64,000 nucleotides of DNA from Deltaproteobacteria bacterium. GTDB taxonomy: Bacteria; Myxococcota_A; UBA796; GCA-2862545. The notes under the pieces are model-generated. The model made no database searches, had not been told where the DNA came from, and was given only the letters and a program-made list of their open reading frames with translations. The number at the start of each line of letters is the position of its first letter. Positions within the stretch are counted from its first letter, which is position 1. Where the stretch lies: positions 62,001 through 126,000 of the forward strand of contig REDI01000043.1 in NCBI GenBank assembly GCA_007693595.1, written 5' to 3'. Shown here piece by piece: positions 1-64,000 of this stretch. The position numbers and the translations under genes are program-made.

Positions 1-1331
1 GGCTGCTGGGCATGATGGAGTCGGCAGGCAAGCTCGTAGATGATGAGGATCTTGCCGAGGCGATGCGGGGCAAGGGCCTCGGCACTCCGGCGACCCGCGC
101 GGACACCATCGAGAACCTGATCCGAAAGCAGTACGCTAGGCGAGCGCGCGGCCAGCTCGCTCCGACCCCCAAGGGCATGCGCTTGATCGACGTCATGGAC
201 CGCCTCGATGTCGAGGCGCTGCTCCACCCTTCTCTCACGGGAGAGTGGGAGTACAAGCTGGGTCAGGTCGAGAAGGGCGCGATGAGTCGGAGCGAGGTCT
301 TCGAGGCGATCCGTGCCTTGACCTGCGACGTAACCAAGGCGGTCGTCGACTTCGAGTATGACGAGATCTATGCCGATGAGCCTCCAATGGGGACCTGTCC
401 TGGCTGTGGCGAGGGGCAGATCATCGAGAACGCCTGGGGATACCCCTGTAGCCGAAACATCGACAAAGATAGTCCGTGCCGCTTCATGATCTGGAAGGAC
501 CGAGGGGGTCGCTTCATGGATCGACGTGTCGTGACGCAGCTCCTCAAGGAGCGCAAGGTTGGACCGATCGGAGGCTTCTTCGACAAGGGAGGCCGCGAGT
601 CCGAGGCGACGCTCCATCTTGAGTTTGATGACGAGAAGGAGCAGTGGGTCGTTCGACTCGACTTCGGCAGCTCCGCCGATCAGAACGATGAGCCCGAGAA
701 GGTGCTCGGCAAGCTCTGCCCTGATCCCGACGTTCCCGAACGGTGGATCCTCGAGACAACGCATCGCTACGTGACGGAGCGGCTCTTTCACAAGGAAGTC
801 AAGAACGGCCCCAAGTTACCAAAAGTCGTTTGCCATCGCGAGATTGCGGCGGACGAGGCCATCGAATACTTCTCGGAGCGCGCCCGCACCCCGATGCTCG
901 ATGACTTCGTCAGTCGGCGTGGGCGCCCCTTCCGCGCCACCCTGTACCGCCGGCCAACCGGCGGGCATGGCTTCGAGTTCCCGCCGCGCGAAGGGGCGGC
1001 CAAGAAGAAGGCTTCCACGACCAAGAAGACGACGAAGAAGGCTTCCACGACGAAGAAGGCGACGAAGAAGGCTTCCACGCCGAAGAAGGCTTCTACGACG
1101 AAGAAGGCTTCCACGACGAAGAAGGCTTCTACGACGAAGAAGGCTTCCACGCCGAAGAAGGCTTCCACGACGAAGAAGGCTTCCACGACGAAGAAGGCGG
1201 CGGCGAAGGAGACGACGGCGGCGAAGAAGAAGACGACGGCGAAGAAGAAGACGACGACGAAGGCGACGGCCGCGAAGGCGTCCTCGGCCTCCTCTAAGGC
1301 CGTTTCGAGCACCGAGGAAGCCTCTCCGTGA
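1..1331 (+). CDS. topB: DNA topoisomerase III-like (type IA), 3' part only
   Basis: This is the C-terminal part of a type IA topoisomerase; the reading frame is open from base 3 and the catalytic N-terminal half lies outside the window. The stretch SAGKLVDDEDL followed by GKGLGTPATRADTIENLI is the classic end of the type IA core and sits closest to the TopB clade, as does LTGEWEYKL. A Cys-rich segment (CPGCGEGQ, then two more Cys) and a topo C-terminal-repeat-like segment (GPIGGFFDKGGRESEATLHLEFD) follow. The last ~110 residues are a Lys/Ala/Ser/Thr-rich tail built from KKAST-type repeats, resembling histone H1 and probably binding DNA non-specifically. Its stop codon overlaps the next gene's GTG start by 4 nt. 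The family is clear; TopB versus TopA cannot be settled from this fragment. Confidence 0.85.
   Translation, partial: LLGMMESAGKLVDDEDLAEAMRGKGLGTPATRADTIENLIRKQYARRARGQLAPTPKGMRLIDVMDRLDVEALLHPSLTGEWEYKLGQVEKGAMSRSEVFEAIRALTCDVTKAVVDFEYDEIYADEPPMGTCPGCGEGQIIENAWGYPCSRNIDKDSPCRFMIWKDRGGRFMDRRVVTQLLKERKVGPIGGFFDKGGRESEATLHLEFDDEKEQWVVRLDFGSSADQNDEPEKVLGKLCPDPDVPERWILETTHRYVTERLFHKEVKNGPKLPKVVCHREIAADEAIEYFSERARTPMLDDFVSRRGRPFRATLYRRPTGGHGFEFPPREGAAKKKASTTKKTTKKASTTKKATKKASTPKKASTTKKASTTKKASTTKKASTPKKASTTKKASTTKKAAAKETTAAKKKTTAKKKTTTKATAAKASSASSKAVSSTEEASP
1002..1278 (+). repeat. In-frame 18-nt repeats coding the KKAST tail
   Basis: Near-perfect units of about 18 nt (aagaaggcttccacgacg) repeat inside the topoisomerase reading frame and encode nine KKAST units followed by T or P, then degenerate into KKTTAKKKTT. 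The low-complexity DNA also creates long open shadow frames on both strands. This is a coding microsatellite, probably variable in length between strains. Confidence 0.85.
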
Positions 1332-4330
1332 AAGGGTGGTTACCGACATCCTCTTCACGTCCCGACGGGGTCCGTGTCGAGGTTGTTCACGAGGTGGAGG
1401 GCCTGGCATCGACCTCGCTCTTCCGCGCCCACGACGAGACAGGAGCGCCCATCGAGGGGCCGCGTGTTGGGCTCATCGCGCAGATGCACGGTAACGAACC
1501 TGTCGGAGCCCAAGTCTTCGAGCGCCTCGTGCGGGTCATCCCCCAGCAGCTCACGCGGGGAGAGCTCCTCCTCGTCACAGCCAACCCTCAGGCGGCCCAG
1601 CTCGATCTTCGACACACCCCCGACGGAGTAGACCTGAACCGGCTCTGGGGTGCGGAGGCCCAGGCCAGGTTGGGGGAGCTCACGCCGGAGCAGCGGTGCT
1701 ACGAGCACCAACGTGCGCTCGATCTCGCCCCTCTACTCCAGACCTGCGATGCCTTGCTCGATCTCCACTCCGCCTCGCAACCCGCACCGCCCTTCTTGGT
1801 CGTCCGAGACGATCAGCAACATGCGGCGCTGGTCCAGCGACTCGGGGTGGAGCGTGTGCTCACCGGACTTCACGAAGAGGGGATCCTCGGTGGCGCGGTC
1901 GGCCCCGATGTCGGGCTGCACCTCGGGGAGCGGAGTGTCCGGATCGGTGTGACCTTCGAGGCGGGGCAGCACCAGGACCCTGCCAATCGCGAGCGCGCCC
2001 ACGATCTCGTGCTCCGGTTTCTCGATGCGATGGGGATCTGGCGACTCCCTCCTCCTCCCACGCCGATCCGACCTCGGATCTTCGAGGTGATCGATCGCTT
2101 CCGTCAGGCCCCGGCAGGCTCCGAGCCCTACCGCTTCCCAGGCTATGTGCCCGGTCAGAAGGGTCTCTTGGCCTCGGGGCGTCCTCTGGCGAGCTTTCAG
2201 AAGGTCGAGGCGGGCGAGGCCTTGCTTCGGCGGGGCGTGCATCATGTGGTACGCGCCTCTTCTGCCTTCACCATCATCCTGCCCACCCCAACGGCTGAGC
2301 CGGGGACAGATCTCTATTATGTGGCGTTGGAGCGCCGCTGGGAGCTGCAGGGCTCCCCGCATGAGCGCTCCGAGGCCGAGGCGCGGATCGAGGCCCGCGC
2401 CATCGAGCGCGTGCTCGATGTGCTCGACGATGATGAGCTCGACAGCGGGGCTACTTGGGTCAGCTTTGATCGTCGGCGGGTCCTCGACCAGACCGCCGAA
2501 CTCGTCGCGCGCACCCTCCGCTTGCCCGAGGGGCATCCCGATCGTCGGATCGCCATCGTGGGCCGTGGGGAGTGGGGGGGCGGGGGCTCTGAGGTCCGCG
2601 CTGGCCGCCGCTACCGTCGAGCGGTCGGGCGAGCCCTGGCGGCTGGGATCCCCATCGATCGCTATCAGCTCCTACGGGGAGCGGCGCGAGGTTGGCTCGA
2701 CGCCCTGACGAGCGACGCCATGGCTCGGCTCCTGGTCGAGCGCGGGGCGGTCCGCCGGGCGGCCGGGCAGACAGGGGCAGGGATCCGGCTCTTCCTGTCT
2801 GCGGACCAGCCCTCAACGGTCGCCCTGCTGGTCGCGGGTGATCTCGAGCGTGCCCTGCGTGGCGGAGATCGGCGCCACGTTCGAGTCGCCTTGGTCATCG
2901 AAGCTCCCATCGTGGAGCCCGACGGCGAGAGCGTCGCCGTCCAGGTCCAGCGCTGCGGCCTCTTCTCTTCTCGGATCGAGTTTCTGCAGACCGCGAGTGC
3001 ACTCTTGGCGACCCTTCGGGGCCAGCATGCGGCCTTGGTACGGCAGCCACCGCTCTCGGACGAGCCCGCCGTCCACGAGCTGCTCGGGCCCGCCGATGCG
3101 ATCCTACCGCCGATCGACCAAGATCACATGCGGGCGCTGGGACGGGCCCTCAGCTCGCTCCAGCACCGGCTGTGGCGCGATGCGCTCCGGCGCGAGATCG
3201 TTCCGGAGCACCTCATCGATCGCGACGCGGTCGGCGCCTGGCTCAGCCGCACCATGACACGAACCGGCGTGCTTGATCCCCACGGGCTGCGCGCGCTGCT
3301 GCTCGGACCGGACGGCTCGGTCGACCCGTCGCGCCTCGACGATCCGCCGGCCCGGGTGATCCCTCCTCGTCGCCTTGCGACGCGCATTCGGCCGCCTCTC
3401 AGCGCGTTTGACGTCGATGGCGACAACCTAGCGCGGTGGGTGAGCTCCAAGCGCTTCCTGCGGCAGCGACAGCTCGTGCCCAATACACGAGGCCAAGACC
3501 TGGACCTTCTCTTCGACGAGGGTCAGCTCTCGGATCGCTTGCTCCGCTGGTTCAAGGACGCGCGTGCGGCCGCGGCACAAGCCCCTGGTCGGGTCCAGAT
3601 CGTCATGGCCGGCAATGGCCTTCGACCCCAGATCGACGACCCTGGAAGCACCCCGCTGGTGCGCGCCCACGTCGAGCTGCTCCTCGATCCGGGGTTGCGC
3701 TACCTCCGCATTCAGCACGCGCCTGGATCCTACCTTCGTTGGCTCAAGGGGCTCGTCTCGACGCTCCGCAGCCGCCCCAAGGGCGGGGCGCCAGCGGGCA
3801 TCCGCTTCGTCGGAGAGCACGGCACCTCGGTCAACGTGATCTTGCTCGCGACCTCCGAGGTCGATCCCGGCCCAGGCTGGTCGCTCGAGTCGTGGCGGAT
3901 CGAACGCTGCGCGGTGCTGGTCTCGAGCCTCGGAGGGCAGGGCAGGGGAGGAAGGGTCGGCATCTTCACCGAGCACAAGACCGGCGAAGAGGCGTCGGCC
4001 AACGCCGAGCTCCTCCAGTACGGCCGAGCGCACTGCGAGAGCTTGCTGGTGCAGGGCGACGCACCCACCATCGATGGGGACGCGGAGCAGGCCGAGTACG
4101 TCTTCGTCGAACAGCTCGCCCGCTGGGTCGAGCGTGCGCGCGACCTGCGAGACAGCCCGTTCCCCGTTCCCGACGATCAGGCGGATCGTGAGCGATGGAT
4201 GAGGTCGAGGCTGGGCCTTGTGGATCCGGACTTGGTACGGACCCTGGTCAGGGAGCTCGACCAGCGGGCCCCTGCGCGTCCGGTGGCCCGTGCGATCTGG
4301 GACCTCGTGGTGCCATGGCCCGAGATCTGA
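1328..4330 (+). CDS. Zinc hydrolase (AstE/AspA-like) fused to ~690 aa of unknown sequence
   Basis: Residues ~1-240 look like the succinylglutamate desuccinylase/aspartoacylase branch of the M14-type zinc hydrolases. The zinc ligands are seen as H54 and E57 (MHGNEPVG) and H147 (LLDLHSAS), and the catalytic glutamate as E211 (TFEAG). The VDLNRLWG motif is also present. These enzymes cleave amide bonds of N-acyl amino acids or modify related small molecules. Residues ~310-1000 match no family I recognise; they contain no membrane segment or obvious repeat. The usual family length is 320-370 aa, so this is an unusual fusion. It starts with GTG overlapping the topoisomerase stop, which suggests translational coupling. 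The N-terminal assignment is firm; the substrate and the role of the long C-terminal part are unknown. Confidence 0.7.
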   Translation: MKGWLPTSSSRPDGVRVEVVHEVEGLASTSLFRAHDETGAPIEGPRVGLIAQMHGNEPVGAQVFERLVRVIPQQLTRGELLLVTANPQAAQLDLRHTPDGVDLNRLWGAEAQARLGELTPEQRCYEHQRALDLAPLLQTCDALLDLHSASQPAPPFLVVRDDQQHAALVQRLGVERVLTGLHEEGILGGAVGPDVGLHLGERSVRIGVTFEAGQHQDPANRERAHDLVLRFLDAMGIWRLPPPPTPIRPRIFEVIDRFRQAPAGSEPYRFPGYVPGQKGLLASGRPLASFQKVEAGEALLRRGVHHVVRASSAFTIILPTPTAEPGTDLYYVALERRWELQGSPHERSEAEARIEARAIERVLDVLDDDELDSGATWVSFDRRRVLDQTAELVARTLRLPEGHPDRRIAIVGRGEWGGGGSEVRAGRRYRRAVGRALAAGIPIDRYQLLRGAARGWLDALTSDAMARLLVERGAVRRAAGQTGAGIRLFLSADQPSTVALLVAGDLERALRGGDRRHVRVALVIEAPIVEPDGESVAVQVQRCGLFSSRIEFLQTASALLATLRGQHAALVRQPPLSDEPAVHELLGPADAILPPIDQDHMRALGRALSSLQHRLWRDALRREIVPEHLIDRDAVGAWLSRTMTRTGVLDPHGLRALLLGPDGSVDPSRLDDPPARVIPPRRLATRIRPPLSAFDVDGDNLARWVSSKRFLRQRQLVPNTRGQDLDLLFDEGQLSDRLLRWFKDARAAAAQAPGRVQIVMAGNGLRPQIDDPGSTPLVRAHVELLLDPGLRYLRIQHAPGSYLRWLKGLVSTLRSRPKGGAPAGIRFVGEHGTSVNVILLATSEVDPGPGWSLESWRIERCAVLVSSLGGQGRGGRVGIFTEHKTGEEASANAELLQYGRAHCESLLVQGDAPTIDGDAEQAEYVFVEQLARWVERARDLRDSPFPVPDDQADRERWMRSRLGLVDPDLVRTLVRELDQRAPARPVARAIWDLVVPWPEI

Positions 4331-4366
4331 GGTAAGGACAACCCTTGGACGATCGGAGGTCTCGGG

Positions 4367-5794
4367 ATGCGCTACAGGGTGACAGGCGACGATGGAACGT
4401 CAGTTGAGGTCGATGCCTTCGACTGGATGATGGCCATGGTCCACGCCATCGACCAGCTAAATCTCGAAGTGCAAGGCTGGGTGTGCGAGACGCGGGCCGA
4501 TGGCTCGACCAAGGTGACCGAGCCGCAGACCGGCCGGTCTTGGAAGGTCGAGCTCCGAGGTCAGGGGGGGGAGGACGACGCTTCTCTCTTCGGGCGGACC
4601 GTGGTACCCAGCCAGGCGCCCACCGACGACCCGCTGGCGGGTGGCTCGACGCCGCCTGCGCCGACGGCGGTTGTCGAGGCGAGCCCCGCACGGCCTAGCC
4701 CTACGAGCCCGAGTGAGGCCCCGAAACGAGCCCGCTCCGACCCCAGGGTGAAACCGACCGAGGCCCCGGTACAGGAGCGTGTCGCCTCGACGCCGCCGAG
4801 CGATCCAGCTCCCTCCGAGCGCGCCCCTCCTTCGCTGGACGTGCCGATCCCTTCCGCCCACGCGCTCCAGCCCGACGCCGCGCCCAAGCCCCCCACGCCG
4901 AGCCCGTCGGCCTCCCCGACCATGCCGTCCGAGCCGACTCCGCCCGAGCCGACTCCGCCCGAGCCGACTCCGCCCGAGCCGACTCCGCCCGAGCCCACTC
5001 CGCCCGAGCCCACTCCGCCCGAGCCCACTCCGCGGCCCGGGACTCCGGCGCCCAGCGCTCGGCGCCCCTCGCTTCGCCGATCGAGCGAGGCTCCTACCCT
5101 CACGAGAGATCCTCGTGATGAACGTCCAAGGCTCGCCGAACCGCTCGACGAGCCTCTGCCCCAGGGTCGCCCGCGCGCCCGTCCACGCCCCCGGCGGGCC
5201 CCGACCCAGGAGCGACCCAAGCGGCGAGCCAAGGCCTCCGAGCCCCTGGCCCCCAGCCCAAACCTCGCCGCTGCGTTGACGACGGGCGAGCCTTCCGCGG
5301 CCCCCGAAGACCTCGCTGAACGGATCTTCATGATGTCCATGGACCTCAGCGACGTGCAGAGCGTCGAGGAAGCCTGCCGTCGCGCCCTCAAGATCGTGCT
5401 CGAGCTCGTCCCTTGTGAAGCGGGGAGCGTGCTCAAGGGCAGTCTCAACGACGATCACCTCACCTTCGTCGCCGTGGCGGGACCCACCGCGTCGCAGCTA
5501 CGCGGCCAGCGGATCCCGTTCGGAACTGGCATTGTGGGGGCCTCCTTCGATCTCGGGATCTCGATCGAGGTGAGCAACGTCGCGAACGATCCCCGTCACG
5601 CGAATCAGTTTGATCGCCAGTCTGGCTTCACGACGCGCGCGGTCCTCTGTGTGCCCGTACAAGGCGAAGAGTTGTATTATGGCGCCATTCAGATCCTCAA
5701 CCCGCCTGGCGACCACTTCGAGGACTGGCACCGCGATGTGGCCCAGCAGGTGGCCGACTCCCTCGCCAGCACGCTCGACGCCGTCTTGCGCTGA
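4367..5794 (+). CDS. GAF-domain protein with long Pro-rich linker
   Basis: The protein has three parts. Residues 1-~65 form a small folded-looking domain (MRYRVTGDDGTSVEVDAFDW...) that I do not recognise. Residues ~70-310 are a Pro/Ala/Ser/Arg-rich linker holding seven EPTPP units. Residues ~315-475 form a GAF domain, recognisable by CEAGSVL, GTGIVGASFDLG, DPRHANQFD and TRAVLCVPV. GAF domains bind small ligands or mediate protein contacts, often in signalling. No output domain is present, so it may act as a sensor or scaffold, perhaps with the PP2C gene that follows 134 nt downstream. The protein has no signal peptide and should be cytoplasmic. The GAF call is firm; the role is not known. Confidence 0.75.
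   Translation: MRYRVTGDDGTSVEVDAFDWMMAMVHAIDQLNLEVQGWVCETRADGSTKVTEPQTGRSWKVELRGQGGEDDASLFGRTVVPSQAPTDDPLAGGSTPPAPTAVVEASPARPSPTSPSEAPKRARSDPRVKPTEAPVQERVASTPPSDPAPSERAPPSLDVPIPSAHALQPDAAPKPPTPSPSASPTMPSEPTPPEPTPPEPTPPEPTPPEPTPPEPTPPEPTPRPGTPAPSARRPSLRRSSEAPTLTRDPRDERPRLAEPLDEPLPQGRPRARPRPRRAPTQERPKRRAKASEPLAPSPNLAAALTTGEPSAAPEDLAERIFMMSMDLSDVQSVEEACRRALKIVLELVPCEAGSVLKGSLNDDHLTFVAVAGPTASQLRGQRIPFGTGIVGASFDLGISIEVSNVANDPRHANQFDRQSGFTTRAVLCVPVQGEELYYGAIQILNPPGDHFEDWHRDVAQQVADSLASTLDAVLR
4931..5035 (+). repeat. Seven tandem 15-nt repeats coding EPTPP
   Basis: Seven consecutive 15-nt units (gagccgactccgccc) begin at 4931 and run to 5035. The first four carry gagccg and the last three gagccc, so two sub-blocks were amplified separately. 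They lie in frame within the Pro-rich linker of the GAF protein, so unit number can change without breaking the frame. Confidence 0.9.
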
Positions 5795-5838
5795 CGGTTC
5801 CCTTCACGGAGGGCGGTGGGCTCGTAGAATGACCTTTG

Positions 5839-5860
5839 CATGAAGTAAAAACGCTTCATG
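5839..5860. promoter_or_regulatory. AT-rich inverted repeat upstream of PP2C gene
   Basis: A perfect 7-bp dyad, CATGAAG - 8 nt (TAAAAACG) - CTTCATG, lies 69 nt upstream of the PP2C start at 5929. It is markedly AT-rich against this genome. The geometry suits an operator for a dimeric regulator, or a small hairpin in the leader. No convincing -35/-10 pair was identified around it. Confidence 0.4.
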
Positions 5861-5928
5861 ACCGCATCACGCACCCGTGGAGCGCGCGGATTGGATACAG
5901 TGTCGGCTCGCTGCAAGGAGGAGTCTCA

Positions 5929-7194
5929 GTGCGCATTCGGCAGGCGGTCGCAGGTACTCACGCTGGTGCGGTCCGTCCGTTCAACGAGGACGCCGTCCTC
6001 CGCCTCGGACGGGTGCCGCTGTATGCCATCGCGGATGGCATGGGCGGCGCGGGTGCGGGCGATGTCGCAGCGCAGCTCGCCCTCGACGTGCTCAAGCAGA
6101 ACGCCGTGGGGATCCGCGAGCGCAACCTGGCCTTGGCCGAGTCTCGATCCTCCGAAAACCGCCGCGCCCTGAGCCGCTCCTTCGACACCATGTTCAACCG
6201 GATCAGCCAACGGATCCGCGAAGAAGCGGCGCGGCGTGCGCACAACGTGATGGGGGCCAGCCTGGTCCTCGCGACCGTGGTGCAAGAGTATGCCTATATC
6301 GCTCACATTGGCGACACCCGCGCGTACCTCTGGAGGGGGGGCAGCCTCCAGCGCCTCACCGAAGACCACACCCTCGCGGAGCTCAAGCTGCGTCGCGGCA
6401 AGATCACCCACGCCGAGTACAAGAACCACCCGGAGCGCCACGTTCTCTACCAGTCTCTTGGAGCCAACTTCGAGCTCGACGTCGACATCGCCGAGGTCCG
6501 CCTCCAGCACGACGACATCCTGCTCCTCTGCTCCGATGGCGTCGTCGGCGCCCTCGACGACGAACAGATTGGTCAGGAGCTTCAACCCGACGACCTGAAC
6601 AACAGCCTCAGGTCTTTGCTACGGTCCTGCATCAAGGCGCGGTGTTCCGACAACATCAGCGCGGTGCTCCTCGGCATGGAAGGCGAGGCTATCCCCGCGT
6701 ACGCCGAGGAGTCTCCGACCCTACCCGGCGTGCCTGCTCCCGCGTCCCCCGATCCCGAGCCGGTCGAGGTTCGCGGCGTGATGTTCAGCGCGCTGAGCGC
6801 CGACGATCGCAAGCTGCTCGCCCCCTTCTTGACCGAACAGACCTTCCCCGCCGGGGAGCGCGTGGTGGCCGAAGGCGATCCTAGTCGAACCCTACACGTC
6901 TTGGTCAGCGGCCGCGTGCACCTGACTATCGGCGGAGCACCTCTCGGCGATCTCAGTGAAGGTACGGTTGGTAATCTTTCTTTCAGTCAAGATCGGCTGG
7001 TGCGGGTCCAGGCGGTCGCCAAGGCGCCGACCACCACCCTCGCCCTGACCCGGGATGCCTTCGACGCCCTCCGCGAGGCCCAGCCCGATCTCGCGGCGCG
7101 GGTGGCGTCGGCCGTGGTCGACGAGCGGACCCGCTTGATCGATCGCCTTGCATCAAGGATTGAAGCTGTTTTTTGTGCGGTTCGCGGCGATTGA
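5929..7194 (+). CDS. PP2C-type phosphatase with degenerate cyclic-nucleotide-binding-like domain
   Basis: This is a predicted 421-aa cytoplasmic protein phosphatase of the PPM/PP2C family, which removes phosphate from Ser/Thr. GTG at 5929 is chosen because it follows a strong ribosome binding site (AAGGAGGAG); an in-frame ATG at 5836 lacks one. Metal-binding PP2C motifs are visible: RPFNEDA, ADGMGG (residues 35-40), HIGDTRAYLW, CSDGVVGAL and SDNIS. Residues ~295-405 resemble a CNB/Crp fold (FPAGERVVAEGD, LHVLVSGRVHL), but the phosphate-binding cassette is missing: where FGE(L/I)AL...RxA is expected there is VGNLSFSQDRLVRV. It probably no longer binds cNMP in the standard way. The neighbouring convergent gene encodes the same domain order, with the cassette intact. 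Confidence 0.85.
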   Translation: MRIRQAVAGTHAGAVRPFNEDAVLRLGRVPLYAIADGMGGAGAGDVAAQLALDVLKQNAVGIRERNLALAESRSSENRRALSRSFDTMFNRISQRIREEAARRAHNVMGASLVLATVVQEYAYIAHIGDTRAYLWRGGSLQRLTEDHTLAELKLRRGKITHAEYKNHPERHVLYQSLGANFELDVDIAEVRLQHDDILLLCSDGVVGALDDEQIGQELQPDDLNNSLRSLLRSCIKARCSDNISAVLLGMEGEAIPAYAEESPTLPGVPAPASPDPEPVEVRGVMFSALSADDRKLLAPFLTEQTFPAGERVVAEGDPSRTLHVLVSGRVHLTIGGAPLGDLSEGTVGNLSFSQDRLVRVQAVAKAPTTTLALTRDAFDALREAQPDLAARVASAVVDERTRLIDRLASRIEAVFCAVRGD

Positions 7195-7210
7195 ACTCCG
7201 AGCGCGACGC

Positions 7211-8413
7211 TCACGTCTCGCTGAGAAGACGGTTGGTCTCTCGCAAGCGTGAACCCAGCGTGGCTGAGAGCTTCCAGAGGATCTGGTTGCCTAGGGAAGG
7301 CTCCTGCATGCAGAAGGCGCGGAGGTCTCCGCGGGAGATGGTCAGGAGCGAGACATCGTCTTGGGCGACGATAGAGGCGCTGCGCGGGAGCTCATCGACG
7401 AGGGCCAGCTCGCCGAAGTGCTCGCCTGGCCCCAGGGTCGCGACCTCTCGCCCGTCGACCAGTACGGCGACGACGCCGGCGACGACGGTGAACATCGTGT
7501 CCCCGCGATCGCCCTGACGCATGACGGTCTCGCCTGGGGCGGCGTTGCGCTCGCTGACGATCCGGCCCACCCTCAGGCGTGCATGAAAAGGCAGATCGCT
7601 GAACAAGAAGAGCTGCTCCATCGCACGGGCGCGCGCGGCGACCCGCTCCCCCTCGAGCACCGACTCGGTCTCGACGACGATGACGGTGATGTTGTCCTTT
7701 CCGCCTGCATCGAGGGAGGCTTCGATCAGGACATCGGTGGCGTCGTTGACGCTGCCGTGGCCCATCAGCTCCGCCATGTGGTCGTGGCTTACGAGATCGG
7801 AGCAGCCGTCGCTGCACAGCATCAAGCGGTCCCCTGAGACCAGCTCGATGAAGAGCGTGTCGGCTTGAACGGTGGGGTAGAGGCCGACGGCGCGGGTAAT
7901 GACGTTGCGATAGCGACTCGTCTTCGCCTCTTCGGGGGTGATGCTGCCTTGTCGAAGGAGCTGATTGACCATGGAGTGGTCTTCGGTGAGCTGGCGGAGC
8001 TTCCCTTGGCGCAGGAGGTAGGCCCGACTATCGCCTACGTGCACGATAAAGGCGGCCCCCCCACCGACGATCGCCGCGACCAGGGTCGTGGTCATTCCTT
8101 GCCGCCCGGCGTTGGCTGCGGCCTCGTAGACGCGCTTGGACGAGGTGACCGCCGCCTGATCGAGCAAGCTCAACACCGCGTTTCGATGGGCCTGCGAGGG
8201 GGCCTGCCCGTAGGCGTCGAGGGCTTCCTTGAACTTCGAGCCATACTTCTGGAAGGTGTTGACCGTGATGGCGCTCGCGAGCTCCCCCGCGTTGCGCCCC
8301 CCGACCCCGTCGGCGACGACGAAGAGCCCATGCTCCGCCGTGGCGAGGAGGGAGTCTTCGTTGTTCTTTCGCTTTCGACCTACATCGGTACGGGCATGGA
8401 ACCGGATCATCAT
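7211..8413 (-). CDS. PP2C-type phosphatase with intact cyclic-nucleotide-binding domain
   Basis: This is a 400-aa protein, N-terminal PP2C phosphatase (residues ~1-245) then a CNB domain (~270-385). PP2C metal motifs are RKNNEDSL, ADGVGG, HVGDSRAYLL, CSDGCSDLV and DNITVIVVE. The CNB domain has PGETVMRQGDRGD, FGELALVDELPRSA (residues 333-346) and SIVAQDDV, which match the canonical phosphate-binding cassette, so cNMP regulation of the phosphatase is a reasonable inference. The start (ATGATGATC) follows a GGAG site. It converges on a PP2C-CNB paralogue with only 16 nt between the stop codons, suggesting an old inverted duplication or co-selected antagonistic partners. Likely targets are phosphoproteins of Hanks-type kinases. 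Confidence 0.9.
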   Translation of the reverse strand: MMIRFHARTDVGRKRKNNEDSLLATAEHGLFVVADGVGGRNAGELASAITVNTFQKYGSKFKEALDAYGQAPSQAHRNAVLSLLDQAAVTSSKRVYEAAANAGRQGMTTTLVAAIVGGGAAFIVHVGDSRAYLLRQGKLRQLTEDHSMVNQLLRQGSITPEEAKTSRYRNVITRAVGLYPTVQADTLFIELVSGDRLMLCSDGCSDLVSHDHMAELMGHGSVNDATDVLIEASLDAGGKDNITVIVVETESVLEGERVAARARAMEQLFLFSDLPFHARLRVGRIVSERNAAPGETVMRQGDRGDTMFTVVAGVVAVLVDGREVATLGPGEHFGELALVDELPRSASIVAQDDVSLLTISRGDLRAFCMQEPSLGNQILWKLSATLGSRLRETNRLLSET

Positions 8414-8437
8414 CGCTCCAGACAGAAGGGACTGCGG

Positions 8438-8616
8438 CTAGCCCACCAAGCTTACCGTGAGGATGGCGACCGCGTGGCCGGGTTTCGCCTTGGCGCGAGG
8501 ATCGGGGGTCGAGCTCGAGGGGAGAGCAGAGCGTGGCTGGGGCTGGGGGGCCGGCAGCGCGTCGGCCTTGGGTTCGGCTTCGCGGACCGGCTCCGGCCGC
8601 GAGGAGGCGCAGGGGG
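8438..8616 (-). other. Unassigned coding-like stretch between cytochrome and PP2C genes
   Basis: Between the cytochrome stop and the PP2C start, one minus-strand frame stays open with coding-like GC-rich third positions and ends at TAG (8438-8440). It reads as a Pro/Ala/Glu-rich tail (REAEPKADALPAPQPQP), then KAKPGHAVAILTVSLVG. No plausible ATG, GTG or TTG with a ribosome binding site was found. It may be a frameshifted former extension of the cytochrome, or chance. The promoter of the PP2C gene should also lie here. Confidence 0.25.
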
Positions 8617-9798
8617 CTAGCGAACCACCAGCGGCCAGGTCTGGCGGTGCTTGGGCTGGGGTTCGACCTCGTCGCCGTGGGTCTTGCTCAGGGTCAGGAC
8701 CAGCCGGTAGACCCCTCGGGGGGCGTCGACGGGCAAGGCGACCTCGAAAGGGTAGCTCCGCTGACCGCCGGCGCTCAGGCGAGTGTCGCTCGCGACGCGC
8801 CAGGTGGAGTCGTCGGCGATGGTGCGCTGCAGGTCTTGTTGGAGCAGCTCAAGTCGGACGGGGGGCTCGGGCGCGTCGGCGGGGCCCCCCTCGACGGAGA
8901 GCGAGAGCTGCAGGCCCGAGAAGGGCGAGCCGGTGGGGATGGCATGACCGGCTCCGGTGTTCTGAAGGGTGAGTGTGGCGCTAGCGGGGGGCGCCCCGCG
9001 CACGATGGGATCGGGCGGGAGCGAGACCAACGCGCTGAGGGCTTGGGAGAGGGGCAAGGCGACATCGTGGGTCGGGGCCGCCCCCGCCACCGAGGGACGC
9101 ATGTGGCAGTCCTGACAGCTCACGCCGGCCTTGGCCCAACCGCTGCGCTGCCACTCCCCGAAGGTGTCGTACAGAGGTGGGTCGGCGCCCGGCCAGCCGA
9201 ACTGATGGCAGCTCGCGCAGGCCTGAGCGGCGCGGAGCTCGGGGCTGTGCTTGGTGGCGTGCGGCGGCTGGGTATCGGCTCGAGCCGCGACCACGTGTCC
9301 GTCGCGGACGTGGCAGGAGGCACAGGTCACCCCCTCGGCGGCGAGGTTCAGGTCGAAGGCCGGGTTGGAGGGGCCTGCTCCCGCCTGGCCGGCGACGATG
9401 ACCTGTCGGTGCTGCACGTCGAGAGGCAGGTGGCACGAGAGACAGTCGGGACGACCCGAGAAGGTCGCGGCGGCGACGAGGCGCTCGGGCGGCGGGGCCG
9501 CATGGCCTGAGCGCGACCAGCTCCGCACGGCTTCAGCGTGGCAGGCGGCGCAACCCTGGGAGGAGGCGTTCGCCAGGCCCTTGGGGAGCGGGCCGTGGGT
9601 GTAGGGGCGCGGCTGGTCGAAGATCGCCTCAGCCGCCGGGAGTCCGGGGACCCGCTTCGGGGTGTCTGAGGCAGGCTTGGGCTCCGGGTCGGCTGCGGGC
9701 TCTGGGGCCGTGCGCTTGCCGAACAGACCCGCGAAGGCGGACCCCAAGAGCAAGGCGCCTGCGAGGGGGATGAGGAGCAGGGGTCGGGGAAGAGACAT
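8617..9798 (-). CDS. Five-haem c-type cytochrome, membrane-anchored or periplasmic
   Basis: Five CxxCH haem-attachment motifs are visible: CAACH, CLSCH, CASCH, CASCH and CQDCH, all in the first ~230 residues. The C-terminal ~160 residues look like a beta-rich domain without haem sites. The N-terminus (MSLPRPLLLIPLAGALLLGS) is a signal peptide or uncleaved anchor, followed by a Pro/Glu-rich linker, so the haem domain is periplasmic. The gene begins 6 nt after the lytic transglycosylase stop on the same strand and is probably co-transcribed. Multihaem cytochromes of this sort carry electrons or reduce small oxyanions; no catalytic signature such as that of NrfA was identified. Cytochrome maturation could use the hemX/ccsA-like gene at 51.9 kb. 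Confidence 0.8.
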   Translation of the reverse strand: MSLPRPLLLIPLAGALLLGSAFAGLFGKRTAPEPAADPEPKPASDTPKRVPGLPAAEAIFDQPRPYTHGPLPKGLANASSQGCAACHAEAVRSWSRSGHAAPPPERLVAAATFSGRPDCLSCHLPLDVQHRQVIVAGQAGAGPSNPAFDLNLAAEGVTCASCHVRDGHVVAARADTQPPHATKHSPELRAAQACASCHQFGWPGADPPLYDTFGEWQRSGWAKAGVSCQDCHMRPSVAGAAPTHDVALPLSQALSALVSLPPDPIVRGAPPASATLTLQNTGAGHAIPTGSPFSGLQLSLSVEGGPADAPEPPVRLELLQQDLQRTIADDSTWRVASDTRLSAGGQRSYPFEVALPVDAPRGVYRLVLTLSKTHGDEVEPQPKHRQTWPLVVR

Positions 9799-9804
9799 AG
9801 GAGC

Positions 9805-12396
9805 TCAGAAATCTACGATGGAGGGGTCGTCGCCGTAGGAGGGGGAGGGGAGCCGGATCCGATCGTCGGGGTGGCCGTAGAGATCGACGTAGGTCTGGTA
9901 GGCGGCGGTCACGCTCCGCACATAGCGTCGGGTCTCGCGGAAGGGAATGTGCTCCACGAGGGCATCCATGGGAAGCTCACCCGCGCCCCGAAGCCATGCC
10001 GAGACGTTGAACGGCCCGCCGTTGTACGACGCGACGGCGAGCGGGTAGGCGCCATCGAAGCGGTCGACCAGCTTGCCGAGGTAGAAGATGCCGTAGCCGA
10101 CCGACAGGATCGGATCCTCGAGATCGCCCGTCATGAAGGCCTCGTCGTCGCGCAGGTCGGCCAGGAGCGCGCCGGTGGAGGGCATGATCTGCATGGCGCC
10201 TCGCGCCCCGACCCGACTGACGGCGACGGCGTCGTAGCGGCTCTCGACGCGCATGATCGCCATGACGAGGAAGGGGTCGATGTCAGCATCTCGGGCGTGG
10301 CTCCAGACGTACTGATCGTGCGCCAGCGGCCAGCCCAGCCTGAGGGCCTGCTCTCGGTGCTCCGGCTCGGAGACGGTGTCCCACAGCCCGAACGTGAAGC
10401 GGTCGGCGTGGTGGTGGTCGCGGGCAACGTAGAAGAGGGGGCGCCAGTCCGCGCCTGCGCTGCCGATTCTGCGCGCTGCGGCATGGTGCTTGTGCCGTGG
10501 ATTTCGGACCGCCTTCTTGTGATCTTCGAAGACCGCGCTGAGCAGGGGCCCCGAGAGATCATAGAGGCCCGCCCTGGCCAGATCGTAGACGAGCTGCCAC
10601 TCGGGCCAGTCTTCGCCGTGATCGCGGGCCACTCGACGCAGGCGATCCCAGGCATCTTCGGGATCGAAGAAGGGGCTCTTGACATAGGAGGAAGGGGGCA
10701 CTCCGGGGTCGTAGAAGACCTCGCTCGCGGGGCCGGGGGATGGAGGCGCGGCCGGAGCGAGGGCGGCGCGGATCGGCCACGTCAGCTGCTCCCAGACCCG
10801 GAGTCCCGCTGGGATGGGGGTCGATAGGGGGCCGGTGGGGACTTCGTCGGCGAGGAGGGGGTGAAGCTCCGGCTCGGGCCAGTCGGGTTCGAACGCCCCA
10901 GGCCATCGCCCTTTTCGGTCCCAGGGGGGACCAGCGGACTCGGTGTGCTGCTGGCGGACGAGGACGGCGTACCAGTCCAGGGGCGCGTGTTCGAGGATCC
11001 ACGCAAAGTCTTGGGAGGCGAGCTCCTCGTCGCCGCGGAGGGTGTGGGTCTTACCCCGCCAGTAGTGGGCGTTGGGCAGGTATCCGCGGTTTCGCTTGAT
11101 GATCCGGTCGAGGCGCTCCAGGGCGTTGTCGGTGTCCTCGGCCATGACTGCGGAGATGGCTGCGTACATCTCGGCGCGGCGTGCAGCCCAGCCCCCTCGT
11201 CGAATGACGTGGTCGAACTGCTCCCGCGCGACCTCATAGTTCCCAGCCAGCATGGCGGTTCGAGCGAGGATCTCTTCGGAGCGCCTCCAGCGCGACGTTC
11301 GTCGGTGGGCGCGCTGCCCCTCGAGGGCGACTTCTAGGCTCTCGGTGTAGCGACCCCCGCGATCGAGGGCGTGGTACCAGCTCCACGCGTTATCCCCGCT
11401 GCTGTCTTCTCGATACTGAGCCTCGTAGAGGTCGGAGAGGTCGTCCCAGTGGTGGGTCCGCCAGGCGAAGCGCGCGGCCTCGGCCTCGACCCAGGCGGAG
11501 AGCTGAGGGTCGTCTTCGGCGCGATGTCGGAGCTCCTGAAAGGCCTCCCAGGCTTCGGCCTTCCGCTTCACTTCGCGCAGCGAGATCGCCCGCTTCTGCA
11601 GCGAGGGCACGTCGTTGGGGATGGTCGCATCGGGGTGGCCGGCGGCGTGAAGCTCACCCAGGAGCTCCTCGGCGACGCGCCCGGTAAGGGGCCGCTCGTG
11701 CTCGGTGACGAGTCGGCGGAGGAGGGGGATGGCGAGCTCGGGGTGGCGCTCGGCCCACCGGCGTGCGATGGCGAGATCGATCTGCTCGGTGATGGGATCG
11801 AAGGGGTGGTCCATGTCGTAGTTGGCGGCCAAGTCTCGAGCTCGGGAGGTGTTGCCGGTGGCGACCAGGGCTTGGGCGGTCAGACGGAGGCAGGCGGCGC
11901 TGAAGCGGCCCTTGGGGAATCGCTCTTCGAGCTTCTCGCATTCGCGGATGGCCACCCAGGGCTTGCCCCGAAGGAGGTCTTGCTCGGCCTCATAGTAGGC
12001 CCCCCACTCTGCGAGGGGCCCCTTCGATACCCGGACCTGGGTGAAAGCCTCGCTGGCGAGGTTGTGAAGCTGGCGCTCGCGGTACATGAGACCGAGCGTG
12101 AAGGCGGCGAGCACGCGGTCGTTCCCCCAGCGCGTCTCGTCGACCATGCGCCGAGCGATGTGTTCGGCAGCCCGAGGGTCGCCGCGCGTCATGGCGTCGC
12201 GGAGATCTTGGATCTGAGGCGTGGGTCCTTCGAGGGCTTGGGGGGAGAGCACGGGAGGCTCGGCCCACAGCGCGCCGGCGGTCCATTCGGAGGGATAGGG
12301 CTCGACATCGGGATCGACAAGGCCGGGCCACGCGAAGGCGGGCGCCGCCGCGAAGCACAGGAGCAGGAGGGGAATGGAGGAGGCGCGGGGAGGCAT
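9805..12396 (-). CDS. Soluble-type lytic transglycosylase with helical-repeat N-terminus
   Basis: An 863-aa periplasmic peptidoglycan-cleaving enzyme of the Slt70 type. A signal peptide is clear (MPPRASSIPLLLLCFAAAPAFA). Residues ~40-550 are rich in TPR-like helical repeats, as in the Slt70 superhelix. The C-terminal ~170 residues are a family 1 transglycosylase domain: AIMRVESRYD holds the catalytic Glu, followed by GARGAMQIMPSTG and PLAVASYNGG. These enzymes cut the MurNAc-GlcNAc bond to form 1,6-anhydro products. Typical Slt is ~640 aa, so the helical part is longer than usual. It leads a minus-strand unit with the cytochrome gene, and is divergent from the sensor-like gene at 12584. Confidence 0.9.
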   Translation of the reverse strand: MPPRASSIPLLLLCFAAAPAFAWPGLVDPDVEPYPSEWTAGALWAEPPVLSPQALEGPTPQIQDLRDAMTRGDPRAAEHIARRMVDETRWGNDRVLAAFTLGLMYRERQLHNLASEAFTQVRVSKGPLAEWGAYYEAEQDLLRGKPWVAIRECEKLEERFPKGRFSAACLRLTAQALVATGNTSRARDLAANYDMDHPFDPITEQIDLAIARRWAERHPELAIPLLRRLVTEHERPLTGRVAEELLGELHAAGHPDATIPNDVPSLQKRAISLREVKRKAEAWEAFQELRHRAEDDPQLSAWVEAEAARFAWRTHHWDDLSDLYEAQYREDSSGDNAWSWYHALDRGGRYTESLEVALEGQRAHRRTSRWRRSEEILARTAMLAGNYEVAREQFDHVIRRGGWAARRAEMYAAISAVMAEDTDNALERLDRIIKRNRGYLPNAHYWRGKTHTLRGDEELASQDFAWILEHAPLDWYAVLVRQQHTESAGPPWDRKGRWPGAFEPDWPEPELHPLLADEVPTGPLSTPIPAGLRVWEQLTWPIRAALAPAAPPSPGPASEVFYDPGVPPSSYVKSPFFDPEDAWDRLRRVARDHGEDWPEWQLVYDLARAGLYDLSGPLLSAVFEDHKKAVRNPRHKHHAAARRIGSAGADWRPLFYVARDHHHADRFTFGLWDTVSEPEHREQALRLGWPLAHDQYVWSHARDADIDPFLVMAIMRVESRYDAVAVSRVGARGAMQIMPSTGALLADLRDDEAFMTGDLEDPILSVGYGIFYLGKLVDRFDGAYPLAVASYNGGPFNVSAWLRGAGELPMDALVEHIPFRETRRYVRSVTAAYQTYVDLYGHPDDRIRLPSPSYGDDPSIVDF

Positions 12397-12583
12397 AGAG
12401 TTCGCTCGTTGGCGAAGGAGGAAAGTGCGCTGGCTGAGTCTGCCCTATCTGGGCGTGAATGCCAAGGGGACCGAGCCGTCTGTGACAAGGAAGGGGCCCG
12501 CTGGTGCCCCGCCGCGCGTCGTTTCGGCTACACTTGGGGGCACCCATGGTTCGATTATCGCATCAGACATCTAGGGAGCGCCG

Positions 12584-13879
12584 GTGATTCCAACCGGCCG
12601 CGGCGAGTTGCAGCTCGATGAGTCCGGGCTTGTAAAGGATTGTTGTGCCACCGTACCCGAGCTCGTCGGCGCGGCAGACGGCGCGCAAGTGATCGGTCAG
12701 ATGTTCTCGATCTGGTTCGTCCCCGAGCACCGTCCCTGGCTCGCCCCGCGCCCCTTGGGAGGATGGACCGGCGTCGAGGAGCGCGTCGCGCGCACGCTGC
12801 GGGGGCGGAGTCTGCGGTTGTGCTGGAACGGTTCGAGCTTGACGCTGCTCGACGAGTCCAGGCTCTCGGTGCTCCAGGCCGAGCGCGAGCTCTCGCTGGC
12901 GGATCGGGCGGTGCTCGATCTCGTCCCTGTGCTCCGACGCGAACTGAACGACCCCATGAGCATCGTCCTCGGGCGACTCGAGCTCTTGCTCGAGCTCGGG
13001 GGGAGCGGCAAGCCCTCGGTGGATCGGCACCTCAACGTCGCGCTGGACCACGCGAGGAAAGTGTCGAATACCCTTCACTTGTTGCGGGTGGTCGGGCGTT
13101 CCCCCCCAGCCTGCTCCCCCCAAGTCCTCCTCTCGAAGGCCGTCGAAGAGGCCCTGGCCGAGGTGGGGGATCAGCTCGTGGTGCAGCACATGTCGGTCCC
13201 GCCCTTGCGCATCGCCAGTGATCCCGAGGCCCTTGTGCGGGGGCTGACGGCGCTGCTGCTTCGTCTGGTCGACCGAGCCGCCCCGGCCAGTCGCCTCTTC
13301 ATCCGGGCCGAAGGGCGAGAGGGTCGGATCGTCCTTGAGCTTCGGCTCGATGTGGTCTCGGAGCGTCCGGAGCTCGACTGGCCGATGCGCGAAGATCCTC
13401 GCACGGAGCTCGGCATCGCGGGGGCTGCCTTCGAGCGGTTCGGCATTCACGCCGAGCGGTGCCGCCGCAGAGCGGGCATCTGCTATCGTCTCACCTTCGA
13501 GCCGGCCGTGCCCGTCGACGAGGTCTTTGTCACGCCGCGCCCGGTGGTCTGGATCGTCGGGCTCGAAGATCCGGGGGAGCTGTTGGCTCGCGCCTTGGGC
13601 AAGGGAGGCTGTAGGGTGGTCCAGTTCGCCGACGCCGAGGGAGCGCTCCAGCAGCTCGTCGATCATCGACCCAGTGGAATCCTCACCGCGCTCTCCTTGC
13701 CGGGCCGGTCAGGGTTCGCTTTGGTCGATGTGGTCTCGGTGGTCGCGCCGGAGTTGCTCTCGCGCTGCGTGATCGTGGCCCGAAGTCCCGTCGAGGGTCT
13801 CCCCGCCGCCGTCGCGGTTTTGCGGCCCCCGGTCGAGCCAGATGCGGTGCTCCGCAGGCTAGGATGCCTTCGAGAGTGA
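12584..13879 (+). CDS. Degenerate histidine kinase-receiver protein (pseudo-hybrid kinase)
   Basis: The protein has a PAS-like N-terminus, a HisKA-like segment, a HATPase-like segment and a C-terminal receiver-like domain (~318-431). In the HisKA region LRRELNDPMSIVLG (117-130), the usual phosphoacceptor His is Arg119. The N-box and glycine loops of the ATPase are not recognisable (ALLLRLVDRA, then ELGIAGAAFERFG). In the receiver, ILTALSLPGRSG places Ala369 at the phospho-Asp position and the conserved Lys is Arg in VLRPPV. It therefore looks unable to phosphorylate or receive phosphate, and may act as an adaptor. GTG at 12584 follows GGGAGCG. I see the fold only by motif spacing, so the call is moderately sure. 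Confidence 0.6.
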   Translation: MIPTGRGELQLDESGLVKDCCATVPELVGAADGAQVIGQMFSIWFVPEHRPWLAPRPLGGWTGVEERVARTLRGRSLRLCWNGSSLTLLDESRLSVLQAERELSLADRAVLDLVPVLRRELNDPMSIVLGRLELLLELGGSGKPSVDRHLNVALDHARKVSNTLHLLRVVGRSPPACSPQVLLSKAVEEALAEVGDQLVVQHMSVPPLRIASDPEALVRGLTALLLRLVDRAAPASRLFIRAEGREGRIVLELRLDVVSERPELDWPMREDPRTELGIAGAAFERFGIHAERCRRRAGICYRLTFEPAVPVDEVFVTPRPVVWIVGLEDPGELLARALGKGGCRVVQFADAEGALQQLVDHRPSGILTALSLPGRSGFALVDVVSVVAPELLSRCVIVARSPVEGLPAAVAVLRPPVEPDAVLRRLGCLRE

Positions 13880-13950
13880 GCTCGACGGTTGCGGTGCGCC
13901 GTGGTGACCGTTAAGCGTCGGGTCGTTCAACTCTACGTCCCGAGGCGGTC

Positions 13951-14187
13951 ATGGCCCGCAAGTGCATGTTTACCGGAAAGCGGCCGAATGTCGCGAATAA
14001 GGTCTCTCACTCCAACCGCAAGAGCAAGAAGCGGCAGCTTCCCAACCTGCAGGGGCGCCGTCTCTGGTGGGAAGAAGGGGAGCGCTTCGTCTCCCTGCGC
14101 TTGTCGACTCGTGCCATGCGCACGATCGATCGCAAGGGTCTGCAAGCTTTTGCGGACGAAGCCGGAATCGACCTCTCTCGGTTCTAG
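13951..14187 (+). CDS. rpmB: 50S ribosomal protein L28
   Basis: A 78-aa basic protein beginning MARKCMFTGKRPNVANKVSHS, with the family landmarks RKSKKRQLPNLQ and LRLSTRAMRTIDRKGL. L28 sits near the E site of the large ribosomal subunit. Length is normal. Only one cysteine (C5) remains, so this is the zinc-free form. It stands alone here, without the rpmG (L33) neighbour seen in many genomes. Confidence 0.97.
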   Translation: MARKCMFTGKRPNVANKVSHSNRKSKKRQLPNLQGRRLWWEEGERFVSLRLSTRAMRTIDRKGLQAFADEAGIDLSRF

Positions 14188-14322
14188 CCGCGCGCTGAAA
14201 CCGGGGTCGAGTTCGTCGCAGCGAGGAGCCGGTCGCGCGCAGAGGCACGTGACCGATGGGTCGACAGAGATCAGGTGCCGCGTGGTCAAGCTGCGCGTTG
14301 GCTGGGAGAGGTGCGGATCGCT

Positions 14323-14363
14323 CGCGTCCCGCACGCTTCGGACTCCGAGCCGCGTGGGACGCG
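14323..14363 (+). ncRNA. Extended hairpin, possible structured RNA or 3' element of rpmB mRNA
   Basis: A 41-nt sequence folds into a near-continuous stem: 8 perfect pairs at the base (14323-14330 with 14356-14363), then pairs interrupted by two mismatches and two G-U wobbles, closing on a 3-nt loop around 14342-14344. It lies in the 260-nt convergent gap between rpmB and the 57-aa gene, the largest gap in the window. No U-tract follows directly. A second short stem (14390-14395 with 14401-14406) lies 26 nt on. Confidence 0.35.
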
Positions 14364-14447
14364 ACTGTTCGGGGCACGGGACTCGGGAGAGGGGCGCGAG
14401 GCCCCTGACCGTTCAGCCCCCACCTTTCACGGACTGGCCGGTGGCCG

Positions 14448-14621
14448 TCAGAGCTGGAAGTCGATGACGACTGTGCCGCGATCTTCGATCTCGTCCTCGG
14501 AGGTCTCGGGCTCGCGGGGTTGTTGTCGTGGTTGCTCGATCCGAAGGGGGATCAGGGCACCGCGGCCGCGGTTGTTTTCCTGGTCTTTTCGGATGCGTTC
14601 GATGATGTAGGCGTCGAGCAT
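14448..14621 (-). CDS. Small conserved-looking protein, 57 aa, function unknown
   Basis: The chosen ATG at 14621 follows a GAGGAG ribosome binding site; upstream codons in the same frame look non-coding. The protein starts MLDAYIIERIRKDQENN and ends GTVVIDFQL, with a charged Gln/Pro/Glu-rich middle. I recall similar short proteins with an MLDA(Y/F)IIE start and an IDF/IDL end in myxobacterial genomes, but no function is known to me. No membrane segment or signal is seen. It lies downstream of, and on the same strand as, the Rossmann/DUF2520 gene. Confidence 0.65.
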   Translation of the reverse strand: MLDAYIIERIRKDQENNRGRGALIPLRIEQPRQQPREPETSEDEIEDRGTVVIDFQL

Positions 14622-14818
14622 GGTCTCCTCGCTGGCCTCAACAGTAGTGTAGCACCGCTCCTCGTCCCGACAATAGCTGCTCCTGCGGTGACTTGTGGGT
14701 CCGGTTCGATGGGGAGAGGGGCTGCCCGGCGGCACCCAAGGTCAGAGAACGCTTTCGCCCTCTACTCTAGGAGGCATCACCCTCGCCAGTCAGACGTCGG
14801 CGAGGTGCGGTTCCTTCA

Positions 14819-15547
14819 TCACTTCTCGTCACGGCGATGTCGCAATGCGCGTTCAGCGGCCTCGGCGAGGGCTCGATGGAGCTTCGCGATATCGTGAAGG
14901 CCGGCCGCTTCCATGGACGTGACGTGGTCTTCGATCACCTGCTGCTCCCCGCGTGCCATGGGGCCGGTCAGGGCACGGATCGGGTCAGGGGTGGCGTTCC
15001 GTACCGATCGGAGCATGAGGGGAATGAGGGTGTCGGCCGCCCGATCGGCAGGGACGCCGGCTGCGGAGAGGAGCTGGCAGGCTTGCGAGAGGAGGATCGT
15101 CGCGCCGTTGCCTGCGATCACCGCAGCCGCGTGGTAAAGTCGGCGGTCGCCGGGCACATCGATCGGGTTCAAGCCCAGGTGGCTCGCCAGCGCGCGCGCG
15201 GCGCCCTTCGCGTCGGGGTCCCCAGCGATCGCGGCGGGCACGCCCTGGAGCTCAGGGGTCGCGACCTCGGGGCCAGGGAAGGTCATGAGGGGGTGGAGGC
15301 TGCCGGATCGGGGGCGGCCACAGAAGACCTCGAGCCCGGTCGCGCCGGAGGCGTGAAGGAGCACGGGGTCGCGGGGCATGCTCGGGATGACTTCCGCCAG
15401 GGCGAGGTCGGGGATGGTGAGCCAGATCACATCGCACGAAGGGACGGGATCGCCCCGCCCGATCAGCGAAGCGCTCCAGCCTCGCGCACGGATGAGCGGA
15501 GCGATGGTGCGTCCGAGCCTCCCCGGTCCGACGATCGTGATCTGCAT
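14819..15547 (-). CDS. Rossmann-like and DUF2520 domain protein (dehydrogenase-like)
   Basis: A 242-aa protein starting MQITIVGPGRLGRTIAPLI, a dinucleotide-binding GxGxxG loop. The frame continues upstream, but the ATG at 15547 places the Rossmann motif at the N-terminus as in the family. Later motifs are SGSLHPLMTFPGPE, YHAAAVIAGNGATILL and ALTGPMARGEQQVIEDH, which match the Rossmann plus DUF2520 architecture related to prephenate and hydroxyisobutyrate dehydrogenases. The reaction is not established. It is divergent from the enoyl-CoA hydratase gene. Confidence 0.85.
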   Translation of the reverse strand: MQITIVGPGRLGRTIAPLIRARGWSASLIGRGDPVPSCDVIWLTIPDLALAEVIPSMPRDPVLLHASGATGLEVFCGRPRSGSLHPLMTFPGPEVATPELQGVPAAIAGDPDAKGAARALASHLGLNPIDVPGDRRLYHAAAVIAGNGATILLSQACQLLSAAGVPADRAADTLIPLMLRSVRNATPDPIRALTGPMARGEQQVIEDHVTSMEAAGLHDIAKLHRALAEAAERALRHRRDEK

Positions 15548-15653
15548 GGCGCGCCTCCTCCGCGGCGGTGTAGCCACGAGGGCGAAAACCGCCAGCCCCC
15601 TTCTGCCCGCGAGCCCTTCCCCTCTGCTACAGTGCCGCTCCGGGTTCCACACG

Positions 15654-16448
15654 ATGGCTGGAGGGCCTTTGACGCTGATAGAGAAGGAAGACCGCAGCGC
15701 GGGGGTAAGGGTGCTCCGTCTCAACCGCCCCGACCGACGCAACGCCCTCTCCGGCGAGCTGGTCGAGGCGCTCCTCGACGCGCTGTCGCAGGCCGAGGCC
15801 GATCCTGAGGTCCGAGTGATCGTGCTGCATGGCTCGGGGGGTACGTTCTGTGCTGGGGGCGACCTGGCGGGGGGCCTCGGCGGCACCGGGGGCCTCGTAG
15901 CAGCCCATCAGCAGCGAGGGGTCTTCGGCGAGGTCCTCCTCCGACTCATGAAGAGCCCCCTCGTCTCGATCGCGGCGATCGAGGGCGATGCGCTGGGGGG
16001 CGGGCTCGGGCTCGCGGTCGCCTGCGACGTAGGGATCGCGGATCCGGCGGCGCGCTTCGGAACCCCTGAGATCAAGCTCGGGCTCTTCCCGTGGATCATT
16101 CTCGCCGTTCTGCAACGAAACGTAGGCCGTAAGGCCTTGATGGAGCTGGTGCTCACCGGCTCGCGGGTCGACGCCACCCGCGCCTTGGAGCTGGGGTTGA
16201 TCACTCGGATCGCCGAGGCGGGAGGCGCACTCTCCGACGCGCTCGCCTTGGCCGACACCCTCTCAGCCAGGGCGCCGATCGCGCTCTCTCTGGGCAAGCA
16301 GACCTTCCAAGCGGTCGCGGACCAGCCCCTTGAGGATGCGGTGCGGTTCCTCAACACACACCTGACCTTGAACCTGATGACCGAAGACGCCATGGAGGGA
16401 GTGGCTGCCTTCCTTCAACGCAGAGAACCAAGCTGGAAGGGGCGCTGA
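15654..16448 (+). CDS. Enoyl-CoA hydratase/isomerase family protein
   Basis: A 264-aa crotonase-fold enzyme. Motifs are LNRPDRRNALSGELVEAL, GTFCAGGDLAGG (oxyanion-hole loop), AIEGDALGGGLGLAVACD and FGTPEIKLGLFPW. The family hydrates trans-2-enoyl-CoA or does related acyl-CoA chemistry. In GTPEIKLGLFP the second catalytic Glu position of hydratases appears as Glu, but substrate cannot be predicted. ATG at 15654 gives the usual length; TTG at 15669 is an alternative with GGAGG just upstream. It ends 1 nt before the biotin-carboxylase-like gene, so the two form an operon and probably share a pathway, perhaps branched-chain acyl-CoA catabolism. Confidence 0.9.
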   Translation: MAGGPLTLIEKEDRSAGVRVLRLNRPDRRNALSGELVEALLDALSQAEADPEVRVIVLHGSGGTFCAGGDLAGGLGGTGGLVAAHQQRGVFGEVLLRLMKSPLVSIAAIEGDALGGGLGLAVACDVGIADPAARFGTPEIKLGLFPWIILAVLQRNVGRKALMELVLTGSRVDATRALELGLITRIAEAGGALSDALALADTLSARAPIALSLGKQTFQAVADQPLEDAVRFLNTHLTLNLMTEDAMEGVAAFLQRREPSWKGR

Positions 16449-16449
16449 G

Positions 16450-17772
16450 ATGAATCGGATCCTACTCGCGGGCCGGGGCGAGCTCACCCGACGGCTAATC
16501 AAGGCTTTCCGGAGCCGGGGCATCGAGACCTGTGCGGTCTTCAGCGAGCCCGAGGTCGAGGCGCCTTGGGTCGACGAGGCAGACTATGCGGTCTACCTCA
16601 ACGGCGCGACGCTCGACGAGACCTACCTGCACAGCCAGCGGTTGATCAGCGCGGCGCACGACTCGGGCGCCTCGGTCCTTCACCCTGGCTACTGCTTCCT
16701 CGCCGAGAGGGCGGACTTCATCGCCGAGGCCAACGCGGCGAACCTGCGTGTGATCGCCCCCGATCGTGCGGCCCTCGAGCGGATCGGGGATCGGTTCTTG
16801 GTACGGAAGGCGGCGGAACAGCTCGGGATCCCCGTCATCCCCGCCTCCGCGCCGCTGCCCGACGGCGACGACGGCATGGACGTCGCGGGGCAAATAGGGC
16901 TTCCTCTCTACGTCAAGGCGGTCGCGGGGGGGGTTGTGCTTCGCGTCGACACCTACGAGGCTCTGCCGGCGGCGGTTCGCCAGGCCCGAGCGCGAGCGGC
17001 GCTGGTGACGGGGAGCCCAGCCGTCTACCTCTCGGCGAGGGTGGGCGAGGTACGCCAGATCGGCACCACCGTCGTCCGCGAGGGGGGCGACCGCGCCTAC
17101 GTGCTTGGCCACCACGACAAGAGCGTGCAGGTGGGCTTTCGGACCTGGATCGAGGAGCTGGGCCCCGAGATCGTCCCGACCGAGCTCGCAGAACGCATGG
17201 GTCAAGAAGCGCGTCGGCTCATCGAGGGGCTCCAGATCGACGGCATCGTCCGGGTACGATGGGCCGTCAATCATGCCGGCGGGCACTGGCTTCTGGGGGT
17301 CTCGGGTCGGCTCACCACGGGCTACTCCCTCACCGAAGAGGTCTTCGGGATCGATCTGATCGACACCCAGATCCGGCTGTCTCTGGGCGAGCCCCTAGGC
17401 TGGGAAGGTGCCGAGACCGAGCCCCCGATGCACGGGATCCAGCTCCGCTTGCTCCATGTCGATCCCGCCGACGGCCACTCTCGTCCCGCGGGCGTGCTCG
17501 AGGTGCTCGAGCTGCCTCGTGGGGTGAGGGCGTCCGTGGGGGTCGGGATCGGTCAGGCGTGTACCGATCAGACCGAGCCCCTGCTCGCGACGCTGATCTT
17601 CACCGGGCCCACCCGTCAGGCCACCCTCGTCAAGGCGCGCGCCGCCCTCGAGCAGGTGCGCATCGAGGGGGTGGTGCACAACCTCTCGGTGCTCAAGGCG
17701 GTGCTCGGCGACCCTGACTTCTGGGAGGGCCACTACAACGTCGACGTGGTCGATCCTTATCTGGGCGCCTAG
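16450..17772 (+). CDS. Biotin carboxylase-like protein with active site lost (pseudoenzyme)
   Basis: The 440-aa sequence has the whole ATP-grasp layout of acyl-CoA carboxylase biotin carboxylase subunits: N-terminal lobe with HPGYCFLAERADF (78-90), central ATP-grasp lobe and C-terminal lobe. Key residues are changed. The Gly-rich ATP loop is KAVAGGVVLRV (from K156) instead of KAxxGGGGxGM. The ENxRxQVEH core aligns with LLGVSGRLTTGYSLTE (281-296), leaving R287 but losing the metal ligands Glu and Asn (G283, S285) and the catalytic Glu (G291). The bicarbonate-associated Arg seems kept (R333). Carboxylation of biotin is therefore unlikely. It is translationally close to an enoyl-CoA hydratase. 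A structural or acyl-CoA-sensing role is only a guess. Confidence 0.75.
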   Translation: MNRILLAGRGELTRRLIKAFRSRGIETCAVFSEPEVEAPWVDEADYAVYLNGATLDETYLHSQRLISAAHDSGASVLHPGYCFLAERADFIAEANAANLRVIAPDRAALERIGDRFLVRKAAEQLGIPVIPASAPLPDGDDGMDVAGQIGLPLYVKAVAGGVVLRVDTYEALPAAVRQARARAALVTGSPAVYLSARVGEVRQIGTTVVREGGDRAYVLGHHDKSVQVGFRTWIEELGPEIVPTELAERMGQEARRLIEGLQIDGIVRVRWAVNHAGGHWLLGVSGRLTTGYSLTEEVFGIDLIDTQIRLSLGEPLGWEGAETEPPMHGIQLRLLHVDPADGHSRPAGVLEVLELPRGVRASVGVGIGQACTDQTEPLLATLIFTGPTRQATLVKARAALEQVRIEGVVHNLSVLKAVLGDPDFWEGHYNVDVVDPYLGA

Positions 17773-17776
17773 CCGA

Positions 17777-17803
17777 CTGGAGCGCATCCTCCTGTCGCTC
17801 CAG
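17777..17803 (+). terminator. Stem-loop after the biotin carboxylase-like gene
   Basis: A perfect 8-bp stem (CTGGAGCG with CGCTCCAG) and an 11-nt loop lie 5 nt after the stop codon. No U-tract follows, so intrinsic termination is uncertain. Confidence 0.4.
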
Positions 17804-17929
17804 CCTGCTAGCCTCACCCCACCGCGTCGCCTCGATCTCTGCCCCCGTTGACGCGCAAGCCCGTAGCCCGTAAAGGAAGCCGGTCTGCGATGCTCGATCG
17901 TGGCTGGATCCCTTCAAGGAGTACCCATC

Positions 17930-18316
17930 ATGGCCGGATATCGGCCCAAGCGTGTCGCCGAGATGATTCACCGCGAGCTCGCGGTGCGCCTCCCCCAGTC
18001 GCTCAAGGATCCGGGGCTCGGCTTCGTCAGCATCACCCACGTCGAGGTCACGCGCGATCTCGGAGTGGCCCGGATCTCGTGGTCGCCCCTCGGAGGCGGG
18101 GAGCCCTCCCCCGAGCTTGTTCAAGCGGTCGACGAGGCCTCTCGGGCCTTGCGTGGACCGATCGGGCGTGCCCTCCGCATGAGGCACGCCCCCGAGCTGC
18201 GCTTCCTCCTCGACGGCCACACCGACGCGGCCGTGCGCATGACCACGCTGCTCAACGAGATCCGGCAGGATCTCGACGCGCGGGACCAAACCGACGAGCC
18301 GGAAGGTGAAGAGTGA
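17930..18316 (+). CDS. rbfA: Ribosome-binding factor A
   Basis: A 128-aa KH-fold protein that helps mature the 30S subunit by acting on the 5' part of 16S rRNA. It begins MAGYRPKRVAEMIHRELA and carries GLGFVSITHVEVTRDLGVA and LRMRHAPELRFLLD, typical of RbfA. ATG at 17930 follows AAGGAG; an in-frame upstream ATG at 17900 would add ten residues without a good site. The stop overlaps the truB start by 4 nt, the usual rbfA-truB coupling. Confidence 0.95.
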   Translation: MAGYRPKRVAEMIHRELAVRLPQSLKDPGLGFVSITHVEVTRDLGVARISWSPLGGGEPSPELVQAVDEASRALRGPIGRALRMRHAPELRFLLDGHTDAAVRMTTLLNEIRQDLDARDQTDEPEGEE

Positions 18317-19293
18317 GCCTCAGTCCATCCTTCTTGGTCATCGACAAGCCACCGGGCATCACCTCGCACGATGTGGTCGATGTGCTACGGGCGGTCACCG
18401 GGGTTCGAAAGGTGGGTCACACCGGAACTCTCGACCCCTTCGCCACCGGCGTCCTGCCCATGGCCCTCGGCCCTGCGACCCGCATGATCCAGTTCCTCGA
18501 CGAGTCGGTGAAGGTCTACGACGCCACCATCCAGCTCGGTGCCGCCACCGACACCGGGGATCCTACTGGCGAGGTCGTGCAGGAGCGCTCCTTGCCCACC
18601 GCGAGCCGCGATGAGGTCGAAGCCCTGCTCCAGACCTTCGTCGGCGACCGCATGCAGGTTCCCCCTGCTTTTAGCGCGGTTAAGCATAAGGGCAAGCCCC
18701 TCTATCACTACGCCCGCCAAGGGATCGACGTCCAGGTCGAGGCCCGACCCATCACGATCTCGGCGATGGAGCTTCTGTCTTATGACAAGTCGCAGCTCCG
18801 CGTGGTGATCACCTGTAGCCGCGGCACCTATGCCCGAGTGCTCGCACACGAGATCGCCGAAGCGCTGGGTAGCGCGGGGCACCTCACCGCGCTGTGCAGG
18901 AGGCGGAGTGGGCCCTTCTTCCTCGACGATGCCATCAGCATGGCCAGCTTGGCTCAGATCGTCTCCGCGGATCCGGGGGCTCCCTGGGATGCGGTCCTGC
19001 TCAAGCGGAAGAAGGGTGAGGATCGCGTGCCGTGGAACCCTCGTTCCCAGGTGGTCGAAGCGCTGGCGGCGCGAGCCTTCTCGCCGATGCGAGCGCTGGC
19101 TCACCTTCCCCTGTGCGATCTTCGCCCTGTCGACGCGGACCGGGTGCTCAAGGGGGCAGGGCCACCGGCGGCGCCCGATGGACTCGCGGTCGGGGATCGT
19201 TACCTCTTCGCGCTCGGGGACCAGGTCTTGGGCATCGGCGAGCGAGGGCCGGCAGGTCCTCAGGTTGTGCGCACCTTTCGCAAGGCCCGTTAG
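18313..19293 (+). CDS. truB: tRNA pseudouridine-55 synthase
   Basis: A 326-aa enzyme that isomerises U55 in the T-loop of tRNA. The catalytic Asp is in GHTGTLDPFATGVLP (residues ~35-50). Other family motifs are LVIDKPPGITSHDVV, KVYDATIQLGAATDTGD, PAFSAVKHKGKPLY and CSRGTYARVLAHEIA. The start is GTG, overlapping rbfA by 4 nt. The C-terminal region is long enough to hold a PUA-like domain, though weakly conserved. Confidence 0.96.
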   Translation: MSLSPSFLVIDKPPGITSHDVVDVLRAVTGVRKVGHTGTLDPFATGVLPMALGPATRMIQFLDESVKVYDATIQLGAATDTGDPTGEVVQERSLPTASRDEVEALLQTFVGDRMQVPPAFSAVKHKGKPLYHYARQGIDVQVEARPITISAMELLSYDKSQLRVVITCSRGTYARVLAHEIAEALGSAGHLTALCRRRSGPFFLDDAISMASLAQIVSADPGAPWDAVLLKRKKGEDRVPWNPRSQVVEALAARAFSPMRALAHLPLCDLRPVDADRVLKGAGPPAAPDGLAVGDRYLFALGDQVLGIGERGPAGPQVVRTFRKAR

Positions 19294-19457
19294 CGCATTG
19301 GCCTTGACGCCGTGAGGAAGACGCGTGATGAGGCGGTGCCTCGAGCGATGGATCGCCCGAGGTGCGGAGCCTCGTGCTCCACCATTCATCACGGTCCACG
19401 CGGGTAGGGATGTGCGCCACGTCCCAACGTCCTGCGGGCACCGCCAGAGGAGGTTCC

Positions 19458-19727
19458 ATGGCGCTCACGGCTGAAGACAAGCAGTCTATCGTCGAAAAGT
19501 TCGCAGCACACGGCAGCGACACCGGCTCCCCCGAGGTCCAGGTCGCGTTGCTCACCGCTCGGATCAAGTACCTGACCGAACACTTTAAGACTCACCAGAA
19601 AGATCACGCCTCCCGGCGGGGGCTCCTCAAGCTGGTCGGGCGGCGTCGCCGTCTGCTCCGCTACATGAAGAACCAAGATCCCGCCCGCTATCAGCAGACG
19701 ATCCAGGCCCTCGGCCTCCGTCGTTGA
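19458..19727 (+). CDS. rpsO: 30S ribosomal protein S15
   Basis: An 89-aa protein that binds the central domain of 16S rRNA. The family core is seen as [35 protein letters not shown] and [16 protein letters not shown] at 19458 follows GAGGAGG. It sits between truB and pnp, the conserved order in many bacteria; a clear terminator follows. Confidence 0.98.
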
Positions 19728-19734
19728 TCGCTCT

Positions 19735-19761
19735 GGCGCCGGCGTAGTCCGGCGCCTTTTT
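19735..19761 (+). terminator. Intrinsic terminator after rpsO
   Basis: An 8-bp perfect GC stem (GGCGCCGG with CCGGCGCC, 6-nt loop) is followed immediately by TTTTT. It begins 8 nt after the rpsO stop. It probably ends most transcripts before pnp, or attenuates read-through into it. Confidence 0.85.
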
Positions 19762-20003
19762 CGTTCGGGGCCACGGCCCCACGCTCTTTTCACCTCAATC
19801 GTCCAGCCTCCCTCGTCCGACGAGGTTCCGAGGCCTTCACGGGCTGAGCGCTGTGGACCTGTACCAAAGGGCCGCTGCACTCATTCCGGGTGGGTCTGTG
19901 ATGATCGGAGCCTCTTCGACCGCGGGTGGCATCACCCCCCGCGCAGCGTCGCTGCGCCGGGCCGGCGCCGTGTGGTGCTCGGCCCAAAGCTCCCAGGAGA
20001 CCT

Positions 20004-22124
20004 ATGTCTGCTACCATCAACGAAGTCAGCCGTTCCGTCGAGATCGGCGATCACACCCTCACCTTCACCACCGGCCGCTACGCCCGACAAGCCTCCGGCG
20101 CGGTCGTCGTCAGCTGCGGAGATTCCAAGGTCCTCGTGACCGGAACCACCCAGAGAGGCGGGCGCCCCTTCGACTTCCTGCCCCTCACCGTTGACTACCA
20201 AGACCGGAACGGCTCCTTTGGCACGATCCCCGGTGGCTTCTTCAAGCGCGAAGGCCGCTCGAACGAGCGCGAGATCCTGATCTCCCGCATGATCGACCGT
20301 CCCATCCGCCCCTTGTTCCCTAAGAACTTCCGGCAAGAGCTCCAGATCATCGCCACGGTCATGTCGTTCGACAAAGACCACGAGACCGACGTTCTCGCCT
20401 TCAACGGTGCCTCGGCGGCCTTCCATATCTCCGAGGCTCCCTTGTCCGAGCCGGCGGCGGCGGTCCGTATCTGTCGGGTGGGCGGGGAGCTCAAGCTCAA
20501 CCCGAACTTCAACGACCGCGAAGCGGCCGACATCGAGCTGATCATCGCCGGCACGCGCTCGGCCATCACCATGGTCGAAGGGGGCGCCAACGAAGCCTCC
20601 GAAGACGTCATGCTCGACATCTTCGATCTGGCCCAAGAAAACATCCGCAAGATCATCGAGGTTATCGATGAGCTTCGGGCCGTGGCGGGTCAGCCCAAGA
20701 TTCAGGTCGAGCCCCCCGCCGAGCTCGACGCGGGTATCAAGGCCTATGTCGACGAGCACGGTCCCGCCAAGGTGCGCGAAGGCTTGGCGATCAAGGGTAA
20801 GCATGAGCGCTCCGCGACCCTCAAGGAGTTCCGCAACGCGCTGATCGAGGCCTACCTCGCGACCCAGAGCGATCTCTCGGACGAAGACGTCGAGCGGCTC
20901 ACCAACGATGGCAAGGCGGCTTGGGATGGTTGCTTGCGCCACACCATGCGCACCGACGTCATCCAGACCGGCAAGCGCCTCGACGGTCGGTCCACCGATC
21001 AGATCCGACACATCTGGATCGACACCGCCGTCGCTCCACGGGCTCACGGCTCCGCCATCTTCACCCGCGGCGAGACGCAGGCCTACGTCACCACGGCGCT
21101 CGGCACCGACATCGACGCGCAGCGCTTGGAGCTGCCGATTGGCCGCACCGAGCGTCGCTTCATGCTGACCTACAACTTCCCGCCCTTCTGCACCGGCGAG
21201 GCGCGTCCTCTTCGCGGGCCCAAGCGTCGCGAGGTCGGCCACGGCGCCCTGGCCCGTCGCGGCCTGCTCCCTGTGCTGCCCGATCACGATGACTTCCCGT
21301 ACGTCTATCGGTGCACCTCTGAGATCCTCGAGTCGAACGGCTCCTCTTCGATGGCGACGGTCTGTGGATCGAGCCTGGCCCTCATGGACGCCGGAGTGCC
21401 CCTCAAGGCGCCGGTCGCGGGCATCGCGATGGGCCTTATCAAGGAAGGCGATGACTTCGCGGTCCTCTCCGACATCCTGGGCGACGAGGATCACCTCGGC
21501 GACATGGACTTCAAGGTCACCGGCACCCGCAAGGGCATCACCGCGTTCCAGATGGACTGTAAGGTCAAGGGCGTGAGTCGTGAGGTCATGGCCAAGGCCA
21601 TGGAGCAGGCCCGTCAAGGTCGTCTGCACATCCTCGATAAGATGGAGGAGGTGCTCGCAGCGCCGCGCGAGGATCTGTCGCGCTACGCGCCCCGGATCAC
21701 CACCCTCCACATCAAGTCCGACAAGATCCGTGATCTGATCGGGCCCGGTGGCAAGGTCATCCGCGGGATCCAAGAGGCCTGCGATGTCCGCGTCACCGTC
21801 GATGACAGCGGCAAGGTCGACGTCGCGAGCAGCGATCCCGATAGCACCGACAAGGCGATCCGCATGATCCGCGAGATTACGCAAGAGGCCGAGATCGGCG
21901 CGCTGTATGTGGGCATCGTCAAGCGCGTGGTCGACTTCGGCGCCTTCGTCGAAATCTTCCCCGGCACCGACGGCTTGATCCACATCAGTCACCTCGCACA
22001 AGAGCGAGTCGAGAACGTGACCGACGTGCTCAACGAGGGCGACGAGGTCCTGGTCCGAGTGATCGACATCGATCGGTCGGGCAAGATCCGCCTGTCCCGT
22101 AAGGAAGCTCTCGCGGCCTCCTGA
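20004..22124 (+). CDS. pnp: Polyribonucleotide nucleotidyltransferase (PNPase)
   Basis: A 706-aa phosphorolytic 3'-5' exoribonuclease of the RNA degradosome. Domain order is RNase PH 1 (~10-140), helical linker (~150-300), RNase PH 2 (~310-530), KH (~555-615) and S1 (~620-700). Landmarks are [70 protein letters not shown] (KH) and [18 protein letters not shown] (S1). ATG at 20004 follows CAGGAGA; the open frame upstream is not conserved-looking. Length is normal. Confidence 0.98.
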
Positions 22125-22141
22125 GCCTACGCATCCGCAGC

Positions 22142-22163
22142 GCGGGCGGCCCGAGCCGCCCGC
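22142..22163 (+). terminator. Strong GC hairpin between pnp and dut
   Basis: A perfect 9-bp stem (GCGGGCGGC with GCCGCCCGC) closes a 4-nt CCGA loop 17 nt after the pnp stop. It lacks a U-tract, so it may protect the 3' end or pause transcription instead of terminating it. Confidence 0.45.
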
Positions 22164-22225
22164 CTCCTCGCCCCTTCCCGCCGCCCGCGAGAGGGGGCGA
22201 GTTCTTTCTCGAGAGAGAGGTCCTG

Positions 22226-22678
22226 ATGAGCGAAGTCATGGTGGCTGTCAAGGTGCTCGAACACGCCGAAGGGCTCGCGCTTCCCCACTACGCGACGGCC
22301 CTCTCGGCCGGCTGCGATCTGCGCGCGGCCATCGTCGAGCCGATCGAGATCGCGCCATTGCAGCGCGTGGTGGTGCCTACGGGGCTCTGTGTGGCGCTGC
22401 CTGCGGGCACCGAGCTGCAGATCCGTCCGCGCTCCGGTCTCGCCGTGCGTCAGGGCTTGACGGTCCTCAACGCGCCGGGCACTATCGACGCAGACTATCG
22501 GGGTGAGATCCAAGTCCCCCTCATCAATCTGGGCTCCGCGCCCGTTCGGATCGAGCGTGGGGATCGGATCGCGCAAGGGGTGCTTGCGCCGGTCGTTCAG
22601 ATCCGATGGAAGGTCCTCGTCGATCTCGATGAGACCACTCGCGGGGACCGCGGCTTCGGGTCGACTGGGCGCTCCTGA
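22226..22678 (+). CDS. dut: dUTP diphosphatase
   Basis: A 150-aa trimeric dUTPase that hydrolyses dUTP to dUMP and pyrophosphate, keeping uracil out of DNA. All five motifs are recognisable: [44 protein letters not shown] and the C-terminal [10 protein letters not shown]. Length is typical. It lies 101 nt after pnp and 76 nt before ffh. Confidence 0.97.
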
Positions 22679-22754
22679 CCCTGCCCAGGTCCTGAGTCAT
22701 CGTGACGTGCCCCGGACGCTTCAGGCGGGTAAGGGCCCTGCCGCAGGAGAGATC

Positions 22755-24281
22755 ATGTTCGACGTACTGTCCACCGGCTTTCGCAACGCGCGCCTCAAGC
22801 TCCAAGGCAAGGCTCAACTCAACGAAGACAACGTCTCGGAGGCCTTGCGCGAGGTGCGCGCGAGCCTGATCCAGGCCGACGTTGGGATCGACGTCATCAA
22901 GGGCTTCCTCGCTCGGGTCAAAGAGCGGACTCTGGGGAGCGTCGTCGCCGTCAAGGGCGGTGGCATGCAGGTCACGCCCCAAGATCACTTCATCAACGCC
23001 TGCTACGAAGAGCTCGTCGAGCTGATGGGGCCCGTCGACACCTCGCTCGACCTGACGGGTAAGCCCTCGATCATCATGATGGTCGGCCTTCAGGGCTCGG
23101 GGAAGACCACCACCACGGGCAAGCTCGCCAAGCGGCTCCTTGCCGAGGGGCGCAAGCCCATGTTGGTGGCGGCCGACATCTACCGCCCTGCGGCGGTCGA
23201 TCAGCTCATGGTGCTCGGGCGCAAGCTCGGGCTACCCGTCTTTAGCATCAAGGGGTTGGACCCGGTCAAGCTCTCGAAGCTGGCCGTGGCTCAGGCACGA
23301 AACGTCGGGCGGGACGTGGTGATCATCGACACGGCGGGTCGCCTGGCCATCGACGAACAGCTCATGGCCGAGCTCGATGCCATTAAGTCGACGGTAAAGC
23401 CCCATAACATCCTCTTTGTCGTCGACGCGATGATCGGCCAGGACGCGGTGCAGACGGCCCGGACCTTCGACGAGCGCCTGAGCTTCGATGGCTTCGTGCT
23501 CACCAAGCTCGACGGCGACGCCCGGGGTGGTGCTGCGCTCTCGATCAAGGCCGTCACGGGCAAGCCGGTGAAGTTCTTGGGCCAAGGCGAGAGCCTCGAC
23601 AAGCTCGAAGAGTTCCGGCCTGAGGGGCTCGCCCAGCGCATCCTTGGCTTTGGCGATGTCGTGGGCCTCATGCACGACTTCGAGAAGCACGTCGACCAAG
23701 CGTCCGTCGAGACCGACGCCAAGAAGATGCTCAGCGGTGCCTTCACCTACGAAGACTTCGTCAAGCAGCTCAAGCAGGTCCGCAAGCTCGGCCCCATGCG
23801 CGAGATCCTCTCCAAGCTCCCCGGCATGGGCGAAGCCCTGCGACAGATCCCCCCCGAGGCGCTTGACGATCGAGAGCTTGACCGCACCCTGGCCATCATC
23901 CACTCCATGACCCGTCAGGAGCGGCGCAACCCTGAGATCCTCAGCGATAGTCGCTTCCGCAGGATCGCGCGGGGATGTGGTCGCGACCTTGCCGACGTCG
24001 AGGCGCTCCACGATCGCTTCCTTCAGGCGAGACAGATGATGAAGGGGCTGGGCGGCATGATGGGTAACCCTGCGGCCATGCAGCAGATGCAGAGACAGAT
24101 GGGGGCCATGCAGCAAGGGGGGGGGATGCCCGGCTTTCCTGGGATGCCCGGCATGGGGGGCTTCCCTGGGATGGGGGGCGATGGCGGGGGAGGCCGTCCA
24201 ACCCTCTCCGTCGAAGAGAAGGCGGCTCGCCGAAAGAAGCAGAAGCAGAAGAGAAAGGCGCGAAAGAAGAACCGTAAGTAG
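22755..24281 (+). CDS. ffh: Signal recognition particle protein Ffh
   Basis: A 508-aa SRP GTPase that targets nascent membrane proteins to FtsY/SecYEG. The N domain is followed by the G domain with GLQGSGKTTTTGKLAKRL, DTAGR and TKLDGDARGGAAL, then a Met-rich M domain that binds 4.5S RNA and signal peptides. ATG at 22755 follows GCAGGAGAG; the longer upstream frame overlaps dut and is not real. The C-terminal end is unusual: a Gly/Met/Pro-rich run (GGMPGFPGMPGMGGF) and then a strongly basic tail of Lys and Arg, making it longer than the usual ~450 aa. Confidence 0.97.
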   Translation: MFDVLSTGFRNARLKLQGKAQLNEDNVSEALREVRASLIQADVGIDVIKGFLARVKERTLGSVVAVKGGGMQVTPQDHFINACYEELVELMGPVDTSLDLTGKPSIIMMVGLQGSGKTTTTGKLAKRLLAEGRKPMLVAADIYRPAAVDQLMVLGRKLGLPVFSIKGLDPVKLSKLAVAQARNVGRDVVIIDTAGRLAIDEQLMAELDAIKSTVKPHNILFVVDAMIGQDAVQTARTFDERLSFDGFVLTKLDGDARGGAALSIKAVTGKPVKFLGQGESLDKLEEFRPEGLAQRILGFGDVVGLMHDFEKHVDQASVETDAKKMLSGAFTYEDFVKQLKQVRKLGPMREILSKLPGMGEALRQIPPEALDDRELDRTLAIIHSMTRQERRNPEILSDSRFRRIARGCGRDLADVEALHDRFLQARQMMKGLGGMMGNPAAMQQMQRQMGAMQQGGGMPGFPGMPGMGGFPGMGGDGGGGRPTLSVEEKAARRKKQKQKRKARKKNRK

Positions 24282-24290
24282 GCGGGCACG

Positions 24291-25163
24291 GTGAGCCGGA
24301 TCGTCGCGCGGGCCCCGAACCACCTCGGTGATGGGATCATGGCGCTGCCGGCCATCCGAGCGCTGGCGGCGCTCTCCACGGACTTTGTCGTGCAGGCGCC
24401 GTGCTTTGGGGCTGAGATCTATCGGGGTCTTCGGGTCGAGGCTCCCGGGCCGCTCCCCGAGGGTGCCGACCTCGCCGTCCTCTTCGCTCCCTCCCTGCGC
24501 GCCGCTTGGCAGGCCCGCCGTGCACGGCGAAGGATCGGGGTGGCGAGCGACTTTCGTGGCCCGCTCCTCACCGACGTGGTGATCCCAGCTCGCCATCGCG
24601 CCCAGACCTATGCGCGGCTCGCTGAGACGGCGGGAGCGAGGGTCGACGGGAGCCCTGCGCTGTCGTTCGACGGCGCCCCCTCGGTCGAGGTGGCCCAGGG
24701 GCACGTAGGCCTCGTGCCGGTGAGTCGCAGCGGGCCTTGCGTGGAGTGGCGGGGCTTCGCCGAGCTCGCCGATCGGCTGCGGGTCCCGGTGGTCGCCTAC
24801 GGAGGGCCGGGCGAGCGCAAGAGGGTGGCGGAGCGCCTCCCTGGGCGGGATCTGGGCGCGGTGGGGCTGTCGCTGTCCGACCTCGGGCGGGCCCTGGGGC
24901 GCTGCCGGGTTCTCGTAGCGAACGACTCCGGGGCGGCCCACTTCGCTCGCGCGCTCGGGGTCCCGACCGTGGTGGTGTATGGCTCGACCAGCCCGGATCG
25001 CACCGGACCAACCGGGGCTCGTTCGGTCGAGGGCCCCGACCCAGGCTGTCGGCCGTGCTATCGCAAGCGGTGCGCTCGGAGGGACCTCGCCTGCTTGAGG
25101 ATCGAGGTCGATCGGGTCGGAGCGACGATCGAAGAGATCTATCCTGGGTCTTATCGTGGCTGA
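24291..25163 (+). CDS. Glycosyltransferase family 9 protein (heptosyltransferase-like)
   Basis: A 290-aa protein of the ADP-heptose:LPS heptosyltransferase family, which adds heptose to the inner core on the cytoplasmic face. It begins MSRIVARAPNHLGDGIMALP, the family's N-terminal motif, and contains VANDSGAAHFARALGVPTV and YGSTSPDRTGP. It ends with a Cys-rich segment (CRPCYRKRCARRDLACL), as in WaaF-type enzymes. It is shorter than typical WaaF (~340 aa). The GTG start comes 9 nt after ffh, and its end overlaps the next gene by 8 nt. Confidence 0.9.
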   Translation: MSRIVARAPNHLGDGIMALPAIRALAALSTDFVVQAPCFGAEIYRGLRVEAPGPLPEGADLAVLFAPSLRAAWQARRARRRIGVASDFRGPLLTDVVIPARHRAQTYARLAETAGARVDGSPALSFDGAPSVEVAQGHVGLVPVSRSGPCVEWRGFAELADRLRVPVVAYGGPGERKRVAERLPGRDLGAVGLSLSDLGRALGRCRVLVANDSGAAHFARALGVPTVVVYGSTSPDRTGPTGARSVEGPDPGCRPCYRKRCARRDLACLRIEVDRVGATIEEIYPGSYRG

Positions 25164-26031
25164 GCGGGTGATCCTCCTGCGCCGCTCCTCACTGGGAGAT
25201 GTAGTGCTGCTCGGGGCCGTGTCCTCGGCGATACGAGCCGAGACCGTGGTCGTGACCGATCCGCGCTGGATGGAGGTCGCGAGCGCCCTGCGTGGGGTCG
25301 ACCAGGTCCTGTCTTGGGACGACCGGGCGGCGGTGCTCGCGTGGTCCACCGGGGCGCGAGTGGTGGACCTCCAGGGATCACGTCGGTCGGAGGCGTTGCT
25401 CGCCCAGGTGGGTGGGGGTCGTCGCTGGTCGAAAGGGAGCGGGGCGCGGATCCGCCGTCTCCTACGCCTGGGACCGGGCCGGGGCGCGGTGGTGGAGCGC
25501 TACGCCCGAGCCTGTGGGGTGCAGCCAAGTCCTCGCCCCTGGATCGGACACGGCTCCCTCGGTGAGGCCCTCGCGATCGTCCCTGGCGCCGCATGGGCGA
25601 TGAAGCGGTGGCAACCCGACGGCTTCATCGAGGTCGGACGGGGATTCCGAGGCCCCGTCTTCGTCCTGGGCTCCGCGCAGGAAGAGGCCTTACTCGTCGA
25701 GATCGCCTCGCAGATCCCTGGCGCCACCGCGGTGCCGGAGCGGGGGTTCACCCAGACCCTACGGATCCTGCCGCGCTGCTGCGTCGCGGTCGGCGGGGAC
25801 ACGGGCCTGATGCACCTCGCCTCGGCGTGCGGCCTGCGCACCGTGACCCTGATGGGGCCCACCCATCCCGACGATGGCTTCGTGCAGGGGCGAGCGTTCG
25901 CCACAGACCTGTGGTGTCGGCCATGCGCGCTGCACGGCAGACATCGCTGCCCCCTCGGCCATCACCGATGCATGAAGACCATCGAGGCTCGGGGGGTCCT
26001 GCGCGCCGTGCTCTCGGAGGCGAGGCGGTGA
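25156..26031 (+). CDS. Glycosyltransferase family 9 protein (second heptosyltransferase-like)
   Basis: A 291-aa paralogue of the preceding gene. Motifs are ILLRRSSLGDVVLLGAV at the N-terminus and GGDTGLMHLASACGLRTVTL with MGPTHPDDGF near the C-terminus, followed by a Cys/His-rich end (CRPCALHGRHRCPLGHHRC). It is probably a core-oligosaccharide heptosyltransferase acting on the same lipid A-core chain. GTG start; it overlaps both neighbours (8 and 4 nt), so translation of the three genes is coupled. Confidence 0.9.
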   Translation: MAERVILLRRSSLGDVVLLGAVSSAIRAETVVVTDPRWMEVASALRGVDQVLSWDDRAAVLAWSTGARVVDLQGSRRSEALLAQVGGGRRWSKGSGARIRRLLRLGPGRGAVVERYARACGVQPSPRPWIGHGSLGEALAIVPGAAWAMKRWQPDGFIEVGRGFRGPVFVLGSAQEEALLVEIASQIPGATAVPERGFTQTLRILPRCCVAVGGDTGLMHLASACGLRTVTLMGPTHPDDGFVQGRAFATDLWCRPCALHGRHRCPLGHHRCMKTIEARGVLRAVLSEARR

Positions 26032-27059
26032 GTCGGTGGTGGGTCCTCACGGATGACTACCCGCCTTGCCCCGGTGGGGTGGCGACCTGGAGCGCGCTGG
26101 TCGCCGAGGCGCTCGCCGCGGAGGGGCACGAGGTGAGGGTGTTGACCCGCGCAAGGCCGAGGCTCAAAGAGGTGCGGCGTCGGGGGCTCGCGGTCGAGGC
26201 GGTTCGGGGACCCTCCTTCGGGCGGTGGGGTGGGACTTGGGCGGGGGCCAGCCTCCTTCGTAGGCTGCGGGGCGGAGACCAGGTCCTCGCCACGACCTGG
26301 CCGATGGCGACCCTCTTGGCGAGGTGGCCTGGGCTGCCCCGTCCGGCACTTCACGTCGTAGCCCACGGCAGCGACGTGACGCGACCGGCTCGTGATCCCC
26401 GAGCGCGGCGTCGGGTGCTTCGGGGAGCGAGGTGGTGGGCGGTCAGTGCCTTTCTGGCGGAGATCGTCGAGCAGCTCGGCGCGCCTTGTGAGGTGCTCCC
26501 CGCACCCATCGATCCCCTCCCTAGCCGGGGTCGCGACCCGTCGAGGCGGTGGGTGATGATCGGGCGAGCGACCGAGCTCAAAGGAGGGGACCGTGCGATC
26601 CGCCTCGCGCATGCTGCGGGGGTGGTCTTGGACGTGGTCGGGGGAGGGGAGCAGCTCGGCCGCTGGAGGGCCGTGGCTGCGTCTCTTGGGAGCGCGACCC
26701 ATTTTCATGGGGCGGTCCCGCGCGAGCAGGCGCTGCGCATCCTCGCGGGCGCCGAGCTCGCGCTCCTGCTCCCCCGTCTCGCCGACGACGGGACCGGCGC
26801 CGAGGGACTGGGGCTCGCCTTGGTCGAGGCTGCAGCGCTCGGAGTGCCGGGGGTGGGGGTCGAGGTCGGGGGCGTGCCCGAAGCGCTAGGGCCCGGACTG
26901 ATTCTCGAGGATCCCGAGGACCTTGAAGGTTCGGTGCGTGCGATCCGGGACTGGCTCGATCCGACCCGAGGGCCGACCGCTCGAGCGTGGGTCGCGAGCA
27001 ACCACGGCACAAAGCGGCTCGTCCGTGTTCTGACGTCGCGATCCAACGAGGGATCGTGA
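26028..27059 (+). CDS. Glycosyltransferase family 4 protein
   Basis: A 343-aa retaining GT-B glycosyltransferase. N-terminal MSRWWVLTDDYPPCPGGVAT is the GT4-type acceptor-lobe start, and the donor lobe has RWVMIGRATELKGGDRAIR, FHGAVPREQALRIL and EGLGLALVEAAALGVPGV (the E...E nucleotide-sugar motif). GTG at 26028 overlaps the previous stop by 4 nt; the upstream frame is a shadow of the heptosyltransferase gene. It is the last of three coupled genes likely to build LPS core or a related glycan. Donor and acceptor are unknown. Confidence 0.9.
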   Translation: MSRWWVLTDDYPPCPGGVATWSALVAEALAAEGHEVRVLTRARPRLKEVRRRGLAVEAVRGPSFGRWGGTWAGASLLRRLRGGDQVLATTWPMATLLARWPGLPRPALHVVAHGSDVTRPARDPRARRRVLRGARWWAVSAFLAEIVEQLGAPCEVLPAPIDPLPSRGRDPSRRWVMIGRATELKGGDRAIRLAHAAGVVLDVVGGGEQLGRWRAVAASLGSATHFHGAVPREQALRILAGAELALLLPRLADDGTGAEGLGLALVEAAALGVPGVGVEVGGVPEALGPGLILEDPEDLEGSVRAIRDWLDPTRGPTARAWVASNHGTKRLVRVLTSRSNEGS

Positions 27060-27107
27060 CATCTCCATGACAACGGCACATTTATCGGTTAAGTTTAGGG
27101 CGATTTT

Positions 27108-28442
27108 ATGGGAGACTCTATGATTTCTCTTCTACTGCTCGGGCTCAGCGCGCACGCCGCCCCACACGGCTCCGAGACCGCCACCTTGGTCTTTCACGAT
27201 CGGGTCGATGCCTTCGATGACGTGGAGCGTGAGCTTGCCGATAGCGTAGGTGGGAGCTGGGGCTCCGTCGGGTTTCGGATCGCGCTCGAGTCTCGCGGCT
27301 ACACCGACACGCTCCTCCCGGCCACGAGCGACCTCACCTGGCCCGACCCGCTCAGCCAGACCATCACAGGCAGCTCCGGCCACCACGAAGTCAACGTCAA
27401 CTTCACGGTCGTCGCGCAGATCACCTTCACCCTCTTCGGGGTCCCCGGCTCGTACGACGTCTGGTCGCGCTCCCTGACCCTCTCGGGGCGAAGCGACTTC
27501 AACGGACTCTTGTTGCCGGGCTCGGCGCCCTCCTCGGTCACGGCCCAGGAGGGCGGCGCGGTGCTAGCTTCGTACTCCACCATCTGGGATCCTGACCCGG
27601 ACCTGCGGATCTGGTTCGACATCGATGTAGCGCCTAGGGTCACCAGCACCTTCGCTGGGCACCGCATCGAGTCGGGCGACGCCTTCTTCACGCACCCCGA
27701 CGAGATCGCCCTCCACCCCGTCCCCGAGATCGCGCCTCGGTCCCTCAACCTCGATACCGGCTATGTCGGGCAGCTCAACTCGGTCCTCGACGCGGTGATC
27801 TCGCCGTGGGTGACCGCCTGCTACTACGGTGCCTATGTCCCGATCTGCCTCGATCTCGACGTCGATCTCCCCATCACCCTCGTAAACCTGCTCGAAGATC
27901 GTGAGTTCGGCAAGGCCTACCTTCGATTCCCTCTCCCTATCCTGCGCCTCGACCGGAACGCCTACTACTTCGGCGAACACGAGGTCGGCGCCTCCGAGAG
28001 CCACCAGATCGCCATCACCAACAACGGGGACTTGGACCTTGAGGTCTGGACCGATCTCGAGGGCGACTCCGCCTTCGAAGTCCTCCAAGATCGGGTCGTT
28101 GTCGATGACCGGGGCACCAGCTTCCTCGAGGTCACCTACACACCGCGTCAGGCCGGGACCCACGAGGCAGAGCTGGTCTTGTTGACCAACGATCCCGAGC
28201 AGCCTGAGGTCATCTATGTGCTCACAGGTGTCGCGGTCGATCCACCCGAGCCCGAGCCCGAACCCGAGCCCGAAGAACCCGAAGAGTCGGAACAGGGTAA
28301 CTTCGTCGACAGCGGGCGATCCGACTTCAGCGCTCGCACCTGTGGCTGTTCGACTCAGGCGAAGGGGTCGAGTCTGGGGCTGATCGCCATCCTGGGTGTC
28401 ATGGCTTTGTTGGGTCGGCGCCGGCGCATAGACATCGGCTGA
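27108..28442 (+). CDS. Exported protein with MYXO-CTERM-like anchor and choice-of-anchor D-like domain
   Basis: A 444-aa surface or envelope protein. A short signal peptide (LLLLGLSAHA) starts it. The middle (~60-270) is beta-rich and unrecognised. Residues ~280-375 (YYFGEHEVGASESHQIAI, TNNGDLDLEVW, LVLLTNDPEQPE) match the choice-of-anchor D/ASH-like immunoglobulin fold. A Pro-Glu repeat spacer (PEPEPEPEPEEPEE) precedes CGCSTQ, a hydrophobic stretch (GLIAILGVMALLG) and RRRR, the arrangement of the MYXO-CTERM sorting signal. ATG at 27120 (with GGGAG upstream) is an alternative start. The leader is AT-rich compared with the rest of the window. Confidence 0.75.
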   Translation: MGDSMISLLLLGLSAHAAPHGSETATLVFHDRVDAFDDVERELADSVGGSWGSVGFRIALESRGYTDTLLPATSDLTWPDPLSQTITGSSGHHEVNVNFTVVAQITFTLFGVPGSYDVWSRSLTLSGRSDFNGLLLPGSAPSSVTAQEGGAVLASYSTIWDPDPDLRIWFDIDVAPRVTSTFAGHRIESGDAFFTHPDEIALHPVPEIAPRSLNLDTGYVGQLNSVLDAVISPWVTACYYGAYVPICLDLDVDLPITLVNLLEDREFGKAYLRFPLPILRLDRNAYYFGEHEVGASESHQIAITNNGDLDLEVWTDLEGDSAFEVLQDRVVVDDRGTSFLEVTYTPRQAGTHEAELVLLTNDPEQPEVIYVLTGVAVDPPEPEPEPEPEEPEESEQGNFVDSGRSDFSARTCGCSTQAKGSSLGLIAILGVMALLGRRRRIDIG

Positions 28443-28548
28443 TCCCTCGACTACTCCTAGAGGGTGATCGGCGTGCTGAACCGAGTGAACGCGCTCCGCA
28501 CCATCGGGGTAGCCTTCGCTTGAAGGTACGTCTGGACTTGGAGGATGG

Positions 28549-29439
28549 ATGCGCGGCTCATGGATGGTACTGATGCTCTTCGCGACGGCTTGCGGCGAAG
28601 ACCTCTTCGGCGGCATGTTCAGCCTGCGCGACCCCTCGTGCGGGCGCCACGTGCCGGAGCTCGCGCGCGGGCTGACGTTCCACCTGCTTCAGAACAGCGA
28701 CTATGGTGTCTTCGAGTATCAGCCCGAGGGAGCTTCGCTGGTTCGGATCGAGGGCGAGTACGACTTCGAGACGGGTGACTTCTCGTGGGTCGAGACCGGG
28801 TCGGCTACGAGCTGGATCCGTCGGGTCGAGGTCGAAGGGTACGGCTACGCCGCCCAGAACGGCGATCTCGACATCATCGGGGAGCGCATTCTGACCGATG
28901 AGCTCGACGAGGTCGAGCATCAGCAGTTTCGGATCGAGCGCGAGGGCTGCGGGGTCGAGCGCAGGGTTCGCCTGGGCTCGGGAGCCTTCGCCCGCGAGAT
29001 GGTTGAGACCGGGGTTTTTCGGACCGAGGGCTACACCTACAACCAAGAGACGGACTTGGGCGACGCCATCTACAAGGTCAGCGGAACCCGGCTCGCGGAC
29101 CAGACCTTCACCGAGGAGCTCGAGCTGGAGCAGGGTGACTACGTCCTCGACGCGACCCGCACTGGCAGCGTGGCGGATGGAACCAGCGTTCGGACCTTCA
29201 GCGAGACCTTCGAAGGCGGCGCCACCCGCAGTGGCACCAACACCTTCTCGACCGATGGCTCGTCGAGCTTCTCGTTTACCCAGACGACCAGCGCCGGGAC
29301 GACCGTCTGGGACTACACCGTCGACTACGAAGGGAATGGGTCTGGCACGGTGACGGGGTCGAACCTGGAGTGTGACCTTACCTTTGAGCAAGGGAACTGT
29401 ACCTACCTCTGCTCTGGAGGCCAGCGAGGGGCGTGCTGA
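28549..29439 (+). CDS. Predicted lipoprotein, function unknown
   Basis: A 296-aa protein with a short lipoprotein signal, MRGSWMVLMLFATACGED, placing the lipidated Cys at about residue 15. The remainder is rich in Asp, Glu, Thr and Gly with many alternating beta-strand-like patterns, ending in a Cys-containing tail (CDLTFEQGNCTYLCSGGQRGAC). No catalytic motif is recognised. An overlapping GGAGG serves as ribosome binding site. It probably sits in the outer membrane or periplasm. Confidence 0.65.
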   Translation: MRGSWMVLMLFATACGEDLFGGMFSLRDPSCGRHVPELARGLTFHLLQNSDYGVFEYQPEGASLVRIEGEYDFETGDFSWVETGSATSWIRRVEVEGYGYAAQNGDLDIIGERILTDELDEVEHQQFRIEREGCGVERRVRLGSGAFAREMVETGVFRTEGYTYNQETDLGDAIYKVSGTRLADQTFTEELELEQGDYVLDATRTGSVADGTSVRTFSETFEGGATRSGTNTFSTDGSSSFSFTQTTSAGTTVWDYTVDYEGNGSGTVTGSNLECDLTFEQGNCTYLCSGGQRGAC

Positions 29440-29519
29440 GCCTCGGTTCGAGTCCGTCCAATCCCGCGGTTGTTGATCGACCGGGGTGCGCCGTGGTCGG
29501 CGCGCGTTAGGGGCCCGGC

Positions 29520-30404
29520 ATGTTGCGATCGATGACCGGATACGGGCGCGGTGAGGCGTCCATCAATGATGTGACGGTGCTCGTCGAGCTGCGGAGCGTA
29601 AACAATCGCTTCCGCGATCTGCAAGTGCGCACCCCTCGCGAATACATGCCTTTAGAACCGCGTATCACTCAGGTTCTCAAGGAGCCCTTCCACCGTGGTC
29701 GCATCGACGCCTTCATTCGTCGGTCGGTCTCGCACGGGGCGCAGGTGGTGCAGGTCGACCCCGATCTGGCGGGCAAGTACCTCCAGGCAGTCAACACCTT
29801 GCAGCACACGCTGCCCGCCCTCGACGCACAGCCCCTCTCGCTCGACTTCGTCCTGAGTCAGCCGGGAGTTCTCACGGTCACCGAGGCTGAAGTCGACGTG
29901 CGTCGCGAGTGGCAGGTCGTCGAGACCGCGCTGCGGGCCGCCGTCCAGGATCTCCTCACCATGCGCGAGCGCGAAGGCCAAGCCCTCGCCCACGATCTTG
30001 AGCGTCACCTGACCGAGCTCCGAGGCCTCACTTCGCAGGTCGAAGCGGCCTGCGACGGGATCAATGATCGGCTCTACGCCAAGCTCGAGACCCGGCTCTC
30101 CCGTCTGCTCAGCGACCGGATCGATCCGGCGCGTATCGCCCAAGAAGCCGCAATATTGGCCGACAAGGCCGACGTGAGCGAAGAGGTCGCACGCCTGCGG
30201 AGCCACTGCGAGCAGTTCGCCGAGACTCTGGCCTCCAGCGCCTCCGAGCCGGTGGGAAGGCGACTCGAGTTCCTGATCCAAGAGCTCCATCGCGAGATCA
30301 ACACGGTGGGCTCCAAGGCCTCCGAACACCCGATCAGCAAGCGGGTCGTCGACATGAAGTCGGTGCTCGAGCGCATGCGCGAGCAGTCGGCCAACGTCGA
30401 GTAG
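29520..30404 (+). CDS. YicC family protein (putative endoribonuclease)
   Basis: A 294-aa protein beginning MLRSMTGYGRGEASI, the hallmark YicC start. Other family motifs are ELRSVNNRFRDLQVRTPRE and the C-terminal GRRLEFLIQELHREINTVGSKA. YicC proteins are reported RNases involved in small RNA turnover in other bacteria. It starts the yicC-gmk-rel cluster; gmk begins 12 nt later. Confidence 0.95.
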   Translation: MLRSMTGYGRGEASINDVTVLVELRSVNNRFRDLQVRTPREYMPLEPRITQVLKEPFHRGRIDAFIRRSVSHGAQVVQVDPDLAGKYLQAVNTLQHTLPALDAQPLSLDFVLSQPGVLTVTEAEVDVRREWQVVETALRAAVQDLLTMREREGQALAHDLERHLTELRGLTSQVEAACDGINDRLYAKLETRLSRLLSDRIDPARIAQEAAILADKADVSEEVARLRSHCEQFAETLASSASEPVGRRLEFLIQELHREINTVGSKASEHPISKRVVDMKSVLERMREQSANVE

Positions 30405-30416
30405 CAGGGAGGCTCC

Positions 30417-31064
30417 ATGCTCCAGGGCTGGCGGAGTCCCGACCGAGGCGTGCTCTTCGTAATCACCGGGCCGTCAGGGGTCGGGAAGAGCACCTTGGTG
30501 CACAAGGCGCGGGAGCAGCTGCCCGATCTTCGCTTCAGTGTCTCGGCGACCACCCGCTCGCCCCGACCGGGTGAGCGGGACGGCGTCGATTATTACTTTC
30601 TCAGCGCTGAGGCCTTCGAGACGAAGGTGGGGCAAGGGGCGTTTCTCGAACACGCGAAGGTCTACGATCACGCGTATGGCACGCTGCGCGAGACGGTCGA
30701 GTCCTCGCTTCGAGCAGGGCAGAGCGTGCTGCTCGACATCGATGTGGTGGGTTCCCGCCAGGTGCGCGCCAGTGGCCTGCCTGCTGTCCACATCATGATC
30801 CTGCCGCCGGACCTCGACACGCTGGAGCGCCGGCTTCGCGAGCGCGGCACCGACGACGAACAGGTGGTGCGTCGTCGCATGTCCCAGGTCGAGACACAGC
30901 TCCGCGCGGTCGGTGAGTTCGACTACGTCGTCGTGAACGACAACTTATCTACGGCACACCGATGTTTTCAGGCTGTGCTGCTCGCGGCGATGTGTCGGCG
31001 TGAGGTCCGAAGCAGCCTCGTCAACCAGGTCCATACCCAGCTCGACGCGGGTCAGCGGCACTGA
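30417..31064 (+). CDS. gmk: Guanylate kinase
   Basis: A 215-aa enzyme converting GMP and ATP to GDP and ADP. The P-loop is GPSGVGKSTL; GMP-binding motifs are TTRSPRPGERDGVDYYFL and FLEHAKVYDHAYGT; VLLDIDVVGSRQV follows. Length is normal. It lies between yicC and rel. The rpoZ gene often found between gmk and spoT is absent from the 169-nt gap that follows. Confidence 0.97.
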   Translation: MLQGWRSPDRGVLFVITGPSGVGKSTLVHKAREQLPDLRFSVSATTRSPRPGERDGVDYYFLSAEAFETKVGQGAFLEHAKVYDHAYGTLRETVESSLRAGQSVLLDIDVVGSRQVRASGLPAVHIMILPPDLDTLERRLRERGTDDEQVVRRRMSQVETQLRAVGEFDYVVVNDNLSTAHRCFQAVLLAAMCRREVRSSLVNQVHTQLDAGQRH

Positions 31065-31233
31065 GCTTCGCGGGGCCCATGGGGCCCTGGCCATCAGGAG
31101 CATGGGCTCGGTGATGAGCACTGGTGGACTTGTATTTCGCGATGAGGTGTCCAACAGGTAAGCTGAGGCCGCTCTCCCGAGGCGGGCGGAGGGCCGCCGC
31201 CACAGCTATGCTATGCGCTGAGCGAGGAGTACC

Positions 31234-33396
31234 GTGGCAACCATCTCCGACATCGTCGAGACCGTGAAGTCTTACTCGCCGGACGCAGACTTCAGCAACG
31301 TGATGGCGGCGTACCTGATCGCCGCCAAGGCCCACGCGGGCCAAACGCGGAAGTCGGGCGAAGCCTATCTGACCCATCCGCTCGCCGTCGCGATGATCCT
31401 TGCGGATATGCGCATGGACACCGAGACCATCGCGACCGCCTTGCTTCACGACGCACTCGAAGACAACCCGATCACCAAGGCCGAGATGGAGGCCCAGATC
31501 GGCCCCGAGATCACGGCCTTGGTCGATGGGGTGACCAAGATCGGCAAGCTGCGCTTCCGCAGCAAAGACGAGCTCGCAGCCGAGAACTTCCGAAAGATGA
31601 TGCTCGCGATGAGCCGCGACCTTCGGGTCATCCTCGTCAAGCTCGCAGATCGTACCCACAATATGCGGACGATCGAGCACCACAGCCCCCCCAAGCGGCG
31701 GCTCGTGGCTTCCGAGACCATGGAGATCTTCGTCCCGATCGCTAATCGCCTCGGGCTGACCCGCATCAAGAATGAGCTCGAAGACATCTGCCTCTCGGCG
31801 CTCCATCCCGAGGAGTACGGGGAGATCCTAGACTACCTTGAAGGAACTCAGGCGGATAGGGCCGCCTACATCACCCAGACCACCGTCGAGCTGGAGCGCC
31901 GCCTCTCGGCCGACGGGCTCAGCGTGAAGGTCTCAGGGCGGGCCAAGCACCCGGCGAGCATCTTTCGCAAGATGGAGGATCAGGGGCTCAAGGTTCACGA
32001 GGTGCACGACATCATCGCCTTTCGGGTCATCGTGCGCGATGTCGGCTCGTGCTACGCAACGCTGGGCCTGATCCACAGCTACTTCCCCCCTATTCCCGAC
32101 CGAATCAAGGACTACATCGCCCGACCCAAGCCCAACGGCTACCAGTCCTTGCACACCACGGTGATCGGGCCGGGTGAGCGGCGCATGGAAGTCCAGATCC
32201 GTACCCCCGAGATGCACCGCATCAACGAAGAGGGGGTGGCGGCCCACTGGCGGTACAAGGAAGGCAAGCTGGCCCTGTCGCGCGATGATGTGGCCAAGAT
32301 CAGTCGCATTCGAGACGTCTTCGAGCACGCCGACGAGCACGACGACGCCTCGGACTTCATGGAGGCGCTCAAGTGTGAGTTTTACGCCGACGAGGTCTTC
32401 GTCTTCACGCCGGCTGGCGACATCCGAACCTTTCCGGTCGGGGCGAGCACGCTGGACTTCGCCTACGCCGTGCACACCGAGGTCGGCAATCAGTGCACGG
32501 GGGCCAAAGTCAACGGGCGCATGGTGCCGCTGCGCTATGCGCTTAAGTCAGGAGATTCGGTCGAGATCCTCACCAGCCCGAACCAGAAGCCAAATCGGGG
32601 CTGGCTCGAGATCGTCAAGACGGGTCGAGCCATTCAGAAGATCCGCCGCGTCCTGCGCGAAGAAGAACGCGAGCTCGGGGTCCGGCTCGGGCGAGAGATG
32701 CTCGAAGCGGAGCTCAAGCGGCTGAACACCAGTCTGAGCAAGATCAAGGGTGAAGGTGGCCTGAACAAGGTCCTGCAAGAGCATGGGCTGTCGTCGGTCG
32801 ATGACCTCTTCCAAGAGCTCGCGCGTGGTCGACTGACCGTGGCCGAGGTCGCCCAGAAGCTCCTCCCCGAGGGTGCCTGGCGACCGCGTCACGAGTCGAC
32901 CTCCAATCCCTTGACGGCGGTCTTTGGCCGATGGGGCGGAAAGCGTACCGAGAGCCCCGTGCTCATCGGCGAAGAAGACGGGGTGATGGTTCACTTCGCC
33001 AAGTGCTGTGCGCCGCTTCCCGGCGAGCCGATCTCGGGCTTCATCACCCGAGGACGAGGCATCACCGTCCATCGGGCAGACTGCGGCGAGCTCGAGCGCC
33101 TCGACACGGAGCGCCGGATCGCGGTGCAGTGGGATCCGGGGCAGCGCCACCGTCACCACAGCGAGGTACAGCTCATCTGCACCGATCGCCCCGGACTCTT
33201 GGCGGATATTAGCAAGGTCTGCGAGCAGGCCAAGGTCAACATCAGCCGCGCCGAGGCTCACTCCCTCGACGAGGAGCGCGCGGTCTGCACCCTCTTGCTC
33301 TCGGTGCGCGACGTCGAAGAGATGACCACCCTCTCGGTGAACCTGCGAAAGGTTCGAGGGGTCGAAGAAGTCCATCGGATCCAGCAGCGCGCCTGA
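31234..33396 (+). CDS. rel: Bifunctional (p)ppGpp synthetase/hydrolase (Rel/SpoT)
   Basis: A 720-aa stringent-response enzyme. The HD hydrolase domain has HPLAVAMILADM, TALLHDALEDN and DRTHNMRTIEH; the synthetase domain has DIIAFRVIVRDVGSCYATLG and PKPNGYQSLHTTVIGP. TGS (EVFVFTPAGDIRTFPVGAS) and C-terminal ACT (QLICTDRPGLLADISKV) domains follow. The HD catalytic residues are present, so it should both make and degrade (p)ppGpp. GTG start after CGAGGAG. It converges on purN with 3 nt between the stop codons. Confidence 0.96.
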   Translation: MATISDIVETVKSYSPDADFSNVMAAYLIAAKAHAGQTRKSGEAYLTHPLAVAMILADMRMDTETIATALLHDALEDNPITKAEMEAQIGPEITALVDGVTKIGKLRFRSKDELAAENFRKMMLAMSRDLRVILVKLADRTHNMRTIEHHSPPKRRLVASETMEIFVPIANRLGLTRIKNELEDICLSALHPEEYGEILDYLEGTQADRAAYITQTTVELERRLSADGLSVKVSGRAKHPASIFRKMEDQGLKVHEVHDIIAFRVIVRDVGSCYATLGLIHSYFPPIPDRIKDYIARPKPNGYQSLHTTVIGPGERRMEVQIRTPEMHRINEEGVAAHWRYKEGKLALSRDDVAKISRIRDVFEHADEHDDASDFMEALKCEFYADEVFVFTPAGDIRTFPVGASTLDFAYAVHTEVGNQCTGAKVNGRMVPLRYALKSGDSVEILTSPNQKPNRGWLEIVKTGRAIQKIRRVLREEERELGVRLGREMLEAELKRLNTSLSKIKGEGGLNKVLQEHGLSSVDDLFQELARGRLTVAEVAQKLLPEGAWRPRHESTSNPLTAVFGRWGGKRTESPVLIGEEDGVMVHFAKCCAPLPGEPISGFITRGRGITVHRADCGELERLDTERRIAVQWDPGQRHRHHSEVQLICTDRPGLLADISKVCEQAKVNISRAEAHSLDEERAVCTLLLSVRDVEEMTTLSVNLRKVRGVEEVHRIQQRA

Positions 33397-33399
33397 TCG

Positions 33400-34047
33400 C
33401 TAGATCAGCCATCGGCGCTGCCCTGGTGGCAGGTCGATACGCGCCAGCCGGCCCTCGGTCTGGATCCGCCCCTCGACGGCCCACCTCAGGACCATGGGGA
33501 AGAGGCGGTGCTCCATCTGCAAGATGCGTTGCTTGAGGGTCTCGACGGGCTCCCCTGGCTCTGCGGGCACCACCCCTTGGGCCAGGATCGGACCGTGATC
33601 CATGCCCTCGTCGACCAGGTGGACGGTCGCGCCCGCGACTGTGGTCCCGTAGGCGTTGGCTTGGCCTTGGGCATCGAGGCCGGGGAAGGCGGGCAGGAGA
33701 GATGGGTGGATGTTGAGGACACGCTGCGGGAAGGCGTCGAGGAGGGTGGAGGTGACCAGTCGCATGAAGCCGGCCAACGCGACCCACTGGACGTGGTGGG
33801 CTCGCAGGGTGGAGACCAGATGGGCGTCGTAGGTTCGCCGGTCGGGGTGGTCGCGGTGGGGGGCGACGACCGTGGGCACGCCGGCCTCGCGCGCACGCTC
33901 CAGGCCATAGACGCCGGGGCGGTTGCTGATCACGACGGCGATCTTCGCCGGAGAGTCGGGCTCGGCACAGGCGTCGAGCAGGGCTTGCAGGTTGGTGCCG
34001 GAGCCGCTGATCAGCACGCCGACCGGGACCTCGCTCAGCTCACCCAT
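33400..34047 (-). CDS. purN: Phosphoribosylglycinamide formyltransferase
   Basis: A 215-aa folate-dependent GAR transformylase, step 3 of purine synthesis. It has [43 protein letters not shown] (catalytic Asn-His) and [17 protein letters not shown] (catalytic Asp). Its start overlaps the purM end by 13 nt, so the two are translationally coupled. Confidence 0.96.
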
Positions 34048-35045
34048 CGGATGCCTTCTCCTGGCTCGATCCGCCCGAGCTCGACGGCCCCCACCTCGGC
34101 GGCGGCCCGCTCCGCCTGATCAGGAGGCACGAGGGCGCACATTCCGATCCCTCGGTTGAAGGTCCGGTCCATGTCGCGCTCCGTCAGGTCACCCTCCCGC
34201 TGGAGGAGCTCGAAGATCGGTAGCTTGGGAAGGGCACGGCGGCGCAAGGTGGCGCCTAGACCGGCCGGGAGTACGCGGGGGAGGTTCCCGACGATCCCAC
34301 CACCTGTGACGTGGGCCGCGGCGAGCAGCCCGAAGCGGTCTCGGAGGGTGGCCAGCTCCGCGACGTAGATTCGGGTGGGACGCAGGAGGAGCTCGCCGAG
34401 GGGAGCGCCCAGCCCGCCGGGGTCGGCTGCCAGATCGAACTTCTCGGGCTCGACCAGGACTTTTCGTGCCAGGCTGTACCCGTTGCTGTGCAAGCCAGAC
34501 GAGGGCAGGCCGAGGACGATCGCGCCCGACTGCACCGCCGATCCATCGAGGAGCGCGTCGCGCTCCACCACCCCGACGGCGAAACCTGCCAGATCGTAGT
34601 GCCCCGGCGCGTACATTCCGGGCATCTCGGCGGTCTCGCCCCCCAGGAGGGCGCACCCAGCTAGCGTACAGCCCTGGGCGATCCCCTCGACGACGGCGGC
34701 TGCCCGGTCGACGTCGAGCTTGCCGGTGGCGAAGTAGTCGAGAAAAAAGAGAGGCTCTGCGCCGCAGACCGCGATGTCGTTCACGCACATCGCCACCAGA
34801 TCGATGCCGATCGTTCGATGCTGATCGAGCCTCTGCGCGAGGAGCAGCTTCGTTCCCACCCCATCGGTTCCGCTCACCAGCACCGGATCGCGGTACTTCC
34901 CGAGGGCGAAGAGGCCGCCGAATCCGCCGAGGCCGCCGAGGACCTCGGGCCTCGAGGCGCGCTTGGCGAAGGGGCGGATCTTGTCGACGAGGGCTTCGCC
35001 GGCCTCGATGTCTACGCCGGCGTCTCGGTATGCATCACCGCTCAT
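34035..35045 (-). CDS. purM: Phosphoribosylformylglycinamidine cyclo-ligase (AIR synthetase)
   Basis: A 336-aa ATP-dependent cyclase, step 5 of purine synthesis. Motifs are [66 protein letters not shown] and [16 protein letters not shown]. Length is normal. It overlaps purN downstream and the hydrolase gene upstream (11 nt). Confidence 0.97.
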
Positions 35046-35847
35046 CGGACCTCCGTGGGGCGGCTAACCCGGTCTGCTGCGCGGGGACGCCCTCACGAGC
35101 GCGACGCGCCGCCTCGGCCCGTCGGAGGCGCTCGAGCACGATTGCGTAGACGTGGGGGTCGTTGCATAGCTCTGAGTGCCCGGGCCCGAGCACTTCGACG
35201 TTGCTGAGATGCTCTTCGAAGGGTCGCGGATGGAGCACGGAACACCACCATGGGCACACGAGATCGTGGCGGCTGTAGACACTTGTCAGGGGGATATGGC
35301 TCGGGAAGGCGTCTTGTGCCAGGGCTTGCACCAGGGGGCTGCGCGGGAGGAGCTCACGAGGGTTGGGCGAGAGGGTCGCGATCCCCAGCGCGAAGCCTGC
35401 GATGGCCGTCGGTGTGCCGTGGTGAGGCGTTCCGAGCGTGATCACCGAGCGCACGCGCTTGACGCCGCCGAGGTGCTGGACCCAGCGACGCGCGACCAGC
35501 CCGCCTTTGCTGTGGCCGATGACGTGCACACCTCGGAGCCCGTAGCGCACGCACAACCGCTCGATCTTCTCTCCGATCATCTGGCCGAGGGGGTCGATGC
35601 CGACCGAGTTGAACCGGCCCAGGATCCCTCCCAGGTCGAAGCTCACGACGCCAAAGCCGTCTTGGCGGAGGCGCTGCTCCATGGTGGCGAAGATAGCGCG
35701 GGTCTGAAAGAAGCCGTGCAGGAGCAGGACGTGCTGGTCGAAGGCGTCGAGATCGTGGCGTGTCTCGATCGCGTTGCCATGCAGGTAGACACCTCGGATG
35801 CTCCCGAGCTGGCCTCGAGCGAAGTGATAGAGGTCGGAAGGCTTCAC
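35035..35847 (-). CDS. Alpha/beta hydrolase, lipase-like
   Basis: A 270-aa hydrolase with the nucleophile elbow GHSKGG (Ser about residue 113) and the lipase-type [14 protein letters not shown] oxyanion region. [19 protein letters not shown] supplies a likely catalytic Asp, and [12 protein letters not shown] a likely catalytic His. It resembles triacylglycerol lipases and esterases acting on bulky acyl substrates. No signal peptide is visible. It is first in an overlapping unit with purM and purN, an unexpected partner for purine genes. Substrate unknown. Confidence 0.85.
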
Positions 35848-35918
35848 GGAACCTCAGGGCGGGGGCCGACGGGGCTGCTATAATCCGTTCTCACCGCGTG
35901 CCGCGGCAGGAGGAGACG

Positions 35919-36467
35919 ATGCGACCAAGTCTATTTGCCCTGGCGGCCCTGCTCTCGGGGGCCTGTGGACCTGATGGCGATGGCTCGGGGCTCGCCTCCA
36001 ACCCTCCGACTCCCGCGGGGCGTGGCGGGGATTGTGGCGAGAATCTGCCGGTCATCCAGGAGCTCACCGCCGATGTGAGCGCGCCCCAGTGGTACGAGTC
36101 CGCTCAAGGCGATCAGGGCCGGCTCTGCCTCCCCACGGTCACGCTCACGATCCTGCCCTTCGACGAAGACGGCGCGCTTCACTATTACCTCATGGACGCG
36201 TGGTGGGATGATGTGGTCGACGGGCGCGTGCTCCCCGAGGGCCAACGGTTCCGGATCGAAGGTTCGCTCTCGAACGAGGAGTGTAGCGTCACCTCTGCGG
36301 GAGGGATCAACATGCGACTGGGCATCGGTGGCGAGCCTCCCAACGATACCGAGATCGAGTTTGGCGTCGTGCTCGAGAACGCCGACGGTCTACGCTCTAA
36401 CGACGGAACGCCCATGACGGTGTCCGTCGTGACCCCCTCGCCGGTCTCGTCGAGCGCCTGCGACTAG
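35919..36467 (+). CDS. Small predicted lipoprotein, function unknown
   Basis: A 182-aa protein starting MRPSLFALAALLSGACGPDG, with a good lipobox (LSGAC). ATG at 35919 follows CAGGAGGAG. The mature part is Gly/Asp/Pro-rich at first, then beta-rich, with three or four cysteines (CGENL, RLCLPTV, EECSV, SSACD) that could form disulfides. No family is recognised. It is divergent from the lipase-like gene and converges on the pseudokinase gene. Confidence 0.75.
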   Translation: MRPSLFALAALLSGACGPDGDGSGLASNPPTPAGRGGDCGENLPVIQELTADVSAPQWYESAQGDQGRLCLPTVTLTILPFDEDGALHYYLMDAWWDDVVDGRVLPEGQRFRIEGSLSNEECSVTSAGGINMRLGIGGEPPNDTEIEFGVVLENADGLRSNDGTPMTVSVVTPSPVSSSACD

Positions 36468-36505
36468 GACCCGTGGCCGGTTCAGCGCGGGCAACCCACC
36501 CGCTC

Positions 36506-38179
36506 CTAGCCACCCTCGCCGTCTTCTTCGTCGGCCCTGGGCTGGGGAGGGGGCGGCGCGTCGAGGTCGCGGCAGCAGCGGAAGCCGATGGTCCGGTGGG
36601 CGTAGCCAGCGCTCTCGTCGTTTCCGTGGGCGCAACGGGAGCCGCGCTCCGCGCTCGCCAAACTTCCACCCTTCACGATGCGGCGCTTGGGGTCGCGTGC
36701 GGCGGGGGACGCCGTCCATTCGGACAACCCGCCCGACAGATCGAAGACCCCCCAGCCGCTGTGGCACTCCTTGAGCGCCCCGGCGCGATGGTCGGCCGAG
36801 ATCCCTGAGCCGCAGATCGAAGGATCGTAGGTGTCGCCATAGCTGTAGATGAAGTTGCGCGGCCCCTTGCAGGCCTTCTCCCACTCGTGCTCCGTGCACA
36901 GGCGTTTGCCCTCGGCCTGGCACGTCTCTTGGGCCTTCTGCCAGGTGATCTCGCTCTCGGGGTGGGCGCCTGGAGTGTTGGGATAGGCGAAGCGGTCGAT
37001 CAAGAAGCCTTCGACGTGCTGAACCTGGTGATCCGGCTCGGCCCCGCGGATCGCGTGAGGGTCGTGCTGCAGGCGGCCCCGGACGTACTCGCCGGCGGGG
37101 ATGTAGATCATGCCGTCGGGGTGCTTGGCCTGAACAGCCTCGCGCTCTTCGGCGGAAGGTAAGGTGTGCTGCTCGAAGATCTGTGCTCGAAGCTGGCTGT
37201 CGTGGGCCATCGCGGCCTGGGTGGGGTCGACGTTGACGAAGGCGTACAGCGCGATGACCGCCGCGAGGACCAGCACCCCGCCGATGGCGGAAAGTCCGAG
37301 GATCAGGGGCGTGTTGTGGACCTTCACCTCCTCGCCGGAGGCTGCGGACTCAAAGACTCGTTGGATGCCGCTGATCAGATCGCGCGCCGAGCGGTAGCGA
37401 TCTTCGGGGGCGTGCGCCATCGCGAGCTCAATCACGTCGTCGACCAGGGCCGGGAGCTCAGGACGGACTTGCGTAATTGGAAGAAAGGTGCCGACGGGTG
37501 GGCTGCCCGTGAGCATCTCGTAGAAGACGACCCCGACGCTGTAGAGGTCGGAGCGCGGCGTGGCGACCGGGTCGAAGCTCTTGAGCTCAGGGGCGAGGTA
37601 TTGCACCTCTCCCCTGGTGTACTCGTCTTCGACCAGGAGCCCACCTGGCACGATGTCGAACATCCACGCCCCGAAGAGCTTGACCTGCGCCACGAAGTTC
37701 TGTTGTCTTGGTCCGGTATAGCGAGCGTTGACCTGGATGTATTCAGGCCGAAGGCCGCGGACGATGACCTCGGAGTCGTGTAGGAAGGTCAGCGCTTCGA
37801 GGATCTGATTGACCACCTGCGCTGCGTCCTTCAGGGTGAAACTGCGATTGTTCATCTTGTAGTCGGTGAGGATCTCCCGCAGCGTCTTCCCGTCGAAGTC
37901 TTCGTGGGTGAAGAACGGCGTTCCGTTGTGTTCCGAGAGGTCTCCCAGCCGGATCAGGTGAGGGTGCTTGTGCCCCTTGGCCTGGAGGAAGCGCGCTTTG
38001 AGCGCTTCGCCGTCGGCGGTGACTTCGGGGCGGAGCATCGTCAGGCGGACGAACTTTCCGCTGTTGAGGTGCTTGACGCGGTAGGTCGGACCGAGGGGGG
38101 TGTCCTGGATGGCGTCGAGGACCTCGTATTGCGAAGCGATCACGTCGCCGCGAGAGTATTCGAGCTTCACGTTCGGCAC
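36506..38179 (-). CDS. Ser/Thr pseudokinase fused to sulfatase-modifying-factor (FGE-like) domain
   Basis: A 557-aa single-pass membrane protein: Hanks-kinase fold (~12-275), transmembrane helix (~292-315, GLSAIGGVLVLAAVIALYAF), then an SUMF1/FGE-like domain (353-545) in the periplasm. Kinase motifs are lost: the Gly loop is DTPLGPTYRV, the beta-3 Lys is Thr47 (VRLTMLRPE), HRDLKPEN is VRGLRPEY (Asp to Gly142, Asn to Tyr147), and DFG is absent (VKLFGAWMF). Structural motifs YLAPE and SDLYSVGVVFYE remain. The FGE-like part has CTEHEWEKAC, FDLSGGLSEW and RCAHGNDE...GFRC but seems to keep only one of the paired active-site Cys. It may be a sensor or scaffold, not an enzyme. Confidence 0.85.
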   Translation of the reverse strand: MPNVKLEYSRGDVIASQYEVLDAIQDTPLGPTYRVKHLNSGKFVRLTMLRPEVTADGEALKARFLQAKGHKHPHLIRLGDLSEHNGTPFFTHEDFDGKTLREILTDYKMNNRSFTLKDAAQVVNQILEALTFLHDSEVIVRGLRPEYIQVNARYTGPRQQNFVAQVKLFGAWMFDIVPGGLLVEDEYTRGEVQYLAPELKSFDPVATPRSDLYSVGVVFYEMLTGSPPVGTFLPITQVRPELPALVDDVIELAMAHAPEDRYRSARDLISGIQRVFESAASGEEVKVHNTPLILGLSAIGGVLVLAAVIALYAFVNVDPTQAAMAHDSQLRAQIFEQHTLPSAEEREAVQAKHPDGMIYIPAGEYVRGRLQHDPHAIRGAEPDHQVQHVEGFLIDRFAYPNTPGAHPESEITWQKAQETCQAEGKRLCTEHEWEKACKGPRNFIYSYGDTYDPSICGSGISADHRAGALKECHSGWGVFDLSGGLSEWTASPAARDPKRRIVKGGSLASAERGSRCAHGNDESAGYAHRTIGFRCCRDLDAPPPPQPRADEEDGEGG

Positions 38180-38312
38180 CTGTGCTCCAACTTCGCACCG
38201 CTACGTGGGGGGGGTGCGTTCGGGCTCGCGTCGCCCCTACGCTAGCACAGGTGGTTCAGGCGGTGGGGCAAGGTTGGGCCAAGACGGCGGAACTGTGGCC
38301 GGGTAGGGGGGC

Positions 38313-40046
38313 TCATCGGTCGTCACGTCGACGCCAGGTGAAGAAGCCGACCAACCGGCCAAAGGCCCGCCGCCAGAAGCTGATCGCGAGGAACTGAGCG
38401 AAGAAGACATGGATCCCGAGGGCGCCGAAGAGCACGACGCCGAGCACACCCATGAACATCCCGAGCACGCCGAAGAGGGGCAGCTCAAAGGGGCGCGGCG
38501 ACCACGCGGCCAGGAAGAGCAGCGCCCCGAGGCTCACGGTCGAGGCGAAGAGCGCGAGGGAGATCCGTAGCCCACCCATGCGGATCGCGTCGGTGAGGCT
38601 GTCGAGCTCGCGGTTGCGCACCTGAACCGTCAGACGTCCACTCTCGGCGTCCATCATGAGCTGGGTGAGCTGGGTCGGGAAGTCCTTGAAGTGCCCTTGG
38701 AGCTGCACGATGCCCCGAGCGACATCGACAGCGACCCGCTCGGGCGACAGCCGACTCGCCACGAGGCGTTGGGCGTAGGGCTTGACCTCCTCGACGATGT
38801 CGACGCCGGGAAGCAGGCCTCGAATGCTGCCCTCGATCAGCCCGAAAGTGCGGGAGAGGATGGCGAACTCCGGGGGAAGATCGATCTGGAACCGGGCGGC
38901 GAGCTGTACGACCTCCATGAGCGCGTCGGGGTTCTGGGTCACCTCATCGAGGCTGACCCCATGGTACTTGTCCATCATACGCTCGATTTCACCTCGGAAC
39001 TCGCGCAGGTCGACGCGCCCTCGCGTCGCGCCGGCCTTGTAGACCGTCATGGCGAGGGTCTCGGCGTCGCGAAAGACCATCGCGGTGAAGGCTGAGATGA
39101 TCGTGTCCTGCATCGGAGCGGTGAGCGTTCCGGTCAGGCCGAAGTCGATGATGCCGACTCGTCCATCGTCGAGGACCAGGATGTTGCCAGGGTGCGGATC
39201 GCCGTGGAAGTGGCCGTCTTCGAAGATCTGCTGGTAGGCGCAGTCCATGATGCGGTGGGCCAGGGCGCGGCTCTCGGCGTTGACCTTGGACACGCCTAAG
39301 AACTCCTTGAGAGGGCGGCCCTCGATCAGGTCCATCACGAGCAAGCGTCGGGTGCACCAGCGCGGGTGAGGTCTGGGGATCACCACATCGGGATGGCCCT
39401 CGAAGGAACGAAAGAACCGTTCGGCAGCGCGCATCTCTTGGGTGAAGTCGAGCTCTGCCGTGATGGCGACATCGAACTCGCGCACGATCGTCGAGGGGGT
39501 GTGCACGCCAGGCAGCTTGATGCGCTTCTCGAGCACCCCGGCGAGGGAGTAGAGGATGTGCATGTCGCTGCGGATGCTGTGGGCGATCCCGCGGCGCTGC
39601 ACCTTGACAGCGACTTCTTCGCCGCTGTGCAGTCGTGCTCGATGGACCTGGGCTATCGAGGCGCTCCCCAGTGGCTCCCACTCGAACTCCTCGAAGACCT
39701 CGTCGAAGGGGAGCTCCAGCTCGGACTCGACCACGGTGCGGACGTCTTCGGGAGCCATGGGCGGTACGCGGTCTTGAAGGCTCTGAAACTCTTGGATGAT
39801 GTCTGGAGGCAGCACGTCGGGGCGGACGGAGAAGACCTGGCCCAACTTGACGAACGTAGGGCCGAGCTCTATCAGGGCATGACGCAACCGGCGAGCGAGC
39901 GGTGAGGAGCCGACCTCGGCGTCGGGCTGGCCTCGGGCTTCGGCGAAGCCCAGGCTGGTGAAGAGCTGGCCGAAGCCGTACTTGGCGAGAACGCTCAGAA
40001 TCTGCTGCAGACGGCCGAGGTCTTGCACCTGAATGGACTTGGCCAT
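38313..40046 (-). CDS. UbiB/AarF (ABC1) family atypical kinase
   Basis: A 577-aa membrane-bound protein-kinase-like ATPase family linked to quinone biosynthesis. Hallmarks are the KxGQ motif ([16 protein letters not shown]), the Ala-rich loop [18 protein letters not shown] and IIDFGLTG. Two C-terminal transmembrane helices (~505-560) anchor it. All hallmark residues are present, so it should be active. It lies upstream of the pseudokinase gene on the same strand, with a 133-nt gap. Role in ubiquinone or menaquinone supply is inferred from the family. Confidence 0.93.
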
Positions 40047-40282
40047 GACGCTGACTCCCTGACCGAAGACGTGACCCTAACCTTGCTGCCCGCAGCGCGG
40101 CTTCGCCTCGGGGCCCGCGTGTCGAGGACCTAACCGCTGGCGGTTGGTCCGCCCCTCCTCGGCGTGAGACCGCGAGCTCGGGAGCCGCCCGACGGTCGTC
40201 GTCGTCGCACATCGGGCTGCGGAGTCCCGCGGTACGGATTACGCGCACGGGTCCCGATGAGCGGGCAATCCCGGAGCATGAC

Positions 40283-41770
40283 ATGGCCCAAGACAGCGCG
40301 ATCACCCCCCGTGACCAGGACTATAGTGCCTGGTACCTAGACGTCATCCAGCACGGCGACCTGCTCGACGACGCGCCAGTTCGCGGATGCAAGGTGCTCA
40401 AGCCCCATGGCTATGGGATCTGGGAGCTCATCCAGGCCGATCTCGACCGCCGCTTCCGCGACACGGGGCACCGCAACGCCTACTTTCCGCTCTTCATCCC
40501 GGTCTCCTTCCTCTCGCGCGAAGCGGAGCACGTCGAGGGCTTCGCCAAGGAGTGCGCGATCGTCACGCACCACCGCCTGCGCAGCGTCACCGACGACAAC
40601 GGCAAGGTGTCGGTGGAGCCCGATCCCGAGAGCGCCCTCGAGGAGCAGCTCGTCGTGCGGCCTACCTCCGAGACGGTGATCTGGCACATGTACGGCCGCT
40701 GGATCGACTCTTGGCGCGATCTGCCCATCTTGATCAATCAGTGGGCCAACGTCGTCCGATGGGAGATGCGCACTCGCCCCTTCCTGCGCACGGCCGAGTT
40801 TCTCTGGCAAGAAGGCCACACGGCCCACGCCACCCGCGACGAGGCCATCGACGAGGCCCGGCTCATGCTCCAAGTCTACCGCGACTTTGCGCACGAGATC
40901 CTCGCCGTGCCCGTCGTCACCGGGGTCAAGTCGGCGCGGGAGCGCTTCGCGGGAGCGGTCGAGACCTTCACGATCGAAGCGCTCATGCAGAACGGCTGGG
41001 CCCTCCAGTCCGGCACCAGCCACTTCCTCGGCCAGAACTTCGCCAAGGCCTTCGACGTGACCTTCCAGAATAAGAACGGGGAGCGCGAGCTGGTCTGGGC
41101 GACCTCATGGGGCGTGTCCACACGACTCATCGGGGCGGTGATCATGACCCACAGCGACGATGATGGGCTGGTGCTCCCTCCCAGGGTCGCTCCGATCCAG
41201 GTCGTGATCATCCCTGTCGGCAAGGCCAAGGATCTCGAAGCCGTCCGCCAGGCGGTCGATGCCCTCCGCGCCGAGCTGCGCCAGGCAGGGATCCGCGTGC
41301 ACGTCGATGACCGCGACAACCTCCGCCCCGGCGCCAAGTATTTCGAGTGGGAGCGAAAGGGGGTGCCGCTGCGCCTCGAGCTCGGCCCTCGAGATCTGGC
41401 CAAGGGACAAGCCTTCGCGAAGACCCGCATCAACCGCGAGAAGTTTGGCCTACCCCTCCAGGGAGCGGCGATGGAGGTCCAGCGCGTGCTCGACAAGATC
41501 CAAGACGAGCTCCTCGCACGGGCCATCGCGATGCGCGATGCGCGCACCTACGACATCGACAGCGTCGAGACCTTCCGCGCCCGCCTCGAAGAAGGGGGCT
41601 TCCTCCGTGTGGCCTGGGGTGGTGACGATGCCGACGAGGGCCGGATCGCCGAAGAGACCAAGGCGACGATCCGTTGCTTTCCCCTCGATGAGCCCGCACC
41701 TCAAGGCCTGGCCTGCCCGCTCACGGGCAAGCCGGCGTGGACCTGGGCGCTCTTCGCCCGCGCCTACTGA
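40283..41770 (+). CDS. proS: Prolyl-tRNA synthetase (archaeal/eukaryote-like type 3)
   Basis: A 495-aa class II synthetase that charges tRNA-Pro. It starts near DYSAWYLDVIQHGDL, typical of the short ProS type lacking the editing insertion. Motif 2 is RWEMRTRPFLRTAEFLWQEGHTAHA; LQSGTSHFLGQNFAKAF and the motif 3 region GVSTRLIGAVIMTHSDDDG follow. Anticodon-binding and C-terminal domains end with GLACPLTGKPAWTWALFARAY. Length fits type 3. Confidence 0.96.
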   Translation: MAQDSAITPRDQDYSAWYLDVIQHGDLLDDAPVRGCKVLKPHGYGIWELIQADLDRRFRDTGHRNAYFPLFIPVSFLSREAEHVEGFAKECAIVTHHRLRSVTDDNGKVSVEPDPESALEEQLVVRPTSETVIWHMYGRWIDSWRDLPILINQWANVVRWEMRTRPFLRTAEFLWQEGHTAHATRDEAIDEARLMLQVYRDFAHEILAVPVVTGVKSARERFAGAVETFTIEALMQNGWALQSGTSHFLGQNFAKAFDVTFQNKNGERELVWATSWGVSTRLIGAVIMTHSDDDGLVLPPRVAPIQVVIIPVGKAKDLEAVRQAVDALRAELRQAGIRVHVDDRDNLRPGAKYFEWERKGVPLRLELGPRDLAKGQAFAKTRINREKFGLPLQGAAMEVQRVLDKIQDELLARAIAMRDARTYDIDSVETFRARLEEGGFLRVAWGGDDADEGRIAEETKATIRCFPLDEPAPQGLACPLTGKPAWTWALFARAY

Positions 41771-41780
41771 GCCGCGCTCC

Positions 41781-41800
41781 GGGCGGCGAGCAGTCCGCCC
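41781..41800. terminator. Stem-loop between convergent proS and tkt
   Basis: A 6-bp perfect stem (GGGCGG with CCGCCC, 8-nt loop) lies in the 36-nt convergent gap. It could serve both strands but has no U-tract on either side. Confidence 0.35.
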
Positions 41801-41806
41801 TGCCCC

Positions 41807-43762
<1,956 letters not shown>

Positions 43763-43771
43763 GGGTCCTCC

Positions 43772-46324
43772 TCAGGGCGGGGAGCTACCTACCCCGGCGC
43801 GACTCGACTCGCCCGCGAGCTCACCCTCGACTCCGTCGCCTTGGATGTCTGCGGGTTTCTTCGGACTCAGAACCCTGCGAATCCACGAGGTTGACTCCAC
43901 CAGGGGCCCTCCGTGCACATCACACTTCCCTCGGGGGGCTCCCCCCTTGACGAAGAGCTCGTCGACCTTGTCTGGGCAGGCGTCGCGGGCGCGACGACCG
44001 CTGTCCCGACAGAAGGGCTCGGTGATCATGCCCTCGGGTAGGTGGAAGCGCCCCCCGCGCAGCCCACCGTGGGCGGCGAAGCGGGCCCAGATCGGCAACG
44101 CAGCCTGGCTGCCTCCGAGGCCCAGGGGGGGCCCCTGGTCGCGTCCTACCCAGACGACGATCGCGTAGCCGGGGGTGACGCCGGCGACCCAGGCATCGCG
44201 CCCCTCGTTCGTCGTGCCCGTCTTGGCGCCGACCTCGCCCTCGACGCCGAGCGCCTGCGCCCGCCTGGCCGTCCCGTGGGTGATCCCTCCCCGAAGGACC
44301 GAGGCGGTGATCGCCGTAGCGCGTGCGGAGAAGATCGGCTCGGTCCTGGGAGGATAGGCGACGATCTGCTCCCCGCGAGGTGTGCTGATCCCCGCGATGG
44401 GCCAGGGGCGTGAGACGTCCCCGCCTCCCGCGAGGCTGGTGTAGGCTCCTGCGAGCTGGAGCGGGGTGGCCGAGAATCCCCCGAGGGAGGCGCTGGGTAG
44501 GTTGGTCGCTCGCTCCAGGCCGAGATCACGCAGGACGCGCTGGAGTTGTTGGGGCCCGATGTGCTCTGCCATCTTGACCGCCGGCACGTTGCGACTCTGC
44601 TCCAAAGTCTGTCTCAGGCTGATCTCGCCGAGGTACTTTCCGTCGTAGTTTCGGGGGGTCCATGGCTTCCCGTCGATCATTCGAGTGATGGGCTCGTCGA
44701 CCACCTGGCTCTGGGCGTGGAGCTGACGATCGTGATCGAGCACGGCGGCGAGGGTGAGCGGCTTGATGGTGGAGCCGATCTCGCGTAGCCCGTGGGTGGC
44801 TCGGTCGAAGGGGCTCTGGCGATAGTCTCGTCCTCCGACCAGGGCAACCACCGCTCCGTCCCGCGCGCGGATCGCCACCAGGGCCGCCTGGGCCTCGATC
44901 GCCGAGGGGTGGGCGCCTTGGACTTCGTCGAGACCTTCCCGAATCGCCCGCGTCGCCGCGCGCTGCAGGTGGGGCTGGATCGTGGTGTGAACCCGGTATC
45001 CGCCTGATGCGAGGTCCTCCCCGAGGCTTCGCTCCGCCTGCTCCATGGCTGCGTCCACCGCCCAGGGTGCGAGCCGCACGCCCCCCGTCACCACGCCGCG
45101 GAGCTCCAGAGACTCGCTCCGGGCGGCCCGGATCTCGTCGGCGCTGACCCATCCGAGCGCCTCGAGTCGTTCGAGGGTCAGCGAGGCGCGCTGACGAGCC
45201 CGCTCGGGGTGTCGTGCGGGACTGTAAGCGTTGGGCGCGCTAATCACGCCCGCGATGACGGCGGCCTGGCCGAGCGTCAGGTTCGCCGCCGAGCGACCGT
45301 ACCAGGCTCGCGCGGCCTGCTCGACGCCGTGGATCGGCACGCCGCCCACCTGTCCCAGGTACACCTCGTTCAGATAGATCTCGAGCAGCTCGTCCTTGGA
45401 GAAGCGCCGCTCCAAGGCCCAGGCTCCAAAGACCTCTCGGACCTTTCGGCGGATCGTGCGGTCGGGCGTAAGGAAGAGGTTTTTCGCGAGCTGCTGCGTG
45501 AGGGTCGAGCCGCCGTGCATCGGCCCCCCTCGGGTCAGGTTGCGTGCGCTGGCTCGGACGATCCCACGCAGGTCCAGCCCGAGGTGCGTGCGAAAGCGGG
45601 CGTCCTCCATCGCCATCACCGCGAGGCCGACGTAGGGGCCCGTCTGGTCGAGGGGCAGGCGGCTGCGATCTCGATCCAGCTCACCCAATCGGGCGAGGAG
45701 GGTCGGGGGCAGGATGACATCTTCGGGCTCCGTCGCCGCGACCCGGCCTTCAACAAGGGTGATCTTGTACACGCCCTTCGGGCTTCCCCCGAGGCCGCCC
45801 GATCCCTTCACGTTCACGGTGAGGGTGCGCCCGTCGATCTGAAACTGGTTTTCTTCGGGTGACTGCCCCACCTTCTCGAAGCCCGAGGCCAAGAGGTCTG
45901 CGGCGAGATCCGCGAGGTCGACGGGCTGGCCGACCTCGATCTCGACCGGCGCCGAGAGGACGAGGAGGGGCTTGCTGCTCGGGGGGCGGTCGATCCAGGC
46001 CTGCACGTCGCGCTCGGCGCGGCTGCTGAGCACCACGGCGAGCACCAGCAACCCCAGCAATACGCCGCAGGCGACGACCGCTACTTCGAGGGTGAGCCAC
46101 CGGGCCCAGCGCCTTGGCGGCGCGGCGGTCGAGGTGACGACCTTGTGCTTCTTGGCGCGGTTCTTGGCTTTGGCCTTGGACGCACTCCGGCCCTTCGACG
46201 CCCCCCCCTTGCGAGCCCGCTTCGGGTTCGAGGGCTTCTTGGAGGACGTTCGCTTGGCGCCGCTCGAGCGCGCCTTACGCTTGGAGGTCGAGGTCTTCTT
46301 CTTGTCCGAAGGAGGGGGGGCCAT
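43772..46324 (-). CDS. Bifunctional penicillin-binding protein (PBP1B type)
   Basis: An 850-aa peptidoglycan synthase. Residues 1-~85 are a very basic cytoplasmic tail (Lys, Arg, Ser), followed by a transmembrane helix (TLEVAVVACGVLLGLLVLAV). A UB2H-like segment with PEENQFQIDGRTL follows. The GT51 domain has the catalytic Glu in AMEDARFRTHLG, then HGGSTLTQQLAKNLFL and LLEIYLNEVYLG. The transpeptidase has the SxxK Ser in STIKPL, then SRN and KTGTTNEGRDAW. The UB2H-like segment and RSRLPLD favour PBP1B over PBP1A. Both enzymatic centres look intact. Confidence 0.94.
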   Translation of the reverse strand: MAPPPSDKKKTSTSKRKARSSGAKRTSSKKPSNPKRARKGGASKGRSASKAKAKNRAKKHKVVTSTAAPPRRWARWLTLEVAVVACGVLLGLLVLAVVLSSRAERDVQAWIDRPPSSKPLLVLSAPVEIEVGQPVDLADLAADLLASGFEKVGQSPEENQFQIDGRTLTVNVKGSGGLGGSPKGVYKITLVEGRVAATEPEDVILPPTLLARLGELDRDRSRLPLDQTGPYVGLAVMAMEDARFRTHLGLDLRGIVRASARNLTRGGPMHGGSTLTQQLAKNLFLTPDRTIRRKVREVFGAWALERRFSKDELLEIYLNEVYLGQVGGVPIHGVEQAARAWYGRSAANLTLGQAAVIAGVISAPNAYSPARHPERARQRASLTLERLEALGWVSADEIRAARSESLELRGVVTGGVRLAPWAVDAAMEQAERSLGEDLASGGYRVHTTIQPHLQRAATRAIREGLDEVQGAHPSAIEAQAALVAIRARDGAVVALVGGRDYRQSPFDRATHGLREIGSTIKPLTLAAVLDHDRQLHAQSQVVDEPITRMIDGKPWTPRNYDGKYLGEISLRQTLEQSRNVPAVKMAEHIGPQQLQRVLRDLGLERATNLPSASLGGFSATPLQLAGAYTSLAGGGDVSRPWPIAGISTPRGEQIVAYPPRTEPIFSARATAITASVLRGGITHGTARRAQALGVEGEVGAKTGTTNEGRDAWVAGVTPGYAIVVWVGRDQGPPLGLGGSQAALPIWARFAAHGGLRGGRFHLPEGMITEPFCRDSGRRARDACPDKVDELFVKGGAPRGKCDVHGGPLVESTSWIRRVLSPKKPADIQGDGVEGELAGESSRAGVGSSPP

Positions 46325-46369
46325 GGGGGAGCCACGGAAGGGGGAGGGGAGGGGGAGAGAGGAGGGGGT

Positions 46370-48205
46370 TCAGACCCCCGCGTTGTCGCTGGAGTTGAGC
46401 ACGCCGCGCGGCCCGAACACGATCCACTCGCCTTCGGGAAGAGAACGACTTACCTTGCTTTCTTGGCCGTACATGTCAAGCTCGAGCAGGGCGCCACCTC
46501 GGGCGGGCTGCAGGATGTTGCCGGTCTCGGGGTCGACCCAAGCGTAGGGGAGCAGGTTCGGGACCTCGCTCACGACCTCGCCCTTGCGCAGGTGGCAGTA
46601 GATGACGGTGGCGGTCCCGTTCTCGGGCTCCTGGAAGCGGATCGCGGCGTAGTCTCCGCCCGTGATGCCCCAGAGTCGGTCGACCTGTACGTTGAAATCG
46701 AGCACATCTTGGCCGATGGCGGGGATCTCTTTGGTGACCGACTCGGTCAGGTCGTACATGCCCATGACGCCCTCGTCGTCGAGGACGAGCATGTCGGGGC
46801 GCCGGTTGATGAAGGAGACGAGCTTGATGGGCACGTCGGCGAGGGGCTCGGGCTTGGGGATGGCGTCCTTTCCGGTGGAGGGGTCGAGCACTCGAACCTC
46901 GCCGCGCGGCGTGACCACCCCGAGCCAGGTTCCCGAACCCGAGAGGGCGAAGGTCTGCACCCAAGGGAGCTCGAGGACCGTGTTGTTTTTGAGGTCGTAC
47001 CACCGGATCCCACCATCGCGTAGGGCGGCGGCGACGATGGGGCCCCCGACCTCCATCTTGATGGTGTCGGCGGTGTCGCGGCCGCAGTCGAGCAGGTGTC
47101 GGCCCGTGCGCGCGTCGAAGACCTGTACGCCCGTGCCGTCGTCAGGGAGGCCGAGCAGAAGGCGTCCGTCGCGGTCGATCCGGGTCTCGATGAAGCGCCT
47201 CTTGGCGTCGAAGGGTCGCTTCTGCCGGTCCTTCGCCCAGACAGCCACCTTGGTGTCGTGGGTCGTGACGCGGAAGTCGCCGAAGCCGCCCACACAGAGC
47301 ACGGGGGGCAGGCCGGGCTTGGTGTTGGGACGATGGAGCTGGCCATCCGTGCCGCCGACGCCGACGCCTCGCCAGTCCCAGACGGCGGCCTGGGTGGGCT
47401 CATCGGCCCCGTGGTGGTCGCTCGTGATCGGCTGAAGATCGGGCAGACTGAAGATGTGAACGGAGCGGTTGGTGATCGCGGCGACCTGATGGCCCTCGGG
47501 GCTAACCACGATGTTGAGCATGCCGGAGTTGCCGCGGGCGGTGAAGGACTGCACGATCCGGCCCTCGGGGAGCTCGATGAGCGAGATGCTGCCCTGGCCC
47601 ATGGTCACGACGTAGCGGTCGTCGGGGGTAAACCGCGCGACGCGCACCCCGCCGGGGACCATCTCGAGGTCGATCATCTCGTAGGAGACGATGTCGAGCA
47701 GCTTGGTCTGACCGAGGGCGTCGATGGCGAGGATCTTGTCGCCCGCGCGGTTGAAGCTGATCGACTCGCCGCCGAAGCCGTTCCACTTGCCGGTGAGCTC
47801 CCAGCGGCTGATGTCGAAGACCCGGATCACCCCATCGCCCGCCAAGCTCGCGAGGAGGATGTTGTCGTTGTTGAAGGCCAGCGACTTGATGGGCCGGGGG
47901 CGAGCACCTTCCTCGGCGTAGTCCTCGAAGACGCAGGTCCCTTCCCATGTGTTGAAGACTGCGATGGTGCCGTGCTCGTCGCCGATCGCCACCAAGGAGC
48001 CCCCAGGAGAGATGGCGGCACCCCCCTGAATGGCGCCACCGGGCATGAAGATCAGGCCGGGGAAGTTCTCGCCCTGCCGGGTGACCGCGACGACGCCGTA
48101 GGCGTCGGCCGTGACCATGGCGCCGGTGGTTTGATCGTAGTCGGCTGCGGTGAGCGGGCTCTCGTGGGCAGCACCACAGTATTGGTCGACGAGGCTCTGT
48201 TCCAT
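46370..48205 (-). CDS. WD40-like beta-propeller protein, cytoplasmic
   Basis: A 611-aa protein made of repeated four-strand units such as AAISPGGSLVAIGDEHGTIA, SLAGDGVIRVFDI and VVSPEGHQVAAITNRSVH, covering most of its length and probably forming one or two propellers. ATG at 48205 is chosen; the open frame upstream runs through the divergent promoter region and is not coding-like. No signal peptide, so it probably acts in the cytosol as a protein-interaction platform. It lies 45 nt upstream of the PBP1B gene on the same strand. The binding partner is unknown. Confidence 0.75.
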   Translation of the reverse strand: MEQSLVDQYCGAAHESPLTAADYDQTTGAMVTADAYGVVAVTRQGENFPGLIFMPGGAIQGGAAISPGGSLVAIGDEHGTIAVFNTWEGTCVFEDYAEEGARPRPIKSLAFNNDNILLASLAGDGVIRVFDISRWELTGKWNGFGGESISFNRAGDKILAIDALGQTKLLDIVSYEMIDLEMVPGGVRVARFTPDDRYVVTMGQGSISLIELPEGRIVQSFTARGNSGMLNIVVSPEGHQVAAITNRSVHIFSLPDLQPITSDHHGADEPTQAAVWDWRGVGVGGTDGQLHRPNTKPGLPPVLCVGGFGDFRVTTHDTKVAVWAKDRQKRPFDAKRRFIETRIDRDGRLLLGLPDDGTGVQVFDARTGRHLLDCGRDTADTIKMEVGGPIVAAALRDGGIRWYDLKNNTVLELPWVQTFALSGSGTWLGVVTPRGEVRVLDPSTGKDAIPKPEPLADVPIKLVSFINRRPDMLVLDDEGVMGMYDLTESVTKEIPAIGQDVLDFNVQVDRLWGITGGDYAAIRFQEPENGTATVIYCHLRKGEVVSEVPNLLPYAWVDPETGNILQPARGGALLELDMYGQESKVSRSLPEGEWIVFGPRGVLNSSDNAGV

Positions 48206-48354
48206 GATGTGAGGCGTCCCGGTCGTCTGGGGGTGGAGGGAATGGCTCCAAGGGCGGAGCGACGTGTGCACAGGTTGACACGAGCGGGCGCGTCGTGCAC
48301 CCCCTTCGGTTACGGTGGTCGGGTCACCTCGCCTAGCAGTGGAGGGTCGGGGCG

Positions 48355-49215
48355 TTGATCGTGGGTGTTGACATCGGAGGGAGCGGCGTCCGCGCGGCGC
48401 GCGTCGAGCAGGGGCGGATCGTCGATGAGATCCGACGTGTCGGTCTTGACGATCGAGAGCCGAACCACGTCGTTCAGATCGTCGCTTCGCTCGCGCGTGA
48501 GCTCGGGGCCACCGCCCTCGGAGTGGGCGTGCCTGGATTCGTTCATCGCGGTGTCGTCCTCGGATCGCCAAACTTTCCCTCCTTCGATCGGCTACCGCTC
48601 CAGGACCTTCTCCAAGAAGCCACGCGGCTGCCTGTCATCGTAGGAAACGATGCGAATGTCGCGGCGCTGGGGGTCTGGGCGGAGCGCGGTGGGCGCGAAG
48701 ACCTCATCTTGCTCACGCTAGGGACGGGGGTCGGCGGCGGGGTCGTGCTCGGGGGACGCTTGCTCGAAGGGGCCGGGGGGACTGGGGCCGAGCTCGGACA
48801 TCTTCATGTGGGCGGGGAGCGGCGCTGTGGCTGTGGTGGTCTCGGCTGCCTCGAGACCTGGTGCGGCACGGTAGGGCTCCTCGCGATCGCGGCGGAGCGT
48901 GGGCAGAAGCTCAGCGATGGCGCAGCGATCGTCAAGGCTGCGGAGCAAGGTCAGGAGTGGGCTGTTGAGGTCCTGGGGCAAGCAAGCCTCCACCTTGGTA
49001 AAGGCCTGATCAGCCTAGTGAACCTCTTCAACCCTGAGGTCATCGTGCTGGCGGGCGGACTGGCCGAGGCCGGGCATTGGTTTCAGCCCGCGGAGCGCTA
49101 CATGCGCCGCTACGCGATCCTGCCTTCGGCGGAGCTGGTGCAGGTCGTCTGGGGAGGGCGCGCCGATCGGTGGGCGATCCTCGGCGCAGGTGCCCTCGCG
49201 CGGAGCATCCGCTAG
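48355..49215 (+). CDS. ROK family sugar kinase
   Basis: A 286-aa ATP-dependent sugar kinase, probably glucokinase or N-acetylglucosamine/mannosamine kinase. It has the phosphate-1 motif GVDIGGSGVRAARV, LTLGTGVGGGVVLGG and the ROK zinc signature CGCGGLGCLE with the catalytic Asp in VIVGNDANVAALG. There is no DNA-binding N-terminus, so it is an enzyme, not a repressor. The start appears to be TTG at 48355, with GGAGGG upstream. The sugar cannot be told from sequence. Confidence 0.93.
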   Translation: MIVGVDIGGSGVRAARVEQGRIVDEIRRVGLDDREPNHVVQIVASLARELGATALGVGVPGFVHRGVVLGSPNFPSFDRLPLQDLLQEATRLPVIVGNDANVAALGVWAERGGREDLILLTLGTGVGGGVVLGGRLLEGAGGTGAELGHLHVGGERRCGCGGLGCLETWCGTVGLLAIAAERGQKLSDGAAIVKAAEQGQEWAVEVLGQASLHLGKGLISLVNLFNPEVIVLAGGLAEAGHWFQPAERYMRRYAILPSAELVQVVWGGRADRWAILGAGALARSIR

Positions 49216-49224
49216 GATACGTTC

Positions 49225-50268
49225 ATGCACACCCGCATCGAGCACCCTGAGCGGCTATCTCCCGAAGACCTCGACGACTACCTCTCTCGGGGCTGGTATC
49301 GTATCGGGCAGGCGATGGTCACCTGCCGCTTCGTCTGGGATCACGACCGGGTGCTCCGCTCCGCGATCTGGACGCGGACGCCGGTTCAAGACCACGTTCG
49401 CAGCAGGTCACAGCGCAAGCTCATGCGACGCAACCTCAGCCGCTACGTGGTGCGCGAAGGGCTGCTCCGACCCGATGGCGAGCACGAGGCCCTCTACCGC
49501 AAGTATCTCAAGACCGCGCGTGGCGAGCGTCCTCAGCGCCTCGTCGACGCCTTGCTCGGGGGACACGTCTACGACCGCTTCGAGACCCACGAGCTCTCGA
49601 TCCGAGACGAGGAGGGGCGACTGGTCGGCTTCTCGGCCTTCGATCTCGGCCACGAGGGGTTGCAGAGCATCATGGCCGTCTACGATCCGAAGGCCCGCTC
49701 CGATAGCCTGGGCTTCTGGACTCTGCTCCTCGAGGTCGACCTCGCCCGAGATAGAGGCTTGCAGTACCACTATTCGGGCTACATCCTCCCCGGAGATCCC
49801 AGCATGGACTACAAGCTGAGGGTCAGCCCCATGGAGTTCCTGCACCCCGACGAAGAGCGCTGGCTGCCGTGGGAGCACTTCGCCGACGTCACGCTCCCGG
49901 TGGAGCGGCTTGAACGGCGGCTCCGAGCCATGGTGCAGGCTCTTCGTGCGCGGGGCATCCCCTGTGAAGTCGCCGATTATCACCCCTACGAGGCCCCGGT
50001 CTGGAACCCCGACCTCAAGCGAGCGCTGGCCCACCCCAGGGTCGTACGCCTGGTCGAGCCCACGACCCGTCCTCTCCTCGATGTGATCGCATGGGACATG
50101 GAGGATGAGGAGTACCTGCTCGTTCGATGCCTGCGGGCGCAGGCTCGGGGGGAGCCCCGCGGCGATGAACCTCCGCGTTCCATCGAGCTCTGGGTCGAGG
50201 CAGAGCGCGAGGGTGTCGGTGTAGATCCTGATGAAATCGCGAATCGTCTGGCGGGTGGTTCGCGATAA
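49225..50268 (+). CDS. Arginyl/leucyl-tRNA-protein transferase-like (ATE/Bpt fold) without Cys cluster
   Basis: A 347-aa protein that follows the ATE/Bpt layout. The N-terminal part has LSRGWYRIGQAM and RSRSQRKLMRRN, matching Bpt's (Q/R)GFRRSG and RPSRSQRR. The C-terminal acyltransferase part has ETHELSIRDEEGRLVGFSAF, DSLGFWTLLLEVDLARD and GYILPGDPSMDYKLRVSPME, matching the GYW(I/V)xGxxKMxYK motif. These enzymes add Leu or Arg to protein N-termini for ClpS-ClpAP degradation. The usual N-terminal CxxC...C cluster is missing; only C34 remains at that place. Function may have drifted. The start is 9 nt after the ROK kinase stop. Confidence 0.7.
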   Translation: MHTRIEHPERLSPEDLDDYLSRGWYRIGQAMVTCRFVWDHDRVLRSAIWTRTPVQDHVRSRSQRKLMRRNLSRYVVREGLLRPDGEHEALYRKYLKTARGERPQRLVDALLGGHVYDRFETHELSIRDEEGRLVGFSAFDLGHEGLQSIMAVYDPKARSDSLGFWTLLLEVDLARDRGLQYHYSGYILPGDPSMDYKLRVSPMEFLHPDEERWLPWEHFADVTLPVERLERRLRAMVQALRARGIPCEVADYHPYEAPVWNPDLKRALAHPRVVRLVEPTTRPLLDVIAWDMEDEEYLLVRCLRAQARGEPRGDEPPRSIELWVEAEREGVGVDPDEIANRLAGGSR

Positions 50269-50421
50269 CCACCGGATCAGAGTCGGCAGTGTCCAACAGG
50301 GATGGAAGGGCATCTCTGCAGGATTCACTACAGGTTGTGGTCAGAAGCGATGCGGTGGCTTGAGTGATCTTGTATAGGTTTTGAACAGCTGGTCATGATG
50401 ATCGGCTTGATGGAGGTCAAT

Positions 50422-51408
50422 ATGAAGTTCACTCGACTGCTCGTTCCGCTCACTCTGGTCGCCGCACTCGCCTGCAACGGTGGTGATGACGACTCTGACA
50501 CCGTGATGACGGAGTCCGACACGGACACCGACACGGACACCGACACCAGCTTGCCCTCGATCTTGGACATTGCGACTGGCGATGACGACTTCAGCATCCT
50601 CGTCGATGCGGTCACCATGGCGGATCTCGTCGACACGTTGTCAGGCGACGGGCCGTTCACCGTCTTCGCGCCGACCAACGCGGCCTTCCAGGCGCTGTTG
50701 GACTCTGAGGCCGACTGGGACAGTCTCGATGATATCGATGAAGATCTGCTGAAGGCGGTTCTGCTCTACCACGTCGTCGGTGCGGACATCCCCTCCTCGG
50801 CCGTGACGGATGGTGCCATCGTCAGCTCGCTCTCGCCGAACGAGTGGGGCCACAATATGTCTCTCTTCGCCTCGATCGACAGCGGGGATGTCTTCATCAA
50901 CACCGCCAAGGTAGACGCGCCCGATGTCTTCGCCTCCAATGGCGTCGTGCACGTCATCGACCAGGTGATCTTGCCACCCAACCTCGTCGACGCCGCGGAG
51001 CTGGCGGGATTCGAGGACGGACTGCTCGCCGCGGTCGCCGCCTCGGATGACGCAGAGGGGATCGCCGGGGCCTTGTCGGGTCCGGGTCCGTTCACGGTCT
51101 TCGCACCGACCAACGCGGCGTTCGAGCCAGTATTCGACGCGGATCCGGCCTACACTGCCGCCGAGATTACCTATGTGCTCCAGTCCCACGTGGTTTCGGC
51201 GGACGAGCCGGTGGTCGCGGCGGACCTCGCTGGGATCTCCGATCCCGTGGACACCTTGTCGGATGAAATGATCAGCTTCGACACCAGCGTCGACCCTCCG
51301 ACCTGCACGCTCGGAGAGAACAGCGCAGGGATCGTCAACCCCGATGTGCACGTCTCCAACGGTGTCATTCACGTGATCGACGCGGTGCTCCTGCCGCCAC
51401 CGATGTAG
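50422..51408 (+). CDS. Lipoprotein with two fasciclin (FAS1) domains
   Basis: A 328-aa exported protein. ATG at 50422 follows GGAGG by 5 nt; an earlier in-frame ATG (50395) lacks a site. A signal peptide (MKFTRLLVPLTLVAALAC) ends in a lipidation Cys, then an acidic linker with five Asp-Thr dipeptides. Two FAS1 repeats follow (~54-190 and ~195-328), each with the FTVFAPTNAAF core and a VHVIDQVILPP or IHVIDAVLLPPP end. FAS1 proteins mediate adhesion at the cell surface. A terminator-like hairpin follows. Confidence 0.9.
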   Translation: MKFTRLLVPLTLVAALACNGGDDDSDTVMTESDTDTDTDTDTSLPSILDIATGDDDFSILVDAVTMADLVDTLSGDGPFTVFAPTNAAFQALLDSEADWDSLDDIDEDLLKAVLLYHVVGADIPSSAVTDGAIVSSLSPNEWGHNMSLFASIDSGDVFINTAKVDAPDVFASNGVVHVIDQVILPPNLVDAAELAGFEDGLLAAVAASDDAEGIAGALSGPGPFTVFAPTNAAFEPVFDADPAYTAAEITYVLQSHVVSADEPVVAADLAGISDPVDTLSDEMISFDTSVDPPTCTLGENSAGIVNPDVHVSNGVIHVIDAVLLPPPM

Positions 51409-51450
51409 GGCCGGTAGCGGTCCCGACGGATCGCGCGGTCCAGACCTGAA

Positions 51451-51486
51451 CGCCCGGCTTGCGCTTTGCAGGTCGGGCGTCTTCGT
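51451..51486 (+). terminator. Terminator-like hairpin after the fasciclin gene
   Basis: A 12-bp stem with two G-U pairs (51451-51462 with 51468-51479, 5-nt loop GCTTT) starts 42 nt after the fasciclin stop and is followed by TCTTCGTCT, a weak U-rich run. It would separate this gene from trxA. Confidence 0.6.
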
Positions 51487-51563
51487 CTGCCTTGCCTGAG
51501 GGGGTGTGCGTTCTTAGGTAGAGCGCTTATGGGGCACGGCGCCCCCTGACCCGGAGAGAACCC

Positions 51564-51899
51564 ATGGCCAGCGAACACGTCACCGACGTCACGGATAGCT
51601 CCTTCGAGGCCGAAGTCCTCGCTGCCGAGCTCCCCGTCCTCATCGACTTCTGGGCGACCTGGTGTGCCCCGTGCAAGGCGATGGCCCCCTTTATCGACAA
51701 GCTCGCCGACGAGCACCAAGGCAAGCTGAAGGTCGTCAAGGTCGACGTGCAGCAGCACCGCAAGGTAGCCATGCACTTCGGGGTGACCAACATCCCAACC
51801 CTGGTCGTGGTCAAGGGTGGGAAAGAGGTCGGTCGACAGGTCGGCGCCGGCGGTGGGCTGCGCGCCCTTCAAAAGCTGGTCCAGCCGCATCTCGGCTAA
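51564..51899 (+). CDS. trxA: Thioredoxin
   Basis: A 111-aa thioredoxin with the active site WCAPCK (residues ~31-36), FWATWC before it and the cis-Pro loop VTNIPTLVVVKGG. WCAPC differs from the WCGPC of E. coli by one residue but is common in other bacteria. No signal peptide, so it is cytoplasmic. It starts the trxA-hemX-hemA-hemC run; the next gene begins 6 nt on. Confidence 0.95.
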   Translation: MASEHVTDVTDSSFEAEVLAAELPVLIDFWATWCAPCKAMAPFIDKLADEHQGKLKVVKVDVQQHRKVAMHFGVTNIPTLVVVKGGKEVGRQVGAGGGLRALQKLVQPHLG

Positions 51900-51905
51900 G
51901 CCCGC

Positions 51906-52715
51906 GTGGAGCGCCTCTCTTACCTCCTCCCGATCCTGGTCTACGCGCTGCTCTCGATCGATCACCTCGTCCCCAGGCTCTTCGGCGAGGTCGTCCGCAG
52001 TAACGCCCGTTGGATCGCGCTGTTAGGTACGGTGGGTCACCTCGTGGCGCTCCTCCTTGCGGTGGTGGCCCACGGGGGAACCCCGGGCTTCTCCGAGGCG
52101 CTCTCGGCTGCGTCCCTCGGCATGATGGCGGCCTACGCTCTCGTGAGCGCAGGGGATCGCATGCGGCCCCTCGGGCTCGTGATCGCTCCGCTGTCCACCG
52201 TCTTGCTCAGCACGGCCTTGGTGGTTCCGAGCCGCACAGTGCTCGCCCTGGCCGAGACGGGGGCTTCGCCCTGGCTGCCGATCCACCTGGGGTTGATCTT
52301 TGCCGGTCTGGGAGGCTTTACGCTCTCTTTCGCCGTCGGCCTCCTCTACCTGGTGGTGCGCTGGAGGCTCAAGCGAAAGCAGCTCTCGGGGCTCTCTCGG
52401 CTCCCGTCCCTCGAGGTGCTCGACCGGATCCAGTTTCGCGCCATGCTCTTTGGCTTCCTCTTCCTGACCCTCGGGATCGCGGCGGGGGGGATCTGGGCCG
52501 CCGCTAGCCTCGAAGAAGCCTGGACCCTCGACCCCAAGGTGATCTTTACCCTGCTGATCTGGCTCTGGTACGGGGTGGCGCTCCAGGTCCGCCTCGTGGC
52601 GGGCTGGCGGGGGCGCTGGTCGGCCTTGTTCAGCATCGTGGGCTTCGCGGGCTTGGTCTTCTCGCTTCTGGCGTTCAACTTCCTCGTGTCAGGGTGGCAT
52701 GGCTATGGGAGCTGA
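51906..52715 (+). CDS. HemX/CcsA-like cytochrome c assembly membrane protein
   Basis: A 269-aa polytopic membrane protein with about eight hydrophobic helices. It ends with the family's LEEAWTLDPKVIFTLLIWLWYG, close to the tryptophan-rich WD-domain region of haem-handling proteins, and has His residues in helices (IDHLV, GHLVAL, IHLGLI, SGWHG). The HemX/CcsA/ResC group acts in haem delivery or cytochrome c maturation, or influences HemA level. GTG start; its end overlaps hemA by 17 nt, a common hemX-hemA arrangement. Confidence 0.88.
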   Translation: MERLSYLLPILVYALLSIDHLVPRLFGEVVRSNARWIALLGTVGHLVALLLAVVAHGGTPGFSEALSAASLGMMAAYALVSAGDRMRPLGLVIAPLSTVLLSTALVVPSRTVLALAETGASPWLPIHLGLIFAGLGGFTLSFAVGLLYLVVRWRLKRKQLSGLSRLPSLEVLDRIQFRAMLFGFLFLTLGIAAGGIWAAASLEEAWTLDPKVIFTLLIWLWYGVALQVRLVAGWRGRWSALFSIVGFAGLVFSLLAFNFLVSGWHGYGS

Positions 52716-53976
52716 GCAGTCCATCTTCGCCCTGGGATTGAACCACCACACCGCCCCGGTCGAGGTCCGAGAGCGGCTCGCCCTCGACGAGCCCGCCATC
52801 CGGCGTCATCTCCACATGCTTCGTCACCGAGAGTTGGCGAATGAGGCGCTCTTGCTCTCGACATGCAACCGCGTCGAACTCTACGCGGTGCCCGGCGAAG
52901 GGGGGACCGATGCGCTCCTCGAGTGGGTGAGGGGTTTTCGAGGCCCCCGTGGTGAGAGCCTGGAGCCCTACCTCTTCCGCCATCACGGCCGAGACGCGGT
53001 GCGGCACCTCTTCCGGGTCGCCAGCTCCCTCGACAGCTTGGTGATCGGCGAGCCCCAGATCCTCGGTCAGGTCAAGGAAGCGGTGCGGGTCGCCGACGAG
53101 TCCGCGGCGCTTGGGCGGGTGCTCAACGCGCTGTGTCGGCGCACGCTGCACGTCGCCAAGCGGGTGCGCACCGAGACCGACATCGGCCGAAAGCGGGTCG
53201 GGGTGGGTAACGCCGGGGTGGATCTGGCGCTGCAGATCTTCGGGAGCCTCGACGGCCGGCGGGCCTTGCTGCTCGGAGCGGGTGAGATGGGGACCCAGGT
53301 CGCGCACGCCCTGCGCTCGGGGGGCCTCGATGAGCTCGTCGTCGCCAATCGTACCTTCGAGCGGGCCGTCGAGGTGGCGAGCGTCGAGGGGGGCACCCCG
53401 ATCTCTTGGGACCGCTTCGACGAATACCTCGCTAGGGTTGACATCGTGATCGCCGCGACCGGCTCGCCCAAGCCCATCGTCGACCTAGCCATGGTTCGGA
53501 CCGCGCTTCGGAAGCGTCGGTATCGCCCCATCTTCTTGGTAGACCTCAGCGTGCCCCGCAACATCGATCCGCGGGTGGATGACCTCGACAGCGCTTACCT
53601 CTTCAACGTCGATCACCTTCGGCAGGTCGTCGACCAGGGGCTCGCGAGTCGGGAGTCGGCGCGAGATCGGGCCGAAGAGGTCGTCGAGCGCGAGGCGGCG
53701 CGCTTCCTCAAGGCGCTCGCGCGCATCGAGGTCGGGCCGAGCATCGGGGTGATCACCCGCCGTGCCGAGGAGCTGCGACAAGCGGAGCTAAGCCGCAGCA
53801 AGCGCCTCCTCGAGAACCTCGATGAAGACCAGCGCGAGCAGCTCGATGCCCTCACCCGCGCTTTGGTCAAGAAGGTCCTCCATCGCCCTCTGCAACAGAT
53901 CCACGCCTCGGCGCACGAGGGCGATGAGCTGCGCCTGAGTCATCTCCTTCAAGCCTTCACCGAGGAAGATTCATGA
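52699..53976 (+). CDS. hemA: Glutamyl-tRNA reductase
   Basis: A 425-aa NADPH enzyme making glutamate-1-semialdehyde, the first step of C5 haem synthesis. Motifs are LGLNHHTAPVEVRERLAL, LLLSTCNRVELYAV (catalytic Cys), SLVIGEPQILGQVKEAV, LLGAGEMGTQVAHALR (nucleotide binding) and FLVDLSVPRNIDP. Starts at 52699 and 52705 are both ATG. The stop overlaps hemC by 4 nt. Confidence 0.97.
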   Translation: MAMGAEQSIFALGLNHHTAPVEVRERLALDEPAIRRHLHMLRHRELANEALLLSTCNRVELYAVPGEGGTDALLEWVRGFRGPRGESLEPYLFRHHGRDAVRHLFRVASSLDSLVIGEPQILGQVKEAVRVADESAALGRVLNALCRRTLHVAKRVRTETDIGRKRVGVGNAGVDLALQIFGSLDGRRALLLGAGEMGTQVAHALRSGGLDELVVANRTFERAVEVASVEGGTPISWDRFDEYLARVDIVIAATGSPKPIVDLAMVRTALRKRRYRPIFLVDLSVPRNIDPRVDDLDSAYLFNVDHLRQVVDQGLASRESARDRAEEVVEREAARFLKALARIEVGPSIGVITRRAEELRQAELSRSKRLLENLDEDQREQLDALTRALVKKVLHRPLQQIHASAHEGDELRLSHLLQAFTEEDS

Positions 53977-54839
53977 CCAAGCCTCTCCGCCTCGCCACCC
54001 GGGGCAGCCAGCTCGCGCTCACGCAGAGCGGTCACGTAGCCGCGGCGATCACCCAGGCCACCGGCCGCGCGGTCGAGCTGGTGGTGGTGCGCACCCGCGG
54101 CGATGTGGTCACGGACCGTCCGCTCGCCCAGGTCGGCGGTAAAGGTCTCTTTACCAAAGAGATCGAAGACGCCCTCCTGGCGCGCGACGCCGAGATCGCG
54201 GTCCACTCCATGAAGGACATGCCTACCGATCAGCCCGAGGGGCTCACCTTCGGCGCGATCCCTCCCCGCGAAGACGTGCGCGACGTCCTGGTCGGCGCCT
54301 GCCTCGCCGAGCTTCCTCCAGGGGCGGTCGTCGGCACGGGCTCGGCGCGTCGGGTGGCCCAGCTCCGCGCGCTTCGCCCTGACCTCGACCTTCGGGGGAT
54401 CCGGGGAAACGTCGACACCCGGATCCGCAAGGTGCACGACGGGGACTACCAGGCCATCGTGCTCGCGGCGGCTGGGCTCCGACGTCTCGGTCGCGCCGAA
54501 GCGATCGCCGAGCCCTTGAGTCCGGAGCAGATGGTCCCCGCGGTGGGGCAAGGGGCGCTCGCGGTCCAGTGCCGCTCCGATGACGCCGAGGTGCTCGGGG
54601 TGCTCGCGCGGATCCACCATCGGCCGACCGCGCACTGTGTACGCGCAGAGCGCGCCTTTCTTCGAGCCATCGCGGGAGGGTGCTCGGTGCCTGCGGGCTG
54701 TCTGGCGCGCTTGGAGGATGGCATCCTTCATGTTCACGCCTTCTACGCCACGTCGAAGGGGCTCCGACGTGCTTCGCGCGTGGGAGAGACGGCGAAGGCC
54801 GAGCAGCTCGGGGTGGAGCTCGCGGAGGCGCTGCGCTGA
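53973..54839 (+). CDS. hemC: Porphobilinogen deaminase (hydroxymethylbilane synthase)
   Basis: A 288-aa enzyme that polymerises four porphobilinogens. Motifs are RLATRGSQLALTQSG, GGKGLFTKEIEDALL, AVHSMKDMPT, PVGTGSARR-like GTGSARRVAQLRALRPDL and the dipyrromethane attachment Cys in GGCSVPAG. Slightly shorter at the C-terminus than usual (~310 aa). Translationally coupled to hemA. Confidence 0.97.
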   Translation: MTKPLRLATRGSQLALTQSGHVAAAITQATGRAVELVVVRTRGDVVTDRPLAQVGGKGLFTKEIEDALLARDAEIAVHSMKDMPTDQPEGLTFGAIPPREDVRDVLVGACLAELPPGAVVGTGSARRVAQLRALRPDLDLRGIRGNVDTRIRKVHDGDYQAIVLAAAGLRRLGRAEAIAEPLSPEQMVPAVGQGALAVQCRSDDAEVLGVLARIHHRPTAHCVRAERAFLRAIAGGCSVPAGCLARLEDGILHVHAFYATSKGLRRASRVGETAKAEQLGVELAEALR

Positions 54840-54981
54840 GGGTTGTGTGATTACGTACTCCTCCTCGTGTTATCAGCCGCACAGGCAGAGGCTCTGCGGT
54901 CCTCGCTGACGAGGTCGTCGCGGTGTGACGGCTTGGCATGGGCCCTGCAGCCTCTCTGACCCACCTGCATTGGGAGTCCCC

Positions 54982-55746
54982 ATGAATCGCCTACAAGATC
55001 GCGTCGCACTCATCACTGGAGCTACCGGAGGCATCGGCGCAGAGACCGCGCGACGCTTCCTCGCTGAGGGGGCTGCCGTCTTCCTGGTCGATCTCGAGGA
55101 GTCGGCTCTTCAGGACTTGGCCTCGGATCTCGGCGATCGGGTCGCTTTCCAGCGAGGGGACGTGTCGAGCGAGGCGGACATGCAGTCGTGCGTTCAATCC
55201 TGCGTAGAGCGCTTTGGGGGCCTACACGTCTACGTGGCCAACGCGGGGACCGAAGGCAAGCTCGCTCCTCTCGTCCAGACTTCAGACGAAGACTTTCGTC
55301 GCGTGATCGACGTCAACCTCATGGGGGTGTTCTACGGAGTCAAGCACGCGGCGCCGGCCATCCTTCAGGCGGGGGGCGGCAGCATCGTCATCACGTCCTC
55401 GGTCGCGGGCTTCGTCGGATCGCCTGGGCTCGGGCCTTACTGCAGCTCTAAACATGCCGTGAACGGCTTGATGAAGACCGCGGCCCAGGAGCTCGGTCCG
55501 CAAGGCGTTCGCGTCAACACGGTCAACCCCGGCCCGGTCGACAACCGCATGATGCGGTCGATCGAGGACCAAGCGGCCCCTGGAGCAGGGGACACCGTAA
55601 AGGAGAAGTTCTCGGCCATGGTCCCCTTAGGACGCTACTCCACCAACGAAGAGATCGCCGCGATGGTGACCTTCTTGGCCAGCGAGGACAGCAGCGGGTG
55701 CAACGGCACCTCCTATGTGGTCGACGGCGGGATGCTCTCGGTCTGA
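54982..55746 (+). CDS. Short-chain dehydrogenase/reductase
   Basis: A 254-aa classical SDR: cofactor loop TGATGGIGAETARRF, NAG motif (VANAGTEG), catalytic Ser in VITSSVAG, YCSSK (Tyr and Lys) and NPGPVDN. It is likely NAD-dependent because an Asp (VDLEES) ends the second strand. ATG at 54982 follows GGGAG. Substrate unknown. Its 3' end overlaps the convergent membrane protein gene by 34 nt. It separates hemC from hemD. Confidence 0.93.
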   Translation: MNRLQDRVALITGATGGIGAETARRFLAEGAAVFLVDLEESALQDLASDLGDRVAFQRGDVSSEADMQSCVQSCVERFGGLHVYVANAGTEGKLAPLVQTSDEDFRRVIDVNLMGVFYGVKHAAPAILQAGGGSIVITSSVAGFVGSPGLGPYCSSKHAVNGLMKTAAQELGPQGVRVNTVNPGPVDNRMMRSIEDQAAPGAGDTVKEKFSAMVPLGRYSTNEEIAAMVTFLASEDSSGCNGTSYVVDGGMLSV

Positions 55747-56591
55747 GCTCGAACCTGGGCCCGCCGGTCCTGGCGTCGGATCCACAGCCAGGCGGGCAGG
55801 GTCGTGCTGAGCGCGGCCAGGGCCCAAGCGACGGCCCCGCCAAGGAGCGGTCCGACCGCAGGAAAGGTCCACGCGGCCAGCAGGGCGTAGGTGCCGACCG
55901 CCGCCGAGCCGAGCATCATCGGGCCGACGGCTCCTGCGGGAACGGCTTCGCCTTGAGACAGCCACAAGGCGACCATCGTCGTCAAGAAGATCGCGGGAAA
56001 GACGCTGGCGACCCCCCCGGCGAGATCGCCCCCGGTCCGACCGATCACCACCGCGGTCCCGATGGCGGCCCCGGCAAAGAGGCCACGCATCACGAGGACC
56101 CCTGGCCCGACCTTGCGGGAGCCCCTCGGTGCGGGGCGGGGCCGAGCGGTCGCCCAGAGTCCTATACCCACGAGCCCCGCGAGGCCGATCAGTCCGGCCC
56201 CCAGCGCCGGAAGCTCCGCGCTGAGCCAGGCGCGGAGGGCGAGGACCACTCCGAGGGCGCCGACGAGCCAGACCGAGAGGGAGAGGAGGCTCATCGTGGT
56301 CAGCCTGGCCCCCAACCCCCAGCCCTCGGGGATCTTCTGAGGGAAGATCCTCCAGCACCAGAGGAAGCCGGCGTTGAGCATCATCGCGGGAGGGACCGCA
56401 GCCATCGCCTCGGTCATGGCCGAGGCTTCGCCGGTCCACAGCCCCAGGCTCGCGGGGACGATGGTGGTCGGGAGGGTGCCGATCAAGCCTCCCAGTTTTC
56501 CGCCGAGCTGCTCGATGGCGACGGTGACACCGACGCTGACAATCGCCGCGAGTAAGGCGGGCCACCACGCGGCGGCGAGCAAGTCGAGCAT
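55713..56591 (-). CDS. Polytopic membrane protein of unknown function
   Basis: A 292-aa protein with about nine to ten hydrophobic segments and a short polar C-terminus. It opens LLAAAWWPALLAAIVSVGVT and includes GKLGGLIGTLPTTIVPASLG and GPMMLGSAAVGTYALLAAW. No transporter signature is recognised. It converges on the SDR gene (34-nt overlap) and is divergent from hemD, so each side has its own promoter. A small-molecule transporter or permease is a guess. Confidence 0.7.
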   Translation of the reverse strand: MLDLLAAAWWPALLAAIVSVGVTVAIEQLGGKLGGLIGTLPTTIVPASLGLWTGEASAMTEAMAAVPPAMMLNAGFLWCWRIFPQKIPEGWGLGARLTTMSLLSLSVWLVGALGVVLALRAWLSAELPALGAGLIGLAGLVGIGLWATARPRPAPRGSRKVGPGVLVMRGLFAGAAIGTAVVIGRTGGDLAGGVASVFPAIFLTTMVALWLSQGEAVPAGAVGPMMLGSAAVGTYALLAAWTFPAVGPLLGGAVAWALAALSTTLPAWLWIRRQDRRAQVRAQTESIPPSTT

Positions 56592-56640
56592 GGCATCCTC
56601 GGGGAGGGGCGTGAGCGAGAGGGTCGGTTAGCCGATCCCG

Positions 56641-57350
56641 ATGGCTGATGAAGACCTCATCTCACCCCCGAAGCTCCGGGCGCTGATCACCCGAGCGGCC
56701 GACGACGCGAAGCCCTTGTGCGAGGCGCTGCGTGCGCGTGGATTGGAGCCGGTGCTCGTGCCGCTGATCCACAAGGTGCCTGACCTTGAGGCGGTGGCGG
56801 AGGTGGCCGCCCGCGGTCATGACGGCTGGGTGTTGACCTCCCCCGCGGCCGTCCGAGCCTTGAGAGAGGTCCGGGTGAGGCCCGCGTGGGTTGCAGCGAT
56901 CGGACCCGCGACCCGGCGCGCCGCCGAGGATCAAGGGATCGCGGTCGATCGGGTCCCACCCCGCGCCTTGCGCGAGGCCATGATCGAGGCCCTCGGGGAG
57001 CTTCGCGGCCAGCGCGTCCTCTACCCCAAGTCCGATCGGGCGCCACCGGGCCTCTCCGAAGCCCTGCGGGCCTCGGGGGCCCGGGTCGACGAGGTGGTGG
57101 CCTACCGTAACGTGGAGCCCCTCGGCGTCGCGCGGGCTCTCCGGGCGGTCTGGCCTGTGGATCTGGTTCTGCTCCTCAGCGGATCGGCGGCCCGCCGCCT
57201 CGCCGCCCACATTCCGCCCCCCTGGGAGGACCGGGTGAGGGTGCTCGCCATCGGCCCGTCGACCGAGGAGGCGGCTCGTGCCCAGCGGATCCGAGTCGAT
57301 GCGGTGGCGGATCCTCACACCCTCAGCGGCCTGCTCAGCCTCCTCGAAGC

Positions 57351-57366
<16 letters not shown>
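56641..57366 (+). CDS. hemD: Uroporphyrinogen-III synthase
   Basis: A 241-aa two-domain enzyme that closes hydroxymethylbilane to uroporphyrinogen III. The family is weakly conserved; recognised parts are ALITRAADDAKPLCEALRA, DGWVLTSPAAVRALRE, VAAIGPATRRAAEDQGI, VLYPKSDRAPPGLSEALRA, VDEVVAYRNVEP and VLAIGPSTEEAARAQRI. The position close to hemA and hemC supports it. Its 3' end overlaps the convergent acyl-CoA dehydrogenase by 16 nt. Confidence 0.9.
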
Positions 57367-58502
<1,136 letters not shown>

Positions 58503-58663
58503 ACAGACCTCTCTGGGGGCGTGAAAGCTAAGCGGGGGCTCTATCGCGCTCGGCGCCACCGTCCCATCCCGGTCCCACGACCGATCGCCCCGGTCGGCGG
58601 CCTTGGCGGCGTTTCCGCTCTCCTCCTGACCGGCTACACCTCCTCCTTCCCCGAGGTCCTCCC

Positions 58664-61315
58664 ATGAAGCGCATGTTCCTTATCGACGGCAGCAACCATG
58701 CCTTTCGCGTCTACTTCGGCATGCCTCCCATGAACGCCCCCGACGGCATGCCGACCCATGCGCTCTACGGCTTTACGACGCTGCTCAGCCAGATCCATCG
58801 ATCCTGGGATGCGGACTACATCGCCGTGTGCTTCGACAAGGGCCGCACCTTTCGGAACGACCTCTTCGAGGACTACAAGGGCCACCGCCCCGAGATGCCC
58901 GAAGACCTGCGCGCCCAGTGGCCCGAGTTCCCTGGTCTGGTCGAAGCCTTTGGATTCAAGTCCCTCATCGTCGAGGGGTACGAGGCCGATGACGTGATAG
59001 GGACCCTCGCCAAGACCTACGCCGGCCCCGAGTGCGAGGTCGTGCTCGTGACGGGCGACCGTGACTACTACCAACTCGTCGACGAGCACATCAAGGTGCT
59101 CGACATCATGAAGGATCGCGAGGTCGGCCCCGAGAACGTCGTCGAGATCATGGGGGTCCCTCCAGAGCATATCACCGATCTCCGCGGACTCTCCGGTGAC
59201 AAGTCCGACAACATCCCGGGGGTGCCTCAGGTGGGTGACAAGACCGCTGCGGGCTGGATCAAGAAGTATGGGGATCTGGAGCATGTGCTCGCCCATGCGG
59301 GCAAGATCGGGGGCAAGCGCGGCGCCAACCTCGAGGAGCACGCCGACATGGCCCGGCTCTCGAAGCAGCTCGCGACCATCTGCCTCGACGTGCCCCTCGA
59401 GCTGGGCCTCGAGGACCTCGCGCCTCGGGGGCTCCAGGCCGAGCAGCTCAAGGAGCGCTTCGACCGATGGAACTTCGGTAAGATCGCGCGCAAGTTGCTC
59501 CGTGAAGGTCCCCAGGTGGACAGCAGCGTCTATCGGGCCGTTACCACGTCGCGCGATCTGAAGGCCCTCGCCGAGGATCTGGAGCAGGCCGGCACCTTCG
59601 GCTTCGACACCGAGACCACCTCCTTGGATCCGTTGGTGGCCGAGCTCGTGGGCTTCTCGTTCTCGTGGAGCAAGACGGACGCGGTCTATGTTCCGCTCCG
59701 CCACACCGAGGGGGAGCAGCTCCCCCTCGAGGAGGTCCTCCAAGCCCTCCAGCCCATCCTGGAGCGCTCGGACCTGGGTAAGATTGGCTCCAACCTCAAG
59801 TACGATCTGGTGGTCTGCCGGCAGGCAGGGATCGATCTGCAAGGGATCGCCGGCGACACCATGCTGCTCGACTACGTGCTCGCGGCCCATGAGCGCAGCC
59901 ACGGCCTCGATACCCTGGCGAACCGCTACCTCGCCCACAAGATGACGACCTTCAAGCAGGTCTCGAAGGGGGAGCAGCGCCGCTTCGACGACGTCCCCAT
60001 CGATCGGGCCACCCACTATGCGGCCGAAGACGCTCAGGTCGCGCTCCAGCTTCACGACAAGCTCGAGAGCAACCTCCAGGAAGGCACGGAGTATGTCTAC
60101 CGTCAGATCGAGCTGCCCCTGATCCCCGTGTTGGCCGACATGGAGACCCGCGGGATCCGCCTCGACGTCAACATGCTGGCCATCATCCGCGAAGAGATCG
60201 CCGAACGGGTCGAGCAGGCCGAGCAGGCCTGCTACCAGATCGTCGGGCGGGAGTTCACCCTGGGAAGCGTCCAGCAGCTTCGCGAGATCCTCTTCGAAGA
60301 GCTCGGCTATGAGCCTGGCAAGAAGACCAAGACCGGCTACTCGACCGACAGCTCGGTCCTCGAGAAGCTAGTGGGCCAGCGAGACCCCGACCTGCCTGCG
60401 GCGATCCTCCAGTGGCGGGAGCTCACCAAGCTGCTCTCGACCTACCTCGACAAGCTGCCGACCTTCGTGCACGAGCGCGACGGCCGCATCCACACCAGCT
60501 TCAACCAAGCCGTCGCCGCGACCGGGCGGCTGTCGAGCAACGATCCCAACCTCCAAAACATCCCGGTCCGCCTCGAGGAAGGTCGTCGGATCCGAGAGGC
60601 CTTTATCCCCGAAGAAGGCTGCTTCTTTCTCTCTTGCGACTATAGTCAGGTCGAGCTGCGCATCCTAGCTCACGTCTGCGAGAGCCAGACCCTCATCGAG
60701 GCCTTCGCCTCCGGAGAAGACATCCATCGGCTGACGGCGGGGCGTGTCTTCGGTAAGGACCCAGAGCAGGTCACCCCCGAGCTGCGCAACGCCGCCAAGG
60801 CGATCAACTACGGCTTGCTCTACGGCATGAGCGCCTTTCGTCTCGCGCGCGAGCTGGGCGTCTCCCGCACCGAGGCTCAGCGCTACATGGATGACTACTT
60901 TGCCGGCATGCCCGAGGTTCAAGGCTGGATCAAAGAGGTCCGCGCGAGCGCCAAGGTCTCGGGTCAGGTCACCACCTTGTACGGGCGACGCCGGCTACTC
61001 CCCGGTCTGTCGAGCAAGCGCTGGAACGAGCGCGCCGCCGCCGAGCGCGAGGCGGTGAACACCGTCATCCAAGGCACGGCCGCCGACATCATGAAGCTCG
61101 CCATGCTCGCTGTGCACCGGCGCCTGCGTGAGGAGTCCCTCGAAGCCCGTATGCTGCTGCAGGTGCACGATGAGCTGCTCCTCGAGGTGCCGAGGTCCGA
61201 GCTGGACCAGGTCCGGGAGCTGGTCGTCGGCGAGATGCAAGGAGCGGCCGAGCTCAGTGTGCCGCTCGTGGTCAACGCCGCGGTGGGTACGAGCTGGCGC
61301 GAGGCCCACGCCTGA
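58664..61315 (+). CDS. polA: DNA polymerase I
   Basis: An 883-aa repair and replication polymerase with all three domains. The 5' nuclease has LIDGSNHAFRVYFGMP and SGDKSDNIPGVPQVGDKTAA. The 3'-5' exonuclease keeps FGFDTETTSLDPL, so proofreading is likely active. The polymerase has DYSQVELRILAHV (motif A), AKAINYGLLYGMSAF (motif B) and VHDELLLEVP (motif C). In motif B the residue matching E. coli Phe762 is Tyr716. Length is slightly below E. coli (928 aa). Confidence 0.97.
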   Translation: MKRMFLIDGSNHAFRVYFGMPPMNAPDGMPTHALYGFTTLLSQIHRSWDADYIAVCFDKGRTFRNDLFEDYKGHRPEMPEDLRAQWPEFPGLVEAFGFKSLIVEGYEADDVIGTLAKTYAGPECEVVLVTGDRDYYQLVDEHIKVLDIMKDREVGPENVVEIMGVPPEHITDLRGLSGDKSDNIPGVPQVGDKTAAGWIKKYGDLEHVLAHAGKIGGKRGANLEEHADMARLSKQLATICLDVPLELGLEDLAPRGLQAEQLKERFDRWNFGKIARKLLREGPQVDSSVYRAVTTSRDLKALAEDLEQAGTFGFDTETTSLDPLVAELVGFSFSWSKTDAVYVPLRHTEGEQLPLEEVLQALQPILERSDLGKIGSNLKYDLVVCRQAGIDLQGIAGDTMLLDYVLAAHERSHGLDTLANRYLAHKMTTFKQVSKGEQRRFDDVPIDRATHYAAEDAQVALQLHDKLESNLQEGTEYVYRQIELPLIPVLADMETRGIRLDVNMLAIIREEIAERVEQAEQACYQIVGREFTLGSVQQLREILFEELGYEPGKKTKTGYSTDSSVLEKLVGQRDPDLPAAILQWRELTKLLSTYLDKLPTFVHERDGRIHTSFNQAVAATGRLSSNDPNLQNIPVRLEEGRRIREAFIPEEGCFFLSCDYSQVELRILAHVCESQTLIEAFASGEDIHRLTAGRVFGKDPEQVTPELRNAAKAINYGLLYGMSAFRLARELGVSRTEAQRYMDDYFAGMPEVQGWIKEVRASAKVSGQVTTLYGRRRLLPGLSSKRWNERAAAEREAVNTVIQGTAADIMKLAMLAVHRRLREESLEARMLLQVHDELLLEVPRSELDQVRELVVGEMQGAAELSVPLVVNAAVGTSWREAHA

Positions 61316-61386
61316 GTCTTGGATGAGCACTTTCAGACGCGCGGCGCGGAACCGTGTTAGCCGGTGGTCAAGGTTGAGGAGACGTC

Positions 61387-61983
61387 ATGACCACCCCATC
61401 GCAGCTCGAGTCTCGCGAAGAGGACATCCAGATGGTCCTCGCGGTCCGTGAGGGTGACACGACCGCCTATCGCGGCCTCGTCGAGAAGTACCAAGAGCGC
61501 ATCTACCATATGGTCTACGGTATGCTTCGCAACCAAGAAGACGCCCGCGACATCACCCAAGACGCCTTCGTCAAGGCCTATGACAACCTGCAGAAGTTCC
61601 GGTTGGAGTCCAGCTTCTATACGTGGATCTATCGGATCGCCCGCAACCTGACGATCGACTACCTGCGCAAGCGCAAGCGCCGCCCCGAGACCGAGTTCGA
61701 TGAGCAGGTCGCGACCCGCGACGAGCGCGGTGGGATCGACGAGTCTCACGTGCAAGAGGGTCCTGGTCGAACGCTGGAGCGCAAGCGCTTATACGCGCGG
61801 ATCATGACCGCCATGCAGCAGCTCCCCGAAGATCAGCGCGAGGTGGTGCTGCTGCGTGAACTCGAAGGCTTGAGCTATAAAGAGATCGCTGAGGCCATGG
61901 AGATCCCCGAAGGAACCGTGATGTCGCGCCTTTATTACGCGCGCAAGAAACTCCAGAAGCTCCTCGCTGGCGAGCGGGGCTGA
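61387..61983 (+). CDS. ECF sigma factor (RpoE-like)
   Basis: A 198-aa sigma factor with region 2 (EKYQERIYHMVYGMLRN, DARDITQDAFVKAY, FYTWIYRIARNLTIDYLRKR) and region 4 (LPEDQREVVLLRELEGLSY, KEIAEAMEIPEGTVMSRLYY, ARKKLQ). The start at 61387 follows GAGGAG. The next gene on the strand encodes a membrane protein that should be its anti-sigma partner, 158 nt downstream. The triggering stress is unknown. Confidence 0.95.
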   Translation: MTTPSQLESREEDIQMVLAVREGDTTAYRGLVEKYQERIYHMVYGMLRNQEDARDITQDAFVKAYDNLQKFRLESSFYTWIYRIARNLTIDYLRKRKRRPETEFDEQVATRDERGGIDESHVQEGPGRTLERKRLYARIMTAMQQLPEDQREVVLLRELEGLSYKEIAEAMEIPEGTVMSRLYYARKKLQKLLAGERG

Positions 61984-62141
61984 GGCGTGGACGCTCCGCG
62001 GCCATCCTCGCGCTGGAGGCCGACGGCCGGCTCGTTCCTGGGTCGGGGACGAGCGGGGACCATCTTTTGTGGGTCGGGCGTTGAATACCTGAAGGGCTGT
62101 CGCGTCTGCAGGACGGTGACCCCTGACCTGGAGCTTGGCGC

Positions 62142-63350
62142 ATGACCCATCTCGAAGATCTGTTGATCCGTCTGCGGGACGGCGAGCTCGACGACGCCCT
62201 CCTCGCCGAGGTTCGACGTGCCTTGCGCGCCGAGACTCGCTTGCCCGAAGAGCTTCGTGAGCTTGAGGATCTGGAGCAAGATCCCATCGGCGCGGCCGAG
62301 GCGCTGCTCGGGGTGCTGGGCCATGAGCCGGACTGGCTCGGGGGCCTGATCAGCGAGGCGCTTCGGGTCGAGGCGGGGCTCGGAGCGCATGATGTGGCCC
62401 CTGAGCGCTTCCCTCCCGAAGGCGTCGACGAAGCCATGCTCGACGAGCAGGAGCGAACCGGGTTGCCCCCGGTCGCCTCGGCCGTGCGATTCGAAGCGGG
62501 TCGCGCGGAGATCGTCGTCGGGGTCCTCCGCACGATCGGGGTCACGGAGCCTCCGCTGCTCGATGCGGTCGCCTTCGAGGCGGGTAACGTCGATGTTGCG
62601 GCGGCGGCCGTCACGCGGCTGGGTCATGTCCCCTTGCCGGTCGACGAAGCCGTCCGTGCCGAGGCGGGTGGGGTCGGCGTCGCGCAGGCCTGGGCAGGAC
62701 AGGCCTTCCCTCTGCGGCAGGCGGTCGCCCTCGAGGCGGGTCGCATCCAGGTCCGTGGTCCATGGGACGCTCAAGACGTCTCGCTGGTCGAGGCGCTGGC
62801 AGCCGAGGCTGGGGGGATCGAGCTGGGCGGCCTGTGGCCCGCCCTGCCCCTCGCCGAGGCGGTGCGTGCAGAGGCGGGAAGGGCCGGGATCCAGGGTCCT
62901 TGGGTCGACGACCTGCCGATCCGCGAGGCCATCGCGGTGGAGGGAGGCTCCATCGAACTCGAAGGTCCCTGGACGTCGCTCCCGCTCGTCGAGGCGCTTC
63001 GGATCGAGGCGGGCACGATGGACGTGGTCGAGGCGGTCATGGCTCGCGTACAGCGAAGCTCCATCGCGCCGGATCCTCTCCCCGAGCGGTCGGCCGCCAA
63101 CCGTGGTGGATTCTGGACCTATGCGGGCCTGGCCCTCGCGGCGGTCGCGCTCTTCGCCCTCGTCATCGGGCGCCTGATGCCTCTGGGTGGGATGGGGCTC
63201 GTCGATCTTCCAGACTTTGCCAAGCTAGGTGAGGTCCAGGTCGAAGACTTGTCTTATGGCGAGCAAGCCAACGCAGCGGTTATCCCCTTTGAGGATGAAG
63301 AGGGCAATGGCGTGCTCGTCATCTGGGTCGAGGAGGAAACCGGAGCATGA
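62142..63350 (+). CDS. Putative transmembrane anti-sigma factor with nine EAG repeats
   Basis: A 402-aa single-pass membrane protein. Residues 1-~65 form an acidic helical domain that may bind the sigma factor. Residues ~70-305 contain nine repeats centred on Glu-Ala-Gly (at 77, 118, 146, 174, 198, 222, 244, 267 as EGG, and 289), with spacing shrinking from 41 to 22; the consensus is roughly PLxEAVRxEAGxxxVxGPW. A transmembrane helix (~324-346, YAGLALAAVALFALVIG) is followed by a ~55-aa periplasmic tail. No zinc HxxxCxxC anti-sigma motif is seen. The partner assignment rests on position and topology. Confidence 0.65.
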   Translation: MTHLEDLLIRLRDGELDDALLAEVRRALRAETRLPEELRELEDLEQDPIGAAEALLGVLGHEPDWLGGLISEALRVEAGLGAHDVAPERFPPEGVDEAMLDEQERTGLPPVASAVRFEAGRAEIVVGVLRTIGVTEPPLLDAVAFEAGNVDVAAAAVTRLGHVPLPVDEAVRAEAGGVGVAQAWAGQAFPLRQAVALEAGRIQVRGPWDAQDVSLVEALAAEAGGIELGGLWPALPLAEAVRAEAGRAGIQGPWVDDLPIREAIAVEGGSIELEGPWTSLPLVEALRIEAGTMDVVEAVMARVQRSSIAPDPLPERSAANRGGFWTYAGLALAAVALFALVIGRLMPLGGMGLVDLPDFAKLGEVQVEDLSYGEQANAAVIPFEDEEGNGVLVIWVEEETGA

Positions 63351-63877
63351 GCTATTCGCGCCCCCAGCGCCGCCCCGCGACGGCCGCCCTTCGGCGGAGC
63401 TGGGCGGGAGGGGCCCTCTTGCTTGGCCTGATGGGGGCGCCGGCGCCGGTCGTCGCGGGCCCTCCTGGTGCCTCTGGAACGACTCAGGCGGCCCCAGCCC
63501 CCATGAAGTCCAAGGTCGAGATCGAGGTCATGGTGGTGCACGCGACCAATGCGCACAGTCAGGTCGATCCTCGCCTCAAGCCCGTGCTCCAACACCTTAA
63601 GTTTCTTCAGTTTGAAGGCTTTCAGCTTATCTCTCTCGAAGAGAAGCACCTCGCCGTGGGCAGCGGCCACACCTTCGAGATCGTCGGGGATCGCCAGGTC
63701 AAGATCGACGTGATCGAGCGCAACGAGACCCAGGTCAAGCTCCGGGTGCGCATGTCGAACGCGCGGGGCATGTTCCTCGACACCACGATCCGTATCCATC
63801 GCAACAAGAGCTTCATGGTCGGCGGGCCGGATCACGATGGCGGCAAGCTGCTCTTGCCCATCACGGCCCACTACTGA
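63347..63877 (+). CDS. Exported protein linked to the ECF sigma cluster, function unknown
   Basis: A 176-aa protein that overlaps the previous gene by 4 nt. A signal peptide is seen (ATAALRRSWAGGALLLGLMGA), followed by a Pro/Ala-rich spacer and a ~110-aa beta-rich domain (VEIEVMVVHATNAHSQVDP, RLKPVLQHLKFL, TTIRIHRNKSFMVGGPDHD). I recall similar small exported proteins beside ECF sigma genes in myxobacteria but no function. It is presumably periplasmic and may influence the sigma signalling. Confidence 0.75.
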   Translation: MSYSRPQRRPATAALRRSWAGGALLLGLMGAPAPVVAGPPGASGTTQAAPAPMKSKVEIEVMVVHATNAHSQVDPRLKPVLQHLKFLQFEGFQLISLEEKHLAVGSGHTFEIVGDRQVKIDVIERNETQVKLRVRMSNARGMFLDTTIRIHRNKSFMVGGPDHDGGKLLLPITAHY

Positions 63878-63962
63878 CCTTCGCTTCGGATCGCGCCCGG
63901 CCGGCGTGTCCTTGGCTCACGCGTGTCGCTAGCCCGTTAGCCCTCTTTTCAGGGAGGTGAAC

Positions 63963-64000
63963 ATGGTGGTCGTGATCAGCAACGCGCCCGAGGCCGACGC
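63963..64000 (+). CDS. Start of a gene running off the window
   Basis: ATG at 63963 follows a strong AGGGAGG site. The 12 complete codons visible encode MVVVISNAPEAD. This resembles the N-terminus of CutA-type divalent-ion tolerance proteins, but twelve residues are far too few to decide. Confidence 0.5.
   Translation, partial: MVVVISNAPEAD

Follow-up and report, generated by a model that had tools for sequence, protein, structure and literature searches.

What could a biotin carboxylase be kept for once its catalytic residues are gone? The question is raised by a locus in the window (the whole 64,000-nucleotide stretch of DNA analysed here), for which an original prediction, made from the sequence alone, described a full-length biotin carboxylase (BC)-like protein without its ATP-binding and catalytic residues, coupled to an enoyl-CoA hydratase. 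BC is strongly conserved, usually essential, and an antibiotic target. The observation on the two genes is real: a crotonase/enoyl-CoA hydratase-like gene (ECH) and a gene for a pseudo-biotin carboxylase (pseudo-BC) are separated by 1 nt, as claimed, and their junction was read directly as ...CGC TGA G ATG (Table 1).

Fold and active-site residues of pseudo-BC

A Pfam scan placed PF00289, PF02786, and PF02785 above cut-off in pseudo-BC, i.e., the three-domain BC architecture is present, and the closest relatives with solved structures are BC subunits (top E-value ~5e-55). AlphaFold2 predicted a BC fold (mean pLDDT 90.4, pTM 0.88), and a Foldseek search with this predicted structure returned BC subunits as the top PDB matches (TM 0.79–0.93), with the BC mutants E288K, E296A, R16E, E23R, and F363A among the entry titles of the structure matches. 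At 440 aa, with all three BC domains and a confidently predicted fold, the protein is thus as complete as had been proposed. It resembles the BC subunits or domains of known enzymes (AccC, AccA3 of acyl-CoA carboxylases, the alpha subunits of PCC and MCC, and urea and pyruvate carboxylases) in its three domains and predicted fold (TM ≤0.93), and, at ~25–32% identity, it has kept the HPG motif and some N-domain dimer-face residues. Unlike these known BCs, it no longer has the Gly loop or the residues that bind metal and bicarbonate and act as base, its locus includes no biotin carrier (BCCP) or carboxyltransferase companion, and it falls on a separate branch of the tree.

Residues were numbered after the AccC protein of E. 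coli K-12, extracted from its genome and aligned to pseudo-BC. Relative to this reference, pseudo-BC retains HPGY (H79–Y82), K159, R292, and R338, while K116 is Arg, the Gly loop (G163–R167) is shortened, E201 is Ser, H209 is Gln, H236 is Phe, K238 is Thr, E276 is Arg, E288 is Gly, N290 is Ser, and Q294-V295-E296 reads T-T-G. Both halves of the predicted residue pattern were therefore recovered, namely the persistence of HPGY and the Arg residues and the loss of the ATP Gly loop, the ExN motif, and the catalytic Glu. Following the E. coli enzyme, we take E276 and E288 to be the metal (Mg/ATP)-binding glutamates, with N290 part of the ExN motif, K116 and K159 the phosphate-binding lysines of the ATP site, K238 the bicarbonate lysine, E296 the catalytic base, and R16, R19, R366, and F363 residues of the BC dimer face. 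The alignment shows that a protein without the Mg/ATP glutamates, bicarbonate Lys, base Glu, and Gly loop would be unable to use the normal BC mechanism.

Table 1 Features of the pseudo-BC locus, with positions in the window.
Feature	Position	Strand	Evidence or remark
Conserved small ORF, 57 aa, MLDAYIIERIRK...VIDFQL	14448..14621	-	Recurrent neighbour
Rossmann + DUF2520 protein (PF10728)	14819..15547	-	Divergent neighbour at most pseudo-BC loci examined
Crotonase/enoyl-CoA hydratase-like (ECH), 264 aa	15654..16448	+	PF00378, E = 2.4e-52
Pseudo-biotin carboxylase (pseudo-BC), 440 aa	16450..17772	+	Pfam, AlphaFold2 and Foldseek; catalytic residues absent
HPGYC, retained N-domain motif (E. coli H79-G83)	16681..16695	+	Dead family: H 33/35, P 34/35, G 34/35
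IGDRFLV, Arg at E. coli K116	16783..16803	+	Arg in 35/35 dead, 0/16 live
VKAVAGG, K159 retained, Gly-rich ATP loop shortened	16912..16932	+	Alignment to AccC
HDKSVQVGFRTWIEE, H236 = Phe, bicarbonate Lys K238 = Thr	17113..17157	+	Alignment to AccC
VRVRWAV, Mg/ATP glutamate E276 = Arg	17248..17268	+	Alignment to AccC
GVSGRLTTGY replacing E-x-N-x-R-x-Q-V-E; E288, N290, Q294, V295, E296 lost, R292 retained	17296..17325	+	
rbfA	17930..18316	+	Conserved synteny; first of the downstream rbfA-truB-rpsO-pnp block
truB	18313..19293	+	Conserved synteny

Distribution, ancestry, and selection of the dead family

Members were gathered across the order through the DUF2520 neighbour and through short BC matches, which yielded 38 full-length dead members in five families of one order (13 in f1, 14 in f2, seven in f4, three in f5, and one in f6), and none in the two genomes of f3. 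Within f1, the family of the window genome, pseudo-BC was found in 13 of 21 genomes, with a clear gap in score from the live BCs (571 vs 340 bits). The catalytic set was absent from all 38 members. Detailed residue counts were made in one alignment of 35 dead sequences and 16 live BCs, and the further three dead members, read separately, also lacked K238 and E296. In the dead sequences, K116 was Arg and K238, E288, N290, and E296 were lost in 35/35, whereas all 16 live BCs retained these five residues; E276 was lost in 32/35, the three exceptions all belonging to f2. The dead family has also acquired residues of its own, D71 and R115 in every sequence and W318 and W425 in 91% of the 35, and E26 is present in 35/35, this position being Glu in half of the live BCs.

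In a tree built with a quick method without bootstrap, the 35 dead sequences lay on one side of a branch with an SH-aLRT support of 100, after L024, a wrongly extracted live sequence whose very long branch split the dead group, had been left out. The lost residues thus define a clade, the point that the original prediction proposed to check with a tree of homologues, and this clade would have a single origin provided that the BC tree is rooted among live enzymes, which is expected. When 379 genomes of the phylum were searched with a dead-motif profile, dead members of this order came out as the top matches and no dead member was found outside the order, the outside-order matches that were read being live, as were the lower-scoring matches inside the order (G025, G034, G036, and G058). 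Within the genomes searched, these sequence comparisons show a dead BC family that appears restricted to a single order of uncultured bacteria.

Could these proteins still be biotin carboxylases that rely on substitute residues? The whole fold, together with the persistence of K159, HPGY, R292, and R338 in the window protein, would fit this idea, which is nevertheless barely credible given that no member retains E288, the bicarbonate Lys, or the base Glu and nearly all have lost E276, that the ATP loop is degraded, and that the contig carries no carboxyltransferase gene. The six carboxyltransferase matches in the genome all lie on other contigs, and no BCCP was recognised among the recurrent neighbours of pseudo-BC, in agreement with the predicted lack of carboxyltransferase and biotin carrier genes alongside. 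Encoding BCCP and carboxyltransferase beside BC is common, although not universal.

A decaying pseudogene, hitchhiking with neighbouring essential genes, would be another way to lose a catalytic site, and both the large divergence between families and the loss of a domain in four members could be read in this light. However, frames are intact in all full-length members, without a single stop codon in the 35 extracted frames, and dN/dS of close pairs is well below 1 (mostly 0.05–0.3, with one pair at 0.37), which would mislead only if close pairs were unrepresentative. Between the window genome and G001, pseudo-BC has evolved at a rate similar to truB (66% identity and dN/dS of 0.30 vs 65% and 0.24, respectively). 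In addition, identical replacements are fixed through whole families and the same replacements recur across the clade, rather than the scattered, random loss typical of decay. On these grounds, i.e., dN/dS, intact frames, and replacements in common, we rule out a decaying gene, a reading to which we attach very little probability. Since the gene has been kept intact under selection despite the catalytic loss, another job is most likely. Taken together, catalytic loss common to a clade and purifying selection support the interpretation of pseudo-BC as a probable pseudoenzyme with its fold kept whole, as first proposed.

A new ATP-grasp-like function had been suggested as one such job. This is disfavoured, as is an ATP-grasp ligase with a new substrate, by the erosion of ATP-binding elements in all members and by lid deletions. 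Specifically, most of the ATP-grasp lid is gone from four shortened f2 members (G043, G026, G056, and G045), which keep the N-domain; this BC N-domain was the sole Pfam match in the two of them that were scanned, and the AlphaFold2 model of one shortened member is weak (pLDDT 61). The eroded ATP site throughout, together with these deletions, makes an ATP-dependent function unlikely for the family overall.

The crotonase and other neighbours

The locus is the same for most full-length dead members, with DUF2520 as the adjacent gene. The DUF2520 protein, encoded by 62 of the 71 genomes in the class and the most constant neighbour of pseudo-BC, is rarely mentioned in the literature searched, and the 57-aa ORF, with its conserved ends, recurs by DUF2520 throughout the order and also in further families of the class. 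In f2, AstE/AspA-like genes (catalytic domain PF24827) flank pseudo-BC at most loci, e.g., L100:5364-6296 and L100:8605-9528.

The window ECH retains the PE glutamate, while the first Glu of two-Glu hydratases is Gly, so that it does not carry both catalytic glutamates of that group. It resembles crotonases with a single catalytic Glu, sharing the ECH_1 Pfam domain, the AGGDL and GGG segments, and the conserved PE glutamate, and it differs from two-Glu hydratases in the Gly found at the first-Glu position of every locus copy covering the segment, with small variants around it.

Of the 13 f1 loci, 11 have ECH next to pseudo-BC (those of G001 and G005 lack it); the two genes run in the same direction and either overlap or almost abut, and one f1 copy is cut by a contig end. 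Two f5 loci also place ECH beside pseudo-BC, and at three loci of f4 (L126, L131, and L143) a BKACE gene (beta-keto acid cleavage enzyme, PF05853) lies between the two; a BKACE gene was also noted at L137:9853-10731. This arrangement would fit a role for pseudo-BC as the dedicated partner of the crotonase next to it, within a complex for acyl-CoA catabolism. We consider this unlikely, because the two genes part company in both directions. No ECH was present at the f2 pseudo-BC loci examined, and eight genomes with pseudo-BC (G001, G005, G028, G048, G042, G037, G047, and G049) have no ECH ortholog anywhere, the best matches being ≤42%. Conversely, five f1 genomes (G003, G015, G004, G016, and G006) carry ECH at the locus without pseudo-BC, and in G064, from another family of the class, an ECH-BKACE pair lies beside DUF2520 with no BC. 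These reciprocal losses rule out an obligate ECH–BC pair. The coupling to a hydratase that was originally predicted therefore stands as adjacency in f1, and falls as a requirement, since ECH is dispensable in 2 of 13 f1 loci and in all examined f2 loci and occurs alone in five f1 genomes. From this distribution and from the pair in G064, the neighbourhood may be what is left of a former gene cluster for acyl-CoA catabolism.

Candidate roles of a non-catalytic BC fold

Our preferred, if tentative, reading is that of a non-catalytic BC-fold protein that may work as a scaffold or regulator toward a carboxylase, close to the regulator or decoy subunit of an acyl-CoA carboxylase that was a candidate role in the original prediction. 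Pseudo-BC would act by binding rather than catalysis, with its BC fold and N-domain making it a scaffold or a regulatory subunit. Its most likely target would be a live biotin-dependent carboxylase of the cell, i.e., a live BC, BCCP, or carboxyltransferase, which pseudo-BC could engage by forming mixed dimers or by blocking the docking site of the biotin carrier. On this view, the adjacent crotonase would be no obligate partner but a long-standing neighbour in the same orientation, perhaps left from a cluster for acyl-CoA catabolism. Possible partners exist in the window genome, which encodes at least four live BCs in addition to the six carboxyltransferase matches. By eye, the presence of pseudo-BC in f1 genomes showed no obvious relation to how many live BCs they encode. 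Among the dimer-face residues, R16 is present in 28/35 dead members and R19 in 24/35, R366 is found in 5/35 dead vs 16/16 live sequences, and most of the dead family has a deletion at the F363 position. With R366 mostly lost and position 363 mostly missing, BC-type dimerisation is not assured.

A more specific version, which we regard as a lesser possibility, is that the dead paralogue may be a built-in inhibitory or assembly subunit in mixed complexes with live BC, by analogy the BC counterpart of plant BADC. The BADC proteins of plant plastids, the nearest concept found, are described as BCCP look-alikes that carry no biotin and damp acetyl-CoA carboxylase (e.g., PMC11926652, PMC7712654), and they offer a precedent in which the dead paralogue of one component of acetyl-CoA carboxylase has become its regulator. 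Unlike pseudo-BC, BADC derives from the carrier protein rather than from BC, and the two are unrelated in sequence and lineage.

Alternatively, the remodelled pocket may bind a small anionic metabolite (acyl-CoA, carboxylate, or nucleotide), in which case pseudo-BC would be a sensor or would catalyse a new reaction free of Mg-ATP. In f1, the replacement of E276 by Arg (12/13), along with R292 (11/13) and R338 (12/13), creates an Arg-rich pocket with an RLTTGY-type motif, and most members of f4 and f6 have gained Arg at positions 238 and 290. However, f2 is without those arginines (position 292 is Gly or Ala, and 338 is Ala, Leu, Val, or Ser), which argues against a pocket common to all members, and much of the pocket is lost in the four shortened members. 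On balance, a metabolite-binding role is doubtful for the family, and because pocket residues vary by family, the role of these proteins may not be uniform.

If pseudo-BC modulates a live carboxylase, as in the scaffold or regulator reading, it would represent a new control of bacterial fatty-acid and acyl-CoA carboxylation. Narrow open-access literature searches found no earlier description of a catalytically dead, selected BC clade. The family also marks genes that are likely misnamed as biotin carboxylase by automatic annotation.

Elsewhere in the window, two convergent genes (5836-7194, + strand, and 7211-8413, - strand) each code for a phosphatase of the PP2C type that also has a cyclic-nucleotide-binding domain, and a 393-aa protein with weak matches to multihaem cytochrome c is encoded at 8617-9798 (- strand), adjoining a lytic transglycosylase gene.
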